From: an uncultured Bacteroidota bacterium
GTDB taxonomy: Bacteria > Bacteroidota > Bacteroidia > UKL13-3
NCBI GenBank assembly: GCA_903883965.1
Contig: CAISCU010000026.1
Span: forward strand, 1 to 48,837
Direction of reading: 5' to 3'
Length of the DNA: 48,837 nucleotides
The position numbers were made by a program, and so were the translations under genes. Below, piece after piece: positions 1 through 48,837 of this stretch; positions within the stretch are counted from its first letter, which is position 1, and each line of letters opens with the position of its first letter. The notes below the pieces were generated by a model. The model saw nothing but the letters and a program-made list of their open reading frames with translations. It ran no database searches and was not told where the DNA came from.

Positions 1-183
1 GGAATATTAAAAGATGAGTTTTTAATACATACCTATCGAGATATAGAACAAGCAAGGAAAGTTATTAAACAATCAATCTATATCTATAACAACAAAAGAC
101 CTCACCTGAGTTTAAACTATAAAACACCCAATTATGTACATAAAAAATCCCCAGTTGATTTAACAACTGAGGATCTTATTTAA
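1..183 (+). CDS. IS3-family transposase (OrfB), C-terminal end only
   Basis: Frame 1 is open from the first base to the TAA at 181-183 and encodes the last 60 residues of a DDE integrase-type transposase. The sequence GILKDEF, the YNNKRPH block and the following SLNYKTP are the usual end of the IS3/IS150-type OrfB rve domain, just after the catalytic glutamate of the DDE triad. The N-terminal part, with the two catalytic aspartates and any frameshifted OrfA, lies outside the window, so intactness cannot be judged. The IS end follows the stop within about 37 bases. Family assignment is confident; the exact IS is not identifiable here. Confidence 0.82.
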   Translation, partial: GILKDEFLIHTYRDIEQARKVIKQSIYIYNNKRPHLSLNYKTPNYVHKKSPVDLTTEDLI

Positions 184-220
184 TTATCTTTGAACTGTCA
201 ACTTATTCTAGGACGACTCA
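1..220 (+). mobile_element. right end of an IS3-family insertion sequence
   Basis: The transposase end is followed by a probable terminal inverted repeat at 191-220, which contains AACTGTCA and TAGGACGACTCA and finishes in CA, as IS3-family right ends do. The element boundary is inferred at 220. The neighbouring enoyl-CoA hydratase gene, on the other strand, ends at 236, so the element sits 15 bases beyond its stop codon without breaking it. The left end and the target duplication are outside the window and cannot be checked. Confidence 0.7.
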
Positions 221-235
221 ATGGCTGTAGCTTAA

Positions 236-1015
236 TTATTTGCCTTTGAAATTTGCTTTTCTTTTTTCTTGAAATGCAGCTGTACCTTCTATAAAATCTT
301 CAGAGCCAAAGAAGTTTCCAAATTCATGGATTTCAGTTTGAGCTCCGTCTGCCTTCTTTTCATATGAATCGTTCACACAACGGATGACACTGGCAACTGC
401 CAGAGGGGCTTTGAGTTTAATTTTGTTTAAAATAGACTCACAAGTATGCATGACTTCTTCTGTTGCAACCACATGGTTTACCAATCCAAATTGGAGGGCT
501 GTTTGTGCATCCATGATGTCGCCAGTTAATAGGTATTCCAATGCACGACCTTTGCCTATTAACTGTGGCAGGCGTTGTGTTCCTGCATAACCTGGTATGA
601 TACCTAAGTTTACTTCTGGTTGTCCAAATTTGGCTTTTTCTCCTGCTACACGCATGTGGCAAGCCATAGCCAATTCACAACCACCACCCAATGCAAATCC
701 GTAAATGGCTGCAATGACTGGTTTAGGACTGTTTTCAATGGTCTTTAACACAGCATGGCCATCAGCACTCATTTGAGTGCCTTGAACATTGTTGAAGCCT
801 GCAAATTCTGCAATATCTGCACCCGCAGCAAAAGCCTTGGTTCCTTTACCAGTTAAAATAACCCCATAGATAGATGGGTTTTCATAGATAGCCAAAACGG
901 CTGTTTTAATTTCACTCAATGTTTGAATATTGAGCGCATTTAATTTGTCTTCACGATTGATGGTAATGTAAAAAATACCATCTTTTTCATGGGTTTCTAT
1001 GTTTTGGAATTCCAT
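236..1015 (-). CDS. enoyl-CoA hydratase/isomerase family protein
   Basis: This is a 259-residue crotonase-fold enzyme of normal family length, expected to add water across 2-trans-enoyl-CoA thioesters in the cytoplasm. The oxyanion-hole segments FAAGADIAEF (near residue 66) and ALGGGCELAM (near 111) are intact. Both glutamates needed for hydratase chemistry are present, Glu114 and Glu134 (QPEVNLG), so a true hydratase is more likely than an isomerase or a decarboxylase. It is the last gene of a leftward group after gltX, a lipoprotein and a B12-binding subunit, with only 3 bases separating it from the latter. That pairing suggests a role in branched-chain or propionyl-type acyl-CoA metabolism, which is inference. 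Substrate specificity cannot be read from the sequence. Confidence 0.88.
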   Translation of the reverse strand: MEFQNIETHEKDGIFYITINREDKLNALNIQTLSEIKTAVLAIYENPSIYGVILTGKGTKAFAAGADIAEFAGFNNVQGTQMSADGHAVLKTIENSPKPVIAAIYGFALGGGCELAMACHMRVAGEKAKFGQPEVNLGIIPGYAGTQRLPQLIGKGRALEYLLTGDIMDAQTALQFGLVNHVVATEEVMHTCESILNKIKLKAPLAVASVIRCVNDSYEKKADGAQTEIHEFGNFFGSEDFIEGTAAFQEKRKANFKGK

Positions 1016-1018
1016 ATG

Positions 1019-1429
1019 TTAAAATGTCTTAGGATGGTTTGTTACCCATTCTTTGATATAGGTTGCAATGTCTGTTGTATTGGCTCCTGGAGTAAATATT
1101 TTACCTATGCCGAGTTCGTTTAAAACAACAATGTCTTCTTCAGGAATAATACCTCCGCCAGTTACCAACACATCATTCATGTTGTTTGCAACTAAGAGTT
1201 CTTTTAGTTTTTTAAATACAGTAAGGTGGGCGCCAGAAAGAATGCTTACTCCTATAACATCTACGTCTTCTTGAAGGGCAGCTTGAACAACCATTTCAGG
1301 TGTTTGTCTGAGTCCGGTATAAATCACTTCCATGCCTGCATCTCTCAATGCAGTGGCAATTACCTTTGCGCCACGGTCGTGTCCGTCTAAGCCAATTTTG
1401 GCAACCAATACGCGAATGGGTGTACTCAT
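1019..1429 (-). CDS. stand-alone cobalamin-binding (methylmalonyl-CoA mutase small-subunit type) protein
   Basis: The 136-residue protein consists only of the B12-binding Rossmann-like domain found at the C-terminus of methylmalonyl-CoA mutase. The DGHDRG motif at residues 15-20 places His17 as the lower axial ligand to cobalt. The later motifs SILSGAH and TGGGIIP are those that cradle the nucleotide tail. Such free-standing domains act as the small subunit of acyl-CoA mutases (methylmalonyl-, 2-hydroxyisobutyryl- or ethylmalonyl-type), pairing with a separately encoded catalytic chain. No catalytic chain is present in this window. The start codon overlaps the stop of the upstream lipoprotein gene (ATGA), suggesting coupled translation. 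The family is certain; the partner and substrate are unknown. Confidence 0.88.
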
Positions 1430-2091
1430 TTTTTTGAAGACTTTGGTTTAGCTGGGTTTATGGTATTGAGTTTAAGTCTGCTCATTAACATATAATTTCT
1501 ATCTCTACAACGACTGTCTAACATAGCCTCAATTTTAGCCTCATCCATTTGGTAATAGTGGTTACGAACCTTATCATTGATTTGATTGTCAAATTCAGAA
1601 TTATTTACTGCGGCAGGTAGTTCAAGTGCTTCGTTGCTGCTGTAAAAATACCTTGGCACAAATACGTCTTCTAAATCTACACGGTTATCAAAAGGCATAT
1701 TGGCTTCGGTAAATGGATATATTTTCCATCCATTTTTACTTTCTTCTAATACAATGATGTTTTTGAGAGTATTGAAATTTGGGTCGTTCAAACCGACCAC
1801 AATATACTTGCCTAAGCTATTCAATACATAATCTTTACTCAATTGTATTTCGTGGTAATTGTAATTGGTTCTAACCATTATTGAAGTAGGTGCAATGTTG
1901 ATTGTAAAGGTATCAATGCTACCTTTAGTTGAAGCCATTTTACCAACCCAAGTACCAATTAAATTTTCTGGCGTATTGGCAAGTCGGGTTCCAGGTATAA
2001 CATCAAATTTTGCCATGTTACATGCAGTGAATACAATACTTACAAATACCAAAGTGTAAATGGGTTTTAAAATCGTTTGGATGTATTTCAT
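1426..2091 (-). CDS. hypothetical lipoprotein
   Basis: The protein has 221 residues with a type II signal peptide: a hydrophobic stretch ending in the lipobox FTAC, with Cys24 as the lipidation site. The mature part begins near LIGTWVGKM, a pattern seen in small lipocalin-like envelope proteins, but I do not recognise a defined family. The C-terminus is basic (PKPKSSKK). It lies between gltX (11-base gap) and the B12-binding subunit (4-base overlap), so it is probably co-transcribed with both. Nothing in it points to an enzymatic role. It is probably attached to the periplasmic face of the outer or inner membrane. Confidence 0.7.
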
Positions 2092-2102
2092 ATGATCTAT
2101 GA

Positions 2103-3650
2103 TTAAATGTTTTTTAAAATTCTAGGGATTGCATTTAAAATGCGTTGAGTTGTTTCTTCTTTACCAAGTAATTGGCCAATTTCAAACAATGGTGGGCCAC
2201 CGGCTAAACCTGTCAGACAAACCCTGAACAGTTGTAAAAAATCTTTTGTTGTGAGGCCATTTTGCGCTAAAACTTGATTGTAAATTTGTTCAAGTTCAGT
2301 TGCACTAAATAAATTGGTATTTGAGACTTGTTCAGCAATTTGCTCTAAAACAATTTTACTTTTCTCGTTCCATTTTTTCTGAATGACCTGTTCGTCGTAG
2401 CTTGCTGGTGCCTCAAAAAAGTAATTGGCATAATTCCATAAATCGGCAGTAAAAGTTATTTTTTCCTTGACCAATTTGGCTATCTCTTGAATCTGTGCTG
2501 CATTGTATTTTGTATACGCATCTCCAAGTTTAGCTTTTGCTTGTTTTGCCAATTCATCTGCAATGATACTGTCATTTGTTTTTCTGATGTATTGTTGGTT
2601 GAACCATTTGGCTTTGTTTAAGTCAAATTTAGCACCGCTTTTGCTTACTCTTTCTAAACTGAATGCTTCGGCCAACTCTTCTAAACTAAAAATTTCTTGT
2701 TGTGTACCTGGGTTCCAACCAAGGAATGCCAATAAATTAACTACGGCCTCTGGCAAATAGCCAGATTCTCTGTAACCACTTGATACATCACCGGTATGAG
2801 GATCTTGCCAATACAATGGGAATACAGGAAATCCTAAACGGTCTCCATCTCTTTTGCTGAGTTTTCCATTACCTTCTGGTTTTAACAAAAGGGGTAAGTG
2901 GGCAAATTTGGGCATTTGTTCTTCCCAACCTAAATACCTGTACAACAATACATGCAATGGGGCAGATGGCAACCATTCTTCTCCTCTAATTACATGTGAA
3001 ATTTGCATCAAGTAATCATCTACCACATTGGCCATGTGATAGGTAGGCATGCCATCGCTTTTGTACAATACTTTGTCATCCATTTGAGAGGTATTGAAAC
3101 TCACCCAACCCCTAATTTCATCGTGGAATTTTACTTCTTCTTTTCTGGGTAACTTTATTCGAATAACATAAGGGTCTTCGTTCTGAAGACGTTTGTTGAC
3201 TTCATCCTCTGAAAGCGTAAGGCTATTTTTCATGCTGCCTCTTGTAATGGCATCGTACTTGGCATCTACATTACTCGCCTTCAATCTTTCACGCATTGAC
3301 TCTAATTCTTCAGGGGTATCAAATGCGTAATAGGCATGCCCTGCATCTAACAGCTGCATGACATAATTTTTATACAATGGTTTGCGTTCGCTCTGTCTGT
3401 ATGGAGCATGAGGGCCATCTCCAAATCCAACACCTTCAACCGGACTAATTGAAAGCCATTTTAAGGCTTCAATGATATAAGCCTCTGCTCCAGGAACAAA
3501 TCGGGTTTGGTCGGTATCTTCAATTCTTAAAATAAAATCTCCGCCATGTTTTTTGGCAAACAGGTAATTGTAAAGGGCTGTTCTAACTCCGCCTATATGC
3601 AAAGCACCTGTTGGGCTGGGTGCAAATCTAACGCGTACTCTTCTGTCCAT
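2103..3650 (-). CDS. gltX: glutamyl-tRNA synthetase
   Basis: The 515-residue class I aminoacyl-tRNA synthetase charges tRNA-Glu with glutamate in the cytoplasm. The HIGH-type motif is seen at residues 11-21 (PSPTGALHIGG) and the KMSKS-type motif as KLSKRDGDR near residue 265. The glutamyl-specific region with IRIEDTDQTR-like recognition (RIEDTDQTRF) follows the first motif. The C-terminal helical anticodon-binding part reaches to the end, and the overall length is normal for bacterial GluRS. It is the first gene of a leftward group and is divergent from frr, with 136 bases between the two start codons. No second GluRS or GatCAB gene is visible here. Confidence 0.97.
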   Translation of the reverse strand: MDRRVRVRFAPSPTGALHIGGVRTALYNYLFAKKHGGDFILRIEDTDQTRFVPGAEAYIIEALKWLSISPVEGVGFGDGPHAPYRQSERKPLYKNYVMQLLDAGHAYYAFDTPEELESMRERLKASNVDAKYDAITRGSMKNSLTLSEDEVNKRLQNEDPYVIRIKLPRKEEVKFHDEIRGWVSFNTSQMDDKVLYKSDGMPTYHMANVVDDYLMQISHVIRGEEWLPSAPLHVLLYRYLGWEEQMPKFAHLPLLLKPEGNGKLSKRDGDRLGFPVFPLYWQDPHTGDVSSGYRESGYLPEAVVNLLAFLGWNPGTQQEIFSLEELAEAFSLERVSKSGAKFDLNKAKWFNQQYIRKTNDSIIADELAKQAKAKLGDAYTKYNAAQIQEIAKLVKEKITFTADLWNYANYFFEAPASYDEQVIQKKWNEKSKIVLEQIAEQVSNTNLFSATELEQIYNQVLAQNGLTTKDFLQLFRVCLTGLAGGPPLFEIGQLLGKEETTQRILNAIPRILKNI

Positions 3651-3736
3651 AATGATGGGCGAAGATATATATTTTTGGCTAAATCAACTTTGATTTTAAA
3701 CCAAAAGGACTTTCCAAAAAGAAAATTCAAAAAATC

Positions 3737-3767
3737 TTGTGATAAACCCTTATCCATCCTTATTTTG
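3737..3767 (+). promoter_or_regulatory. candidate Bacteroidota-type promoter for frr
   Basis: A TTG at 3737-3739 and TATTTTG at 3761-3767 lie just upstream of the frr start at 3787. The -7 box is one base short of TAnnTTTG and the spacer is 21 bases, a little long. A second, exact TAnnTTTG match (TATTTTTG, 3670-3677) exists further upstream but lacks a -33 TTG. Assignment is tentative. Confidence 0.35.
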
Positions 3768-3786
3768 CGGGTTCAAATTCTGAATT

Positions 3787-4353
3787 ATGAGCGACCCAAG
3801 ATTAAAGCCTGTATTTGACGGTTTAAAAGAACAAATGGAAAAGGCAGTTGACCATGCTGCATCTGAGTTTACAAAAATTAGAGCAGGAAAGGCGCATCCT
3901 TCTATGCTTGATGCTGTAAAAGTAGATTATTACGGACAATTGGTGCCGATTAACCAAGTGGCCAGTGTAAACACACCAGATGCTAGAACCATTGCCATTC
4001 AGCCTTGGGAAAAGCCGATGTTACAAGCCATTGAAAAAGGAATCATTATTTCCAATTTGGGTTTCAATCCAACCAACGATGGTACCGTAATCAGAGTTGT
4101 ATTGCCTCCTTTAACTGAAGAAAGAAGAAAAGAGATTGTTAAGAAAGTAAAAAGTGAATCTGAAAATGCAAAGGTTGCCATCAGAAATATCAGAAAAGAC
4201 ATTAACGAGCAAGTGAAAAAATTGCAAAAAGATGGCTTGGCTGAAGATGAGGCAAAAAGTGCAGAACAACATGTTCAAAAAACCACCGACACTTTCATCA
4301 AAAAAATTGACGATTTAACTGCTGCCAAAGAAGCAGAAGTGATGCACGTATAG
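3787..4353 (+). CDS. frr: ribosome recycling factor
   Basis: This 188-residue protein matches the length (about 185) and the whole layout of ribosome recycling factor, which together with EF-G splits post-termination ribosomes. The start of the first long helix is followed by KIRAGKAHPSMLDAVKVDYYG. The domain II segment VASVNTPDARTIAIQPWEK is followed by the C-terminal helices containing EERRKEIVKKVK and AIRNIRKD, which are diagnostic. The gene is followed after 6 bases by the GT51 transglycosylase gene, implying co-transcription, although no functional link is evident. It is divergent from gltX. Confidence 0.97.
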   Translation: MSDPRLKPVFDGLKEQMEKAVDHAASEFTKIRAGKAHPSMLDAVKVDYYGQLVPINQVASVNTPDARTIAIQPWEKPMLQAIEKGIIISNLGFNPTNDGTVIRVVLPPLTEERRKEIVKKVKSESENAKVAIRNIRKDINEQVKKLQKDGLAEDEAKSAEQHVQKTTDTFIKKIDDLTAAKEAEVMHV

Positions 4354-4359
4354 CTTCAA

Positions 4360-6369
4360 ATGGCTTTGAATCCCGCTCAACTAAATCGTTTGAGAACATT
4401 TGGTATCAGAAGTCTAATGGTAATTGGCTTGCTGGTTTTGTTGTTCTTTCTAGGTTATTTTGGTTTTAGAACCAAAGTAATGGATTGGGGCTTAACCAAA
4501 GCCAAAACTAAAATTTACGAAAAATACAGAATTGTATTGAGCGTTGAAGAAGCCGGATTTGAAGGCTTTTCAAGCATGCATATCAAGGGTGTCAGTTTGG
4601 TTCCAGATCAAATGGACACGCTATTTAAAGTTCAAGATCTGAGACTGACTTTTAGTTTCTGGCAAGCTTGTTTAGGTGATTTAAAACTCAATAGTTTTGC
4701 CTTGTCTGATGGGTATTTACAATTGGTTAAACATGGTCAAATCAGAAATTTTGAGTCTTTGTTGCATCCTTTTGGGGATCCAAAAACTGAAAAGGAAAAA
4801 GAAAGTCCCAAAGAAAAAAACTATGCTGCCAGGTTTTATAAAATGATTAGCAGGTTTTTGAATAAAATTCCGAATAACTTGGTCTTGAAAAACTTTGGTA
4901 TAAAAGGGGTAGACGACACGCGTTTCTTTTCTTTTTTACTGACAGACACCCAATTACTCGATCAAAAACTCAATGCACAAATAGCCGTTTCGTCTAATTC
5001 GGTTCAACAGAATTGGCAATTGATGGGCGATTTAAACTTGTCTGAAAAAACTGCTACTATTTTGTTTGAAGGGGCCAATCAAGAAATTGTACAAATACCT
5101 TATTTGTTTGAAAGATTTGGCCTAAAAGCAGGCTTTAAAAGCATAAAGCTAGAGTTAGATGAGGTGAAAATGGCTGGAAAGGAGCTCAAGGTAAACGGAC
5201 AAGCTTCTGTCAGTCAGCTCTTGGTGAACCATCCTAAAATTGCTTCTCAAGATGTTGTTGTTAATAATGCAGCGTTTGATTTTGATTACTTAATAGGACC
5301 TCAATTTATTTCATTGGATAGTAGCTCTCGCATTCAGCTCAATGATTTTGTGATACATCCTTTTATAAAGTTTGAAAATGCTACCGATACGGTATTTTCT
5401 TTGTCTGTAGTAACAGAAGAATCAGCTGCTCAAAATTTCATCAATGCCCTGCCTGAAGGTTTGTTTACACATATTAGAGGCATGAAAGCCTCTGGTGATT
5501 TTTCGTATCGTTTAGATTTTGTTTACAACGAAAATAAGCCACAGGAAATGATTTTTGAAAGCAATCTCAGTAAAAAAGGTTTAAAAATTGAACAATTTGG
5601 AGAGGCCAATCTGAATAAAATGAATGGGGAGTTTGTGCATTACCCTTATGAGAATGGCAGGCCAACTAGGCCAATTGTTGTGGGTGTTTCTAACCCTAAT
5701 TTTACGCCATTGGCATTTATTTCGCCATTTTTGGCTAAATGTGTATTAACCACTGAAGACCCATCATTCTTTTACCATAGGGGATTTGTAACAGAAGCAT
5801 TCAGGCAATCAATTGTAAAAAATATTAGAACTGGAAAATTTAAGCGAGGAGCTAGTACCATTAGCATGCAATTGGTAAAGAATGTTTTTCTAACCAGAGA
5901 AAAAACCATGGCTAGAAAATTAGAAGAAATTTTGTTGGTTTACATCCTTGAAAACAATTACATCGTTCCCAAAGACCGGATGTTAGAAGTGTATTTCAAT
6001 ATTATAGAATGGGGTCCGAATGTATATGGAATAGGAGAAGCCGCAGAATTTTATTTTAAGAAACACCCATCTCAATTGACCCTGAGTGAATGTTTGTATT
6101 TGGCAACCATCATTCCTAGACCAAAAGGCTTTATGTGGCGTTTCAATTCAGATGGAACAGCAAAAGATTATTTAGAAAAATCATACCATTATTTGGCCAA
6201 TAAAATGTTGTTCCGCCAGTGGATTTTGCCAACAGATACCATAGGTTTAACACACCAGGTTCAATTGACAGGGCCGGCATTGCTTAAAGTAAAAAAGTCT
6301 GAACCAGATAGTTTATTGAGTGATTCTATGTTGCAGATGGAAATGAATACCATTACAGAACAAGAATAA
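4360..6369 (+). CDS. membrane-anchored GT51 transglycosylase with a long AsmA-like N-terminal region
   Basis: The 669-residue protein has one N-terminal transmembrane helix (about residues 15-36). A periplasmic region of about 400 residues follows, whose alternating beta-strand character resembles AsmA/DUF748 repeats. The C-terminal glycosyltransferase family 51 domain starts near residue 455. GT51 signatures are complete: the EDPSFFYHRG motif with catalytic Glu466, GASTISMQL, the second glutamate in ARKLEEILLVYILE, and YFNIIEWGPNVYGIGEAAE. The last block is closest to monofunctional MtgA. There is no penicillin-binding transpeptidase domain. It should polymerise lipid II glycan strands, or act on a related lipid-linked substrate, at the outer face of the inner membrane. 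The coding region ends 3 bases before the converging gene at 6373. The AsmA-like call rests on general appearance only. Confidence 0.82.
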   Translation: MALNPAQLNRLRTFGIRSLMVIGLLVLLFFLGYFGFRTKVMDWGLTKAKTKIYEKYRIVLSVEEAGFEGFSSMHIKGVSLVPDQMDTLFKVQDLRLTFSFWQACLGDLKLNSFALSDGYLQLVKHGQIRNFESLLHPFGDPKTEKEKESPKEKNYAARFYKMISRFLNKIPNNLVLKNFGIKGVDDTRFFSFLLTDTQLLDQKLNAQIAVSSNSVQQNWQLMGDLNLSEKTATILFEGANQEIVQIPYLFERFGLKAGFKSIKLELDEVKMAGKELKVNGQASVSQLLVNHPKIASQDVVVNNAAFDFDYLIGPQFISLDSSSRIQLNDFVIHPFIKFENATDTVFSLSVVTEESAAQNFINALPEGLFTHIRGMKASGDFSYRLDFVYNENKPQEMIFESNLSKKGLKIEQFGEANLNKMNGEFVHYPYENGRPTRPIVVGVSNPNFTPLAFISPFLAKCVLTTEDPSFFYHRGFVTEAFRQSIVKNIRTGKFKRGASTISMQLVKNVFLTREKTMARKLEEILLVYILENNYIVPKDRMLEVYFNIIEWGPNVYGIGEAAEFYFKKHPSQLTLSECLYLATIIPRPKGFMWRFNSDGTAKDYLEKSYHYLANKMLFRQWILPTDTIGLTHQVQLTGPALLKVKKSEPDSLLSDSMLQMEMNTITEQE

Positions 6370-6372
6370 TTG

Positions 6373-7806
6373 CTATTGGGTTATTGTTTTAAAAATTTTA
6401 AATGTATTTTCAGAATTGCCTTGTTTGATTGTATACGTTTGTTGGCATACAAATCCAGAATCAACTTGTAGTCTTTCTAAACCTATTTGATCTTCAACTT
6501 CAGAAAACCAATTGTCCCAAACATAATTAAAGGGTACTTTTTGGGCTTTTAGCTTTGTGAAACACCTGCCTGATTGGTAACAGGCCGAATCAAAAGGGTC
6601 TTTCTCTAAAAAATAGGGAATTCTGTAATCGGAAGCAACCAAAAGTGGTGTACTTTGATTGGTTTTTAAATAGCTACAAACACTGTCCTTTAACAACTGT
6701 TCCTCTTGGCTTAATAAGAGGTCTCTTTTTAAATTATAGGATGCAGGGTTGTTTAAAAACGGAAACACAAACATTGCTGCAACAATTGCAATGGGAATGA
6801 ATTTCAATCCTTGTTTGTGATGATTTTCAATATATAGGTTTACTACATTGTAGCCTTCAAGCACAATCAAAGCCATTAAAGGCATAATGCCATAAAAAAC
6901 ACGGGTAAGGCCCATTGAACCAAAAATTCCCAATGTCCAAAATAGTGTATGTGCCAAAAAAAATGCAACAAATACCAAGTAAATCAAAAATAATTTAGGG
7001 TTCAAAAACACCTGCTTTACAACGCTTAATTTATATTGATAACACAAAGACAATACTGCAATAATTAGCAAAGCATATTGTATAGGGCCAATCATAAAAT
7101 TGAGCTGAATGAAAAAATGATCCCAAGTACCTTTTCCATATATAGGATTTAAATAGGCATAAGGGATTTTGGTAAAAACCCAAAGTATGTCTTTGTATAC
7201 CCAAACGCCTGCTAAGCTCATCAATAGATGCCCTGCAGCCAATAATGCAAGGGCAATTTTATTTCTGTTGATTATGAAATAAATTGTCAGCACCAATAAA
7301 ATAATCAGTCCTTCTGAGCGCACAAAAGGCAAAAACGAAATTAAAAATGAGCCTTGAATTTCTTTTTTAATTGCAATCAAATAAATAGAGGCAATTAATA
7401 TGCATGCAAATAATGGCTCTGTTAAGCCAGTAAAATTAACACTAATCGTTAATGGCCATAACACTACTAAAAGCAAAAGCAATGCTGCATTTTTTATAGA
7501 ATAATGTTGCGCCAGTTTGTAGCTGAAATAAATTGCGCTAAAAGTGCAAATAGTATTAAACAATTTGATACCCTGAAAACCAAATTGGGCAAATGCCGAA
7601 GCCAAAAGGGTAAAAAAAGGTTTGCCCCAATGAAAAAAATACAAATGGGGGTGAGTAGGAGCATATTTTGCAATGAGGTAATGCAGCACGCTGTCTCCAC
7701 CATTTCCTATACCGTCAAACACAAAACAAGTTGATATAAAAACAGCAACTAAAACAGCAAATAAAAAATAGAATGATTTAACAGAGAACAGGGCTTTCTG
7801 AAACAT
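6373..7806 (-). CDS. polytopic membrane protein, GT-C/GT39-like glycosyltransferase candidate
   Basis: The 477-residue protein has about ten hydrophobic segments and a soluble C-terminal tail of about 110 residues. An acidic motif in the first extracytoplasmic loop (GNGGDSVLHY) and an FVRSEG motif later fit the GT-C fold of mannosyl- and arabinosyltransferases that use polyprenyl-phosphate sugars. It starts one base after the stop of a DPM-synthase-like GT2 gene, the pairing expected when one enzyme makes polyprenyl-phosphate mannose and the other uses it. The acceptor (protein, lipid or glycan) is unknown. The stop lies 3 bases from the converging GT51 gene. The family call is by topology and motif, not by a full match. 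Confidence 0.6.
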   Translation of the reverse strand: MFQKALFSVKSFYFLFAVLVAVFISTCFVFDGIGNGGDSVLHYLIAKYAPTHPHLYFFHWGKPFFTLLASAFAQFGFQGIKLFNTICTFSAIYFSYKLAQHYSIKNAALLLLLVVLWPLTISVNFTGLTEPLFACILIASIYLIAIKKEIQGSFLISFLPFVRSEGLIILLVLTIYFIINRNKIALALLAAGHLLMSLAGVWVYKDILWVFTKIPYAYLNPIYGKGTWDHFFIQLNFMIGPIQYALLIIAVLSLCYQYKLSVVKQVFLNPKLFLIYLVFVAFFLAHTLFWTLGIFGSMGLTRVFYGIMPLMALIVLEGYNVVNLYIENHHKQGLKFIPIAIVAAMFVFPFLNNPASYNLKRDLLLSQEEQLLKDSVCSYLKTNQSTPLLVASDYRIPYFLEKDPFDSACYQSGRCFTKLKAQKVPFNYVWDNWFSEVEDQIGLERLQVDSGFVCQQTYTIKQGNSENTFKIFKTITQ

Positions 7807-7807
7807 G

Positions 7808-8521
7808 TTAATTCATTTTGAGCATGCCGTATTTTAAAATACAATAAATAGCCCTGAACCCATCTTTCCAGTTAATTTTTTTGCCTTCTGCATAGGTTCT
7901 GCCATAATATGAAATACCCACTTCATAAATACGGATATTGGGAATTCTACTTATTTTAGCTGTGACTTCAGGTTCAAAGCCAAATCTTTTTTCTGTTAAT
8001 TGTAAGTTTTTAATAGTGTCTGCTTTAAATAATTTGTAGCAGGTTTCCATGTCTGTCAAGTTCAAATTGGTGAACATATTTGATAAAAAAGTAAGTACGG
8101 AATTACCTATAGAATGCCAGAAAAACAAAATTCTATGCGGGTTACCTCCCATGAATCGTGAACCATAAACAATATCAGCAAAGCCGTTAACGATTGGTTT
8201 CAGCAAAAGATTGTATTCTTCTGGGTCATATTCTAAATCGGCATCTTGAATGATGATATAATCGCCTTTTGCTTCCTTGATGCCTGTGTGAATTGCAGCA
8301 CCTTTTCCTTTGTTCTTGTTGTGTTCAATAAACCGAATACTTGTATGTTTCTGCATCAATTCATGAATGACTTTGCCAGTTTCATCAGTAGAACAATCAT
8401 TTACAATAATGATTTCTTTTTCAATTTGCTGGATGAGTTGAACCGTTTCAATTTTCTCTAAAATGAGGTGAATGGTTTTGGCCTCGTTATAGGCTGGAAT
8501 GATGATGGATAATACTGCCAT
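7808..8521 (-). CDS. GT2 glycosyltransferase, dolichyl/polyprenyl-phosphate mannose synthase-like
   Basis: This 237-residue cytoplasmic GT-A fold enzyme begins with [13 protein letters not shown] and has the nucleotide-binding NDCSTDET segment and the DxD metal motif at Asp93-Asp95 (QDADLEYDP). The central GSRFMGG block is characteristic of the DPM1/DPMS subgroup, which transfers mannose or glucose from the nucleotide sugar to polyprenyl phosphate. It has no C-terminal membrane domain, as in the short, soluble DPM1 type. It is encoded directly before the GT-C-like enzyme (1 base apart) and 14 bases after the efflux adaptor gene. The sugar is not determinable from sequence. Confidence 0.82.
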
Positions 8522-8535
8522 GATAGGTGTTTTGA

Positions 8536-9849
8536 TTACTCTTTTACCTCAAACAATTCTTCTTTACTTACTTTTTGAATTTGATCTCCTTTTTTCAAAA
8601 GTTTTGAGACTACATTGTAAGGGCCAGCAATGATTTCATCGGTAGTATCTATACCATTGATGATTTGAATGTATTTGTCGTCTTGAATGCCGGTTTTAAC
8701 TTGTTTAACCACTGCTTTTGCATTGTTATTTGTGAAAACAACTTCAACTTCTTTATCTGGTCCATCTGTTTGTGTGCTGTCTACTTCTTTATTATTACGT
8801 ACTGTAACAGCTTCAATTGGAACACTCAGTGCGTCTGTAATTTTTGAGGTTTCAATGTCTACACTCGCACTCATACCTGGTCTGAAAACTGATTTGCGTT
8901 TGCCAAATTGGGCTTTTAAATCGGCGTAACTTGAATTGAGGATGCTAATTTTAACTATAAAATTGGTAACTTGGTCTGACGTTGTTGCTGCATTGGTAGT
9001 GGCACTGTTTGCAACTTCTCTCACCAATCCGGTAAATTTTCGGCCAGGGTAGGCATCTACATCTATTTTAACAGTGTCTCCAATTCCTACTTTTACAATG
9101 TCATTTTCGTTTACATCTACATTCACCTGCATTTGGTTTAAATTGGCAATGCGCATCATTTCGGTACCGGCCATTTGAGATGTTCCAACCACCCTTTCTC
9201 CTTTTTCAACACTTAACTTAGAAACAATTCCGTTTACAGGAGAATAAATATTGGTTCTGCTTAAATTTTTCTTGGCTTCACTGAGTGCTGCATTGAAACT
9301 CTTTACACTAAATTCTGCTGCTATGATGTTTTGCTTGCCAGCTTCAACTTCTGCTTTGGCATTTTCAAATGCTGACTTTGCACTTTCAAACTCAGCCTCT
9401 GAAATGAGTTGTTGTGCATGCATCTTTTGATTCCTTTTGAATGCATTTTCAATTTCATTGAATTTGGCTTGAGCTTGGAGTAACCTTGCTCTTGTACTTG
9501 CCAAATTTGCTTTTGTGTTGTTCAAAGATGCTTCACTTCTGTCTAAAGACGACAGGTACAATTCAGGGTCTATTTTTGCCAATAATTTTCCTACAAAAAC
9601 AGAATCGCCTTCTTTTACATACAGTTCCATAATTTCTCCAGATACATCGGAGCTAATTTTTACTTCTTTCTCTGGTTGAATTCGGCCATTTGCAGAAACG
9701 GTTTCTATCAATGTTCTTTTTTCGGCTTTTACACAGTTTACTTTTAATCCTTTCTCTTTCCCAAACCAGCCTGATTTTTTTCCTATTACAGCTATTACCA
9801 ATAAAACCAAAACGGCACCGCCAATGATATAATATATTTTATTTTTCAT
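8536..9849 (-). CDS. efflux periplasmic adaptor (HlyD/MacA-like membrane fusion protein)
   Basis: The 437-residue protein is anchored by one N-terminal transmembrane helix (about residues 5-23). It has the usual adaptor order: a lipoyl-like half, an alpha-helical hairpin rich in A, K, E and Q (about residues 100-200), the second lipoyl half ([20 protein letters not shown]), a beta-barrel and a membrane-proximal domain. The arrangement is closest to MacA-type adaptors of ABC pumps. It starts 7 bases after the TolC-like gene and should bridge that channel to an inner-membrane pump. No MacB-like ABC or RND pump gene is adjacent; the following genes encode glycosyltransferases instead. Confidence 0.87.
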
Positions 9850-9856
9850 GTCTTAT

Positions 9857-11305
9857 TTAGTTGAGTTCTTTCCCTAAGTAAAAATCGATTAATTTTTTTC
9901 TGAAGATTAAATTGTATTTGGCTTGGGTATAATCTGTTTGTGCCAATGTGAAATTGCTTTTGGTGTTCAAATAATCGGTAATACCCATTTGACCCATTTC
10001 AAATTGTTGCTGTGCAATTTCAAATGATTCTTTGTTGGCAATGAAATTACTTTTACTAGCGGCATGTTTTTTTTCAGCAAAACTTAAATCTTGGTGTGCC
10101 TTGGTAATTTCTTGGTATAAGCTTTGGTTGGCCTGTCTCAGCGCTAATTTGTTATTTTCTATACCCAATTTTGTTCTTTGAATATTGGCATTCACATTCC
10201 AAGCATTAAATAGGGGTAAGCTGACAGACAGTGAAACCGAAGAGCCTAGGTTTTGTTCAAACTGACTTTTGAATGAAGTGGTTTCGTAGCTACTGTATGT
10301 TGGATATGGCATAAAAACCGAAACCGGTGTTCCGTTGTTGTACCAATAGCCAAATGGGCGGTCTGTAAAAGTTGGGGTCCCAACACCGTATTTGCTTTGC
10401 GATGTATAAAATGAATTGAGACCAGCATTTAAACTGATTCTGGGAGACCTTCCTCCATTGGCAACTAATTTCTCTAACTTTGCACTTTCTACACGCAAAG
10501 TATTGGCCTTTATATTTGGGCTCACTTTTACATATTTTTCAAAAATTACATCAGCCGAAACACTATTAGAATCATTTAAACTGGAATCGTCGTTAATGGG
10601 TGCAATACGCATTGTCGCATCTTTTTGAATATTCAATAAATTACACAATTCTAAATAAGCTAGCTCGCAAGCGTTTTCGGCATTCACCAAATTTGATACT
10701 TGACTGCTGTATTCAGCTTTCAATTGTAACAAACGCGCTTTGTTGCTATTTCCCAATTCATACATTTTTTCTTGTTTTTCAAGTACTTTTTTAGCAGCCT
10801 CTACACGTGCCAAAGCTGCCTCTTTAAGTTCGGTATTTTGGAGAACAGCCAAGTAAGCATTGCAAACGCTTAACTGAATATTGTTGACTGCTTGTTCTAA
10901 ATCTTTTTGATTGGCATTGAGTTTTTTTGCTTGTAAGCGAATGTTATTGCTATTCTGAAACCCATTAAAAAGATTTAAATTGGCATTGATACCTGCCGAA
11001 TTGGTTTGAAACGATTGGTCTTTTTGTGCAGAGTTGGTTTCAGGGTTAATGGCAAAACCCGTCTGCCAACTGTTAGAGAAACTGCCATTGACCGAAGGTA
11101 AAACAGATGCCTTTGCTTGCAAATAGTTCTCTCTCAGTAGTTTGTTTTCAATTAATTTTTGTTGGACATTGATGTTGGCTTCAGTTGCCTGTTGTATACA
11201 TGCTTGCAAAGTCCAGACTTTCTGTTGTTGTCCTTCACTAAAATGAGACAACAAACACGCGAAAACCCAAAATCCAATTCTTTTTTTTAATATTTGAAGT
11301 GCCAT
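9857..11305 (-). CDS. TolC-family outer membrane channel
   Basis: The 482-residue protein has a Sec signal peptide (cleavage near residue 25, after SEGQ) and two outer membrane efflux protein repeats rich in long amphipathic helices. The C-terminal segment QQFEMGQMGITDYLNTK is a strong TolC-family signature. It would form the trimeric outer-membrane exit duct for the adaptor encoded next. The ATG at 11303-11305 is preferred because it is followed by a normal basic n-region (KKR). It is the first gene of the leftward group 11305-6373, and an exact -7 element lies 25-32 bases upstream. Confidence 0.9.
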   Translation of the reverse strand: MALQILKKRIGFWVFACLLSHFSEGQQQKVWTLQACIQQATEANINVQQKLIENKLLRENYLQAKASVLPSVNGSFSNSWQTGFAINPETNSAQKDQSFQTNSAGINANLNLFNGFQNSNNIRLQAKKLNANQKDLEQAVNNIQLSVCNAYLAVLQNTELKEAALARVEAAKKVLEKQEKMYELGNSNKARLLQLKAEYSSQVSNLVNAENACELAYLELCNLLNIQKDATMRIAPINDDSSLNDSNSVSADVIFEKYVKVSPNIKANTLRVESAKLEKLVANGGRSPRISLNAGLNSFYTSQSKYGVGTPTFTDRPFGYWYNNGTPVSVFMPYPTYSSYETTSFKSQFEQNLGSSVSLSVSLPLFNAWNVNANIQRTKLGIENNKLALRQANQSLYQEITKAHQDLSFAEKKHAASKSNFIANKESFEIAQQQFEMGQMGITDYLNTKSNFTLAQTDYTQAKYNLIFRKKLIDFYLGKELN

Positions 11306-11329
11306 CTGTTTGGTTGGATGAAATCAAGG

Positions 11330-11361
11330 CAAAAATAATGTTTAAATATTCATTCCCTCAA
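11330..11361 (-). promoter_or_regulatory. candidate promoter for the tolC/adaptor/glycosyltransferase group
   Basis: Reading leftward, TTG (11361-11359) is followed after 21 bases by TATTTTTG (11337-11330), an exact TAnnTTTG match. The predicted transcript would start near 11323, about 18 bases before the TolC ATG. The element overlaps the first codons of the divergent deacetylase gene, so the two oppositely directed genes share this short sequence. Confidence 0.5.
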
Positions 11362-11955
11362 TTTATCAAATATATTGCTCCAGCGTATACCTGGTGGGCA
11401 AAAACAAAGGATAAAGCCTTGTATTTTACTTTTGATGATGGCCCTCACCCACAAATTACACCTTGGGTTTTGAACGAATTGTCAAAATACAATGCCAAAG
11501 CGAGCTTTTTCTGTGTTGGCGAAAATGTAAAAAAGTATCCCGAAACCTATCAATTGCTCATAGAACAAGGACATGCTGTAGGCAATCACTCCTACAATCA
11601 TTTAAAGGGCTGGGTAACTGATAATGAAGTTTATTTTCAGAACATAGAAAAAGCTGAGGAGTTTATTAAAAGCAAGTACTTTAGGCCTCCTTATGGTAAA
11701 ATGAAACCCAGTCAAACCAAGTTCCTAAAGAAAAAGTATGAGTTAATTATGTGGAGCCATTTGAGCAGAGATTACGAGCCAACATTGAACATACAAACAA
11801 GTTTAAGGGCACTCAAAAAAGCAGGTCCTGGAGCCATTTTTGTATTTCATGACAGCGAAAAATCGTTTTCTAATTTAAAATTACTTTTGCCTGAATTGCT
11901 CCAATATTTCCACAATAAAGGGTATGTATTTCATTCACTCGACCAAAGACCATGA
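11338..11955 (+). CDS. polysaccharide deacetylase (NodB homology domain)
   Basis: With the ATG at 11338 this is a 205-residue protein; a GTG at 11299 in the same frame would overlap the divergent tolC start and is less likely. Carbohydrate esterase 4 motifs are all visible: TFDDGPHP with Asp33-Asp34, GNHSYNHL with the metal ligands His84 and His88, RPPYG at 116-120, and FHDSE with His171. It should remove N-acetyl groups from peptidoglycan or another polysaccharide in a metal-dependent way. No signal peptide is evident, so the site of action is unclear. The next gene, a membrane GT2, overlaps its stop codon (ATGA), which suggests a joint role in making or trimming a surface glycan. Confidence 0.9.
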   Translation: MFKYSFPQFIKYIAPAYTWWAKTKDKALYFTFDDGPHPQITPWVLNELSKYNAKASFFCVGENVKKYPETYQLLIEQGHAVGNHSYNHLKGWVTDNEVYFQNIEKAEEFIKSKYFRPPYGKMKPSQTKFLKKKYELIMWSHLSRDYEPTLNIQTSLRALKKAGPGAIFVFHDSEKSFSNLKLLLPELLQYFHNKGYVFHSLDQRP

Positions 11956-13073
11956 TGTACATTGAACTGATTTGTTTGGTTCTGATTTGGGCTTATTGTG
12001 CCATTCAATTGTTGTTGTTGTACCAGCATTTTTGGCATAAAAACAAATCCCAAACAATAGAAAATCAATTGCCTGCGGTCAGCATTTTAATTCCAGCTCG
12101 CAACGAGGACAAGCATATAAATAGTTGTTTAGAAGCAATCTTTGAGTTGAATTATCCTTTGTCTCAATTGTATATTTTGGTGGGAGATGATGGCTCAACA
12201 GACAATACGTATGCTTTGGCTATAGAATGGAAAAAGCATTTCCCCAATTTTGAATGTATACAAGTCAATCAATTACATGGGAAGGCGCGGGCCAAAGCAA
12301 ATGTCATTGAACATTTGATGCAGGCTGTTCAAACAGAAATTGTATTTGTTACAGATGCAGACATTCAAGTCAATCAAAATTGGATCAAAACTTTGTTGCC
12401 CGAATTCCTAACTGCTGAAATGGTTAGTGGCATTACCATTGTAAAAGGAAATTCTTTGTTTGAATACATGCAGGGTTTTGAATGGCTCTTGGGTTTTTCA
12501 AATTTGGTAAGTTTTGAAAAATTAGGACTACCAAGTACAGCGGTTGGCAACAATATGGCCTTTACCAAAACAGCCTACTATGCTGTTGGAGGGTATGCCA
12601 ATATTGAATTTTCTGTAACGGAAGACCTGGCACTTACTCAGGCATTTCGTAAAAAAGGGTTTCAAATTAAAACAGTAATAAATGCAGAATCATTGAACTT
12701 TTCGACGGCTCAATTGCAGTTAATGGCATTGTTGCATCAGAGGAAAAGATGGCTCATAGGCGCCAAGCAACTCCCAATCATATGGAAAGCGATTTTTTTG
12801 TTACAAGCTTTCTTTATACCGGCATTGATCTTGGTTGCTTTATTTCATTTAAAATTAGCTTTGATTGTATGGTTCGTTAAATCGGTTCTACAAAGTGTTC
12901 AAATTTTATTTTTTAGCAAGCATATTGGGTTTCAAATCAAGCGGTACTTATTACCTTTGTTTATAGTTTACCAAGAATTAGTTTTATTGGCAACAGCCTT
13001 ATTTTATGTACTGCCCATACCCATGAATTGGAAACAAAGAACCTATACCAAACAAAACGAATCCATACTTTAA
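11952..13073 (+). CDS. membrane GT2 family glycosyltransferase
   Basis: This 373-residue enzyme has an N-terminal transmembrane helix (about residues 4-24), a cytoplasmic GT-A domain and two or three C-terminal helices. Processive-type GT2 motifs are present: SILIPARNE, GDDGS (Asp79-Asp80), the DAD metal site (Asp135, Asp137), TED with Asp225 as likely base, and QRKRW at 263-267. The layout resembles BcsA/hyaluronan-synthase relatives and the chitooligosaccharide synthase NodC, which fits its coupling to a NodB-type deacetylase. Two adjacent ATG codons (11952 and 11955) could each start it. The sugar and polymer are unknown. Confidence 0.85.
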   Translation: MMYIELICLVLIWAYCAIQLLLLYQHFWHKNKSQTIENQLPAVSILIPARNEDKHINSCLEAIFELNYPLSQLYILVGDDGSTDNTYALAIEWKKHFPNFECIQVNQLHGKARAKANVIEHLMQAVQTEIVFVTDADIQVNQNWIKTLLPEFLTAEMVSGITIVKGNSLFEYMQGFEWLLGFSNLVSFEKLGLPSTAVGNNMAFTKTAYYAVGGYANIEFSVTEDLALTQAFRKKGFQIKTVINAESLNFSTAQLQLMALLHQRKRWLIGAKQLPIIWKAIFLLQAFFIPALILVALFHLKLALIVWFVKSVLQSVQILFFSKHIGFQIKRYLLPLFIVYQELVLLATALFYVLPIPMNWKQRTYTKQNESIL

Positions 13074-13074
13074 C

Positions 13075-13845
13075 ATGCATTTCATAGATACACATTGTCA
13101 TTTATACGCTGAAGAGTTCAAAGAAGACCGCAAACAAGCAGTTGAAAAAGCAATTCAAAACGGTATTCAGCATTTGTTTTTACCCAATATTGATACCGCA
13201 TCCATACAGCCCATGTTGGATTTGGTTTGGGAGTATCCTTCACATTGTTTTCCAATGATGGGTTTGCACCCTTGTTCTGTAGATGTCCATGTAGATGCTC
13301 AGTTATTTCAAATTCAGAAATGGCTGAAAAAAAGAAAGTTTTATGCAGTAGGTGAAATTGGCCTAGATTATTACTGGAGTACTGAATTCAAAGAGCAACA
13401 AATTATGGCATTCAAAAAACAACTGATGTGGGCTATTCAAACAGATTTACCAGTTGTCATACATTCAAGAAATAGCAATGAAGATGTCATAGCTATTTTA
13501 GAAGAGTTGAAACACCCCAAATTGCGTGGAATTTTTCATTGTTTTGGGGGAACTCTTGAACAAGCAAAGCAATTGATTGCTCTCAATTTTTACATAGGTA
13601 TAGGAGGTGTAGTCACTTATAAAAACAGCGGCTTGGATAAAATTGTAGCAGATATTCCATTAGATAAAATTGTACTTGAAACGGATGCTCCTTATTTAGC
13701 ACCGATGCCATACAGAGGTAAAAGAAATGAGCCCTTTTATTTGATTGAAACCGCAAAAAAAGTTGCAGAAATAAAAGCAGTAGGTTTAAACCAACTCGCA
13801 AATACAACCACAGCCAATGCCAAATTGGTTTTTGGAATTGAATAG
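13075..13845 (+). CDS. TatD-family metal-dependent DNase/hydrolase
   Basis: The 256-residue TIM-barrel protein has the complete metal-site set of the TatD family: His7 and His9 (THCHLY), Glu94 (GEIGLDYY), His130 (VIHSRN), His155 (FHCFGG) and Asp204 (LETDAPYLAP). Relatives are 3'-5' exonucleases acting on DNA, with roles in repair and DNA turnover. Length is normal. It starts one base after the stop of the membrane GT2 gene, so it is probably co-transcribed, without an obvious functional link to the glycan genes. Confidence 0.93.
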   Translation: MHFIDTHCHLYAEEFKEDRKQAVEKAIQNGIQHLFLPNIDTASIQPMLDLVWEYPSHCFPMMGLHPCSVDVHVDAQLFQIQKWLKKRKFYAVGEIGLDYYWSTEFKEQQIMAFKKQLMWAIQTDLPVVIHSRNSNEDVIAILEELKHPKLRGIFHCFGGTLEQAKQLIALNFYIGIGGVVTYKNSGLDKIVADIPLDKIVLETDAPYLAPMPYRGKRNEPFYLIETAKKVAEIKAVGLNQLANTTTANAKLVFGIE

Positions 13846-13906
13846 TGCAAAATTCTGTTTCACTTTTTCATACAAATGCTTAATATTGGTTTAAAATACC
13901 AACGCA

Positions 13907-16666
13907 TTGAAAAAAAATATACTCAGCCTTTTTCTAGTTTTAACTTTATTGTGTACTCAAACCAAAGCACAATCGGTTTTAATTGGCGGAATAGTAAAAG
14001 ATGCTAAAAATTCAGAACCCATCATTGGGGCTGTTTTGACTGTTAAAAACACCAAAATAGGTGCTAGTACAGATTTTGAAGGTCATTTTCAACTCAAGTA
14101 CAATGGGGGGTTCCCGGTTGTATTGGTTGTGAGTTATATGGGTTATCAAACCGATGAAGTGAATTTGATCAAAGCCAGTACCGATTTGGTTGTTAAAATC
14201 AAACAAGATGCCAAGCAACTCAAAGAAGTGAATGTGCGAGATTCTCGCATTACCGAAAAACAAAAGCAGGCACCGCTAACAATTGAAACCATGGATGCCT
14301 TGGCCATTAAACAAACCCCAGCAGCAAATTTTTATGAAGGTTTGGCTCACCTCAAAGGGGTTGACATGACCAGTGCCAGTATTGGATTTAAAATTATCAA
14401 TACCAGGGGGTTTAATAGTACCTCGCCAGTTAGGTCCTTGCAACTCATTGATGGAGTTGACAACCAAAGTCCTGGATTGAATTTTTCTTTGGGTAATTTT
14501 TTAGGCGCCAGTGAATTGGATGTGCAAAAAGTGGATTTAGTTGTAGGCGCCAGTGGTGCCTATTATGGACCAAATGCCTTTAATGGTGTCATTAATATGC
14601 AAAGTAAAAATCCGTTTTTGTTTCCTGGCTTGAGTATACAAACCAGAATTGGAGAACGAGAGTTAATTGAAACCGCTGTTAGATATGCCGAAATTTTAAA
14701 ACCCAATAAATTGGCGTTTAAACTGAATGTATTTAGCATGTCTGCTTTAGATTGGCAGGCCAGAAATTATGATGCCACCACACAATCTCCTGTTGGGGTG
14801 AATAACCCCGGAGGCTATGATGCAGTAAATATTTATGGCGATGAATATTCTAACTCAAGGTTTCGTCAAACTGGATTGTCTTATTTGGGTTATGGTTATG
14901 CCTTGAGAAAAGGCTACAAAGAAGATGATTTGGTTGATTACCACACCAAAAATTTAAAATTGAATGCAGCGTTTCACATCCGTTTTAAAAATGAGAAAGA
15001 ATTGATTCTAGCCTCTAGTATGGGGAATGGAACTACCATTTACCAAGGCGATAACCGATTCAGTTTGAAAGACATTTACTTTTTTCAAAATAAAATTGAG
15101 TTCAGAAAAGAGAACCATTATTTTGTGAGGGCCTATGCTACCCATGAAGATGCAGGCAAAAGTTTTGATGCCTATTCAACCGCATTGCTTTTGCAAAATG
15201 CTGCAAAATCCGATAACAACTGGGCTGCAGACTATGCAGAAAATTGGAACCGTTTTATTTATAACCGCATACAAACCATTCGGCCAAAAATTGGAACCCA
15301 ACCAGCTGGTGTCAGATACGAAGATTATGCCAACCAATACATGCAAGAAAAATTTGCAGATTCATTGAACTATTACCATTGGCTGACCAATCAAATAACC
15401 GATACATCTTACTCCAGTACTAGAGGTGGTAACGACAGGTTAATACCAGGAACTACTGCATTTAACGAGGCTTACCAATCAATCATTTCAAGAACCAACC
15501 GCGAAGGTGGATCCCGCTTTTTTGACAAATCAGCCTTGTACCATGTGATGGGCGAATACCAAAGTATAGTAGCCGGGAACATTGTAAAAGTTGGTGCTAA
15601 TTTTAGGCTGTATGCACCTTTTTCAAAAGGCACCATATTTTTAGATACGGTTCCAAATCAACGCATTTACAACCACGAATTTGGAGCTTATATAGGCATA
15701 GAAAGAAAAGACTTGGACGACCACCTTAAAACGAGTTTTACTTTGAGAGCAGACAAAAACCAAAATTTCAATTTCCTATTTTCACCAGCTGCCACCATGG
15801 TTTATGCCAATCAGGCACATGTGCTCAGAATATCAGTTTCTTCTGCCATTCGCAACCCTACGCTCACCGATCAATACATCAACTTAAATGTGGGCAGGGC
15901 TGTTTTACTGGGTAATTTAAACGGGTTTGACAGTTTGGTAACCATTCCTTCTATGTTAGATGCTTTTAACAATGGCAGAGACAAACTGAGCTATTTCAAT
16001 GTGGATCCCATTCAGCCTGAGCAAGTAAAAACAATTGAACTGGGTTACAGAACCAATTTTACCGATAAATTTTATGTAGACATGAGTTGGTATTATAGCT
16101 GGTATACACATTTTATTGGCTACAAAATTGGGGCTGACATTGATTGGCCAGTTGGTACATTTTTGCCAAACGGATTGCAAGTGTACAGAGTGGCAACCAA
16201 TTCTAAAGATGCAGTTACCACTCAAGGTTTTACCATTGGGCTCAATTATTACCTCAAAAAATACCTGGGTTTTGTTGGTAATTATTCTTGGAATAAATTG
16301 GATAGGATGGGCTCTACAGACCCACTTATTCCGGCATTCAATACCCCTGAACATAAATACAATATTGGCATCAATGGTCGTGACATAGACTTGAATTTTT
16401 TTAATCAGGCTATGAATGGTTTTGGTTACAGTGTCAATTGGAAATGGCAAGAAGGTTTCAATTATGAAGGCTCTCCACAATACACAGGTTCAGTTCCTGC
16501 CTATGGTATGTTAGATGCTCAACTGAATAAATCTTTTTTGAAACAAAAGTTGAGTGTGAAAATAGGTGCCAGTAACCTCTTAGATAACCGTGTTTACCAA
16601 GTTTATGGTGGGCCAAGGGTAGGCAGAATGGGTTATATCAGCATTTTGTTTGAATTGAAAAAGTAA
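13907..16666 (+). CDS. TonB-dependent outer membrane receptor with carboxypeptidase-regulatory-like domain
   Basis: The 919-residue protein starts with a Sec signal peptide ending TKAQ. A CarboxypepD_reg-like beta-sandwich follows (about residues 25-110, with IIGAVLTVKNTKIGASTD and SYMGYQTDEV). Next come a plug domain (about 115-225, with QLIDGVDNQSPG and ASGAYYGPNAFNGVINM) and a 22-strand-type barrel ending in the aromatic-terminated strand ISILFELKK. It imports an unidentified ligand with energy from TonB-ExbBD. The start codon must be TTG at 13907: an in-frame TAA lies at 13892 and the signal peptide begins at that codon. There is no SusD partner. The next gene encodes a secreted hydrolase-fold protein, so the two may share a substrate, but this is inference. 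Confidence 0.9.
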   Translation: MKKNILSLFLVLTLLCTQTKAQSVLIGGIVKDAKNSEPIIGAVLTVKNTKIGASTDFEGHFQLKYNGGFPVVLVVSYMGYQTDEVNLIKASTDLVVKIKQDAKQLKEVNVRDSRITEKQKQAPLTIETMDALAIKQTPAANFYEGLAHLKGVDMTSASIGFKIINTRGFNSTSPVRSLQLIDGVDNQSPGLNFSLGNFLGASELDVQKVDLVVGASGAYYGPNAFNGVINMQSKNPFLFPGLSIQTRIGERELIETAVRYAEILKPNKLAFKLNVFSMSALDWQARNYDATTQSPVGVNNPGGYDAVNIYGDEYSNSRFRQTGLSYLGYGYALRKGYKEDDLVDYHTKNLKLNAAFHIRFKNEKELILASSMGNGTTIYQGDNRFSLKDIYFFQNKIEFRKENHYFVRAYATHEDAGKSFDAYSTALLLQNAAKSDNNWAADYAENWNRFIYNRIQTIRPKIGTQPAGVRYEDYANQYMQEKFADSLNYYHWLTNQITDTSYSSTRGGNDRLIPGTTAFNEAYQSIISRTNREGGSRFFDKSALYHVMGEYQSIVAGNIVKVGANFRLYAPFSKGTIFLDTVPNQRIYNHEFGAYIGIERKDLDDHLKTSFTLRADKNQNFNFLFSPAATMVYANQAHVLRISVSSAIRNPTLTDQYINLNVGRAVLLGNLNGFDSLVTIPSMLDAFNNGRDKLSYFNVDPIQPEQVKTIELGYRTNFTDKFYVDMSWYYSWYTHFIGYKIGADIDWPVGTFLPNGLQVYRVATNSKDAVTTQGFTIGLNYYLKKYLGFVGNYSWNKLDRMGSTDPLIPAFNTPEHKYNIGINGRDIDLNFFNQAMNGFGYSVNWKWQEGFNYEGSPQYTGSVPAYGMLDAQLNKSFLKQKLSVKIGASNLLDNRVYQVYGGPRVGRMGYISILFELKK

Positions 16667-16695
16667 ACAGATAATAAGCAATCCATTTCTTTTGT

Positions 16696-16724
16696 TTGTT
16701 TTATAGTTTTTTACCACTATCTTG
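16696..16724 (+). promoter_or_regulatory. candidate promoter for the T9SS-exported hydrolase-like gene
   Basis: TTG at 16696-16698 and TATCTTG at 16718-16724 are separated by 19 bases, the spacing of the Bacteroidota consensus; the -7 box lacks one T of TAnnTTTG. The predicted start near 16731 would leave a leader of about 16 bases before the ATG at 16747. Confidence 0.4.
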
Positions 16725-16746
16725 AATAAAATTTAAATTTTCAATC

Positions 16747-18663
16747 ATGAAGAAAAAATTACTCTCCGTTTTTGCTTTGGTTACATCAATGATAGCATTG
16801 AATGAAGCAACTGCACAAAATCGTTATTTAGATGAAGTGTTTACCTCAGTAAACAAAAGCAGCAATGTGGTTTATGATACCAACTATGCCATTAATTTAT
16901 TGTATGGCAATCCAAACCCACTAATTCCTGCTCCTTTTACTTCTTCTCCAGTTTGGAGCGAAAAGTTAAAATGCGATATCTACAGCCCAGAAGGAGATAC
17001 TTTACAAAACAGACCAGTAATTATTTTATCACATACCGGTAGTTATTTGCCACCATTGGTAAACAAACAAACTACTGGAAGCAAAGACGACAGTGCGCTT
17101 GTAGAATTGGCTAACAGATTTGCGAAAAGAGGATATGTAGTAGTAGCCATGAACTACAGATTGGGATGGAACCCAGCTGCAACTTCACAAGAAGTAGCTA
17201 CAGAACAATTGATCAAAGCAACTTATAGGGCTTTACAAGACATGAGAAATTGTGTGCGTTTCATGAGAAGAAATGCGGCTACTTACGGCATTGATCAAAC
17301 TAAAATTATTTTTGGTGGACAAGGTACAGGTGGTTACATCGCACTTGCGGGTGCAACTGTTAGCACTAGAGCAGACATTGAATCAAATATTAAATTTTTA
17401 AGAGGAGATGCTTCACCTATGGTGAGTGTTGATACACTTGGAGATTGGACAGGTATTGGCGGAGGTTTTCCTTACAATGACCCTGCTGATGCAAGTGTTG
17501 CTTCAGACGTAAATATGTTCTTTAATTTTGGTGGTGCAATGGGTGATACAGCTTGGATGAAATCATCTAGCTTGCCTATGGTTGCCATGCATACTACTAG
17601 AGATCCTTTTGCGCCTTACCATACCGGTAACGTAATTGTACCAACTACAGGGTTAACAGTTATTCCAAATGCTTCTGGAGCTGGAGATGTTATTCCTAAA
17701 GCAAATGGTTTAGGCGTAAACGATAAGTTAAATAGCTATATTTACTTAGACCCTATGAGTGATAGAGCCAATACTGTAACAGGTAGAATCAATAACTTAT
17801 TTGGTTTTGAAACTTCATTCCCATACGAAGGTTCACCTTGGGAATGGTGGGACAGACCAAGTATGCAAGCCAAACAAACCATATTGTATAGAGATGCCAT
17901 TCCATTACCAGCTAGTGGTTATATATCAGATTCATTGTCAATGTTGACCAATCCTTTTATGTCAGCAGAAAGAGGTAAAGCTTATATTGATACCATTGTT
18001 GGTTATGTAGCTCCTAGAATTGCTGTACAAATGGACTTAATGGGAAATATGGAAATCAATGATTTTCCATTGGCTTCGCCAATGAATGGTGCTTCTATAG
18101 ACATACATGATGATACTGCTGCTTTTATGGTAGCAAAATGGCAGGCAACTCAAGGTTTGGATTATGTTTTCATGATCGACAACGTGAATGGAGATTTCTC
18201 TGATCCATTATACAGTACTTCAGTAAGTTCAGATTCAATTGCGTTCACAGAAAGCATGATTTGGACATTGCTAACAACTATGGGTTACAATGTAGACCAA
18301 GAAGTTAGTTTAAAATGGACAGTGATGGCTAAAAACAGTGCATTTGGTAAAATGGCTGCACAAGCATTTGTAATTAATTTAACTAAACGTGCTGCAGTTG
18401 GAATCAACGAAGCCAGTTACAATAAATACATTACTTTGTATCCAAATCCAGCTACTTCAAGTATTAAAGTAGGTTTAGATGCATCGGCTAAAATTACACA
18501 CATCCAAATCATCGATATTTTGGGTCGTCAAGTAAAATCTTTTGCAGGTTTCAATACCAATTCTCAAGAAATTTCATTGAACGGAATTGGTTCTGGAGCT
18601 TATTTTATCAATATCAGCACTCAAAATGGCGGTACTGCCACAAAGAAATTTATCATTCAATAA
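16747..18663 (+). CDS. T9SS-exported alpha/beta-hydrolase-fold protein lacking the serine nucleophile
   Basis: The 638-residue protein has a Sec signal peptide (cleavage after ATAQ, near residue 24) and an alpha/beta-hydrolase domain of the carboxylesterase type (about residues 65-320, with VVVAMNYRLGWNP and ALQDMRNCVRFMRRNA). A long middle region follows, then a type A T9SS sorting domain in the last 80 residues (YPNPATSS, DILGRQV, GAYFINI, ending KKFIIQ). The usual nucleophile elbow GxSxG reads GQGTG here (within FGGQGTGGY, near residue 198), so glycine replaces the catalytic serine. A likely acid residue is still visible in HTTRDPFAPY. It is secreted to the cell surface or medium; it may bind rather than cleave its ligand, or use another residue. 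Confidence 0.82.
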   Translation: MKKKLLSVFALVTSMIALNEATAQNRYLDEVFTSVNKSSNVVYDTNYAINLLYGNPNPLIPAPFTSSPVWSEKLKCDIYSPEGDTLQNRPVIILSHTGSYLPPLVNKQTTGSKDDSALVELANRFAKRGYVVVAMNYRLGWNPAATSQEVATEQLIKATYRALQDMRNCVRFMRRNAATYGIDQTKIIFGGQGTGGYIALAGATVSTRADIESNIKFLRGDASPMVSVDTLGDWTGIGGGFPYNDPADASVASDVNMFFNFGGAMGDTAWMKSSSLPMVAMHTTRDPFAPYHTGNVIVPTTGLTVIPNASGAGDVIPKANGLGVNDKLNSYIYLDPMSDRANTVTGRINNLFGFETSFPYEGSPWEWWDRPSMQAKQTILYRDAIPLPASGYISDSLSMLTNPFMSAERGKAYIDTIVGYVAPRIAVQMDLMGNMEINDFPLASPMNGASIDIHDDTAAFMVAKWQATQGLDYVFMIDNVNGDFSDPLYSTSVSSDSIAFTESMIWTLLTTMGYNVDQEVSLKWTVMAKNSAFGKMAAQAFVINLTKRAAVGINEASYNKYITLYPNPATSSIKVGLDASAKITHIQIIDILGRQVKSFAGFNTNSQEISLNGIGSGAYFINISTQNGGTATKKFIIQ

Positions 18664-18681
18664 ATTTTAATTTTTTATAAG

Positions 18682-18715
18682 AAAAGCTGGCAAACCTTGG
18701 TTTGCCAGCTTTTTT
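18682..18715 (+). terminator. rho-independent terminator after the secreted hydrolase-like gene
   Basis: A perfect 15-bp stem (18682-18696 with 18699-18713) with a 2-base loop contains the core AGCTGGCAAACC and runs into a T-tract on the plus strand. It lies 18 bases after the stop at 18663. The -33 box of the next promoter begins directly after it at 18717. Confidence 0.88.
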
Positions 18716-18716
18716 G

Positions 18717-18746
18717 TTTGTTTCAATGAGCAAACGCTTATCTTTG
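18717..18746 (+). promoter_or_regulatory. promoter of the metal efflux operon, exact Bacteroidota consensus
   Basis: TTTG at 18717-18720 and TATCTTTG at 18739-18746, 18 bases apart, match the TTTG/TAnnTTTG consensus exactly. Transcription should begin at about 18750-18755, almost on top of the first possible start codon of the next gene, which implies a leaderless or very short-leader mRNA. Confidence 0.6.
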
Positions 18747-18750
18747 ATAG

Positions 18751-19143
18751 GTGAATCTTTTGAAACAAATCATATTTAAGTTCATGTTGTTTGCATTGCT
18801 GGCAAATGCGGTTAAACCCGATTTGCTCCTGCAATTGTCTAAAATACCCAGTTTGGTGGCTCACTACCATCACCATGTAAATGACGAAAATGAGCAAATT
18901 GGTTTCCTAGATTTCTTGGCATTGCATTATGGTCAAAATTCTACCCATCGCTCTGCTGAAAATCACGATGATTTACCTTTGTTTTTAAACAGTACCGCCT
19001 GTTTTGTGTTGATTTCAAATGCATTGGTTTCACCAGATTTGGCTATCCATTGTATTAGTTATGTGCAACCATTTTTTGCCTACACAGATTTTTATTCTTT
19101 TGATAAATTGACTTCTATTTTTCAGCCTCCTCAATTTGTTTGA
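18751..19143 (+). CDS. small histidine-rich exported protein of a metal efflux operon
   Basis: The longest form has 130 residues from a GTG at 18751; a TTG at 18760 gives a more typical signal peptide (MKQIIFKFM...). After the signal segment there are scattered potential metal ligands: the HYHHH cluster at 38-42, His59, His66, His72, His100, and cysteines 84 and 101. I do not recognise a named family. Small His-rich proteins of this size often precede CusA/CzcA-type pump genes in this phylum, which suggests periplasmic metal binding or sensing. It is followed after 43 bases by the pump gene and preceded by a consensus promoter. The function is inferred from composition and context only. Confidence 0.62.
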   Translation: MNLLKQIIFKFMLFALLANAVKPDLLLQLSKIPSLVAHYHHHVNDENEQIGFLDFLALHYGQNSTHRSAENHDDLPLFLNSTACFVLISNALVSPDLAIHCISYVQPFFAYTDFYSFDKLTSIFQPPQFV

Positions 19144-19186
19144 GGTTTTGTTTTGCTGATTCATATTCATTCAATTTAATTTTAAC

Positions 19187-22100
19187 ATGCTAAAAAATAT
19201 CATCGGATTTTCGGTCCGAAATAAATTACTTATAGGTGCAGGTGTACTGTTATTAATTGTAACAGGTATTGTACAATTTACAAAACTACCCATTGATGCG
19301 GTGCCTGATATTACCAATAATCAGGTTCAGGTAATTACCGTGTCGCCTTCTTTAGGAGCTCCAGATGTAGAACGGCTCATTACTTTTCCAATAGAGCAAG
19401 CCAATAGCAATATACCAGGATTAATAGAAATCAGGAGTTTTTCGAGATTTGGTTTGTCATTGGTAACATTGGTTTTTAATGATGAAACCGATGTGTATTG
19501 GGCTCGCCAACAAGTGAGTGAAAGGCTCATCAATGTAAAAGACCAAATACCTGCTGGCTCTGGAGTACCCAGTTTAGGTCCGGTTACAACAGGATTAGGA
19601 GAAATATACCAATACGTACTTCGTCCTAAACCAGGTTACGAATCTAAATACGATGCCATGCAGCTCAGAACTTTACAAGATTGGATTGTAAGAAGACAAT
19701 TACTTGGAATTAAGGGAGTAGCCGATGTTAGTAGTTTTGGTGGTAAACTCAAACAATATGAAATTGCCATTGATGTTAACAAATTAAGTGCATACAAACT
19801 CAGTATCAATGAGGTGTTTTCGGCGCTCAATACTAACAATCAAAATACAGGAGGTGCGTATATAGAAAAAGGCCCATCTGTTTTATTTATTAGAAGTGAA
19901 GGCTTGATCCAGTCTTTAGAAGACATAGGCAACATTGTTGTAAAAGAATCAGCCAATTCAAGCCCAGTGTTTATTAGAGATATTGCAGCAGTAGGGTTTG
20001 GACATGCCGTTAGGTACGGGGCCATGACTTACAATGGTGGCGATGAAGTTGCTGGTGCTGTGGTAATGATGTTAAAGGGAGAAAATTCCAATACTGTTAT
20101 CAAAGAGGTTAAACAGAAAATAGCAAGTATTCAAGAAATTTTACCTGAAGGTGTTTTGATAGAACCGTTTTTAGACAGAACTAAAATGGTGAACAATGCC
20201 ATTGGTACTGTTCAATCTAATTTATTGGAAGGAGCACTGATAGTTATTTTTGTACTTGTACTGTTTTTAGGGAATTTGAGGGCAGGTTTATTGGTTGCAT
20301 CTGTTATTCCATTGGCCATGCTTTTTGCAATTATCATGATGAATGTATTTAAGGTGAGTGGCAATTTAATGAGCTTAGGTGCACTTGATTTTGGGTTGAT
20401 TGTAGATGGGGCTGTTATTATAGTAGAAGCAGTGTTGCATGGCTTACAAGTGCAAGCCATTGCGCAACCCGGAATACAATTGAGCAAAGAACAAATGAAT
20501 TTGAATGTAAAAAGTTTGGCCAGTAAAATGATGAACAGTGCGGTATTTGGTCAAATCATTATTCTGATAGTGTATTTGCCAATTTTTTCACTATCAGGAA
20601 TTGAAGGCAAGATGTTTAAACCAATGGCTCAAACAGTAGCATTTGCTTTACTAGGCGCATTCCTACTTTCGCTTACTTATGTTCCTATGATGTGTGCCTT
20701 ATTCTTAAAAAGCGAACAGGTAAATCCCAAAAGTATTTCTGAAAAATTAATGAGTAGTTTGAACGCCTTTTTTGCTAAAAAATTAGCACAGGCCATGCAC
20801 TACTCAAAACAATTGATTTTGGGGTCGTTTGTATTGTTTGTTTTAGCACTGGTTGTTTTGTTTCAAATGGGGGGTGAATTTATTCCTGTTTTAGAAGAAG
20901 GTGATTTTGCGGTAGAAACAAGAATATTAACAGGTTCCAATTTGCAATCGAGTATACAAATTGCTAATCAGGCATCACAGCTATTGACAGCAAAATTTCC
21001 GGAAGTAGAAAAAGTGGTTGCCAAAATAGGGAGTGGAGAAATTCCAACCGATCCTATGCCTATAGAAGCCATGGATTTAATGGTCATTATGAAAGACAAG
21101 TCAACATGGAAAAATGCCAAAACATTTCCTGAAATGTCAGAAAAAATGTCACATGAATTGGCAAGTATACCTGGAGTAAATTTTGGATTTCAGTATCCGG
21201 TACAGATGCGTTTCAACGAATTGATGACTGGAGCCAGACAAGATGTGGTTTGTAAAATATTTGGAGAACACCTTGATTCATTAGCCAATTATGCAAAACA
21301 ATTAGGTGCCATAGTAAGTAAAGTAGATGGGGCCAAAGACATTTATGTAGAAGTAGTAACTGGTATGCCACAAATAGTCATCAAATACGATAGGCAAAAA
21401 ATAGCACAGTTTGGCTTGTCGGTAGAAACCATCAATACCTGTGTAAATGCTGCTTTTGCTGGCCAAAATGCAGGCTTGGTTTTTGAAGGTGAAAAAAGAT
21501 TTGATTTGGTTGTTCGATTAGAAAAAGAAAAAAGAAACAGTTTAGATGATGTTAGAAATTTATTAATCCCAAATAACAAGGGAGTTGATATTCCATTGTA
21601 CCAAGTGGCCAATGTTGATTTGCAAGAAGGTCCTGCTCAGATTCAAAGAGAAGATGCCAAAAGAAGAATCATGGTTGGCTTCAATGTAAGGGGTAGAGAT
21701 GTACAAACGGTAGTGCACGAATTACAAGAAAAAGTAAAAAAACAATTGAACTTATCTCCGGGTTACTATGTCAATTTTGGAGGGTCATTCGAAAATTTAG
21801 AAGAAGCCCAATCAAGGTTGTTGATTGCCGTTCCTGTGGCTTTGTTGTTGATTTTACTGATGTTGTATTTAACATTTGGTTCAATGGTTCAAGGCCTGCT
21901 CATTTTTACAGCCATTCCTTTGTCTGCAACAGGAGGAATATTTGCCTTGGCACTCAGAGGCATTCCTTTTTCTATTTCTGCAGGCGTAGGGTTTATAGCA
22001 TTGTTTGGTGTTGCAGTATTGAATGGAATTGTCTTGATCAGTGAATTTAACAGGCTCAAAGAGGGATCCGAATTGGATATCAAAGCGCTCATTTTAAAGG

Positions 22101-23527
22101 GTACCCAAAATAGATTGCGGCCTGTACTCATGACTGCGTTTGTTGCATCACTAGGGTTTTTACCTATGGCATTGAGCAACGGGGCAGGAGCGGAAGTGCA
22201 AAGACCATTGGCAACTGTTGTCATCGGGGGCTTGCTGTTTGCTACCTTTTTAACCTTGTTTTTATTGCCACTCATGTACATGACCGTTGAAAAAAAGAAG
22301 TTTAAAATGAATAGCTCAAAAGCAGTTATTGCACTTTTATTCGGAACCTTATTCAGTATTGGAATTCAAGCGCAAACCCCAAGTGTAATGAAGCTTAGCG
22401 CTGCAATTGATACCGCTTTATCTAACAACTTGCAATTCCGTAACGACCACTTGTACTTGCAATACCTAACGGCAATTAAAAAGTCTAGTTTGTCTGTTCC
22501 CAATACCAGTTTGAATGTAGAATACGGCCAGTTCAATTCGGCATTTAAAGACAACCGCATTGGTTTGACTCAAAATTTTCAATCTCCACTAACGCTTGTT
22601 AAACAACATCAGTTGGCAGCAACTGCCATTAAAGCCCATCAGTTTCAATTAAAATGGAAAGAAAATGAACTCAAACAAGCAGTAGCCAGTTCCTATAATT
22701 TGATTTTTTTGCTCTCCAAAAAAATACATATTTGGAATGAAGCTGATAGCTTGTACCAATTGTTTTTAGACAAAGAAGTATTGAGAACTCAATTGGGCGA
22801 ATCCGCCATTACTGCATTAACCCATGCACAAATTCAAAAAGTACATGCGGCCAAAGAAATACTGAACCTGACCAACAATTTACAATCCGAAAAATTGTAT
22901 TTACAGTATTTGTTAAATGCACTTACAACCATTGAGCCAGATACAAGTGACTGGAATTTTCAGCTCAATGAGCAAGTATTCTTGTACAACACAGCATTCC
23001 ATCCTAAAATCAAAGAGCAAGCCCAATTGGTTCAGGTAGGATTGAAACAATACCAATTGGAAAAATCAAAATTTAGCCCTGACTTTCAATTGGGTATTCA
23101 GTCTGTTACCATACAAGGTATAGGGGCCGACAACCAAAATTATGGATTACAAACGCGTTTCAATTCAGTTCAGGCTGGACTTCAATTTCCCCTGTTTTTT
23201 GGCAGTCAATTGCAGCAAACAAAAGCTAAAAAAATAGCCTATAAAATGGCTCAACAAACGCTCATCAATCAAACACATGAGCTTGCCAATCAATTCAAGG
23301 TATTGCTAGCTAGTTACCAATCTGCTAAACAAATCAATCAATTGTATAGCCAAATCCAACAGCACAAACAACTCATATTCACAAGTAAAGAATTGTTCGA
23401 AAAAGGAGCAATTGATTTTTTAGATTTTAGTTTGTTAATGGGAAATGCCATTACCAATGAATTAGAGGCATTGGATGCCAAATTTCAACTCAATCAAACC
23501 ATTATTCAATTAAATTATTTTCAATAA
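19187..23527 (+). CDS. CusA/CzcA-family heavy-metal RND efflux pump fused to a TolC-like outer membrane factor
   Basis: The 1,446-residue polypeptide begins with a complete heavy-metal RND pump (about residues 1-1035). Transmembrane helix 4 carries the proton-relay set Asp401, Asp407 and Glu414 (DFGLIVDGAVIIVE), the pattern of CzcA. The periplasmic segment RFNELMTGARQDV is also CzcA-like. The second half (about 1065-1446) is a TolC/CusC-like outer membrane factor. Between them, residues 1041-1063 (MNSSKAVIALLFGTLF...) look like a signal peptide ending in QAQ. The reading frame is continuous across the junction. Fusions of this length are known in Bacteroidota. It should expel divalent or monovalent metal ions with the adaptor encoded next; which metal is undecided. 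Confidence 0.9.
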   Translation: MLKNIIGFSVRNKLLIGAGVLLLIVTGIVQFTKLPIDAVPDITNNQVQVITVSPSLGAPDVERLITFPIEQANSNIPGLIEIRSFSRFGLSLVTLVFNDETDVYWARQQVSERLINVKDQIPAGSGVPSLGPVTTGLGEIYQYVLRPKPGYESKYDAMQLRTLQDWIVRRQLLGIKGVADVSSFGGKLKQYEIAIDVNKLSAYKLSINEVFSALNTNNQNTGGAYIEKGPSVLFIRSEGLIQSLEDIGNIVVKESANSSPVFIRDIAAVGFGHAVRYGAMTYNGGDEVAGAVVMMLKGENSNTVIKEVKQKIASIQEILPEGVLIEPFLDRTKMVNNAIGTVQSNLLEGALIVIFVLVLFLGNLRAGLLVASVIPLAMLFAIIMMNVFKVSGNLMSLGALDFGLIVDGAVIIVEAVLHGLQVQAIAQPGIQLSKEQMNLNVKSLASKMMNSAVFGQIIILIVYLPIFSLSGIEGKMFKPMAQTVAFALLGAFLLSLTYVPMMCALFLKSEQVNPKSISEKLMSSLNAFFAKKLAQAMHYSKQLILGSFVLFVLALVVLFQMGGEFIPVLEEGDFAVETRILTGSNLQSSIQIANQASQLLTAKFPEVEKVVAKIGSGEIPTDPMPIEAMDLMVIMKDKSTWKNAKTFPEMSEKMSHELASIPGVNFGFQYPVQMRFNELMTGARQDVVCKIFGEHLDSLANYAKQLGAIVSKVDGAKDIYVEVVTGMPQIVIKYDRQKIAQFGLSVETINTCVNAAFAGQNAGLVFEGEKRFDLVVRLEKEKRNSLDDVRNLLIPNNKGVDIPLYQVANVDLQEGPAQIQREDAKRRIMVGFNVRGRDVQTVVHELQEKVKKQLNLSPGYYVNFGGSFENLEEAQSRLLIAVPVALLLILLMLYLTFGSMVQGLLIFTAIPLSATGGIFALALRGIPFSISAGVGFIALFGVAVLNGIVLISEFNRLKEGSELDIKALILKGTQNRLRPVLMTAFVASLGFLPMALSNGAGAEVQRPLATVVIGGLLFATFLTLFLLPLMYMTVEKKKFKMNSSKAVIALLFGTLFSIGIQAQTPSVMKLSAAIDTALSNNLQFRNDHLYLQYLTAIKKSSLSVPNTSLNVEYGQFNSAFKDNRIGLTQNFQSPLTLVKQHQLAATAIKAHQFQLKWKENELKQAVASSYNLIFLLSKKIHIWNEADSLYQLFLDKEVLRTQLGESAITALTHAQIQKVHAAKEILNLTNNLQSEKLYLQYLLNALTTIEPDTSDWNFQLNEQVFLYNTAFHPKIKEQAQLVQVGLKQYQLEKSKFSPDFQLGIQSVTIQGIGADNQNYGLQTRFNSVQAGLQFPLFFGSQLQQTKAKKIAYKMAQQTLINQTHELANQFKVLLASYQSAKQINQLYSQIQQHKQLIFTSKELFEKGAIDFLDFSLLMGNAITNELEALDAKFQLNQTIIQLNYFQ

Positions 23528-23531
23528 ACAC

Positions 23532-24686
23532 ATGAAAACACGATCAATTATATGCAATCATTCATTGTTTTTTTTGTTGGCTATGTTCCTGTTCAGTTGT
23601 CATTCTGGCAATAAACAAGCCAATGCAGTGACTACTGAAAATGTAAATGAACATCTAATACAACTAGATTCGGCCCAACTCAAACACATTGATTTATCAA
23701 TTGCAACAGCTCAAAACAAAGAACTTTCATCGAGTTTTAAAGTAAGTGGTACTGTAGATGTACCACCTCAAAATATGATTTCGGTGAGTATGCCTTTGGG
23801 AGGGTATTTAAAGTCAACCCAATTGTTGCCAGGTATGCATGTTAAAAAAGGTGAAATCATTGCTGAAATGGAAGACCAACAATACATTCAATTGCAACAA
23901 GATTATTTAATTGCCCAATCAAAATTAAATTTATTGGAATTAGATTTTCAAAGGCAACAAGCTTTAAACCAAAGCAAAGCCATCAGCGACAAGGTATTTC
24001 AAATTGCATTGAATGACTATGAAACACAGAAAATTACTTGTCAATCTTTGTCCGAAAAATTAAAATTGGTAGGCATTAATCCAATAAAATTGAATGCAGG
24101 AGCCATTTCTAAAAGTGTTTTTTTGAAGTCGCCAATTGATGGCTTTGTTTCAAAAGTAAATGTCAATATTGGTAAATATGTATCGCCCACTGAGGTGCTT
24201 TTTGAATTGGTAAACCCAACAGATATACACTTAAGTTTAAATGTGTTTGAATCAGATTTGTCAAAAGTATTTATAGGGCAAAAAGTATATGCTTATACCA
24301 ATAACAATCCCAATAAGCGGTATTTGTGTAAAGTAATTCTAATTGGAAAAGATTTAAGCAATGAGCGTTTTACAACCGTGCATTGTCATTTTGAAGAATA
24401 CGACAAACTCTTGAGCCCCGGAACATACATGAATGCCGAAATGCAAACCAATCCTGAAATGGCTATGGTTCTTCCTGAAACAGCATTTGTTCAGTATGCA
24501 AACAAAAACTATGTGTTTGTTGAACAGGCCAAGGGAATTTTTGAAATGTTAGAAGTTGATTTGGGTATCACTGCCAATGGTTTCACAGCATTTAAATTAA
24601 AGAATACGGCTAATCTGGCTAATTTAAAATTTGTCATCAACGGGGCATTTAACCTCATGATGATTGCTAAAAACAAGGAAGAATAG
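23532..24686 (+). CDS. RND efflux periplasmic adaptor lipoprotein (CusB/CzcB type)
   Basis: The 384-residue membrane fusion protein has a lipoprotein signal (FLFSC, Cys23), lipoyl halves (MPLGGYLKSTQLLPGMHVKK and KSPIDGFVSKVNVNIGKYV), a helical hairpin around residues 110-180, and a beta-barrel with the FESDLSKVFIGQKV signature. It begins 4 bases after the pump-TolC fusion gene and completes the tripartite metal exporter. Unlike many CzcB proteins, no His-rich N-terminal extension is present, though a few histidines follow the lipidation site. It ends one base before the converging DUF4293 gene. Confidence 0.9.
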   Translation: MKTRSIICNHSLFFLLAMFLFSCHSGNKQANAVTTENVNEHLIQLDSAQLKHIDLSIATAQNKELSSSFKVSGTVDVPPQNMISVSMPLGGYLKSTQLLPGMHVKKGEIIAEMEDQQYIQLQQDYLIAQSKLNLLELDFQRQQALNQSKAISDKVFQIALNDYETQKITCQSLSEKLKLVGINPIKLNAGAISKSVFLKSPIDGFVSKVNVNIGKYVSPTEVLFELVNPTDIHLSLNVFESDLSKVFIGQKVYAYTNNNPNKRYLCKVILIGKDLSNERFTTVHCHFEEYDKLLSPGTYMNAEMQTNPEMAMVLPETAFVQYANKNYVFVEQAKGIFEMLEVDLGITANGFTAFKLKNTANLANLKFVINGAFNLMMIAKNKEE

Positions 24687-24687
24687 C

Positions 24688-25173
24688 TTAACGAATGCGG
24701 TCGGCACTTTTAACTAAATCTTCATCTTTTTTAATCAAAGTAATGCTCCTAACGGCTAAGTAAAAATTAAAAAACAACAAAGACAAACCAAATAAAGAAG
24801 GAAGCAATAAGTTCTTAGAATCAAAAGATGGTATATATACCATAGCCTTAACCAAAAATGCAAGTGTTAAAAAGAACAGACTGGTAAATACTGCCCAGCA
24901 AATTTTAATTTGTTTAGGCCTGTTTTTATACAAAGTAATAGCCATTGTACACATGCCAATTGTGATGGATGTAAGTAATATCAAACCCCATTGTAATTTG
25001 CTTTCTACCAATTGGCCATTTTCAAAATAATTAAAATAAAATAAATTTATTTTGTATTCAATGCTCTTTCCTTCTGGAATTAGTTGAATGTAGTGGATGG
25101 TATCCATGCTGCAGAGCAGTACCAAAATTAAAATAATTGTGAACAGGTAAACGCTTTGTAGTCTTTGTATCAT
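24688..25173 (-). CDS. DUF4293 family membrane protein
   Basis: The 161-residue protein has four hydrophobic helices. The start MIQRLQSVYL is the standard DUF4293 N-terminus, so the ATG at 25173 is chosen over one three codons upstream. The large loop after helix 1 (IPEGKSIEYKIN...) and the short charged tail are also as expected. This family is restricted to Bacteroidota and has no established function. It is the last of three leftward genes (msrA, Gre-like, this one), 30 bases after the Gre-like gene. Confidence 0.8.
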   Translation of the reverse strand: MIQRLQSVYLFTIILILVLLCSMDTIHYIQLIPEGKSIEYKINLFYFNYFENGQLVESKLQWGLILLTSITIGMCTMAITLYKNRPKQIKICWAVFTSLFFLTLAFLVKAMVYIPSFDSKNLLLPSLFGLSLLFFNFYLAVRSITLIKKDEDLVKSADRIR

Positions 25174-25203
25174 AAGCTGCAAATTACTATTTTTTTTAGT
25201 TCA

Positions 25204-25668
25204 TTAACCAATAAATTCAATTTGATGAACAAGGTCTAAAAATTGAAATTGATCATTGACTTTTAAACCATTCATGAGTTTTCCAATTGGCGATTCAATA
25301 GAAATTAAATGTACTTTCCCTTGATTTGAATCTATTGTGCCAAGCCCAATTGAAACAAAATAATAGGCAGTTGCCGTTTTTACTATGGACCCAGTGCCAA
25401 TGGTTTCCTTTGGATTTGTATTCAATTGCTGTAAAAAAGCCAATTCTTTTTTAGCCAAAATTGATTGTTTGGCATTCATGTCTCTTTGTAACTGGCCCAT
25501 TGCTCTTCCGGTTTCATATTTATCTCCAGCACTGCTTTTTTCTTCTTGATTGGCCGATTCTTGCGCTTCTTTCATTGCATTTTCAGCATGATGAATTCTT
25601 TCAGTCAATGCCAAAATTGCTGTTTCTATGAGTTGTTGTTTTAATGCGGATGCGTCTGATGCTAACAT
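25204..25668 (-). CDS. GreA/GreB-like transcription factor family protein
   Basis: The 154-residue protein has the two-part Gre layout: an N-terminal antiparallel coiled coil (about residues 5-85) and a C-terminal FKBP-like domain with SIESPIGKLMNGLKVND, the Gre C-terminal signature. At the tip of the coiled coil, GDKYE places Asp49 and Glu52 at the same spacing as the acidic pair (Asp41, Glu44) that GreA inserts into the RNA polymerase secondary channel. It could stimulate transcript cleavage or, as Gre relatives such as Gfh1 do, modulate polymerase. Homologues are sometimes mislabelled as 3-oxoacyl-ACP synthase. It lies between msrA (15-base gap) and the DUF4293 gene. Confidence 0.72.
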   Translation of the reverse strand: MLASDASALKQQLIETAILALTERIHHAENAMKEAQESANQEEKSSAGDKYETGRAMGQLQRDMNAKQSILAKKELAFLQQLNTNPKETIGTGSIVKTATAYYFVSIGLGTIDSNQGKVHLISIESPIGKLMNGLKVNDQFQFLDLVHQIEFIG

Positions 25669-25683
25669 TCTTTTAAATTTAAA

Positions 25684-26307
25684 TCAGTGTTTTAAATACT
25701 GAGTTTGCGTTTTTTTAAATTTTTCCAATTTGGGTTGAATCACAAATTTACAATAAGGTTGGCTACTGTTGTTATTGAAATAATTTTGATGGTAATTTTC
25801 TGCCTTGTAAAATGGAGCCATCTCTCTGATATTGGTAACAATTGGGTTTTTAAATTGATGAGAAGCATTGAGTTCATCTTTCAGTGATTGTGCCAATTTT
25901 AATTCATTTTCATTGTTATAAAAAATGACAGATTGGTATTGTGATCCAATATCATTACCTTGTCTGTTTGGCGTAGTTGGGTCATGTATTTGCCAAAAAA
26001 TAAGCAATAAATCGTGTAAAGGAATTTGTTGTGGATTGTAAGTTATTTTACAAACCTCTATGTGGTTGCTATTACCCGAACAAACTTCTTCATATGTTGG
26101 ATTGATACTTTGCCCGCCGGCATAACCACTTTCTACTTTTACAACACCTTTTATTTGCTCATATACTGCCTCAACACACCAGAAGCAGCCAGCACCCAAT
26201 ACGATTGTTTGTAAAGAAGCTTTTTGGTTGTTTTGCATAGCACTAGATTTAATTTGATGATTACCTAACAAAGATAAATGAAGCAAGCAGTTTAAAAGAA
26301 TTTTCAT
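25684..26307 (-). CDS. msrA: peptide-methionine (S)-S-oxide reductase MsrA
   Basis: The protein has 207 residues from the first ATG. The active-site motif GCFWC carries the catalytic Cys41, with Cys44 beside it. Other MsrA blocks are present: ESGYAGG, HIEVCKITYNP, FWQIHDPTTPNRQGNDIGSQY and a C-terminal YCKFVIQPK, whose cysteine can serve as resolving residue. It repairs methionine-S-sulfoxide in proteins. The first 23 residues (MKILLNCLLHLSLLG...) resemble a weak signal peptide, whereas a second ATG at 26238 would give a cytoplasmic form; the choice decides the compartment and is not settled. A consensus promoter for the divergent porin lies just upstream. Confidence 0.93.
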   Translation of the reverse strand: MKILLNCLLHLSLLGNHQIKSSAMQNNQKASLQTIVLGAGCFWCVEAVYEQIKGVVKVESGYAGGQSINPTYEEVCSGNSNHIEVCKITYNPQQIPLHDLLLIFWQIHDPTTPNRQGNDIGSQYQSVIFYNNENELKLAQSLKDELNASHQFKNPIVTNIREMAPFYKAENYHQNYFNNNSSQPYCKFVIQPKLEKFKKTQTQYLKH

Positions 26308-26328
26308 GTATATGATAACAGAATTTTG

Positions 26329-26336
26329 TACATTTG
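26329..26336 (+). promoter_or_regulatory. -7 promoter element of the porin gene
   Basis: TACATTTG is an exact match to TAnnTTTG, 28 bases before the ATG at 26365. A good -33 TTG is not present at the expected distance (near 26307). The predicted leader is about 20 bases. Confidence 0.45.
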
Positions 26337-26364
26337 GTTTGTATAGATATTTAATTTAAAACGT

Positions 26365-27489
26365 ATGAATAAATTTTTTACAGGACTTTTTTTGGGTTTG
26401 TGTAGCATTCAATTTTCCAATGCACAAATTATCAATACGGCTGCTATAGATACCAGCTATGGAGAAACCGATTCTAAATTGAGTATTCATGGTTTCATAG
26501 ATACCTATTACAATTTTGATTTTAACCAGCCAAGTAACTTACAAACCCCATATCAGGTTTCATCTGCAAGGCACAATGAACTCAATATCAATTTGGCTTA
26601 TGCCGATTTTAGATTGCATGGAGAAAATTACCGTGCTTCATTTGTTCCTGCTTTTGGTACTTATATGAACGCCAATTATGCAAATGAGCCTCAAACCTTA
26701 CAAAATCTTTTAGAGGCCAATGCTGGTGTTTTATTAAATAAAGAACGTAAAATATGGCTAGATGCCGGTGTGTTGAATTCTCCTATTACCAATGAATCAC
26801 CTGTGAGTAAAGACCAACTTTTATACTCTCGTTCTATTGGGGCAGAATTTTCTCCTTACTTTGTAACAGGTGCTAGGTTATCTATGCCTTTAGACAATGA
26901 GTGGTCGTCGAGTTTTTATGTATTGAATGGCTGGCAACAAACCATTGCACTCAATTCAGACAAGTCTTATGCACTGCAATTTGAATACAGGCCTTCTAAA
27001 CAGTTATTAGTAGATTTTAATTTGTTTTATGGCAATGCACAAAATACCAATGCTAGAAAAGATTTCAGAAATAGAACCTTCATGGATTGTTATTTTATTT
27101 ATGAAAATATCAATAAAACTCTGGGATTATCTGGAGATATTTATTTGGGTTTCCAAAACACCAAAGATTCATTGGGTATAGAACACCAAGGAAGGTGGTA
27201 CAATGCCAATTTACAAGGAAAAATTGCCATCGACAAAGAGCAATCCGTTGCACTCCGTGCTGAATATTTCAGCGATCCCGATTTAATGGTAGCTAAAGTA
27301 AATACAGGCGCTAACGGGTTTGAAGTTTTTGGTTTAACTGGTTCATACCAATTTAAGAAATTCAAAAACACTGCCTTTAAATTAGAGTTGAAATCATACC
27401 AAGCTAAAGAAGCAATTTTTGTAAATGAACTCAGTCAACCTACTAAATATAGTACCCAATTGGTAGGCAATTTTGCCATTTGGTTTTAA
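26365..27489 (+). CDS. outer membrane beta-barrel porin (OmpL/BBP2-like)
   Basis: The 374-residue protein has a Sec signal peptide (cleavage after SNAQ, residue 21) and a strand-rich mature chain ending in the aromatic motif NFAIWF, as required for barrel assembly. The segment LSIHGFIDTYYNFDFNQPSN and the RHNELNINLAYADFRLHGENY stretch are typical of the putative beta-barrel porin-2 family. It should form a passive channel in the outer membrane. It is monocistronic with its own promoter, and its stop codon directly abuts the stop of the converging flavin reductase gene, leaving no intergenic base. Confidence 0.83.
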   Translation: MNKFFTGLFLGLCSIQFSNAQIINTAAIDTSYGETDSKLSIHGFIDTYYNFDFNQPSNLQTPYQVSSARHNELNINLAYADFRLHGENYRASFVPAFGTYMNANYANEPQTLQNLLEANAGVLLNKERKIWLDAGVLNSPITNESPVSKDQLLYSRSIGAEFSPYFVTGARLSMPLDNEWSSSFYVLNGWQQTIALNSDKSYALQFEYRPSKQLLVDFNLFYGNAQNTNARKDFRNRTFMDCYFIYENINKTLGLSGDIYLGFQNTKDSLGIEHQGRWYNANLQGKIAIDKEQSVALRAEYFSDPDLMVAKVNTGANGFEVFGLTGSYQFKKFKNTAFKLELKSYQAKEAIFVNELSQPTKYSTQLVGNFAIWF

Positions 27490-28119
27490 TTAAATTTGCT
27501 CAGGTTTTTGATCGGGCTTGGCATACTTAAAAGTGGCCTCTTTGCTCAAAGTATAATAGGTGTCTAAGCCATTTACACCAATGCTATTGGCTATACTCAA
27601 ATTAATGCTATAGTCTGGGGTAATGCAGGCTTCATTCTTTATTCTGATTTCTTGAACCTCTCCAATAATTAATTTGGTTTGGTTTGATTGGATAGGAATG
27701 ATTTCGGCTAGTTTTAACCCAATTTGAATTACCGATTCAGCAACATAAGGTGCTTTGATGAGGCTACTGTATTCAGGGGTAAAACCGCAGGCCTCAAATT
27801 CTGAAACCAGGTACCTTGCTGATGTTTGATGTGCTGACGCAATTGCCGTTACAGGCACATGATTGATGGTAAATTCTTGTATAGTTTCTATGTTTACAAA
27901 AGTGTCTCTATTTACATGAGTTGGGCGCATAATAAATCCCATTAAAGCTGGGTCTGCACCAATATGCATAACGGAGTTAAAAATGGCCAAATTGGTAATT
28001 TTATTCTCAGAAATACTTCCAATTAAGTTGGCGGGTCTAATTCCAGCCAATGCATTAATTAAATTGGTTCGGTGTTGTTTGTCAAGTGCAGCGAGTGCTT
28101 CTTTCTGAAATGTTTTCAT
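27490..28119 (-). CDS. flavin reductase-like domain protein
   Basis: This 209-residue protein has the split-barrel FMN-binding fold of the flavin reductase family, with RPANLIGSISENKITNLAIFN near the start and the strand NRDTFVNIETIQEFTINHV. It probably binds FMN and reduces free flavin with NAD(P)H, or acts as a flavoprotein of the same fold. It begins immediately after the stop of the SDR gene (no spacer), so the two are tightly linked. In many marine and freshwater bacteria a similar pair accompanies photolyase genes in a light-responsive cluster; no photolyase is present here. The role is therefore open. Confidence 0.8.
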   Translation of the reverse strand: MKTFQKEALAALDKQHRTNLINALAGIRPANLIGSISENKITNLAIFNSVMHIGADPALMGFIMRPTHVNRDTFVNIETIQEFTINHVPVTAIASAHQTSARYLVSEFEACGFTPEYSSLIKAPYVAESVIQIGLKLAEIIPIQSNQTKLIIGEVQEIRIKNEACITPDYSINLSIANSIGVNGLDTYYTLSKEATFKYAKPDQKPEQI

Positions 28120-28806
28120 TTATCGGATACTGCTTAAACCTCCATCCATAGCAATAATTTGTCCGGTCATCCAATTGTTGTTCATGATTTGAATGGCACA
28201 AGTTGCCAAGTCGTCTGCTGAACCTATATTCTTGAGTGGATGCCTATCTTTAGATGCATTTAATTTTTCTGGGGTATTGATAAATTTTTCACTCAAAGGT
28301 GTTTGAGTAAGAGAAGGAGCTATGGCATTTACCCTAATTTTTGGGGCAAATTCTGCAGCTAAACTTTTGGTTAATCCTTCTAAAGCTGCTTTTGCAGTTG
28401 CAATGCTGCTATGAAAACTCATTCCTGTTTGTGCAGCAACTGAACTAAACAAAACAATTCCAGGCTCGTTGGCCAATTGAAGTTGAGGCAAGTATTGTTT
28501 GATCAGTATGGTTGCACCAACTACATTGAGTACAAAATCGTTGATAAAATCTGAAGGTTTTAAATTTTTAAATGGGCGCAATTGAATGGAACCCGGACAA
28601 TAAAAAATACCCTCAATAGGCCCTTCTAATTCAGGTAAGTTGATTTCTTGTAAACTGAAATCTACTGATACAAATGAAAACAATTCATTTGTTAAGTCAG
28701 GCATATTCCTATTTAAACCAACTACTTGATGCCCTTGCGCTAATAATTTTTTTGTAATTGACAGTCCAATTCCACTTGAACAGCCTGCTACCAAATATTT
28801 TCCCAT
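28120..28806 (-). CDS. short-chain dehydrogenase/reductase lacking the catalytic tyrosine
   Basis: The 228-residue Rossmann protein starts with the cofactor loop GCSSGIG (residues 8-14); the ATG at 28806 is preferred to one six codons upstream because it places this loop at the usual distance. The catalytic serine region (FSSVAAQTG, Ser122) and lysine (Lys139) are present. The Tyr of the YxxxK motif is replaced by Ile135 in HSSIATAK. The C-terminal NAIAPSLTQTPL and MTGQIIAMDGG are standard. This variant belongs to an SDR subgroup that I associate with flavin reductase and photolyase neighbours. It is likely to bind NAD(P)H, but classical dehydrogenase chemistry is doubtful. Confidence 0.82.
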   Translation of the reverse strand: MGKYLVAGCSSGIGLSITKKLLAQGHQVVGLNRNMPDLTNELFSFVSVDFSLQEINLPELEGPIEGIFYCPGSIQLRPFKNLKPSDFINDFVLNVVGATILIKQYLPQLQLANEPGIVLFSSVAAQTGMSFHSSIATAKAALEGLTKSLAAEFAPKIRVNAIAPSLTQTPLSEKFINTPEKLNASKDRHPLKNIGSADDLATCAIQIMNNNWMTGQIIAMDGGLSSIR

Positions 28807-28861
28807 ACATACAAAACCATTCAACTGACTGAATGTTTTAAATGCTTTGAGATACCAAGTT

Positions 28862-29872
28862 TTACTGAGCTTGTTTTTTCAATGCCAAGATGGAGAAATT
28901 GGTAGCTACTTTTTCAATGGTATTAACCAATTTGCCGAGTCCAGTGATTTCCATTTCAACAACATCACCTTCTTGCAACCATTGAGTTTTGTAATTGGGG
29001 TTGTTGAGTAAGCCAGTTCCATTGAGTTCCAAAAAACAGCCAGTACCAACAGTACCTGATCCAATCACATCTCCAGGAAATACATCAACTCCATAGGCGC
29101 ATCTTTCAATGATTTCTGCAAAGGTCCAATCCATGTCTGAAACATTTCCTTCGCTTACCAATATGCCATTTACCCAACATTTCATGTTTAAATTGTAATT
29201 GTTTCCTATATGGTTATTTTTTGCTGGAACCAAGTAAGGAGTCAATTCATCAGGGGTAACAAAATAAGGTCCAATTACTGTAGAAAAGTCTTTTCCTTTA
29301 GCAGGTCCTAGATTCAACAACATTTCTTCCATCTGCAATGTTCTTGCACTCATATCGTTCATGATGGTATAGCCAGCAATGTATTGATCGGCTTCTGCAG
29401 CACTAAAGTTGCGTCCTTTTTTTCCAATAACAACAGCTATCTCCAATTCAAAATCTAATTTTTGAAAATGGTCGGGCATACACTGAATAGGTCCTGGGCC
29501 TTGTATGGCATTGTGATTGGTAAAATAAAAAATAGGATACTGGTCAAATTCAGGAATCATAGGAACACCTCTGTTTCTACGAGCAGCAGCTACATGTTGT
29601 CTGAATGCATACCCATCTCTGCAAGATGTTGGATTTGGAATTGGAGCTTCAATTTGAACGTCATCTATTGCTATTGATGGCACATTTAATTTTCCTGAAA
29701 TCAATTCTTGGTGAATGGCTTTGAGTTCGTTCATGGCAGTTTCGCCAGCTTGAACCAATGCCAATATAGTGGATGGAATTGAAGGGGAAATGTTTTCAAA
29801 AGGCCAAATTGTTTGGTTGTTTAAAATACCAGCTGCGGTTTTTCCTTGGTATGTATACGTAATGAGTTTCAT
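28862..29872 (-). CDS. fumarylacetoacetate hydrolase family protein
   Basis: The 336-residue enzyme has the FAH C-terminal fold. The metal-binding carboxylates appear in FELEIAVVIGKKGR and further in AGYTIMNDMSAR. The segment GKDFSTVIGPY and the closing GDVIGSGTVGTGCFLE are typical. Members cleave C-C bonds of acylpyruvates, such as fumarylacetoacetate in tyrosine breakdown. The ATG at 29872, which follows the SPOR gene stop by one base, gives the conserved start MKLITYTYQG and is chosen over an upstream ATG at 29908. The substrate cannot be fixed; no other tyrosine-pathway gene is nearby. Confidence 0.86.
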   Translation of the reverse strand: MKLITYTYQGKTAAGILNNQTIWPFENISPSIPSTILALVQAGETAMNELKAIHQELISGKLNVPSIAIDDVQIEAPIPNPTSCRDGYAFRQHVAAARRNRGVPMIPEFDQYPIFYFTNHNAIQGPGPIQCMPDHFQKLDFELEIAVVIGKKGRNFSAAEADQYIAGYTIMNDMSARTLQMEEMLLNLGPAKGKDFSTVIGPYFVTPDELTPYLVPAKNNHIGNNYNLNMKCWVNGILVSEGNVSDMDWTFAEIIERCAYGVDVFPGDVIGSGTVGTGCFLELNGTGLLNNPNYKTQWLQEGDVVEMEITGLGKLVNTIEKVATNFSILALKKQAQ

Positions 29873-29873
29873 G

Positions 29874-30266
29874 TTATTTGAGTTGAGGGAAATTGATTTT
29901 ATCGGCAACTAAAATTGCCTGGTTAAATTCTGCGCTTAAATGATTGAATAAATACTGTGCCTCCATTCTGTTTCTAAAATCACCTACTCTCAATTTAAAA
30001 TAGGGTTGCTGGTAAATGAGGTAGGCTGGAACAGTAGGGTAGGCAGCTAAAAATTTTGCTTTCAGTTGGTTTGCATTGTTTCTTTCTGTTCCAGAAAACA
30101 ATTGAATGCGAAAACCATCCATTGAATTTTTTATTTTGTTCAGATTTTTATTTTTTTCAATTAGGCTATCTAAATAGCTATCATTGACAATTTTTAGACT
30201 GCCTTTTTGTGCGTTTGCAATACGAACAATTGATAGAAATAAGAATATAAATAATAAGTACCTCAT
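29874..30266 (-). CDS. exported SPOR-domain protein
   Basis: The 130-residue protein has a Sec signal peptide (MRYLLFIFLFLSIVRIANAQ) and a C-terminal SPOR domain of about 75 residues (GFRIQLFSGTERNNANQLKA, then PYFKLRVGDFRNRMEAQYLF). SPOR domains bind denuded glycan strands of peptidoglycan at division sites. It has no transmembrane anchor after cleavage, so it should be a free periplasmic protein. It sits between deoC (7-base gap) and the FAH gene (1-base gap) in a long leftward series headed by secA. Confidence 0.82.
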   Translation of the reverse strand: MRYLLFIFLFLSIVRIANAQKGSLKIVNDSYLDSLIEKNKNLNKIKNSMDGFRIQLFSGTERNNANQLKAKFLAAYPTVPAYLIYQQPYFKLRVGDFRNRMEAQYLFNHLSAEFNQAILVADKINFPQLK

Positions 30267-30273
30267 TCAATTT

Positions 30274-30954
30274 CTAGTTTTCAATTTCTTCTTCTAAAAT
30301 GGCCATTCCTGCCGAGGTGCCTATTCTGTTTGCACCTGCTTCTAAGAGTTCCTGTACAAACTTTCTATTTTTAATGCCACCTGAAGCTTTGATTTTAACT
30401 CTAGCAGGTAATATTTTTCGCATCATTTTTACCACTTCAACGCTGGCTCCTGATTTGCCATACCCGGTTGATGTTTTCACATAATCTGCTTCACAGTCTA
30501 CACAAATTTTACAAGCCAATTTCAATTCATCTTCGGTAAGGTTGCTAGTTTCTATAATGACTTTACAAATTCTATTTTGTAAATGACAAGCAGTTACCAC
30601 AGATTGAATATCGTTTTGAAGGGTAGAAAGGTCTTTGCTTTTTAAGGCAGCAATGTTCATGACCATGTCTATTTCATCAACACCAGAAGTAATTGCTTTT
30701 TTTACTTCTTCAACCTTACTTGATACAGTATTGTAACCAAAAGGAAATCCTACAACAGTAGCTATTTTAACACTTGAATTGTTTAGTAATTTTCTGGCAT
30801 GTTGCACAAAATATGGAGGCACACAAACCGCAATGAAATTTTGTTCAATTGCTTGTTCGCACAATGTTGTAATCTCTTCAACTGTGCAGTCGGGTCTAAG
30901 CAAAGTATGTTCTATTAATTGAGCCAATACTCTGTTTTCTGCAGGGTTATTCAT
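30274..30954 (-). CDS. deoC: deoxyribose-phosphate aldolase
   Basis: The 226-residue TIM-barrel class I aldolase splits 2-deoxyribose-5-phosphate into glyceraldehyde-3-phosphate and acetaldehyde in nucleoside catabolism. The Schiff-base lysine is Lys160 in DYVKTSTGYG. The proton-relay pair is Asp96 (DEIDMVMN) and Lys189 (KIKASGGI). Length is normal for bacterial DeoC. The gene begins 3 bases after the secA stop and is probably read from the same transcript. No other deoxynucleoside catabolism gene is nearby. Confidence 0.95.
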   Translation of the reverse strand: MNNPAENRVLAQLIEHTLLRPDCTVEEITTLCEQAIEQNFIAVCVPPYFVQHARKLLNNSSVKIATVVGFPFGYNTVSSKVEEVKKAITSGVDEIDMVMNIAALKSKDLSTLQNDIQSVVTACHLQNRICKVIIETSNLTEDELKLACKICVDCEADYVKTSTGYGKSGASVEVVKMMRKILPARVKIKASGGIKNRKFVQELLEAGANRIGTSAGMAILEEEIEN

Positions 30955-30957
30955 TGT

Positions 30958-33900
30958 TTAGTTTGTTAATTCATCTTTACCGTGACACGATTTGTATTTT
31001 TTACCGCTACCACAAGGGCAAGGGTCATTTCGGCCAATTTTTACGACACCTTTAACCTGTTGCACTTTTGGTGTTTCGCTATGCTCCATGGCTTCTTGAT
31101 TTCTTCTTGTAGCTTCACCCAATTCATCTGTTCTAGAGGTTTTTAATTTGCCAGCATCGGTATTTTTAACTTCAACGGCTTGTTTTACCTCACTGGGATC
31201 ATCCATTGGTATAAATGCTTTGTAGAGCATACCCAATGTTTGTTTGTTTACCCCAGAAAGCATGTTATTGAATAATTTAAACGATTCAAGTTTGTAAATT
31301 AACAATGGATCCTTTTGTTCAAATACCGCATTCTGACTGGATTGCTTTAATTCATCCATTTCTCTGAGGTGCTCTTTCCATTCGTTGTCTATGACATATA
31401 AACTTGCAAATTTTTCGAATGTTCTGCTAATTTCTTTGGCTTGAGTTTCATATGCTTTTTTCAAATTAACCGGAATTTGCATATGATGTAAGCCATCAGT
31501 TATAGGAACTGAAATGTTTTCAAATTGTGAACCTTGATTCATGAACACATTTTGTATAACTGGGAAAGATAGTGCAGACATTTCTTCTACTTTTTGCTGG
31601 TAATGTTTAACCAATTCGTTGAACAAACGGTCTACAAGGGCTTCATGTTTTTGGGCAAAGAAATCGGTCTCGTTAATTTGTGTGTCTAATCCAAAAATAC
31701 GTAATAATTCAAAATGGAATTCTCTGAAGTTTTTTTGTTCTCTGTAAATTTCAACCAACTCTTCACAGGTATCAGCTAACATGTTTTGGATGTCTAATTG
31801 CAATTTGTCTCCGTAAAGGGCATTTCTTCTTTTTGCATAGATGACTTCTCTTTGAGAGTTCATTACATCATCGTATTCCAACAACCTTTTACGAATTCCA
31901 AAGTTGTTTTGTTCCACTCTTTTTTGTGCGCGTTCAATATTTTTGGTAATCAAAGAATGTTCAATGTTTTCACCTTCTTTCATGCCAAGCCTGTCCATAA
32001 TTCCAGCTATTCTTTCAGAGCCAAACAAGCGCATTAAATCGTCTTCAAGAGATACATAAAATTTTGATGAGCCCGGATCACCTTGACGTCCAGCCCTACC
32101 TCTCAGCTGTCTATCAACCCTTCTGCTCTCATGTCTTTCAGTACCTATGATGGCAAGCCCACCCACTTCTCTAACTCCTTCTCCTAGCTTGATATCGGTT
32201 CCACGACCTGCCATGTTTGTAGCAATGGTGACAGCACTTTTTTGACCAGCTTCAGCTACAATTTCGGCTTCTCTTTGGTGTTGTTTTGCGTTCAGTACAT
32301 TGTGTTTGATTTTACGCATGGTTAACATCCTGCTCAACAATTCCGATACTTCAACAGAAGTTGTACCAACCAGAACAGGTCTGCCTTGTTCTGTTAATTT
32401 AATAACATCTTCAATAACTGCGTTGAATTTTTCACGTTTGGTTTTATAAATAACATCCTCTTCGTCTTTTCTTGAAATGGCTCTGTTGGTTGGAATTTCT
32501 ACCACATCTAGTTTGTAAATTTCCCAAAACTCACCCGCCTCTGTTACTGCAGTACCGGTCATACCTGCTAGCTTGTGATACATTCTAAAAAAGTTCTGTA
32601 AAGTTACAGTTGCATAGGTTTGTGTAGCGGCTTCAACTTTTACATTTTCTTTTGCTTCAATGGCTTGGTGTAAACCATCACTGTACCTTCTTCCATCTAA
32701 TACACGACCGGTTTGTTCGTCCACAATTTTTACTTTGGCATCTTGAATGATGTATTCAACATCTTTTTCAAACATGCAATAAGCCTTTAGCAATTGGTTC
32801 ACCGTATGTATGCGTTCAGACTTGATTGAGAAATCTAACATCAATTGTTCTTTGTGTTTGATTTTTTCGTCATCAGCAAGAGCGCTTTTTTCTATTTCTG
32901 CAATGGAACTACCTACATCTGGAATGATAAAGAAATGTTGGTCTTCACCTGATGAAGTTATCAGTTCAATTCCTTTTTCAGTTAAATCAACAGAGTTGAT
33001 TTTTTCATCGATCACAAAATACAAATCTGCATCAACCTTGTGCATTTCTTTTTGTTGATCTTGCATGTAGAAGTTCTCAGTTTTGGTAAGCAACTGACGG
33101 GTTCCTGGCTCACTTAAAAATTTAATCAAAGAACTATTTTTAGGTAAACCCCTATAAGCTTGAAGCAATTTAAAGCCACCTTCTTTTTCATTGCCAGCAG
33201 CAATTAGCCTTTTGGCATCTGCCAATGCAGTGTTGATATATGTTTTTTGAATACTTACCAATTTCTCAATTCTCGGTTTGAGTTGGTGAAATTGTTGGTC
33301 ATCTCCTTTAGGTACTGGTCCACTAATAATAAGTGGTGTTCTGGCATCATCAATCAATACAGAATCTACTTCATCAACCATGGCAAAATGGTGTTTACGT
33401 TGCACCAATTCTTGTAAATTGCTTGCCATGTTATCTCTGAGGTAATCAAAGCCAAATTCGTTATTTGTTCCGTAAGTAATGTCTGCTAAATAAGCATTTC
33501 TTCTGGCAGCTGAGTTTGGTTGATGGTAATCAATACAGTCAACTCTTAATCCATGAAATTCAAATATTGGTGCGTTCCATTCGCAGTCTCTTCGAGCCAA
33601 ATAATCATTGACAGTAACAATGTGAACTCCTCTTCCAGCCAAAGCATTTAAGTAAGTTGGTAAGGTAGATACTAGGGTTTTACCTTCACCAGTTGCCATT
33701 TCAGAAATTTGTCCTTTGTGGAGAACCATACCACCAATTAATTGAACATCATAATGAACCATGTTCCAGGTAATGGTATTTCCTGCTGCTTCCCAGCTGT
33801 TGTCCCATATGGCTTGGTCCCCAACAATTTTAACGGCCTTTTTAGACTTGGTATAGGCACTCAATTGTTTGTCCCAATCGGTAGCGTTCACAACCAATTG

Positions 33901-34287
33901 CTTTTGTTCGCTGAACCTGCGTGCTGTTTCTTTAACTACAGCAAATGCTTCAGGGAGAATTTCAAGAAGTACAACCTCTAGTGCAGTATTTGCATCTTTT
34001 TCAAGTTGTTCAATTTGTTTGAACAAGTTGTCTTTTTTATTGAGATCTATGTCTTCTTGATTGGTTTGAAGTTTGAGCTCCTCAATTTCTGTTTGAATTG
34101 AACTCAAATGTTCTTGAATTCTAGCTTTGAAAGCGGTTGTTAGGTTTCTGAGTTGGTCATCGGTTAAACTACTCAATTTCGCATAATGCGCATTGATTTG
34201 CTCAACCATTGGATATAATTCTTTTAAATCTCTGTCCGATTTGCTGCCGAAAATTTTAGTTAAACCTTTGAAAATGTTACCAATCAT
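30958..34287 (-). CDS. secA: preprotein translocase ATPase SecA
   Basis: The 1,109-residue protein drives secretory proteins through SecYEG with ATP. The Walker A motif ATGEGKT lies near residue 200, the DEAD-like VDEVDSVLIDDAR near 303, and helicase motif residues in ATNMAGRGTDIKLG and RRVDRQLRGRAGRQGD further on. The preprotein-binding and helical scaffold regions follow. The C-terminus carries a SEC-C zinc motif (CPCGSGKKYKSCHG) that would bind SecB or ribosomes. The length exceeds that of E. coli SecA by about 200 residues, as is usual in Bacteroidota. It heads a six-gene leftward series with intergenic gaps mostly of 0-7 bases. Confidence 0.98.
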   Translation of the reverse strand: MIGNIFKGLTKIFGSKSDRDLKELYPMVEQINAHYAKLSSLTDDQLRNLTTAFKARIQEHLSSIQTEIEELKLQTNQEDIDLNKKDNLFKQIEQLEKDANTALEVVLLEILPEAFAVVKETARRFSEQKQLVVNATDWDKQLSAYTKSKKAVKIVGDQAIWDNSWEAAGNTITWNMVHYDVQLIGGMVLHKGQISEMATGEGKTLVSTLPTYLNALAGRGVHIVTVNDYLARRDCEWNAPIFEFHGLRVDCIDYHQPNSAARRNAYLADITYGTNNEFGFDYLRDNMASNLQELVQRKHHFAMVDEVDSVLIDDARTPLIISGPVPKGDDQQFHQLKPRIEKLVSIQKTYINTALADAKRLIAAGNEKEGGFKLLQAYRGLPKNSSLIKFLSEPGTRQLLTKTENFYMQDQQKEMHKVDADLYFVIDEKINSVDLTEKGIELITSSGEDQHFFIIPDVGSSIAEIEKSALADDEKIKHKEQLMLDFSIKSERIHTVNQLLKAYCMFEKDVEYIIQDAKVKIVDEQTGRVLDGRRYSDGLHQAIEAKENVKVEAATQTYATVTLQNFFRMYHKLAGMTGTAVTEAGEFWEIYKLDVVEIPTNRAISRKDEEDVIYKTKREKFNAVIEDVIKLTEQGRPVLVGTTSVEVSELLSRMLTMRKIKHNVLNAKQHQREAEIVAEAGQKSAVTIATNMAGRGTDIKLGEGVREVGGLAIIGTERHESRRVDRQLRGRAGRQGDPGSSKFYVSLEDDLMRLFGSERIAGIMDRLGMKEGENIEHSLITKNIERAQKRVEQNNFGIRKRLLEYDDVMNSQREVIYAKRRNALYGDKLQLDIQNMLADTCEELVEIYREQKNFREFHFELLRIFGLDTQINETDFFAQKHEALVDRLFNELVKHYQQKVEEMSALSFPVIQNVFMNQGSQFENISVPITDGLHHMQIPVNLKKAYETQAKEISRTFEKFASLYVIDNEWKEHLREMDELKQSSQNAVFEQKDPLLIYKLESFKLFNNMLSGVNKQTLGMLYKAFIPMDDPSEVKQAVEVKNTDAGKLKTSRTDELGEATRRNQEAMEHSETPKVQQVKGVVKIGRNDPCPCGSGKKYKSCHGKDELTN

Positions 34288-34417
34288 GTTATGCTGTCTT
34301 TAAGTTCTCGTATAGGGTGTAAATTTAAATCTTTTTAGCTGATTCACCTTGTTTGAAGGGCAAAGAAATTTCCTTTTTTATTGCTGAATTTCAAGGCTTT
34401 AATAGAAAAGGATTTTA

Positions 34418-34442
34418 TGCCGTCCTAAAAGTGACAGTTTTG
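34418..34442. repeat. solitary IS3-like terminal inverted repeat
   Basis: The segment starts with TG and contains CGTCCTAAAAGTGACAGT (34421-34438). It resembles the reversed IS end at 191-220, which has CGTCCTA and TGACAGTT separated by a slightly longer stretch. No transposase and no matching second end are present near it. It lies in the 232-base spacer upstream of secA. It may be the scar of a lost element or a small non-autonomous remnant; the match is short and imperfect. Confidence 0.45.
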
Positions 34443-34471
34443 CTTAAGAATGGCATGAATCAAGCCAATTC

Positions 34472-34492
34472 AAAAAAGAGGTCAAAATGACC
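34472..34492 (-). terminator. terminator-like hairpin downstream of the proS pair
   Basis: Reading leftward, GGTCA-TTT-TGACC (34492-34480) forms a short 5-bp stem followed closely by a T-run (34477-34472). It lies 28 bases beyond the stop of the gene ending at 34520 and could end that transcript before secA. The stem is short, so it may be weak or may instead be a protein-binding palindrome. The rest of the 34288-34519 spacer shows only the IS-like repeat and no clear secA promoter. Confidence 0.4.
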
Positions 34493-34519
34493 GAAAATAA
34501 TGCTTAAAAGAAAAAGGTT

Positions 34520-35200
34520 TTATTTTTTTTCGTCAGATTCCATTCTGAAACCCATTGCTTTAGAAGTAGGAATGCCACTGCTGTAGCTCATGATGTTTTT
34601 CTGCTCTACAGTCAGGTGAAAAACGGCTTCAATAGGAGGTGCCATTAAATCATAATGCAGGCAAAATTGCATGCATTCGGTTACCAAATCAGACATGTTT
34701 TGTTCGCCAATTTGATTTTCTGCAAAATTGCTGAACATAAACGAAAGGGGTCTGTTACCGTCTATAAAGAAATGCTGGTCTTTGTTGATGAACAGTCGTC
34801 CAACCAAGTAACCAACATCTCCTTCTCTATTGTATTTAATAGAGTCTGCTAAAAAATTGTAAATCTGAATCATACCACAAAACTCTCTAGAAGGATCCGT
34901 TTTTACATAGGGCATTTGGTGGATAAAATGCGTAGAATCAAAATCAAACACATTGGTATGCATCATAAATACCAAGGTATCTCCAGAAAATTTCAAATGA
35001 AACTCGTAGTCTGATTTTTCGTAATATTTGATTTCTACAGTGGGGTCTGATTTTGCAACTTCTTGGTTAAGAACCACTGCAATTTGTTTTACAGACTCCC
35101 TCAATACCGCAAAGCTTTCTTTGGTTTGACGATAAGCCAATTGTTTTACTGAAGATTTTTCAAGTAAAATCTGTTTTACTTTTTCAATTTTAGGAGTCAT
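34520..35200 (-). CDS. conserved hypothetical protein linked to proS
   Basis: The protein has 226 residues with no signal peptide or membrane helix, and should be cytoplasmic. The N-terminal 60 residues are helical and charged; the central part (SDYEFHLKFSGDTLVFMMHT and GDVGYLVGRLFINKDQHFF) looks like an alpha/beta sheet domain. I do not recognise the family. The ATG at 35200, 7 bases after the proS stop, is preferred over a TTG at 35224 that would overlap proS. Position immediately after proS suggests co-transcription; the function is unknown. Confidence 0.68.
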   Translation of the reverse strand: MTPKIEKVKQILLEKSSVKQLAYRQTKESFAVLRESVKQIAVVLNQEVAKSDPTVEIKYYEKSDYEFHLKFSGDTLVFMMHTNVFDFDSTHFIHQMPYVKTDPSREFCGMIQIYNFLADSIKYNREGDVGYLVGRLFINKDQHFFIDGNRPLSFMFSNFAENQIGEQNMSDLVTECMQFCLHYDLMAPPIEAVFHLTVEQKNIMSYSSGIPTSKAMGFRMESDEKK

Positions 35201-35207
35201 TTTTTTA

Positions 35208-36683
35208 TCAATATGCTTTGGCAAACAGCACCCTTTGTGTAGATGGTTTTCCAGTTAAAATGCATTTTCCTTCTTCTTGTTTGTTGTCGAGTGGAATGCA
35301 TCGAATGGTAGCTTTACAGGCTTCTTTTATTTTTAACTCTGTTTCTGTCGTTCCATCCCAATGTGCTGAAATAAATCCAGTTTTATTTTCTAGGGTATGT
35401 AAAAATTCATCCCATGTATTGACTACTGTTATGTGCTCTTCTCTATAATCTAGTGCACGCTGAAATAAATTTTGTTGAATCTGTTCCAGTAAATGAGCCA
35501 TTTTATGAGCAACATCACTGGCTTCCATGCTTTGTTTTTCTTTGGTATCTCTTCTGGCTACTTCAATGGTGCCGTTTTGAACATCTCTTGGCCCAATGGC
35601 AATGCGCACAGGTACACCTTTTAGTTCGTATTCTGCAAATTTATAGCCAGGTGATTGGTTGTCTTTGGCATCTAATTTTACACGAATACCAATAGCTCTC
35701 AACGCATTTTCAATTTCTTTGGCTTTATCTAATACCAAATTTTGTTCTTCTTGTTTTCTGAAGATAGGAACAATGACCACTTGAATGGGAGCCAAGCGTG
35801 GAGGCAAAACCAATCCCTCATCATCACTGTGGCTCATAATTAATGCTCCCATTAAACGGGTTGAAACACCCCAACTGGTAGCCCAAACATATTCTTGTTT
35901 GTTTTCTTTGGTTACAAATTTTACATCAAATGCCTTTGCAAAATTTTGGCCTAAAAAGTGCGATGTTCCCATTTGAAGGGCTTTGCCATCTTGCATCAAA
36001 CCTTCAATGCAATATGTTTCTAATGCACCTGCAAATCTTTCATTGGCAGTTTTGAAACCTTTTATAACAGGAACGGCTAAAATGTTTTCTGCAAAATCTG
36101 CATACACATCTAACATCTGCTTGGTTTCAGCCAATGCTTCTTCTGCTGTGGCATGAGCGGTATGCCCTTCTTGCCACAAAAATTCGGCTGTTCTCAGAAA
36201 TAAACGGGTTCTCATTTCCCATCTGACAACATTGGCCCATTGGTTAATTAAAATTGGCAAATCGCGGTAGCTCTGAATCCAATCTCTGTAGGTATTCCAA
36301 ATAATGGTTTCGGAGGTAGGTCTAACAATAAGTTCTTCTTCCAATTTGGCTTCGGGGTCAACTACTATTTCACCAGTTTGCTCATCTACTTTTAAACGGT
36401 AATGAGTTACTACTGCACATTCTTTTGCAAAACCATCTACATGGCTGGCTTCTTTACTGAAAAAACTTTTTGGAATAAAAAGTGGGAAATAAGCATTTTG
36501 GTGTCCAGTTTCTTTGAATCTTCTGTCCAATTCTGCCTGCATGGTTTCCCAAATGGCATAACCATACGGTTTTATTACCATACAACCTTTTACAGCCGAA
36601 TGTTCAGCCAAATCTGCATTCTTTACTAGGTTGTTGTACCACGCACTGTAATCTTCGCTCCGTTTAATTTTTTTAATGTCCAT
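35208..36683 (-). CDS. proS: prolyl-tRNA synthetase, eukaryote/archaeal-like type
   Basis: The 491-residue class II synthetase charges tRNA-Pro. Motif 2 ([26 protein letters not shown]) and motif 3 ([21 protein letters not shown]) are present, and the C-terminal part (RVLFAKAY end) corresponds to the zinc-binding-like extension of the archaeal/eukaryotic form. The bacterial editing insertion domain is absent. The start [17 protein letters not shown] at 36683 is the conserved N-terminus of this type; the in-frame extension up to 36767 reads through promoter-like AT-rich sequence and is rejected. It is divergent from the low-complexity lipoprotein gene. Confidence 0.96.
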
Positions 36684-36771
36684 TTTATTTGGAATAGTAT
36701 TTGATTCAAGATAATCCAATGCGAAAATACTTTTTTTTGTTACTTTGTATAGGCTATTCAAAATCAATGCT

Positions 36772-38271
36772 ATGAAAAATCCAATTATTTTATTCAGTTC
36801 CTTGGTTTTTATGGTGTTAAGTTCTTGTGCTTTTCAAACAAGCAAAGTGCAACACGAACAACCAGACGATGTGTATTGGAATAGTTCAGACAATCAGGAT
36901 AAGGTAAAAACCTTAGACGATGTGAAATTTGAACAAAATCCACCAGCATCGCCCAAACAACCCAAACCAATTCAACAGCCAAGGCAACCCAAACAGCTTC
37001 AGGAATCTTCAGTTCAGGATGAAGCTGTTGGGGTTGAACCCAATGATGAAGCGAGGGCTGAAGCTGCTTACCAAGCTTGGAACCAACAACGGTTAGCAAA
37101 CAAACAAACAAATGGTGGAAGTTCTGATGCAAAAGCAGTTCAAGAAATTCAATCTCTTGCACCAAGTAATGCCAACCAAACACCTCAAGCCTATAATATT
37201 AATAATTACAATAACTATTATTACAACAACAATGGTTTGCGCAGAAACGGTTTGCGTTACCGTTCAAGGTGGTACAATTCACCTTCCAGTTATAATATGT
37301 ATGGAGGAAGTTATTTAGGGTGGAACAATTTTTCTGGTTGGCAATTTGGCTACCAATGGCCCCATTATTATACTGGATGGATCTCTCCTTATTGCTTCCA
37401 ACCCGTAGGCCCCATTTGTGGTTACAACCCCTATTTCAATAATTATTATGGTCATCATAATCCCTATTTTTCAAATTATTATGGATATGGATACGGCTAT
37501 GGAAATCCGTGGGGAGGCTATTATTGGCCATGGCATAGCAGTTCTGAAAAAAATAACAATCCTTCTAAGTCAAGACCTAGAGAAATGGTGGGTGGTGCAG
37601 GAAAAGACCATTCAGATCAAAATGGAGGAATGATTTCACCCGGTTCCAAACCCTTCTTAGGAAAAAAAGAAAATGATGCAACAAATGGTTCGGGCACAGG
37701 AAAGGTTAACCAACCAGGGCTGTCAATTCCTAGTCAACAGGTTGTTCCAACAGTTTCAACTCCCATACAAGCAAAACCATATGAACAACCGGGTTTGCCC
37801 ATTCAGCAACCGGTAGACAATACCCATGCTATTCCTGCTATCAGTCAACCGGTATCTGCAAGTCCAAATCATTATTCTGATAAGTCTTTTAGGATTGATG
37901 AAACCAATCCAGGTGGCGGAAAGCTCATTCGTGGAGACAATGGCCCTGTTTATGTTCCACCTAGAGACCATGCATCACAGTCAATGCCTGAACCAACTGC
38001 CCAACCAGGCAATTTTCAAGGTATAAGAACACCTTCAGTACAACCCAATAGAGGTTATGTGCCAGAAAGGAACCAGTCTGTTCAGTCAATTCAATCACCA
38101 GCTCCTAGAAACGAATTTCCTTCAAGAACCCAGGAGCGCATAGAATACCAAGCTCCTGCACCACAAAAAAGCAGTGGGGGTTTTGGTGGATTTTCTAATG
38201 GTTCAGGATCTGGTTCAAGTTCAGGCAATTCAGGTAACAGATCAAATGCGCCTATTTCACGTCCTCGTTAA
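36772..38271 (+). CDS. low-complexity lipoprotein rich in Asn, Tyr, Gly, Pro and Gln
   Basis: The 499-residue protein starts at the ATG at 36772 with a lipoprotein signal (FMVLSSC, Cys19). It then shows bands of biased composition. A Pro/Gln/Lys-rich stretch (about residues 60-85) is followed by an Asn/Tyr-rich stretch (about 145-160) and a Trp/Tyr/Gly-rich region with aromatic repeats such as [12 protein letters not shown] (to about 260). Pro/Gln-rich linkers come next, and the tail is Ser/Gly/Asn-rich ([18 protein letters not shown]). No enzymatic domain is visible. Such chains suit a surface-exposed or matrix-associated role. It precedes the FadL-like gene by 12 bases and is probably co-transcribed. 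Confidence 0.72.
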
Positions 38272-38283
38272 CAATTAAATCTT

Positions 38284-39795
38284 ATGAAAAAACAGTTTAT
38301 ATTATTGGCATCTTGTGTTTTATTGACACAAGCAAATGCACAAAACCATGAAGATGTATTCAGGTATTCTTTGTATAACTTTCAAGGTACACCAAGAACC
38401 ATGGCCACTGCTGGTGCCTGGGGAGCAGTTGGTGCAGACTTGTCTTCTGCTTCAATTAACCCGGCTGGGATTGCCTTGTACAGAAGAAATGAGGCCATGG
38501 CTGCAGTTTCTTTTAATTCTTATGCAACCGATACCAAATACGGTACGGATAATATTCAAACCCATGATTATAGGTTGGGCTTTAATATTCCAAATTTTGG
38601 TTTTGTATTGAACCAAACCAATAGGTATATGGGAAGAGATGCCAAGCAAGGTTTGATTTCCTATCAGTTTGCTTTTGGAATGAACCGCTTGGCCGATTTT
38701 CAACAAAACATCACATTTGCAGGAAATGTAAAGAACACTTCAGTATCAGACTATTTTGCCCAATTGGCAAACGGAAGAGACAGTTCCAATTTTGGCAGTT
38801 CAGATTATGACAATACCCTATATGCTTTGGCAAGAAGAATGAATTTGATTTACAATGTAAAGGATGCCAAAACCTATTCTTCTATTCAAAATTTACAGCA
38901 TGATACGGATTATACGATGTTGCAAAGTCAAAATATGAATTACCGCGGTCGCATGTATGAATGGTATATTTCTGGTGGGCTCAACTTGTCTAACAAAATT
39001 TATTTAGGTGGGTCGTTTATCATTCAAGATGTGAATTACAGTTCTGTAACCAATTACCAAGAGAGCCTTACTAAATCGAGTGTTGTAGACAACATTTACC
39101 AAAGTGGTTCATTTACAAGCAATCTTAGTACCAAAGGCTCAGGTTTTGGAGGAAGAATAGGTATGATTATTCGACCTAACGATTATTTTAGGGTTGGCTT
39201 CTCCTACCAAACACCAGTTATTCTTAACTTAAAAGATGTATACTCCAACTCATTATCGGCAGTAGCCAACAATGGTACGCTCTATGCTCAACCATCAATA
39301 AAACGTGACGATTATTTTGAATACAGAATTACTACCCCAGGTAGGATTGGGTTGCAAACTGCGCTTATTTTACCTCAATTGGGCTTGCTTTCTTTTGATT
39401 ATGATTTGGTTGATTACAGTACTGGAAGACTCTCAGCCGATGGAAGCAGTCAACAATATATTTTAACTAAGAATTTAGACGTGAGTAGAAAGTACCAGCA
39501 AGCGGCTAATTACCGAGTAGGCTTGGAGCTAAAGGCCGACTACATGAAATTGAGAGCTGGTTATGCCTATATGGGTAGCCCTTACAATTCAAGTGAAGTG
39601 AGTGAAGAAAATGGCTGCAGATACTTGTACAGCGCTGGTTTAGGATTTGCCTTAGACGAACAGGCCTCTTTTGATTTTGGTTTGAATTACATAACAGGTA
39701 AAAACTACTATAAAACTTATGAAACCAATGCCTTAAGTGCAAGTACACAATTTAATAGAATTGTATTTGCAATAGGGACATCTATTAAATTCTAA
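38284..39795 (+). CDS. OmpP1/FadL/TodX-family outer membrane transport protein
   Basis: The 503-residue protein has a Sec signal peptide ending QANAQ. An N-terminal plug-type segment with GTPRTMATAGAWGAVGADL and SSASINPAGIALYRRNE follows, which is the FadL/TodX hallmark, and then a strand-rich barrel ends in AIGTSIKF. Family members move long-chain fatty acids or other hydrophobic compounds laterally through the outer membrane. It follows the low-complexity lipoprotein gene and is closed by a strong hairpin terminator. The substrate is not predictable here. Confidence 0.85.
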   Translation: MKKQFILLASCVLLTQANAQNHEDVFRYSLYNFQGTPRTMATAGAWGAVGADLSSASINPAGIALYRRNEAMAAVSFNSYATDTKYGTDNIQTHDYRLGFNIPNFGFVLNQTNRYMGRDAKQGLISYQFAFGMNRLADFQQNITFAGNVKNTSVSDYFAQLANGRDSSNFGSSDYDNTLYALARRMNLIYNVKDAKTYSSIQNLQHDTDYTMLQSQNMNYRGRMYEWYISGGLNLSNKIYLGGSFIIQDVNYSSVTNYQESLTKSSVVDNIYQSGSFTSNLSTKGSGFGGRIGMIIRPNDYFRVGFSYQTPVILNLKDVYSNSLSAVANNGTLYAQPSIKRDDYFEYRITTPGRIGLQTALILPQLGLLSFDYDLVDYSTGRLSADGSSQQYILTKNLDVSRKYQQAANYRVGLELKADYMKLRAGYAYMGSPYNSSEVSEENGCRYLYSAGLGFALDEQASFDFGLNYITGKNYYKTYETNALSASTQFNRIVFAIGTSIKF

Positions 39796-39807
39796 CATTA
39801 AAAGTAT

Positions 39808-39852
39808 AAAAAGAGAAGGGCGGAAAACTACGTTTTCCGCCCTTCTCTTTTT
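39808..39852. terminator. bidirectional rho-independent terminator with a 21-bp perfect stem
   Basis: Bases 39808-39828 pair perfectly with 39832-39852 around a 3-base loop. The core AGAAGGGCGGAAAAC is GC-richer than its surroundings, and A- and T-runs flank both sides, so it can work in both directions between the converging genes that end at 39795 and 39868. Confidence 0.93.
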
Positions 39853-39867
39853 ATATGAAACGAATGC

Positions 39868-40533
39868 TTATTCTGTTTTAGCAAATGATTTTGAAACCGT
39901 TTGGTTACCTTCTTTGAACCTCAAGAAATACATGCCGTTTTGTAAGTCTGCAATGTTAATTTCTGATTCAGTTCCAGTATGTACAAAAGATTTTACCCTG
40001 GTGCCTAAAATATTAAACAAATGAATGGTAATAGGTTCTTTTACATTGAACTTAATAATCAATTTGTCTTTAGCTGGATTTGGATAGTAAGAAAAATCAG
40101 AGTTGTTTTTTGCTATTTCTTTCATGCCTACAGCCCATGCATTGGCTGTAAAAGTAAGGGTGTCTTTAACAGCTGGATTGGTCATAGAGCTGATAACAAC
40201 TTTGGCTGATCCACTTCCAGATATACTATTTGGAGAAAAATCGCCTTTAAATTCGCCTTCTTCATAAAATTTTCCGGTATTTCCTACAGACAATGCACTT
40301 TTACACTCAAAAGGAGAGCACATGCCAAATTCCCATCCACTTGGAATGTTAATTTCAATTACTTCCCACATGTAGGGGGTATCATTGGTTGTTTTGGTGA
40401 ATTGAGAAGTAGCTTCCAATAAAAACTTTGAGCAAGATCCTGAAACCTTTGCAATTCTTGGATTGAGGGTAAATTGTGCCAAACTCACTTTAAAGAGTGT
40501 TACCAATAACAAACTGACGATTAACTTTTTCAT
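39868..40533 (-). CDS. small secreted protein with T9SS sorting domain
   Basis: The 221-residue protein starts at the ATG at 40533 (an upstream ATG would add a non-hydrophobic extension). It has a signal peptide ending SLAQ, a beta-rich domain of about 115 residues with three cysteines (SGSCSKF, FGMCSPFECKS), and a C-terminal type A sorting domain (SYYPNPAKDKL, FNILGTRVKSF, NGMYFLRFK). It is thus exported through the type IX system to the surface or medium. The mature domain is not one I recognise. It is monocistronic and closed by the bidirectional terminator at 39808-39852. Confidence 0.8.
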   Translation of the reverse strand: MKKLIVSLLLVTLFKVSLAQFTLNPRIAKVSGSCSKFLLEATSQFTKTTNDTPYMWEVIEINIPSGWEFGMCSPFECKSALSVGNTGKFYEEGEFKGDFSPNSISGSGSAKVVISSMTNPAVKDTLTFTANAWAVGMKEIAKNNSDFSYYPNPAKDKLIIKFNVKEPITIHLFNILGTRVKSFVHTGTESEINIADLQNGMYFLRFKEGNQTVSKSFAKTE

Positions 40534-40643
40534 AAGATCCTTATTTACCTTGCGAATATACAAATACCATGCTAAATTTCTAAATGAAAATCAGGAGTTT
40601 GCTAACTAAATTAAAATAAAGGAATAATTAAGATATTCGCAGC

Positions 40644-41066
40644 ATGCAAATTATCATCATCAATGGGCCAAATTTAAATTTAGTTGGGGAACGTGAACCT
40701 GATATTTATGGAGTAATTGGTTTTGATCAATACATACCAGTATTACAGGCGAAATTCCCCGACCATACTATCTCTTATTTTCAGAGCAATGTAGAAGGCG
40801 AACTGATCAATCAACTACATGCCTCCAGAAAGGAAGCGGATGCGATTGTTTTAAATGCAGGAGCTTATACCCATACCTCATTGGCTATTGGAGATGCTGT
40901 AGCCTCTTTACAAATTCCGGTTATTGAGGTGCACATGAGCAATGTGTTTGCCAGAGAAGAAATCAGGCACCATTCATTTATCAGTAAATATGCCAAGGCT
41001 GTTGTATGTGGAATGGGTTTACAGTCTTATGAGATGGCTATACGTTTTTTGACTGCCAGTGTTTGA
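40644..41066 (+). CDS. aroQ: 3-dehydroquinate dehydratase, type II
   Basis: The 140-residue protein matches the size and order of type II dehydroquinases, which form dodecamers and dehydrate 3-dehydroquinate in the shikimate pathway. The flexible loop carries Arg17 and Tyr22 (NLVGEREPDIYG), and the downstream blocks SNVEGELIN, LNAGAYTHTS and EVHMSNVFAREEIRHHS supply the remaining active-site residues, including the catalytic histidine. It stands alone between two leftward units, and its last 29 bases overlap the end of the converging GT2 gene. Confidence 0.96.
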   Translation: MQIIIINGPNLNLVGEREPDIYGVIGFDQYIPVLQAKFPDHTISYFQSNVEGELINQLHASRKEADAIVLNAGAYTHTSLAIGDAVASLQIPVIEVHMSNVFAREEIRHHSFISKYAKAVVCGMGLQSYEMAIRFLTASV

Positions 41067-42081
41067 GTGCGCTGTAAGTATTTCTCTTCTTTATAAAATG
41101 TTCAAATACAATACTGCCAGGATACACATTTGGGTTTCTTGTCAGGTGATTGATTCTTTTAACGGAATGTCTTTTTTTGAACCAGTAGCCTATTCTAAAG
41201 AAAAAATGAGCATGCGCTCTGTGAATTGCCCAACTGTGTTTGAATTCTCCGTTGACAATAAAAAAAACAGAACTGATTAAATCTAACAAAGACCTAAATG
41301 GAATAAACCACCACAACTGATTACTAGGTAAATTCTTCAGCAACATGATGAGGGAATTCCTGAAATTTAAATAAGTTTTCTGCGGGCTAGCCTTCTGTAA
41401 GGTACTGCCTCCAAGGTGTAATACTTCAGCTTGTGGTACAGCAATTATTTTTTTACCAAGAAGCTGCAGTCTCCAGCACAAATCAACTTCTTCCATATGA
41501 GCAAAGAAATCATTGTCAAAACCTCCAGCCTCAAAGAAATCAGCGCTTCTAACAAACATACACGCACCCGAGGCCCAAAAAACAGATGAGGTTTGTTGGT
41601 ATTGACCCTTGTCGGTTTCTGCTTGCTCAAAAAGGCGGCCTTTACAAAATACATATCCCAATTGGTCTATATAACCTCCTGCAGCACCTGCATATTCAAA
41701 CACATTGGGGTTGTTGTACTGTAACAATTTGGGTTGAGCAGCTGCAATATCAGGGTCTTTTTCCATTTCTGAAACTACCAATTCAATCCATTTAGGGCGT
41801 ACTTCAACATCGTTATTGAGCAACACAAAATAATCAGCATCAATTTGTTTCAAGGCTTCATTGTAACCTTTTGCATACCCGTAATTATTATCTAAAGCAA
41901 TTATCTCAATGCTGGGGAAGTTCATTTTACAATAGGCAATGCTGTCATCTGTAGAGGCGTTGTCGGCCAAATAAATGGTAGCATTTTCAGGAATATGATT
42001 TACCAAGCTTGGCAGAAATTGCGTGAGCAAATGCCTGTTATTCCAATGAATAATAACTACAGCTATTTTAGTTGGATTCAT
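41038..42081 (-). CDS. GT2 glycosyltransferase, rhamnosyltransferase-like
   Basis: The 347-residue GT-A enzyme starts at the ATG at 42081, giving MNPTKIAVVIIHWNNR. It has the ADNASTDDS nucleotide-binding turn, the LLNNDVEVRP metal motif and the HMEEVDLCWRL catalytic region of WbbL-type rhamnosyltransferases. The C-terminal third holds amphipathic and hydrophobic helices (LWWFIPFRSLLDLISSVFFIV) that suggest membrane association. It probably adds a deoxysugar or other sugar to a cell-surface glycan. It overlaps the upstream unknown gene by 14 bases and the converging aroQ by 29. Confidence 0.85.
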   Translation of the reverse strand: MNPTKIAVVIIHWNNRHLLTQFLPSLVNHIPENATIYLADNASTDDSIAYCKMNFPSIEIIALDNNYGYAKGYNEALKQIDADYFVLLNNDVEVRPKWIELVVSEMEKDPDIAAAQPKLLQYNNPNVFEYAGAAGGYIDQLGYVFCKGRLFEQAETDKGQYQQTSSVFWASGACMFVRSADFFEAGGFDNDFFAHMEEVDLCWRLQLLGKKIIAVPQAEVLHLGGSTLQKASPQKTYLNFRNSLIMLLKNLPSNQLWWFIPFRSLLDLISSVFFIVNGEFKHSWAIHRAHAHFFFRIGYWFKKRHSVKRINHLTRNPNVYPGSIVFEHFIKKRNTYSALKHWQSKNV

Positions 42082-42457
42082 TCTTTGGTTTGGCTTTAAT
42101 GGCATATGGAACAAATACAAAATGGGCTCCTGAAACCAAAACCAATAAAATACACATGGTAGTTTTGGGATTTTGGAAATTATGGATAAAATCAGCTTTC
42201 CTTTCTGGCAAGATCATTTTGGCTTCTACAACTGCTTCAAGGGTGGTAGCGTTGATGCTAAAATCTCTTGCAAAATCTTCTTTTGCTAAAATCAATTCGC
42301 CAATTTTAACCTCATGTTGATGGGCAATAAAAATAGGATATGCTGTAAATTTCTCCTTCATCATTTCAATGGCTACCTCCTTGATCATAGGAGCATAAAA
42401 TGCCAAATCATCCTGAAGGCTATCTAGTAGTTTGTTGAAGATTTGTTGCTGGTCCAT
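42068..42457 (-). CDS. conserved hypothetical protein
   Basis: The protein has 129 residues. The N-terminal 100 residues are soluble and mixed alpha/beta (DLAFYAPMIKEVAIEMM, then KIGELILAKEDFARDF). A hydrophobic stretch near the C-terminus (TTMCILLVLVSGAHFVFV, about residues 98-116) could be a buried strand pair or a tail anchor. I do not recognise the family. It starts directly at the end of rlmD (stop at 42458) and overlaps the GT2 start, so the three are one transcription unit. Confidence 0.65.
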   Translation of the reverse strand: MDQQQIFNKLLDSLQDDLAFYAPMIKEVAIEMMKEKFTAYPIFIAHQHEVKIGELILAKEDFARDFSINATTLEAVVEAKMILPERKADFIHNFQNPKTTMCILLVLVSGAHFVFVPYAIKAKPKNESN

Positions 42458-43867
42458 TTATCTTAATTCTAATAATGCAATGCTTTCTACATGATGGGTA
42501 TGTGGGAACATGTCTACTGCTTGAACTTTGGTAACCTTGTACACTTCATTTAGCAATGCAATGTCTCTTGCCTGTGTAGCTGGATTGCAACTGATATAAA
42601 CTATTTTAGGTGCTTTGATTTCAAGTAGTTTTTTACAAACATCGGCATGCATACCTGCTCTTGGTGGATCAGTAATTACTACATTGGGTTTGCCATGCAA
42701 TTGAATGAGTTCATCAGATAAGCAATCTTTCATGTCTCCTGCGTAAAAATGGGCATGCGTAATTTGGTTCAATTCAGCATTCACTTTTGCATCTTCAATG
42801 GCTTGGGGAACATATTCAATACCAATTATTTTTTTGGCAGAATGAGCCATAAACAAAGCAATGGTTCCTACGCCTGTATATAGGTCATAAACAATTTCAT
42901 TTCCAGTTAGGTTTGCGAATTCTCTGGCTTTACCGTAGAGGTTTAAGGTTTGTTGGGTATTGGTTTGAAAGAATGATTTAGGGCCAATTTTAAACTGAAT
43001 GCCTTCCAATGTTTCAATTAAAAAATCATCTCCTTTGAATACATGTATTGGTAAATCAAAAATGGTATCGTTTCGTTTGTCATTGATCACGTATAACAAT
43101 GCGCTGATGCTCGAAAACTTTTCTGACAAATGAGTCAATAGGCCATTTCTAAGTTGCTCATCATCGTAGCCAAAAGAAACAATCAACATCCATTGATTTT
43201 GTGAATTGTTGCGGATGGTAAATGTTCTTAAAAATCCGTTTTGGTTGTACAAGTCAAAAAAACTGAGTTCGTTTGAAATGGCATACGCTCTGATTTCGTT
43301 TCTAATGGCATTGTTTAAGTCGTCCATGAGCCAACATTTTTGCACATCAAATACTTTATCAAACCGGCCTGGTATATGGAAGCCAAGTCCAGGATGCTCA
43401 TGGTCTGCCATAGACTCTTTGTCTTGAACCTGCGTGAGCCATTTTTTATGGGTAAATGAAAATTCCAGTTTATTTCTATAAAAATGAATTTTCTCTGAAC
43501 CAATGATTGGCTCTGGTTCTGGAAATTCAAATTTGCCAATTCTCTGAAAGGCATCCACTACCTGTTGTTGTTTGTATTTTAATTGGGCAGTATAACTCAT
43601 TTGTTGCCATTTGCAACCACCACAAACTTGAACATGCTCGCAAAAGGTTTCAGTTCTGTCTAAAGATGCATGAACCAGGTTTTCAATGTGCCCTTCTTCG
43701 TATTTGTGTTTTTGATAGGTAGTTTTGACATCGGCTATGTCTCCAGGAACAGCCCTTTCTACCAATATAACTTTACCGTTTACACGTGCAATGCATTTAC
43801 CCTCACTTCCCGCATTGGTAATTTCCAGGGAAGGATAAAATTTAGGTTCTTTTTTCTTTCTTGCCAT
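42458..43867 (-). CDS. rlmD: 23S rRNA (uracil-1939-C5)-methyltransferase RlmD/TrmA family
   Basis: The 469-residue SAM-dependent enzyme has an N-terminal TRAM RNA-binding domain. Iron-sulfur cluster cysteines follow at 76, 82 and 85 (CEHVQVCGGC), with a fourth near 177 (VQKCWL). The SAM site is YDLYTGVGTIALF, and the catalytic cysteine lies in VYISCNPATQARD, with a glutamate in HHVESIALLEL. It methylates a uracil in 23S rRNA (or another structured RNA). The subfamily RlmD rather than RlmC or TrmA is the usual assignment for this size and is likely but not proven here. Confidence 0.9.
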   Translation of the reverse strand: MARKKKEPKFYPSLEITNAGSEGKCIARVNGKVILVERAVPGDIADVKTTYQKHKYEEGHIENLVHASLDRTETFCEHVQVCGGCKWQQMSYTAQLKYKQQQVVDAFQRIGKFEFPEPEPIIGSEKIHFYRNKLEFSFTHKKWLTQVQDKESMADHEHPGLGFHIPGRFDKVFDVQKCWLMDDLNNAIRNEIRAYAISNELSFFDLYNQNGFLRTFTIRNNSQNQWMLIVSFGYDDEQLRNGLLTHLSEKFSSISALLYVINDKRNDTIFDLPIHVFKGDDFLIETLEGIQFKIGPKSFFQTNTQQTLNLYGKAREFANLTGNEIVYDLYTGVGTIALFMAHSAKKIIGIEYVPQAIEDAKVNAELNQITHAHFYAGDMKDCLSDELIQLHGKPNVVITDPPRAGMHADVCKKLLEIKAPKIVYISCNPATQARDIALLNEVYKVTKVQAVDMFPHTHHVESIALLELR

Positions 43868-43919
43868 TTATAGCCACAAATATGCTGCTCATGAATGAAT
43901 GCACCAAATCTGTAGGGGA

Positions 43920-44939
43920 TTATTCAATAATGTTCACTTCTGCCTGTATGTGAATATTGAATTTTTGAAATACAGAATCTTGAATTTGTTTGGCCAAATT
44001 TAATACTTCATTTCCATTTGCCGTTCCGTAGTTGACCAATACAAGGGCTTGGTTTTTGTGGGCTCCGGTATTGCCCACAATTTTACCTTTCCATTCGCAT
44101 TGTTCAATGAGCCAACCTGCTGGTACTTTTATTTGGTTTTGGCTTGTTGGGTAGCCCGGCATATCAGGGTATTTTATTTTTATTTGGTTGTAAGACTCGA
44201 GTGCAATTTCGGGGTTCTTAAAAAAGCTTCCAGCATTTCCTAAAACAGAAGGGTCGGGGAGTTTACTTTTTCTAATTTCTATAACGGCTTTGCTCACATC
44301 TTGAATACTTGGATCTGTAATGCCTGCTTTTTGTAGCACTTCTTGAATGGCTCCATAGCTGTAGTTCAAGCTTGGCTGTTTGTTTAATTTAAAAGTAACA
44401 GAAACAATGATGTATTTGCCTTTGTATTTATTTTTAAAAACACTTTCTCTGTAACCAAATTCGCATTGATCATTGGTAAATGTGAGGAGTTCTCCACTAG
44501 CAATTTCAACTGCGGTTAACGAATGAAAAACAGATTTTATTTCGGCACCATATGCCCCAATATTTTGCATAGGAGCAGCGCCTACACAACCTGGAATCAA
44601 TGATAAGTTTTCTACTCCACCCCAATTGTTTTGAACACAAAATTCTACAAAATCATGCCACACTTCGCCAGCCATTGCTTCTATATAAATAGATTGCTCG
44701 TCTGATTGTAACACCTTCATACCTTTGAGGTTTATTTTGATAGCCATGCCATCAAAATCTTTGGTTAATAGAATATTTGATCCGCCACCTAAAATGAGGA
44801 GTTTTCTATCTGTTAAGTTGAAAGTTTTACAAAGTACCTGAACTTCTTCTAAAGTGTTGAGTTCAACAAATTGACTTGCATTTGCAGCTATACCAAAGGT
44901 ATTGTAGGGCTTTAAGGATATGTTTTGATAAATACGCAT
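43920..44939 (-). CDS. murB: UDP-N-acetylenolpyruvoylglucosamine reductase
   Basis: The 339-residue FAD enzyme makes UDP-MurNAc in peptidoglycan synthesis. It has the FAD-binding LILGGGSNILL and SLIPGCVGAAPMQNIGAYGAE blocks, the catalytic serine in GNAGSFFKNP, the YRESVFK block and the C-terminal glutamate in QAEVNIIE. Domain order and length fit the type I (E. coli-like) form. The ATG at 44939 (MRIYQNISL) is chosen over a TTG four codons upstream. No other mur gene is adjacent. Confidence 0.96.
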   Translation of the reverse strand: MRIYQNISLKPYNTFGIAANASQFVELNTLEEVQVLCKTFNLTDRKLLILGGGSNILLTKDFDGMAIKINLKGMKVLQSDEQSIYIEAMAGEVWHDFVEFCVQNNWGGVENLSLIPGCVGAAPMQNIGAYGAEIKSVFHSLTAVEIASGELLTFTNDQCEFGYRESVFKNKYKGKYIIVSVTFKLNKQPSLNYSYGAIQEVLQKAGITDPSIQDVSKAVIEIRKSKLPDPSVLGNAGSFFKNPEIALESYNQIKIKYPDMPGYPTSQNQIKVPAGWLIEQCEWKGKIVGNTGAHKNQALVLVNYGTANGNEVLNLAKQIQDSVFQKFNIHIQAEVNIIE

Positions 44940-45014
44940 CTGAATAGGCAAATAAACAAATCTGTTTTAGAAATATAAATATATTTTTAAACGAATCAGT
45001 TAAAATGTTCAGTT

Positions 45015-45374
45015 TTATAAAGTACCGCTGTTCAAGGTGTCCTTTAATTTTTGAGGCAATTTGTTCCAAACCAATTGGTATGAATGGGTTAGGAGCTCTA
45101 TAATGAGCTGATCATCTACATCTTCATTGAATTTGACTGTGTTCCAATGGGTTTTGTTCATGTGAAAGCCGGGGGTAATTCCATTGTATGTTGCTCTTAA
45201 CTCCAAAGAATAATCTGGATTGCATTTTAAATTACAGTTATCGGGTTTGTCCATGCCTATGAGGGCATACATTTTGTTGCCTACTTTGTACACAAGTGTT
45301 TGGTCATCGAATGGCAATGTTTCTTCTGTAAATGGTAATTGTAAGCAAGCTTCTCTAAAATCTTCAATATTCAT
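45015..45374 (-). CDS. MmcQ/YjbR family protein
   Basis: The 119-residue protein is of normal length for the CyaY-like-fold MmcQ/YjbR family. The N-terminal MNIEDFREACLQLP, the FDDQTLVYKVGNKMYALIG strands and the SYQLVWNKLPQK helix near the end are characteristic. The biochemical role of the family is not established; DNA binding has been suggested from structure. Its ATG shares a base with the stop of the upstream outer-membrane gene (TAATG), so translation is probably coupled although the two products act in different compartments. Confidence 0.85.
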   Translation of the reverse strand: MNIEDFREACLQLPFTEETLPFDDQTLVYKVGNKMYALIGMDKPDNCNLKCNPDYSLELRATYNGITPGFHMNKTHWNTVKFNEDVDDQLIIELLTHSYQLVWNKLPQKLKDTLNSGTL

Positions 45375-46012
45375 TACAAAGTGCCAAAAAGTTTGTATCC
45401 CAATTGAATTGAAATCATTCCCTTGTTGAGAGTAGGTTGTAAACTTTGGTTGATTTGGATATGGCTGCCAATGTCTCCTGCATAATCATAACGAATGTCT
45501 ACTCTGAATTTTAAAATATTAATGCCTGCTCCCACTGCAAATCCAGTTACAAATTTGCTCAATTCGTTTTTGCTAATGAGGTTAGCATTATCTGGTAAGC
45601 TGGTTTGAGGATTGAGTAACAGCTGAAAATTAGGCCCAGCATATACCCGAATGAGTTTGAAAAATTGTTTGCCAATATAAATGGGTACATTTAAGTACAA
45701 ATCATTGTTTTTAACGCTTGCGGTTGATTGCGCTCCTCCGTTATTTAAAATGCCTGTGATTTCTGTCGTATTGGTTCTGCGAGTGAGTAACAATTCTGGT
45801 TGAATATAAGTGCCTATTAACCAAATTTTAAATTGTGAATATACCCCTGCTTGCAGAATGGTGTTTTCATTATTTGACAATGAATAATTAGACAAGTCGT
45901 TGAATTCCGATTTGCCAGTATTCAATCCTGCTTTAATTCCTATTTCTAGAGATTGTGCTTGAATTTGAAAAAATGACAATAAAAATAAAATACTTAAAAA
46001 TGAGTTTTTCAT
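45374..46012 (-). CDS. outer membrane beta-barrel protein (PorT/OMP_b-brl_2-like)
   Basis: The protein has 212 residues from the ATG at 46012, which gives a clean Sec signal peptide (cleavage after IQAQ); an upstream start would add a non-hydrophobic extension. The mature chain has alternating strands beginning LEIGIKAGLNTG and ending SIQLGYKLFG, as in the 8-10 strand barrel family common in this phylum. It may be a structural or adhesive barrel; no transport role is evident. It is translationally coupled to the MmcQ/YjbR gene. Confidence 0.78.
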   Translation of the reverse strand: MKNSFLSILFLLSFFQIQAQSLEIGIKAGLNTGKSEFNDLSNYSLSNNENTILQAGVYSQFKIWLIGTYIQPELLLTRRTNTTEITGILNNGGAQSTASVKNNDLYLNVPIYIGKQFFKLIRVYAGPNFQLLLNPQTSLPDNANLISKNELSKFVTGFAVGAGINILKFRVDIRYDYAGDIGSHIQINQSLQPTLNKGMISIQLGYKLFGTL

Positions 46013-46178
46013 GGCTGTTAGGGATTGGTGGCATAAAATTAGCTCTTTCAGTTCAAATTTTAACCTAAAATGCAAATGTTATTAACTTCAAACACCATTT
46101 TCAGCTATTCGGAAATTAATATCCAGTTTTAGGAAATCCTTAATCTGAACCAAGTATTTTTTTAACTTATTTTCGGAG

Positions 46179-46850
46179 ATGCTCACAGAAACATATTTTA
46201 CCTCAAATGGCAATGCCTTATTATTTCTGTTTTTATGTATTGTTTTGCTCTTATTTGGAGATTACTATTATAAACTACAGTATTTTTTAAATGGCCGCTT
46301 TTTATCGCAACATACTTTAAATAATTTACTGCAAAATGTACTGTTTAAATCTAACCAATCAACCATGCAAAAATGCATTGTTCAGGTAGGTCATGTGGTA
46401 AATTATGGTTTTGAACAACAGCATGAATTGGCTATTCCAATTGGCAAAGAATTGGCATGTTGTTCTGATTTAGTAAATGCACACAATCAAATTTACTCAA
46501 CAACAATCGAATTTAACGTTGAAGCTTCATCGGCTGATTTGAACTGTTTAATAGCCCCATTTTCACTGGCAGTTTTGGTTGAAAATGCATTAAAATATGG
46601 ATTTAATCAGCCCAACCAACAACAAATCAATTTGCACATTACTTCTAACAGCTTTAGTATAAACGTTTATTTAAGTGGTTACGAATTACCCAGCATTGCA
46701 TCCATTCAGAAACCTCAGGTAGCACATGGCTTGTATTTTTTAAAAGAGAGATTGCGCTATTTCAACCATTATTTTGGTTGTGACTATTTAAGAGCTATTC
46801 AGAAAAAAGAAAATCAATTGGTGTTGAGCATAGCAAAAACAAGCGCATGA
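46179..46850 (+). CDS. small LytS-type histidine kinase with degenerate motifs
   Basis: The 223-residue protein has one N-terminal transmembrane helix (about residues 13-27) and no sensor domain. The usual phospho-acceptor motif NPHFLFN is altered to SQHTLNN, keeping the histidine (His45). The N-box is present (LVENALKYGF, Asn136), but the DNGxG ATP-lid motif is replaced by SGYELPS. The HGLYFLKERL block that follows corresponds to the G-N/ERL region. It overlaps the LytTR regulator gene by 4 bases (ATGA), the standard arrangement for this two-component class. Kinase activity is uncertain. Confidence 0.75.
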   Translation: MLTETYFTSNGNALLFLFLCIVLLLFGDYYYKLQYFLNGRFLSQHTLNNLLQNVLFKSNQSTMQKCIVQVGHVVNYGFEQQHELAIPIGKELACCSDLVNAHNQIYSTTIEFNVEASSADLNCLIAPFSLAVLVENALKYGFNQPNQQQINLHITSNSFSINVYLSGYELPSIASIQKPQVAHGLYFLKERLRYFNHYFGCDYLRAIQKKENQLVLSIAKTSA

Positions 46851-47602
46851 AGGTTTTAATCATTGAAGATGAGCCGGCACAGTTGGCGGGCTTACAAGAT
46901 TTTTTTAAAAAAGAGTTTTCAGAGTTTGAAGTAACAGGTGTTCGTGAATTTGAAGCAGCTAAAAGTATACTTAAAAAAGGAGACTTTGATTTGGCTATTT
47001 TGGATATTTTGCTGAATGGGGTTCCGGTTTTTAATGCACTCAAAGAAATTCCACTAGAAGGGAAACAACTTTTATTTATAACGGGCAATCAGAATTTTGC
47101 AATCAAAGCATTTGAGTTTTATGCGGTTGATTATATCATGAAGCCTTATTCCAATCAGCGTTTAAAAGAAAGCATAGAAATAGCATTGCGCCGCAGGCGC
47201 ATGTTCGAACCCAACTATATCAATCAATACCAATTCATGTTAGATGATGTTAGTAGGAGTGCCATTGAAGCCATAGCCTTGCCAGTTTCTAATGGACAAA
47301 TATTGGTGAAATTAAAAGACATTATTGCCATACAAGCTGAAAGAAGTTATTGTGTGATTTATACCCTTGAACAAGGTAAGATTATCATTAGTAAACCTTT
47401 GGCTTGGATAGATAAACTGCTAGCTCCAGAAGGTTTTTTTAGGGTACATAGGTCTTGGATGATTAACCCAGCACATGTAAAACAATTTATCAAACAGCAA
47501 GGCAATTCTTTGGAGTTGACAGGGCAATTGATAGTTGCCATTACAGACCGTTCTAAGAATAAATTAATAGCATGGTTTAAAAATACCACTTTATTTGGTT
47601 AG
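46847..47602 (+). CDS. LytTR-family response regulator
   Basis: The 251-residue regulator has a CheY-like receiver with the acidic pocket Asp8-Glu9, phosphoacceptor Asp53 (LAILDILLNG), Thr79 and Lys99, all intact. A linker and a LytTR DNA-binding domain follow (about residues 145-245, with KDIIAIQAERSYCVIY and FFRVHRSWMINPAHV). It should bind direct repeats upstream of target promoters. The partner kinase is the degenerate LytS-like protein encoded just before it. Likely targets include the following envelope genes, but this is inference. Confidence 0.93.
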   Translation: MKVLIIEDEPAQLAGLQDFFKKEFSEFEVTGVREFEAAKSILKKGDFDLAILDILLNGVPVFNALKEIPLEGKQLLFITGNQNFAIKAFEFYAVDYIMKPYSNQRLKESIEIALRRRRMFEPNYINQYQFMLDDVSRSAIEAIALPVSNGQILVKLKDIIAIQAERSYCVIYTLEQGKIIISKPLAWIDKLLAPEGFFRVHRSWMINPAHVKQFIKQQGNSLELTGQLIVAITDRSKNKLIAWFKNTTLFG

Positions 47603-47658
47603 GGAAGCTCAAGTTACTAGTTGGGATATTGAAAGACCTGTTTAGGATGAATGTGTAA

Positions 47659-47686
47659 TTGGTGATATAGACTAAATATAGTTTCG
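47659..47686 (+). promoter_or_regulatory. candidate promoter for the barrel protein gene
   Basis: TTG at 47659-47661 and TAGTTTCG at 47679-47686 (one mismatch to TAnnTTTG) lie 17 bases apart, 16 bases before the ATG at 47702. Spacing is slightly short, so the assignment is tentative. Confidence 0.3.
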
Positions 47687-47701
47687 TTTCAAATTATCAA
47701 T

Positions 47702-48307
47702 ATGAAAAAACAACTCCTATCCATTCTGCTATGTGCAGGATTATTTCAATCTTTATCGGCTCAGGTTTATAAAAAAGGCAACATGACACTCTATGCTGGA
47801 ACTGGTTATAGAAATTCTGTTGCAATTATATTAAAAGATGTTGGTGATGGTACATCTGATTCTGAAGGTCCAATACTTTTAGGATACCAATACCATTTAA
47901 CAGATAAATTAATGATTGGCTTATCGTATAGTCTTCAAGCCGCTTCAACAGGAAAAGTGAAAACAGAGACAGCAACTGATAATGTAGTATATAGGACAAA
48001 TATGGTTTTGTCTTGCTTCATGTCACAATTGAACTACACATGGTATAGTCATGAAAAGCAATCGTTTATATTGTATTCAGGCGCGTCAATTGGAACGTTT
48101 TCGGTAAATAAGTCTCTTGAAATTATATCTGGAAATAAGGATTTAGCAACTGCTTATTCTAATATTTCAGATGAAATGGCTTATCATTTTACTGCATTCG
48201 GATTCAAAGGCAGATTTTCAAAAGATTCTAAGTTAGGTGCATTTGCTGAATTAGGCTACGGTGCAAATGGTTTATTCAATGCTGGCATCAATTTTAGTTT
48301 CAATTAA
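47702..48307 (+). CDS. small outer membrane beta-barrel protein
   Basis: The 201-residue protein has a Sec signal peptide (cleavage after SLSAQ) and a strand-rich mature part starting KGNMTLYAGTGY and ending GINFSFN, a terminal aromatic strand suitable for outer membrane assembly. It resembles the porin-family barrels of about 200 residues in Bacteroidota, with no recognisable enzymatic motif. It follows the LytTR regulator by about 100 bases and probably has its own promoter. It precedes a lipoprotein gene by 34 bases. Confidence 0.72.
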   Translation: MKKQLLSILLCAGLFQSLSAQVYKKGNMTLYAGTGYRNSVAIILKDVGDGTSDSEGPILLGYQYHLTDKLMIGLSYSLQAASTGKVKTETATDNVVYRTNMVLSCFMSQLNYTWYSHEKQSFILYSGASIGTFSVNKSLEIISGNKDLATAYSNISDEMAYHFTAFGFKGRFSKDSKLGAFAELGYGANGLFNAGINFSFN

Positions 48308-48341
48308 CTCTCAAACTCTAAAATAAAATAATTAAAAAAAT

Positions 48342-48821
48342 ATGAAAAATTTAAAACCATTTTATTCATTCATAGCGGTTGTTACCGTTGCAGCTTTCTT
48401 TACTATAGTAAGTTGTTCTAAAGACAGCACTTCTGCTACACCCTCACAAACCGATGTGCGCGATTTGGCTGTAGGAAACTATACTGGTAATGCAAACCTC
48501 ACAGATAGCGTAGGTAACAAACAGTTTGATACGACCACTACAATTGTGATTGCAAAGGGCCCAGGTAAAACGTTAACAATTACTGAAGAGGGTAACACCA
48601 TTACAACGAGTGATATTGTAAGTTCTGGTAATAATATCTCTGGTAGTATTCCTTCACAATCTGTTAAATTCAATGGTCAGGATGCAACAATTATTGGAAA
48701 AGGACCAAACAATGATCAATTGGGTTACCAAGATGCTCAAAAAGTATTTACTTATACTTTTGAAATTACAGATGGTCAATTGAAAGGTTATACGTATATG
48801 GTATATGCCAATAAAAAGTAA
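48342..48821 (+). CDS. hypothetical lipoprotein, lipocalin-like composition
   Basis: The 159-residue protein has a type II signal peptide (FFTIVSC, Cys25) and a Ser/Thr-rich linker. A beta-rich domain begins VGNYTGNANL, with threonine-rich strands (DTTTTIVIAKGPG, LTITEEGNTITT), and ends GYTYMVYANKK. The pattern of a YTG-type start and repeating strands is common in small lipocalin-like lipoproteins of this phylum, but I cannot name a family. It may be co-transcribed with the preceding barrel gene. The window ends 16 bases after it. Confidence 0.72.
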   Translation: MKNLKPFYSFIAVVTVAAFFTIVSCSKDSTSATPSQTDVRDLAVGNYTGNANLTDSVGNKQFDTTTTIVIAKGPGKTLTITEEGNTITTSDIVSSGNNISGSIPSQSVKFNGQDATIIGKGPNNDQLGYQDAQKVFTYTFEITDGQLKGYTYMVYANKK

Positions 48822-48837
48822 TTAATTGAATCACTAC

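Follow-up and report, generated by a model that had tools for sequence, protein, structure and literature searches.

A predicted T9SS-exported esterase homologue lacking its nucleophile serine and catalytic histidine, paired with a TonB-dependent receptor in Bacteroidota

The closest described systems are BtuB-BtuG, which takes up vitamin B12, and XusA-XusB, which takes up xenosiderophores, both from Bacteroides; in each (PMC10404256 and PMC13142918, respectively) a surface lipoprotein with a shown ligand is dedicated to a TonB-dependent transporter. The pair considered here would share with BtuBG and XusAB the plan of a receptor and a dedicated surface partner, deduced in this case from linkage and co-retention. 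The partners in BtuBG, XusAB and SusCD are lipoproteins, whereas the candidate partner described here has an esterase fold and a T9SS tail, and its signal peptide, read by eye, has no lipobox Cys. The two genes occupy positions 13907-18663 of the window, by which is meant the whole 48,837-nucleotide stretch of DNA from an uncultured Bacteroidota bacterium that was analysed; with moderate confidence they are considered to act together as an uptake unit of the outer membrane, the pseudo-esterase catching the ligand of the receptor. The features of both genes are collected in Table 1.

Table 1. Features of the receptor and pseudo-esterase genes, with positions in the window
Feature	Position	Strand	Remarks
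TonB-dependent receptor (CarboxypepD_reg-like domain, plug, barrel)	13907..16666	+	Pfam; directly upstream of the pseudo-esterase
Pseudo-esterase ORF, predicted T9SS export	16747..18663	+	638 aa; translation, Pfam, alignment, model
Signal peptide, aa 1-24, ends TAQ	16747..16818	+	Read by eye from the translation
Alpha/beta-hydrolase domain, aa 26-433	16822..18045	+	BD-FAE aa 76-290; model residues 35-433 align at Z 23.4
Lengthened oxyanion loop, aa 96-116 (HTGSYLPPLVNKQTTGSKDDS)	17032..17094	+	Longer than in aligned Ser-bearing paralogues
Nucleophile elbow GQGTG, aa 191-195, Gly193 replacing Ser	17317..17331	+	DNA gga caa ggt aca ggt
Asp286, triad-acid position, kept	17602..17604	+	D in 115/117; aligned with HGxxDxxVP of esterases
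Lost catalytic His position, aa 335-336 (Asp335-Pro336)	17749..17754	+	Aligned column 336
Family-specific insertion, aa 337-410, with PWEWW (364-368)	17755..17976	+	Not present in the 11 closest Ser-bearing paralogues
SusE-like domain, aa 439-526	18061..18324	+	Pfam SusE E 6.7e-6
T9SS type A sorting domain, aa 564-637	18436..18657	+	Por_Secre_tail E 1.1e-14 (Pfam)
Terminator-like hairpin, 16 pairs, after the pseudo-esterase gene	18680..18715	+	Consensus scan: 6 sites found, 3.4 expected in region

The pseudo-esterase matches the BD-FAE family (Pfam PF20434) with an E of 7.1e-18 and 65.3 bits against a cut-off of 26.8, and its AlphaFold2 model, built on a 14-row alignment with a mean pLDDT of 74.9, superimposes on Thermogutta esterase 2 with a Z of 23.4 and an rmsd of 2.5-2.6 over 233-234 residues; on these two grounds the carboxylesterase fold proposed in an earlier note on this DNA is upheld. 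The pLDDT falls below 50 in loops 99-110 and 369-403 of the model, which lie in the two rebuilt loops discussed below. COesterase (PF00135) scores 24.9 bits in the window protein, below its Pfam cut-off of 27, and is matched at E 0.001 or better in six of the 14 members of set A1; the SusE-like domain is also detected in six of the 14, and none of the NCBIfam equivalogs reaches its cut-off. At the C-terminus both Por_Secre_tail and TIGR04183 score above cut-off, and a T9SS tail is present in all 14 A1 members scanned. SprA, the only T9SS part searched, is encoded in the window’s genome (2488 bits). The signal peptide and Por_Secre_tail confirm, at the level of sequence, the T9SS export signal that had been claimed, and the protein is predicted to leave the cell by Sec and T9SS and to be located at the surface. 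Two family ORFs, L149 (1159 aa) and L150 (847 aa), are unusually long and carry extra sequence behind the esterase domain.

Homologues were collected by a search of the order, in which orthologues and Ser-bearing paralogues were pooled and 61 of 64 genomes matched at E 1e-8, and by a search of a class sample, in which 176 of 395 genomes matched at E 1e-30; 15 further loci came from a contig search, and extra stretches were fetched. The total is 136 distinct ORFs, 117 of which constitute the family (BLAST E under 1e-60), while the remaining 19 carry GxSAG. The HVP motif of the catalytic His is kept in the 11 nearest Ser-bearing paralogues; a search of the other eight with the HVP-type pattern gave no match. 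In a phylum sample, whose share outside the class is unstated, seven of 296 genomes matched at E 1e-60 and all seven belong to the window’s class.

The earlier note had read GQGTG in place of GxSxG, and the alignment agrees: the motif falls onto the elbow of solved esterases and of the Ser-bearing paralogues, and the codon at 17323-17325 encodes Gly193 where GxSxG has Ser. The nucleophile column of the 117 family ORFs holds 109 Gly, five Asn, two Ala and one Ser; because Gly, Asn or Ala stands there in 116 of them, Gly193 is not a matter of chance or of a read error. The catalytic His is lost as well, which goes beyond what the earlier note described. Column 336, which adjoins an insertion, holds Pro in 55 rows, Ala in 29, Val in 19, other residues in 12 and gaps in two, with no His, and a His anywhere in 323-345 is found in 12 of 116 family rows. 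A true elbow elsewhere in the protein was considered and rejected, given the position of GQGTG on known elbows and the lack of His at the base position in all 117 rows (two of them gaps); the alignment was also inspected for an intact Ser-His-Asp triad elsewhere, the finding that would have overturned the claim, and none was found. A DH string resembling the His motif occurs in one of the 117 ORFs (L132), away from the base position. The loss of both Ser and His from the triad is thus well supported by the alignment, and the protein is presumably inactive as a hydrolase. Other hydroxyl residues near the site are widely kept, namely S116 (112/117) and S406 (99/117), and there is some chance that one of them has a role; the acidic residues D115 (117/117) and D335 (110/117) are widely kept as well. 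Residue 194, beside the lost nucleophile, is Thr or Ser in 116 of 117 family ORFs and Ala in all 19 Ser-bearing paralogues, so a new role for this hydroxyl is possible; in one member, L134 (GFAAG), residues 193 and 194 are both Ala.

The difference between Ser and non-Ser elbows appears to have arisen once. A quick tree of 101 rows, which leaves out ORFs shorter than 300 aa and copies more than 99.5% identical to the query and retains one in four of those more than 53% identical, places a single change there (SH-aLRT 99); a careful tree of 57 rows, for which eight distant paralogues with Ser were additionally removed and the remaining non-Ser rows were thinned by taking out every second one, agrees (97/95; 96% of bootstrap trees), and the elbow columns are included in both. 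The single Ser-bearing family member, L156, branches as the sister of every other member sampled and likewise lacks the His motif; this combination would fit an order in which His was lost first and Ser second. An AU test does not reject the grouping of L156 with the Asn members (p 0.14), so a reversal to Ser is possible in this member.

The two loops that have been rebuilt around the former active site are longer than those of the Ser-bearing paralogues aligned and are well conserved within the family. Conservation is 0.691 in the oxyanion loop and 0.658 across the former active-site loops, a set of the analyst’s own choosing, vs 0.518 in the rest of the domain, and none of 362 circular shifts is as high. 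W365 of the inserted PWEWW is kept in 114 of 117 family ORFs, as is Q24 at the end of the signal peptide. Compared with two near orthologues, the dN/dS of the whole gene is 0.059/0.649 and 0.084/0.921, and that of the loops is 0.029/0.637 and 0.034/0.867; by these values purifying selection is acting on the pseudo-esterase. The glycine-keeping clade that had been suggested as a check is found, and its former active-site loops stand above the rest of the domain in conservation; conserved loops together with low dN/dS are what a binding pseudoenzyme, and not a decaying gene, would show. The loss of Ser and His and the conservation of the loops support the reading of the protein as a pseudoenzyme or binding protein, with ligand binding the predicted function.

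The TonB-dependent receptor ends 80 bases before the pseudo-esterase, and the consensus scan found no terminator-like site between the two genes. Its orthologue is the same-strand upstream neighbour of 57 of the 71 family members that lie in loci longer than 6000 bases. In Membranihabitans marinus (L051), a culturable environmental carrier, the pseudo-esterase gene likewise comes immediately behind that of the receptor. Among the other 14, three are second copies located behind another family member (L055, L125, L132), two have the receptor directly downstream (L126, L128), and nine have other neighbours; all nine of these genomes (G075, G104, G109, G127, G160, G239, G240, G398, G436) hold a receptor orthologue elsewhere. 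At 11 receptor loci apart from the pseudo-esterase an alternative partner was sought, and no esterase-domain match was found at E 0.01; one ORF at these loci gave a weak match, in the T9SS tail only. Full-length receptor partners are 45-89% identical to that of the window, and paralogues 31% or less. The receptor scores 78.9 bits against TIGR04056 (SusC/RagA), below the cut-off of 368; its model (mean pLDDT 60) is placed by Foldseek nearest FepA, followed by Cir, PirA and BtuB, an order that is no more than a hint at this confidence, and a PDB sequence search gave four weak N-terminal matches. In this low-confidence model residues 422-527 (window 15170-15487) are helical and are flanked by a strand on either side; they may be an extracellular loop on which the partner could dock. 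Regulatory sequences were sought in 51 regions upstream of the receptor, where a Fur consensus matched no better than in single-base shuffles (five each) and the top 8-mers are all A/T-rich, and in a riboswitch check with Rfam over 13000-19500, which gave nothing at gathering scores; neither of the two points to a ligand. Behind the pair, at 19187-23527 of the window, lies a 1446-aa ORF whose translation reads like an RND metal efflux pump fused to a TolC-like protein.

Receptor paralogues of about 30% identity adjoin the gene of a T9SS-tailed protein of about 300 aa at eight loci (L157, L158, L159, L161, L162, L163, L164, L165). Five of the eight proteins match the tail of the window protein, and all eight are alike by eye; in the majority of cases the next protein, roughly 970-1020 aa long, resembles in its translation a sensor that ends in a cyclase or a histidine kinase.

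The two genes also occur together across genomes. In the 395 class genomes both are present in 165, the pseudo-esterase only in 11, the receptor only in five and neither in 214, at cut-offs of 1e-30 for the pseudo-esterase and 1e-130 for the receptor (Fisher p 5e-90, a value that ignores shared ancestry). Two of the 11 pseudo-esterase-only genomes, G365 and G384, do carry an adjoining receptor, split into two ORFs, and three more (G092, G254, G302) sit near the 1e-30 cut-off. In the order, 62 genomes were covered by both searches; read by eye, 53 have both genes, eight have neither and one, G041, which is 65% complete, has the receptor only. Genome G062, one of the eight with neither gene, has no pseudo-esterase orthologue and contains a receptor orthologue with four internal stops (L166, G062:C1:290088-301368). 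In genus g8 the genes are unlinked, either on different contigs or apart on one (by about 150 kb in G037 and about 8 kb in G042), and both are kept in nine of the ten genomes, the tenth being G041. Retention together when unlinked, and loss together, speak more strongly for a joint function than neighbouring positions do by themselves, and the pairing of pseudo-esterase and receptor is well supported by the genomes compared. The link to the upstream receptor had been a guess in the earlier note; it proves stronger than guessed, at 57 of 71 members linked and 165 of 395 genomes with both genes, and a shared ligand would be consistent with it.

The preferred reading is that an esterase fold lost its nucleophile Ser and general-base His long ago while the acid Asp stayed, and that two insertions rebuilt the active-site loops, which were afterwards held constant. 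The protein would be exported by Sec and then by T9SS to the surface, where its former active site may bind a ligand, probably some small molecule that resembles the esters cleaved by the live paralogues, for transfer to the TonB-dependent receptor in the manner of the BtuG or SusD lipoproteins; ligand binding, complex formation and uptake are the steps we infer. A small ligand is slightly favoured over a glycan, because the receptor lies below the SusC/RagA cut-off and small-molecule receptors come out closest to its poor model. In family f61 there are three genomes (L118, L120, L124) in which the receptor, the dead esterase and a live esterase (GSSAG) follow one another on one strand; the live paralogue behind the dead one is a hint of an ester-bearing ligand. 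This guess rests on other genomes, since the genome of the window has no close live paralogue of the pseudo-esterase. More broadly, T9SS-sent and long-inactivated esterases may be a new class of accessory to TonB transport, acting as the catcher or lid of one receptor subfamily across the class, to which a live neighbour would add cutting in some genomes; this generalization is put forward tentatively, with somewhat less than even confidence.

Other explanations have to account for the same conserved loops and the same receptor. The protein may instead bind proteins, as a bacterial counterpart of the neuroligins engaged in adhesion or cell contact, with the linked receptor serving a separate task. 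Neuroligins lack the catalytic Ser, many adhesins are exported by T9SS, and neuroligins are among the PDB entries matched by the profile of the family (neuroligin-4, E 6.8e-6); however, the best-kept loops, as chosen by the analyst, are those of the old active site and not of the outer face, and an adhesin role would not explain why a single subfamily of TonB receptors is retained alongside, so this explanation is considered unlikely. An enzyme with altered chemistry, the product of which is imported by the receptor, is rather improbable: T/S194, or a metal held at Asp286, Asp335 and Asp115, would be the candidates, and all of them are kept (116, 115, 110 and 117 of 117, respectively), but T194 lies one place past the elbow position, no His stands at the base position, and L134 has Ala at both 193 and 194. 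We know of no esterase with such altered chemistry.

The receptor could also act on the T9SS product itself, retaining, processing or recycling the protein or its peptide, with no small ligand shared between them. The combination of a receptor and a T9SS product does recur, as receptor paralogues are paired with another kind of T9SS-tailed protein; this nevertheless leaves a rebuilt and conserved active site unexplained, and there is only a slight chance that it is correct. Decay or artefact, whether the gene is a pseudogene, the sequence is in error or a normal esterase has been misread, is extremely unlikely, as dN/dS is low and the same feature is shared by 116 of the 117 ORFs, which come from many assemblies; no support for it was found.

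A search of the open-licence literature (titles and the starts of abstracts) found no paper that deals with the pair or with an inactive esterase exported by T9SS. Each element is already known by itself, namely the fold with its Pfam family, the T9SS tail, and the arrangement of a receptor with a surface partner; their combination, not found in the searches made, would be new. If the uptake unit is real, the TonB uptake machines of Bacteroidota draw on dead enzymes for their binding components, and T9SS, besides lipoprotein export, supplies such components; annotation from Pfam alone would return “esterase”, a wrong functional prediction repeated across many genomes. The pseudo-esterase has the fold and Pfam family of BD-FAE (bifunctional feruloyl/acetyl xylan esterase, PF20434; PMC8165983), however it is without the nucleophile Ser and the catalytic His and has two active-site insertions. 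Its Ser-bearing paralogues (L081, L118 and others), which are 25-33% identical, have the same layout of signal peptide and T9SS tail; they differ in keeping GxSAG, in the HVP His motif of the 11 nearest, and in their shorter loops. Neuroligins and other cholinesterase-like adhesion proteins likewise have an esterase fold without the catalytic Ser, and are reached from the family by the PDB profile match; they are animal membrane proteins, whereas the pseudo-esterase is bacterial, linked to a receptor and below the COesterase cut-off.
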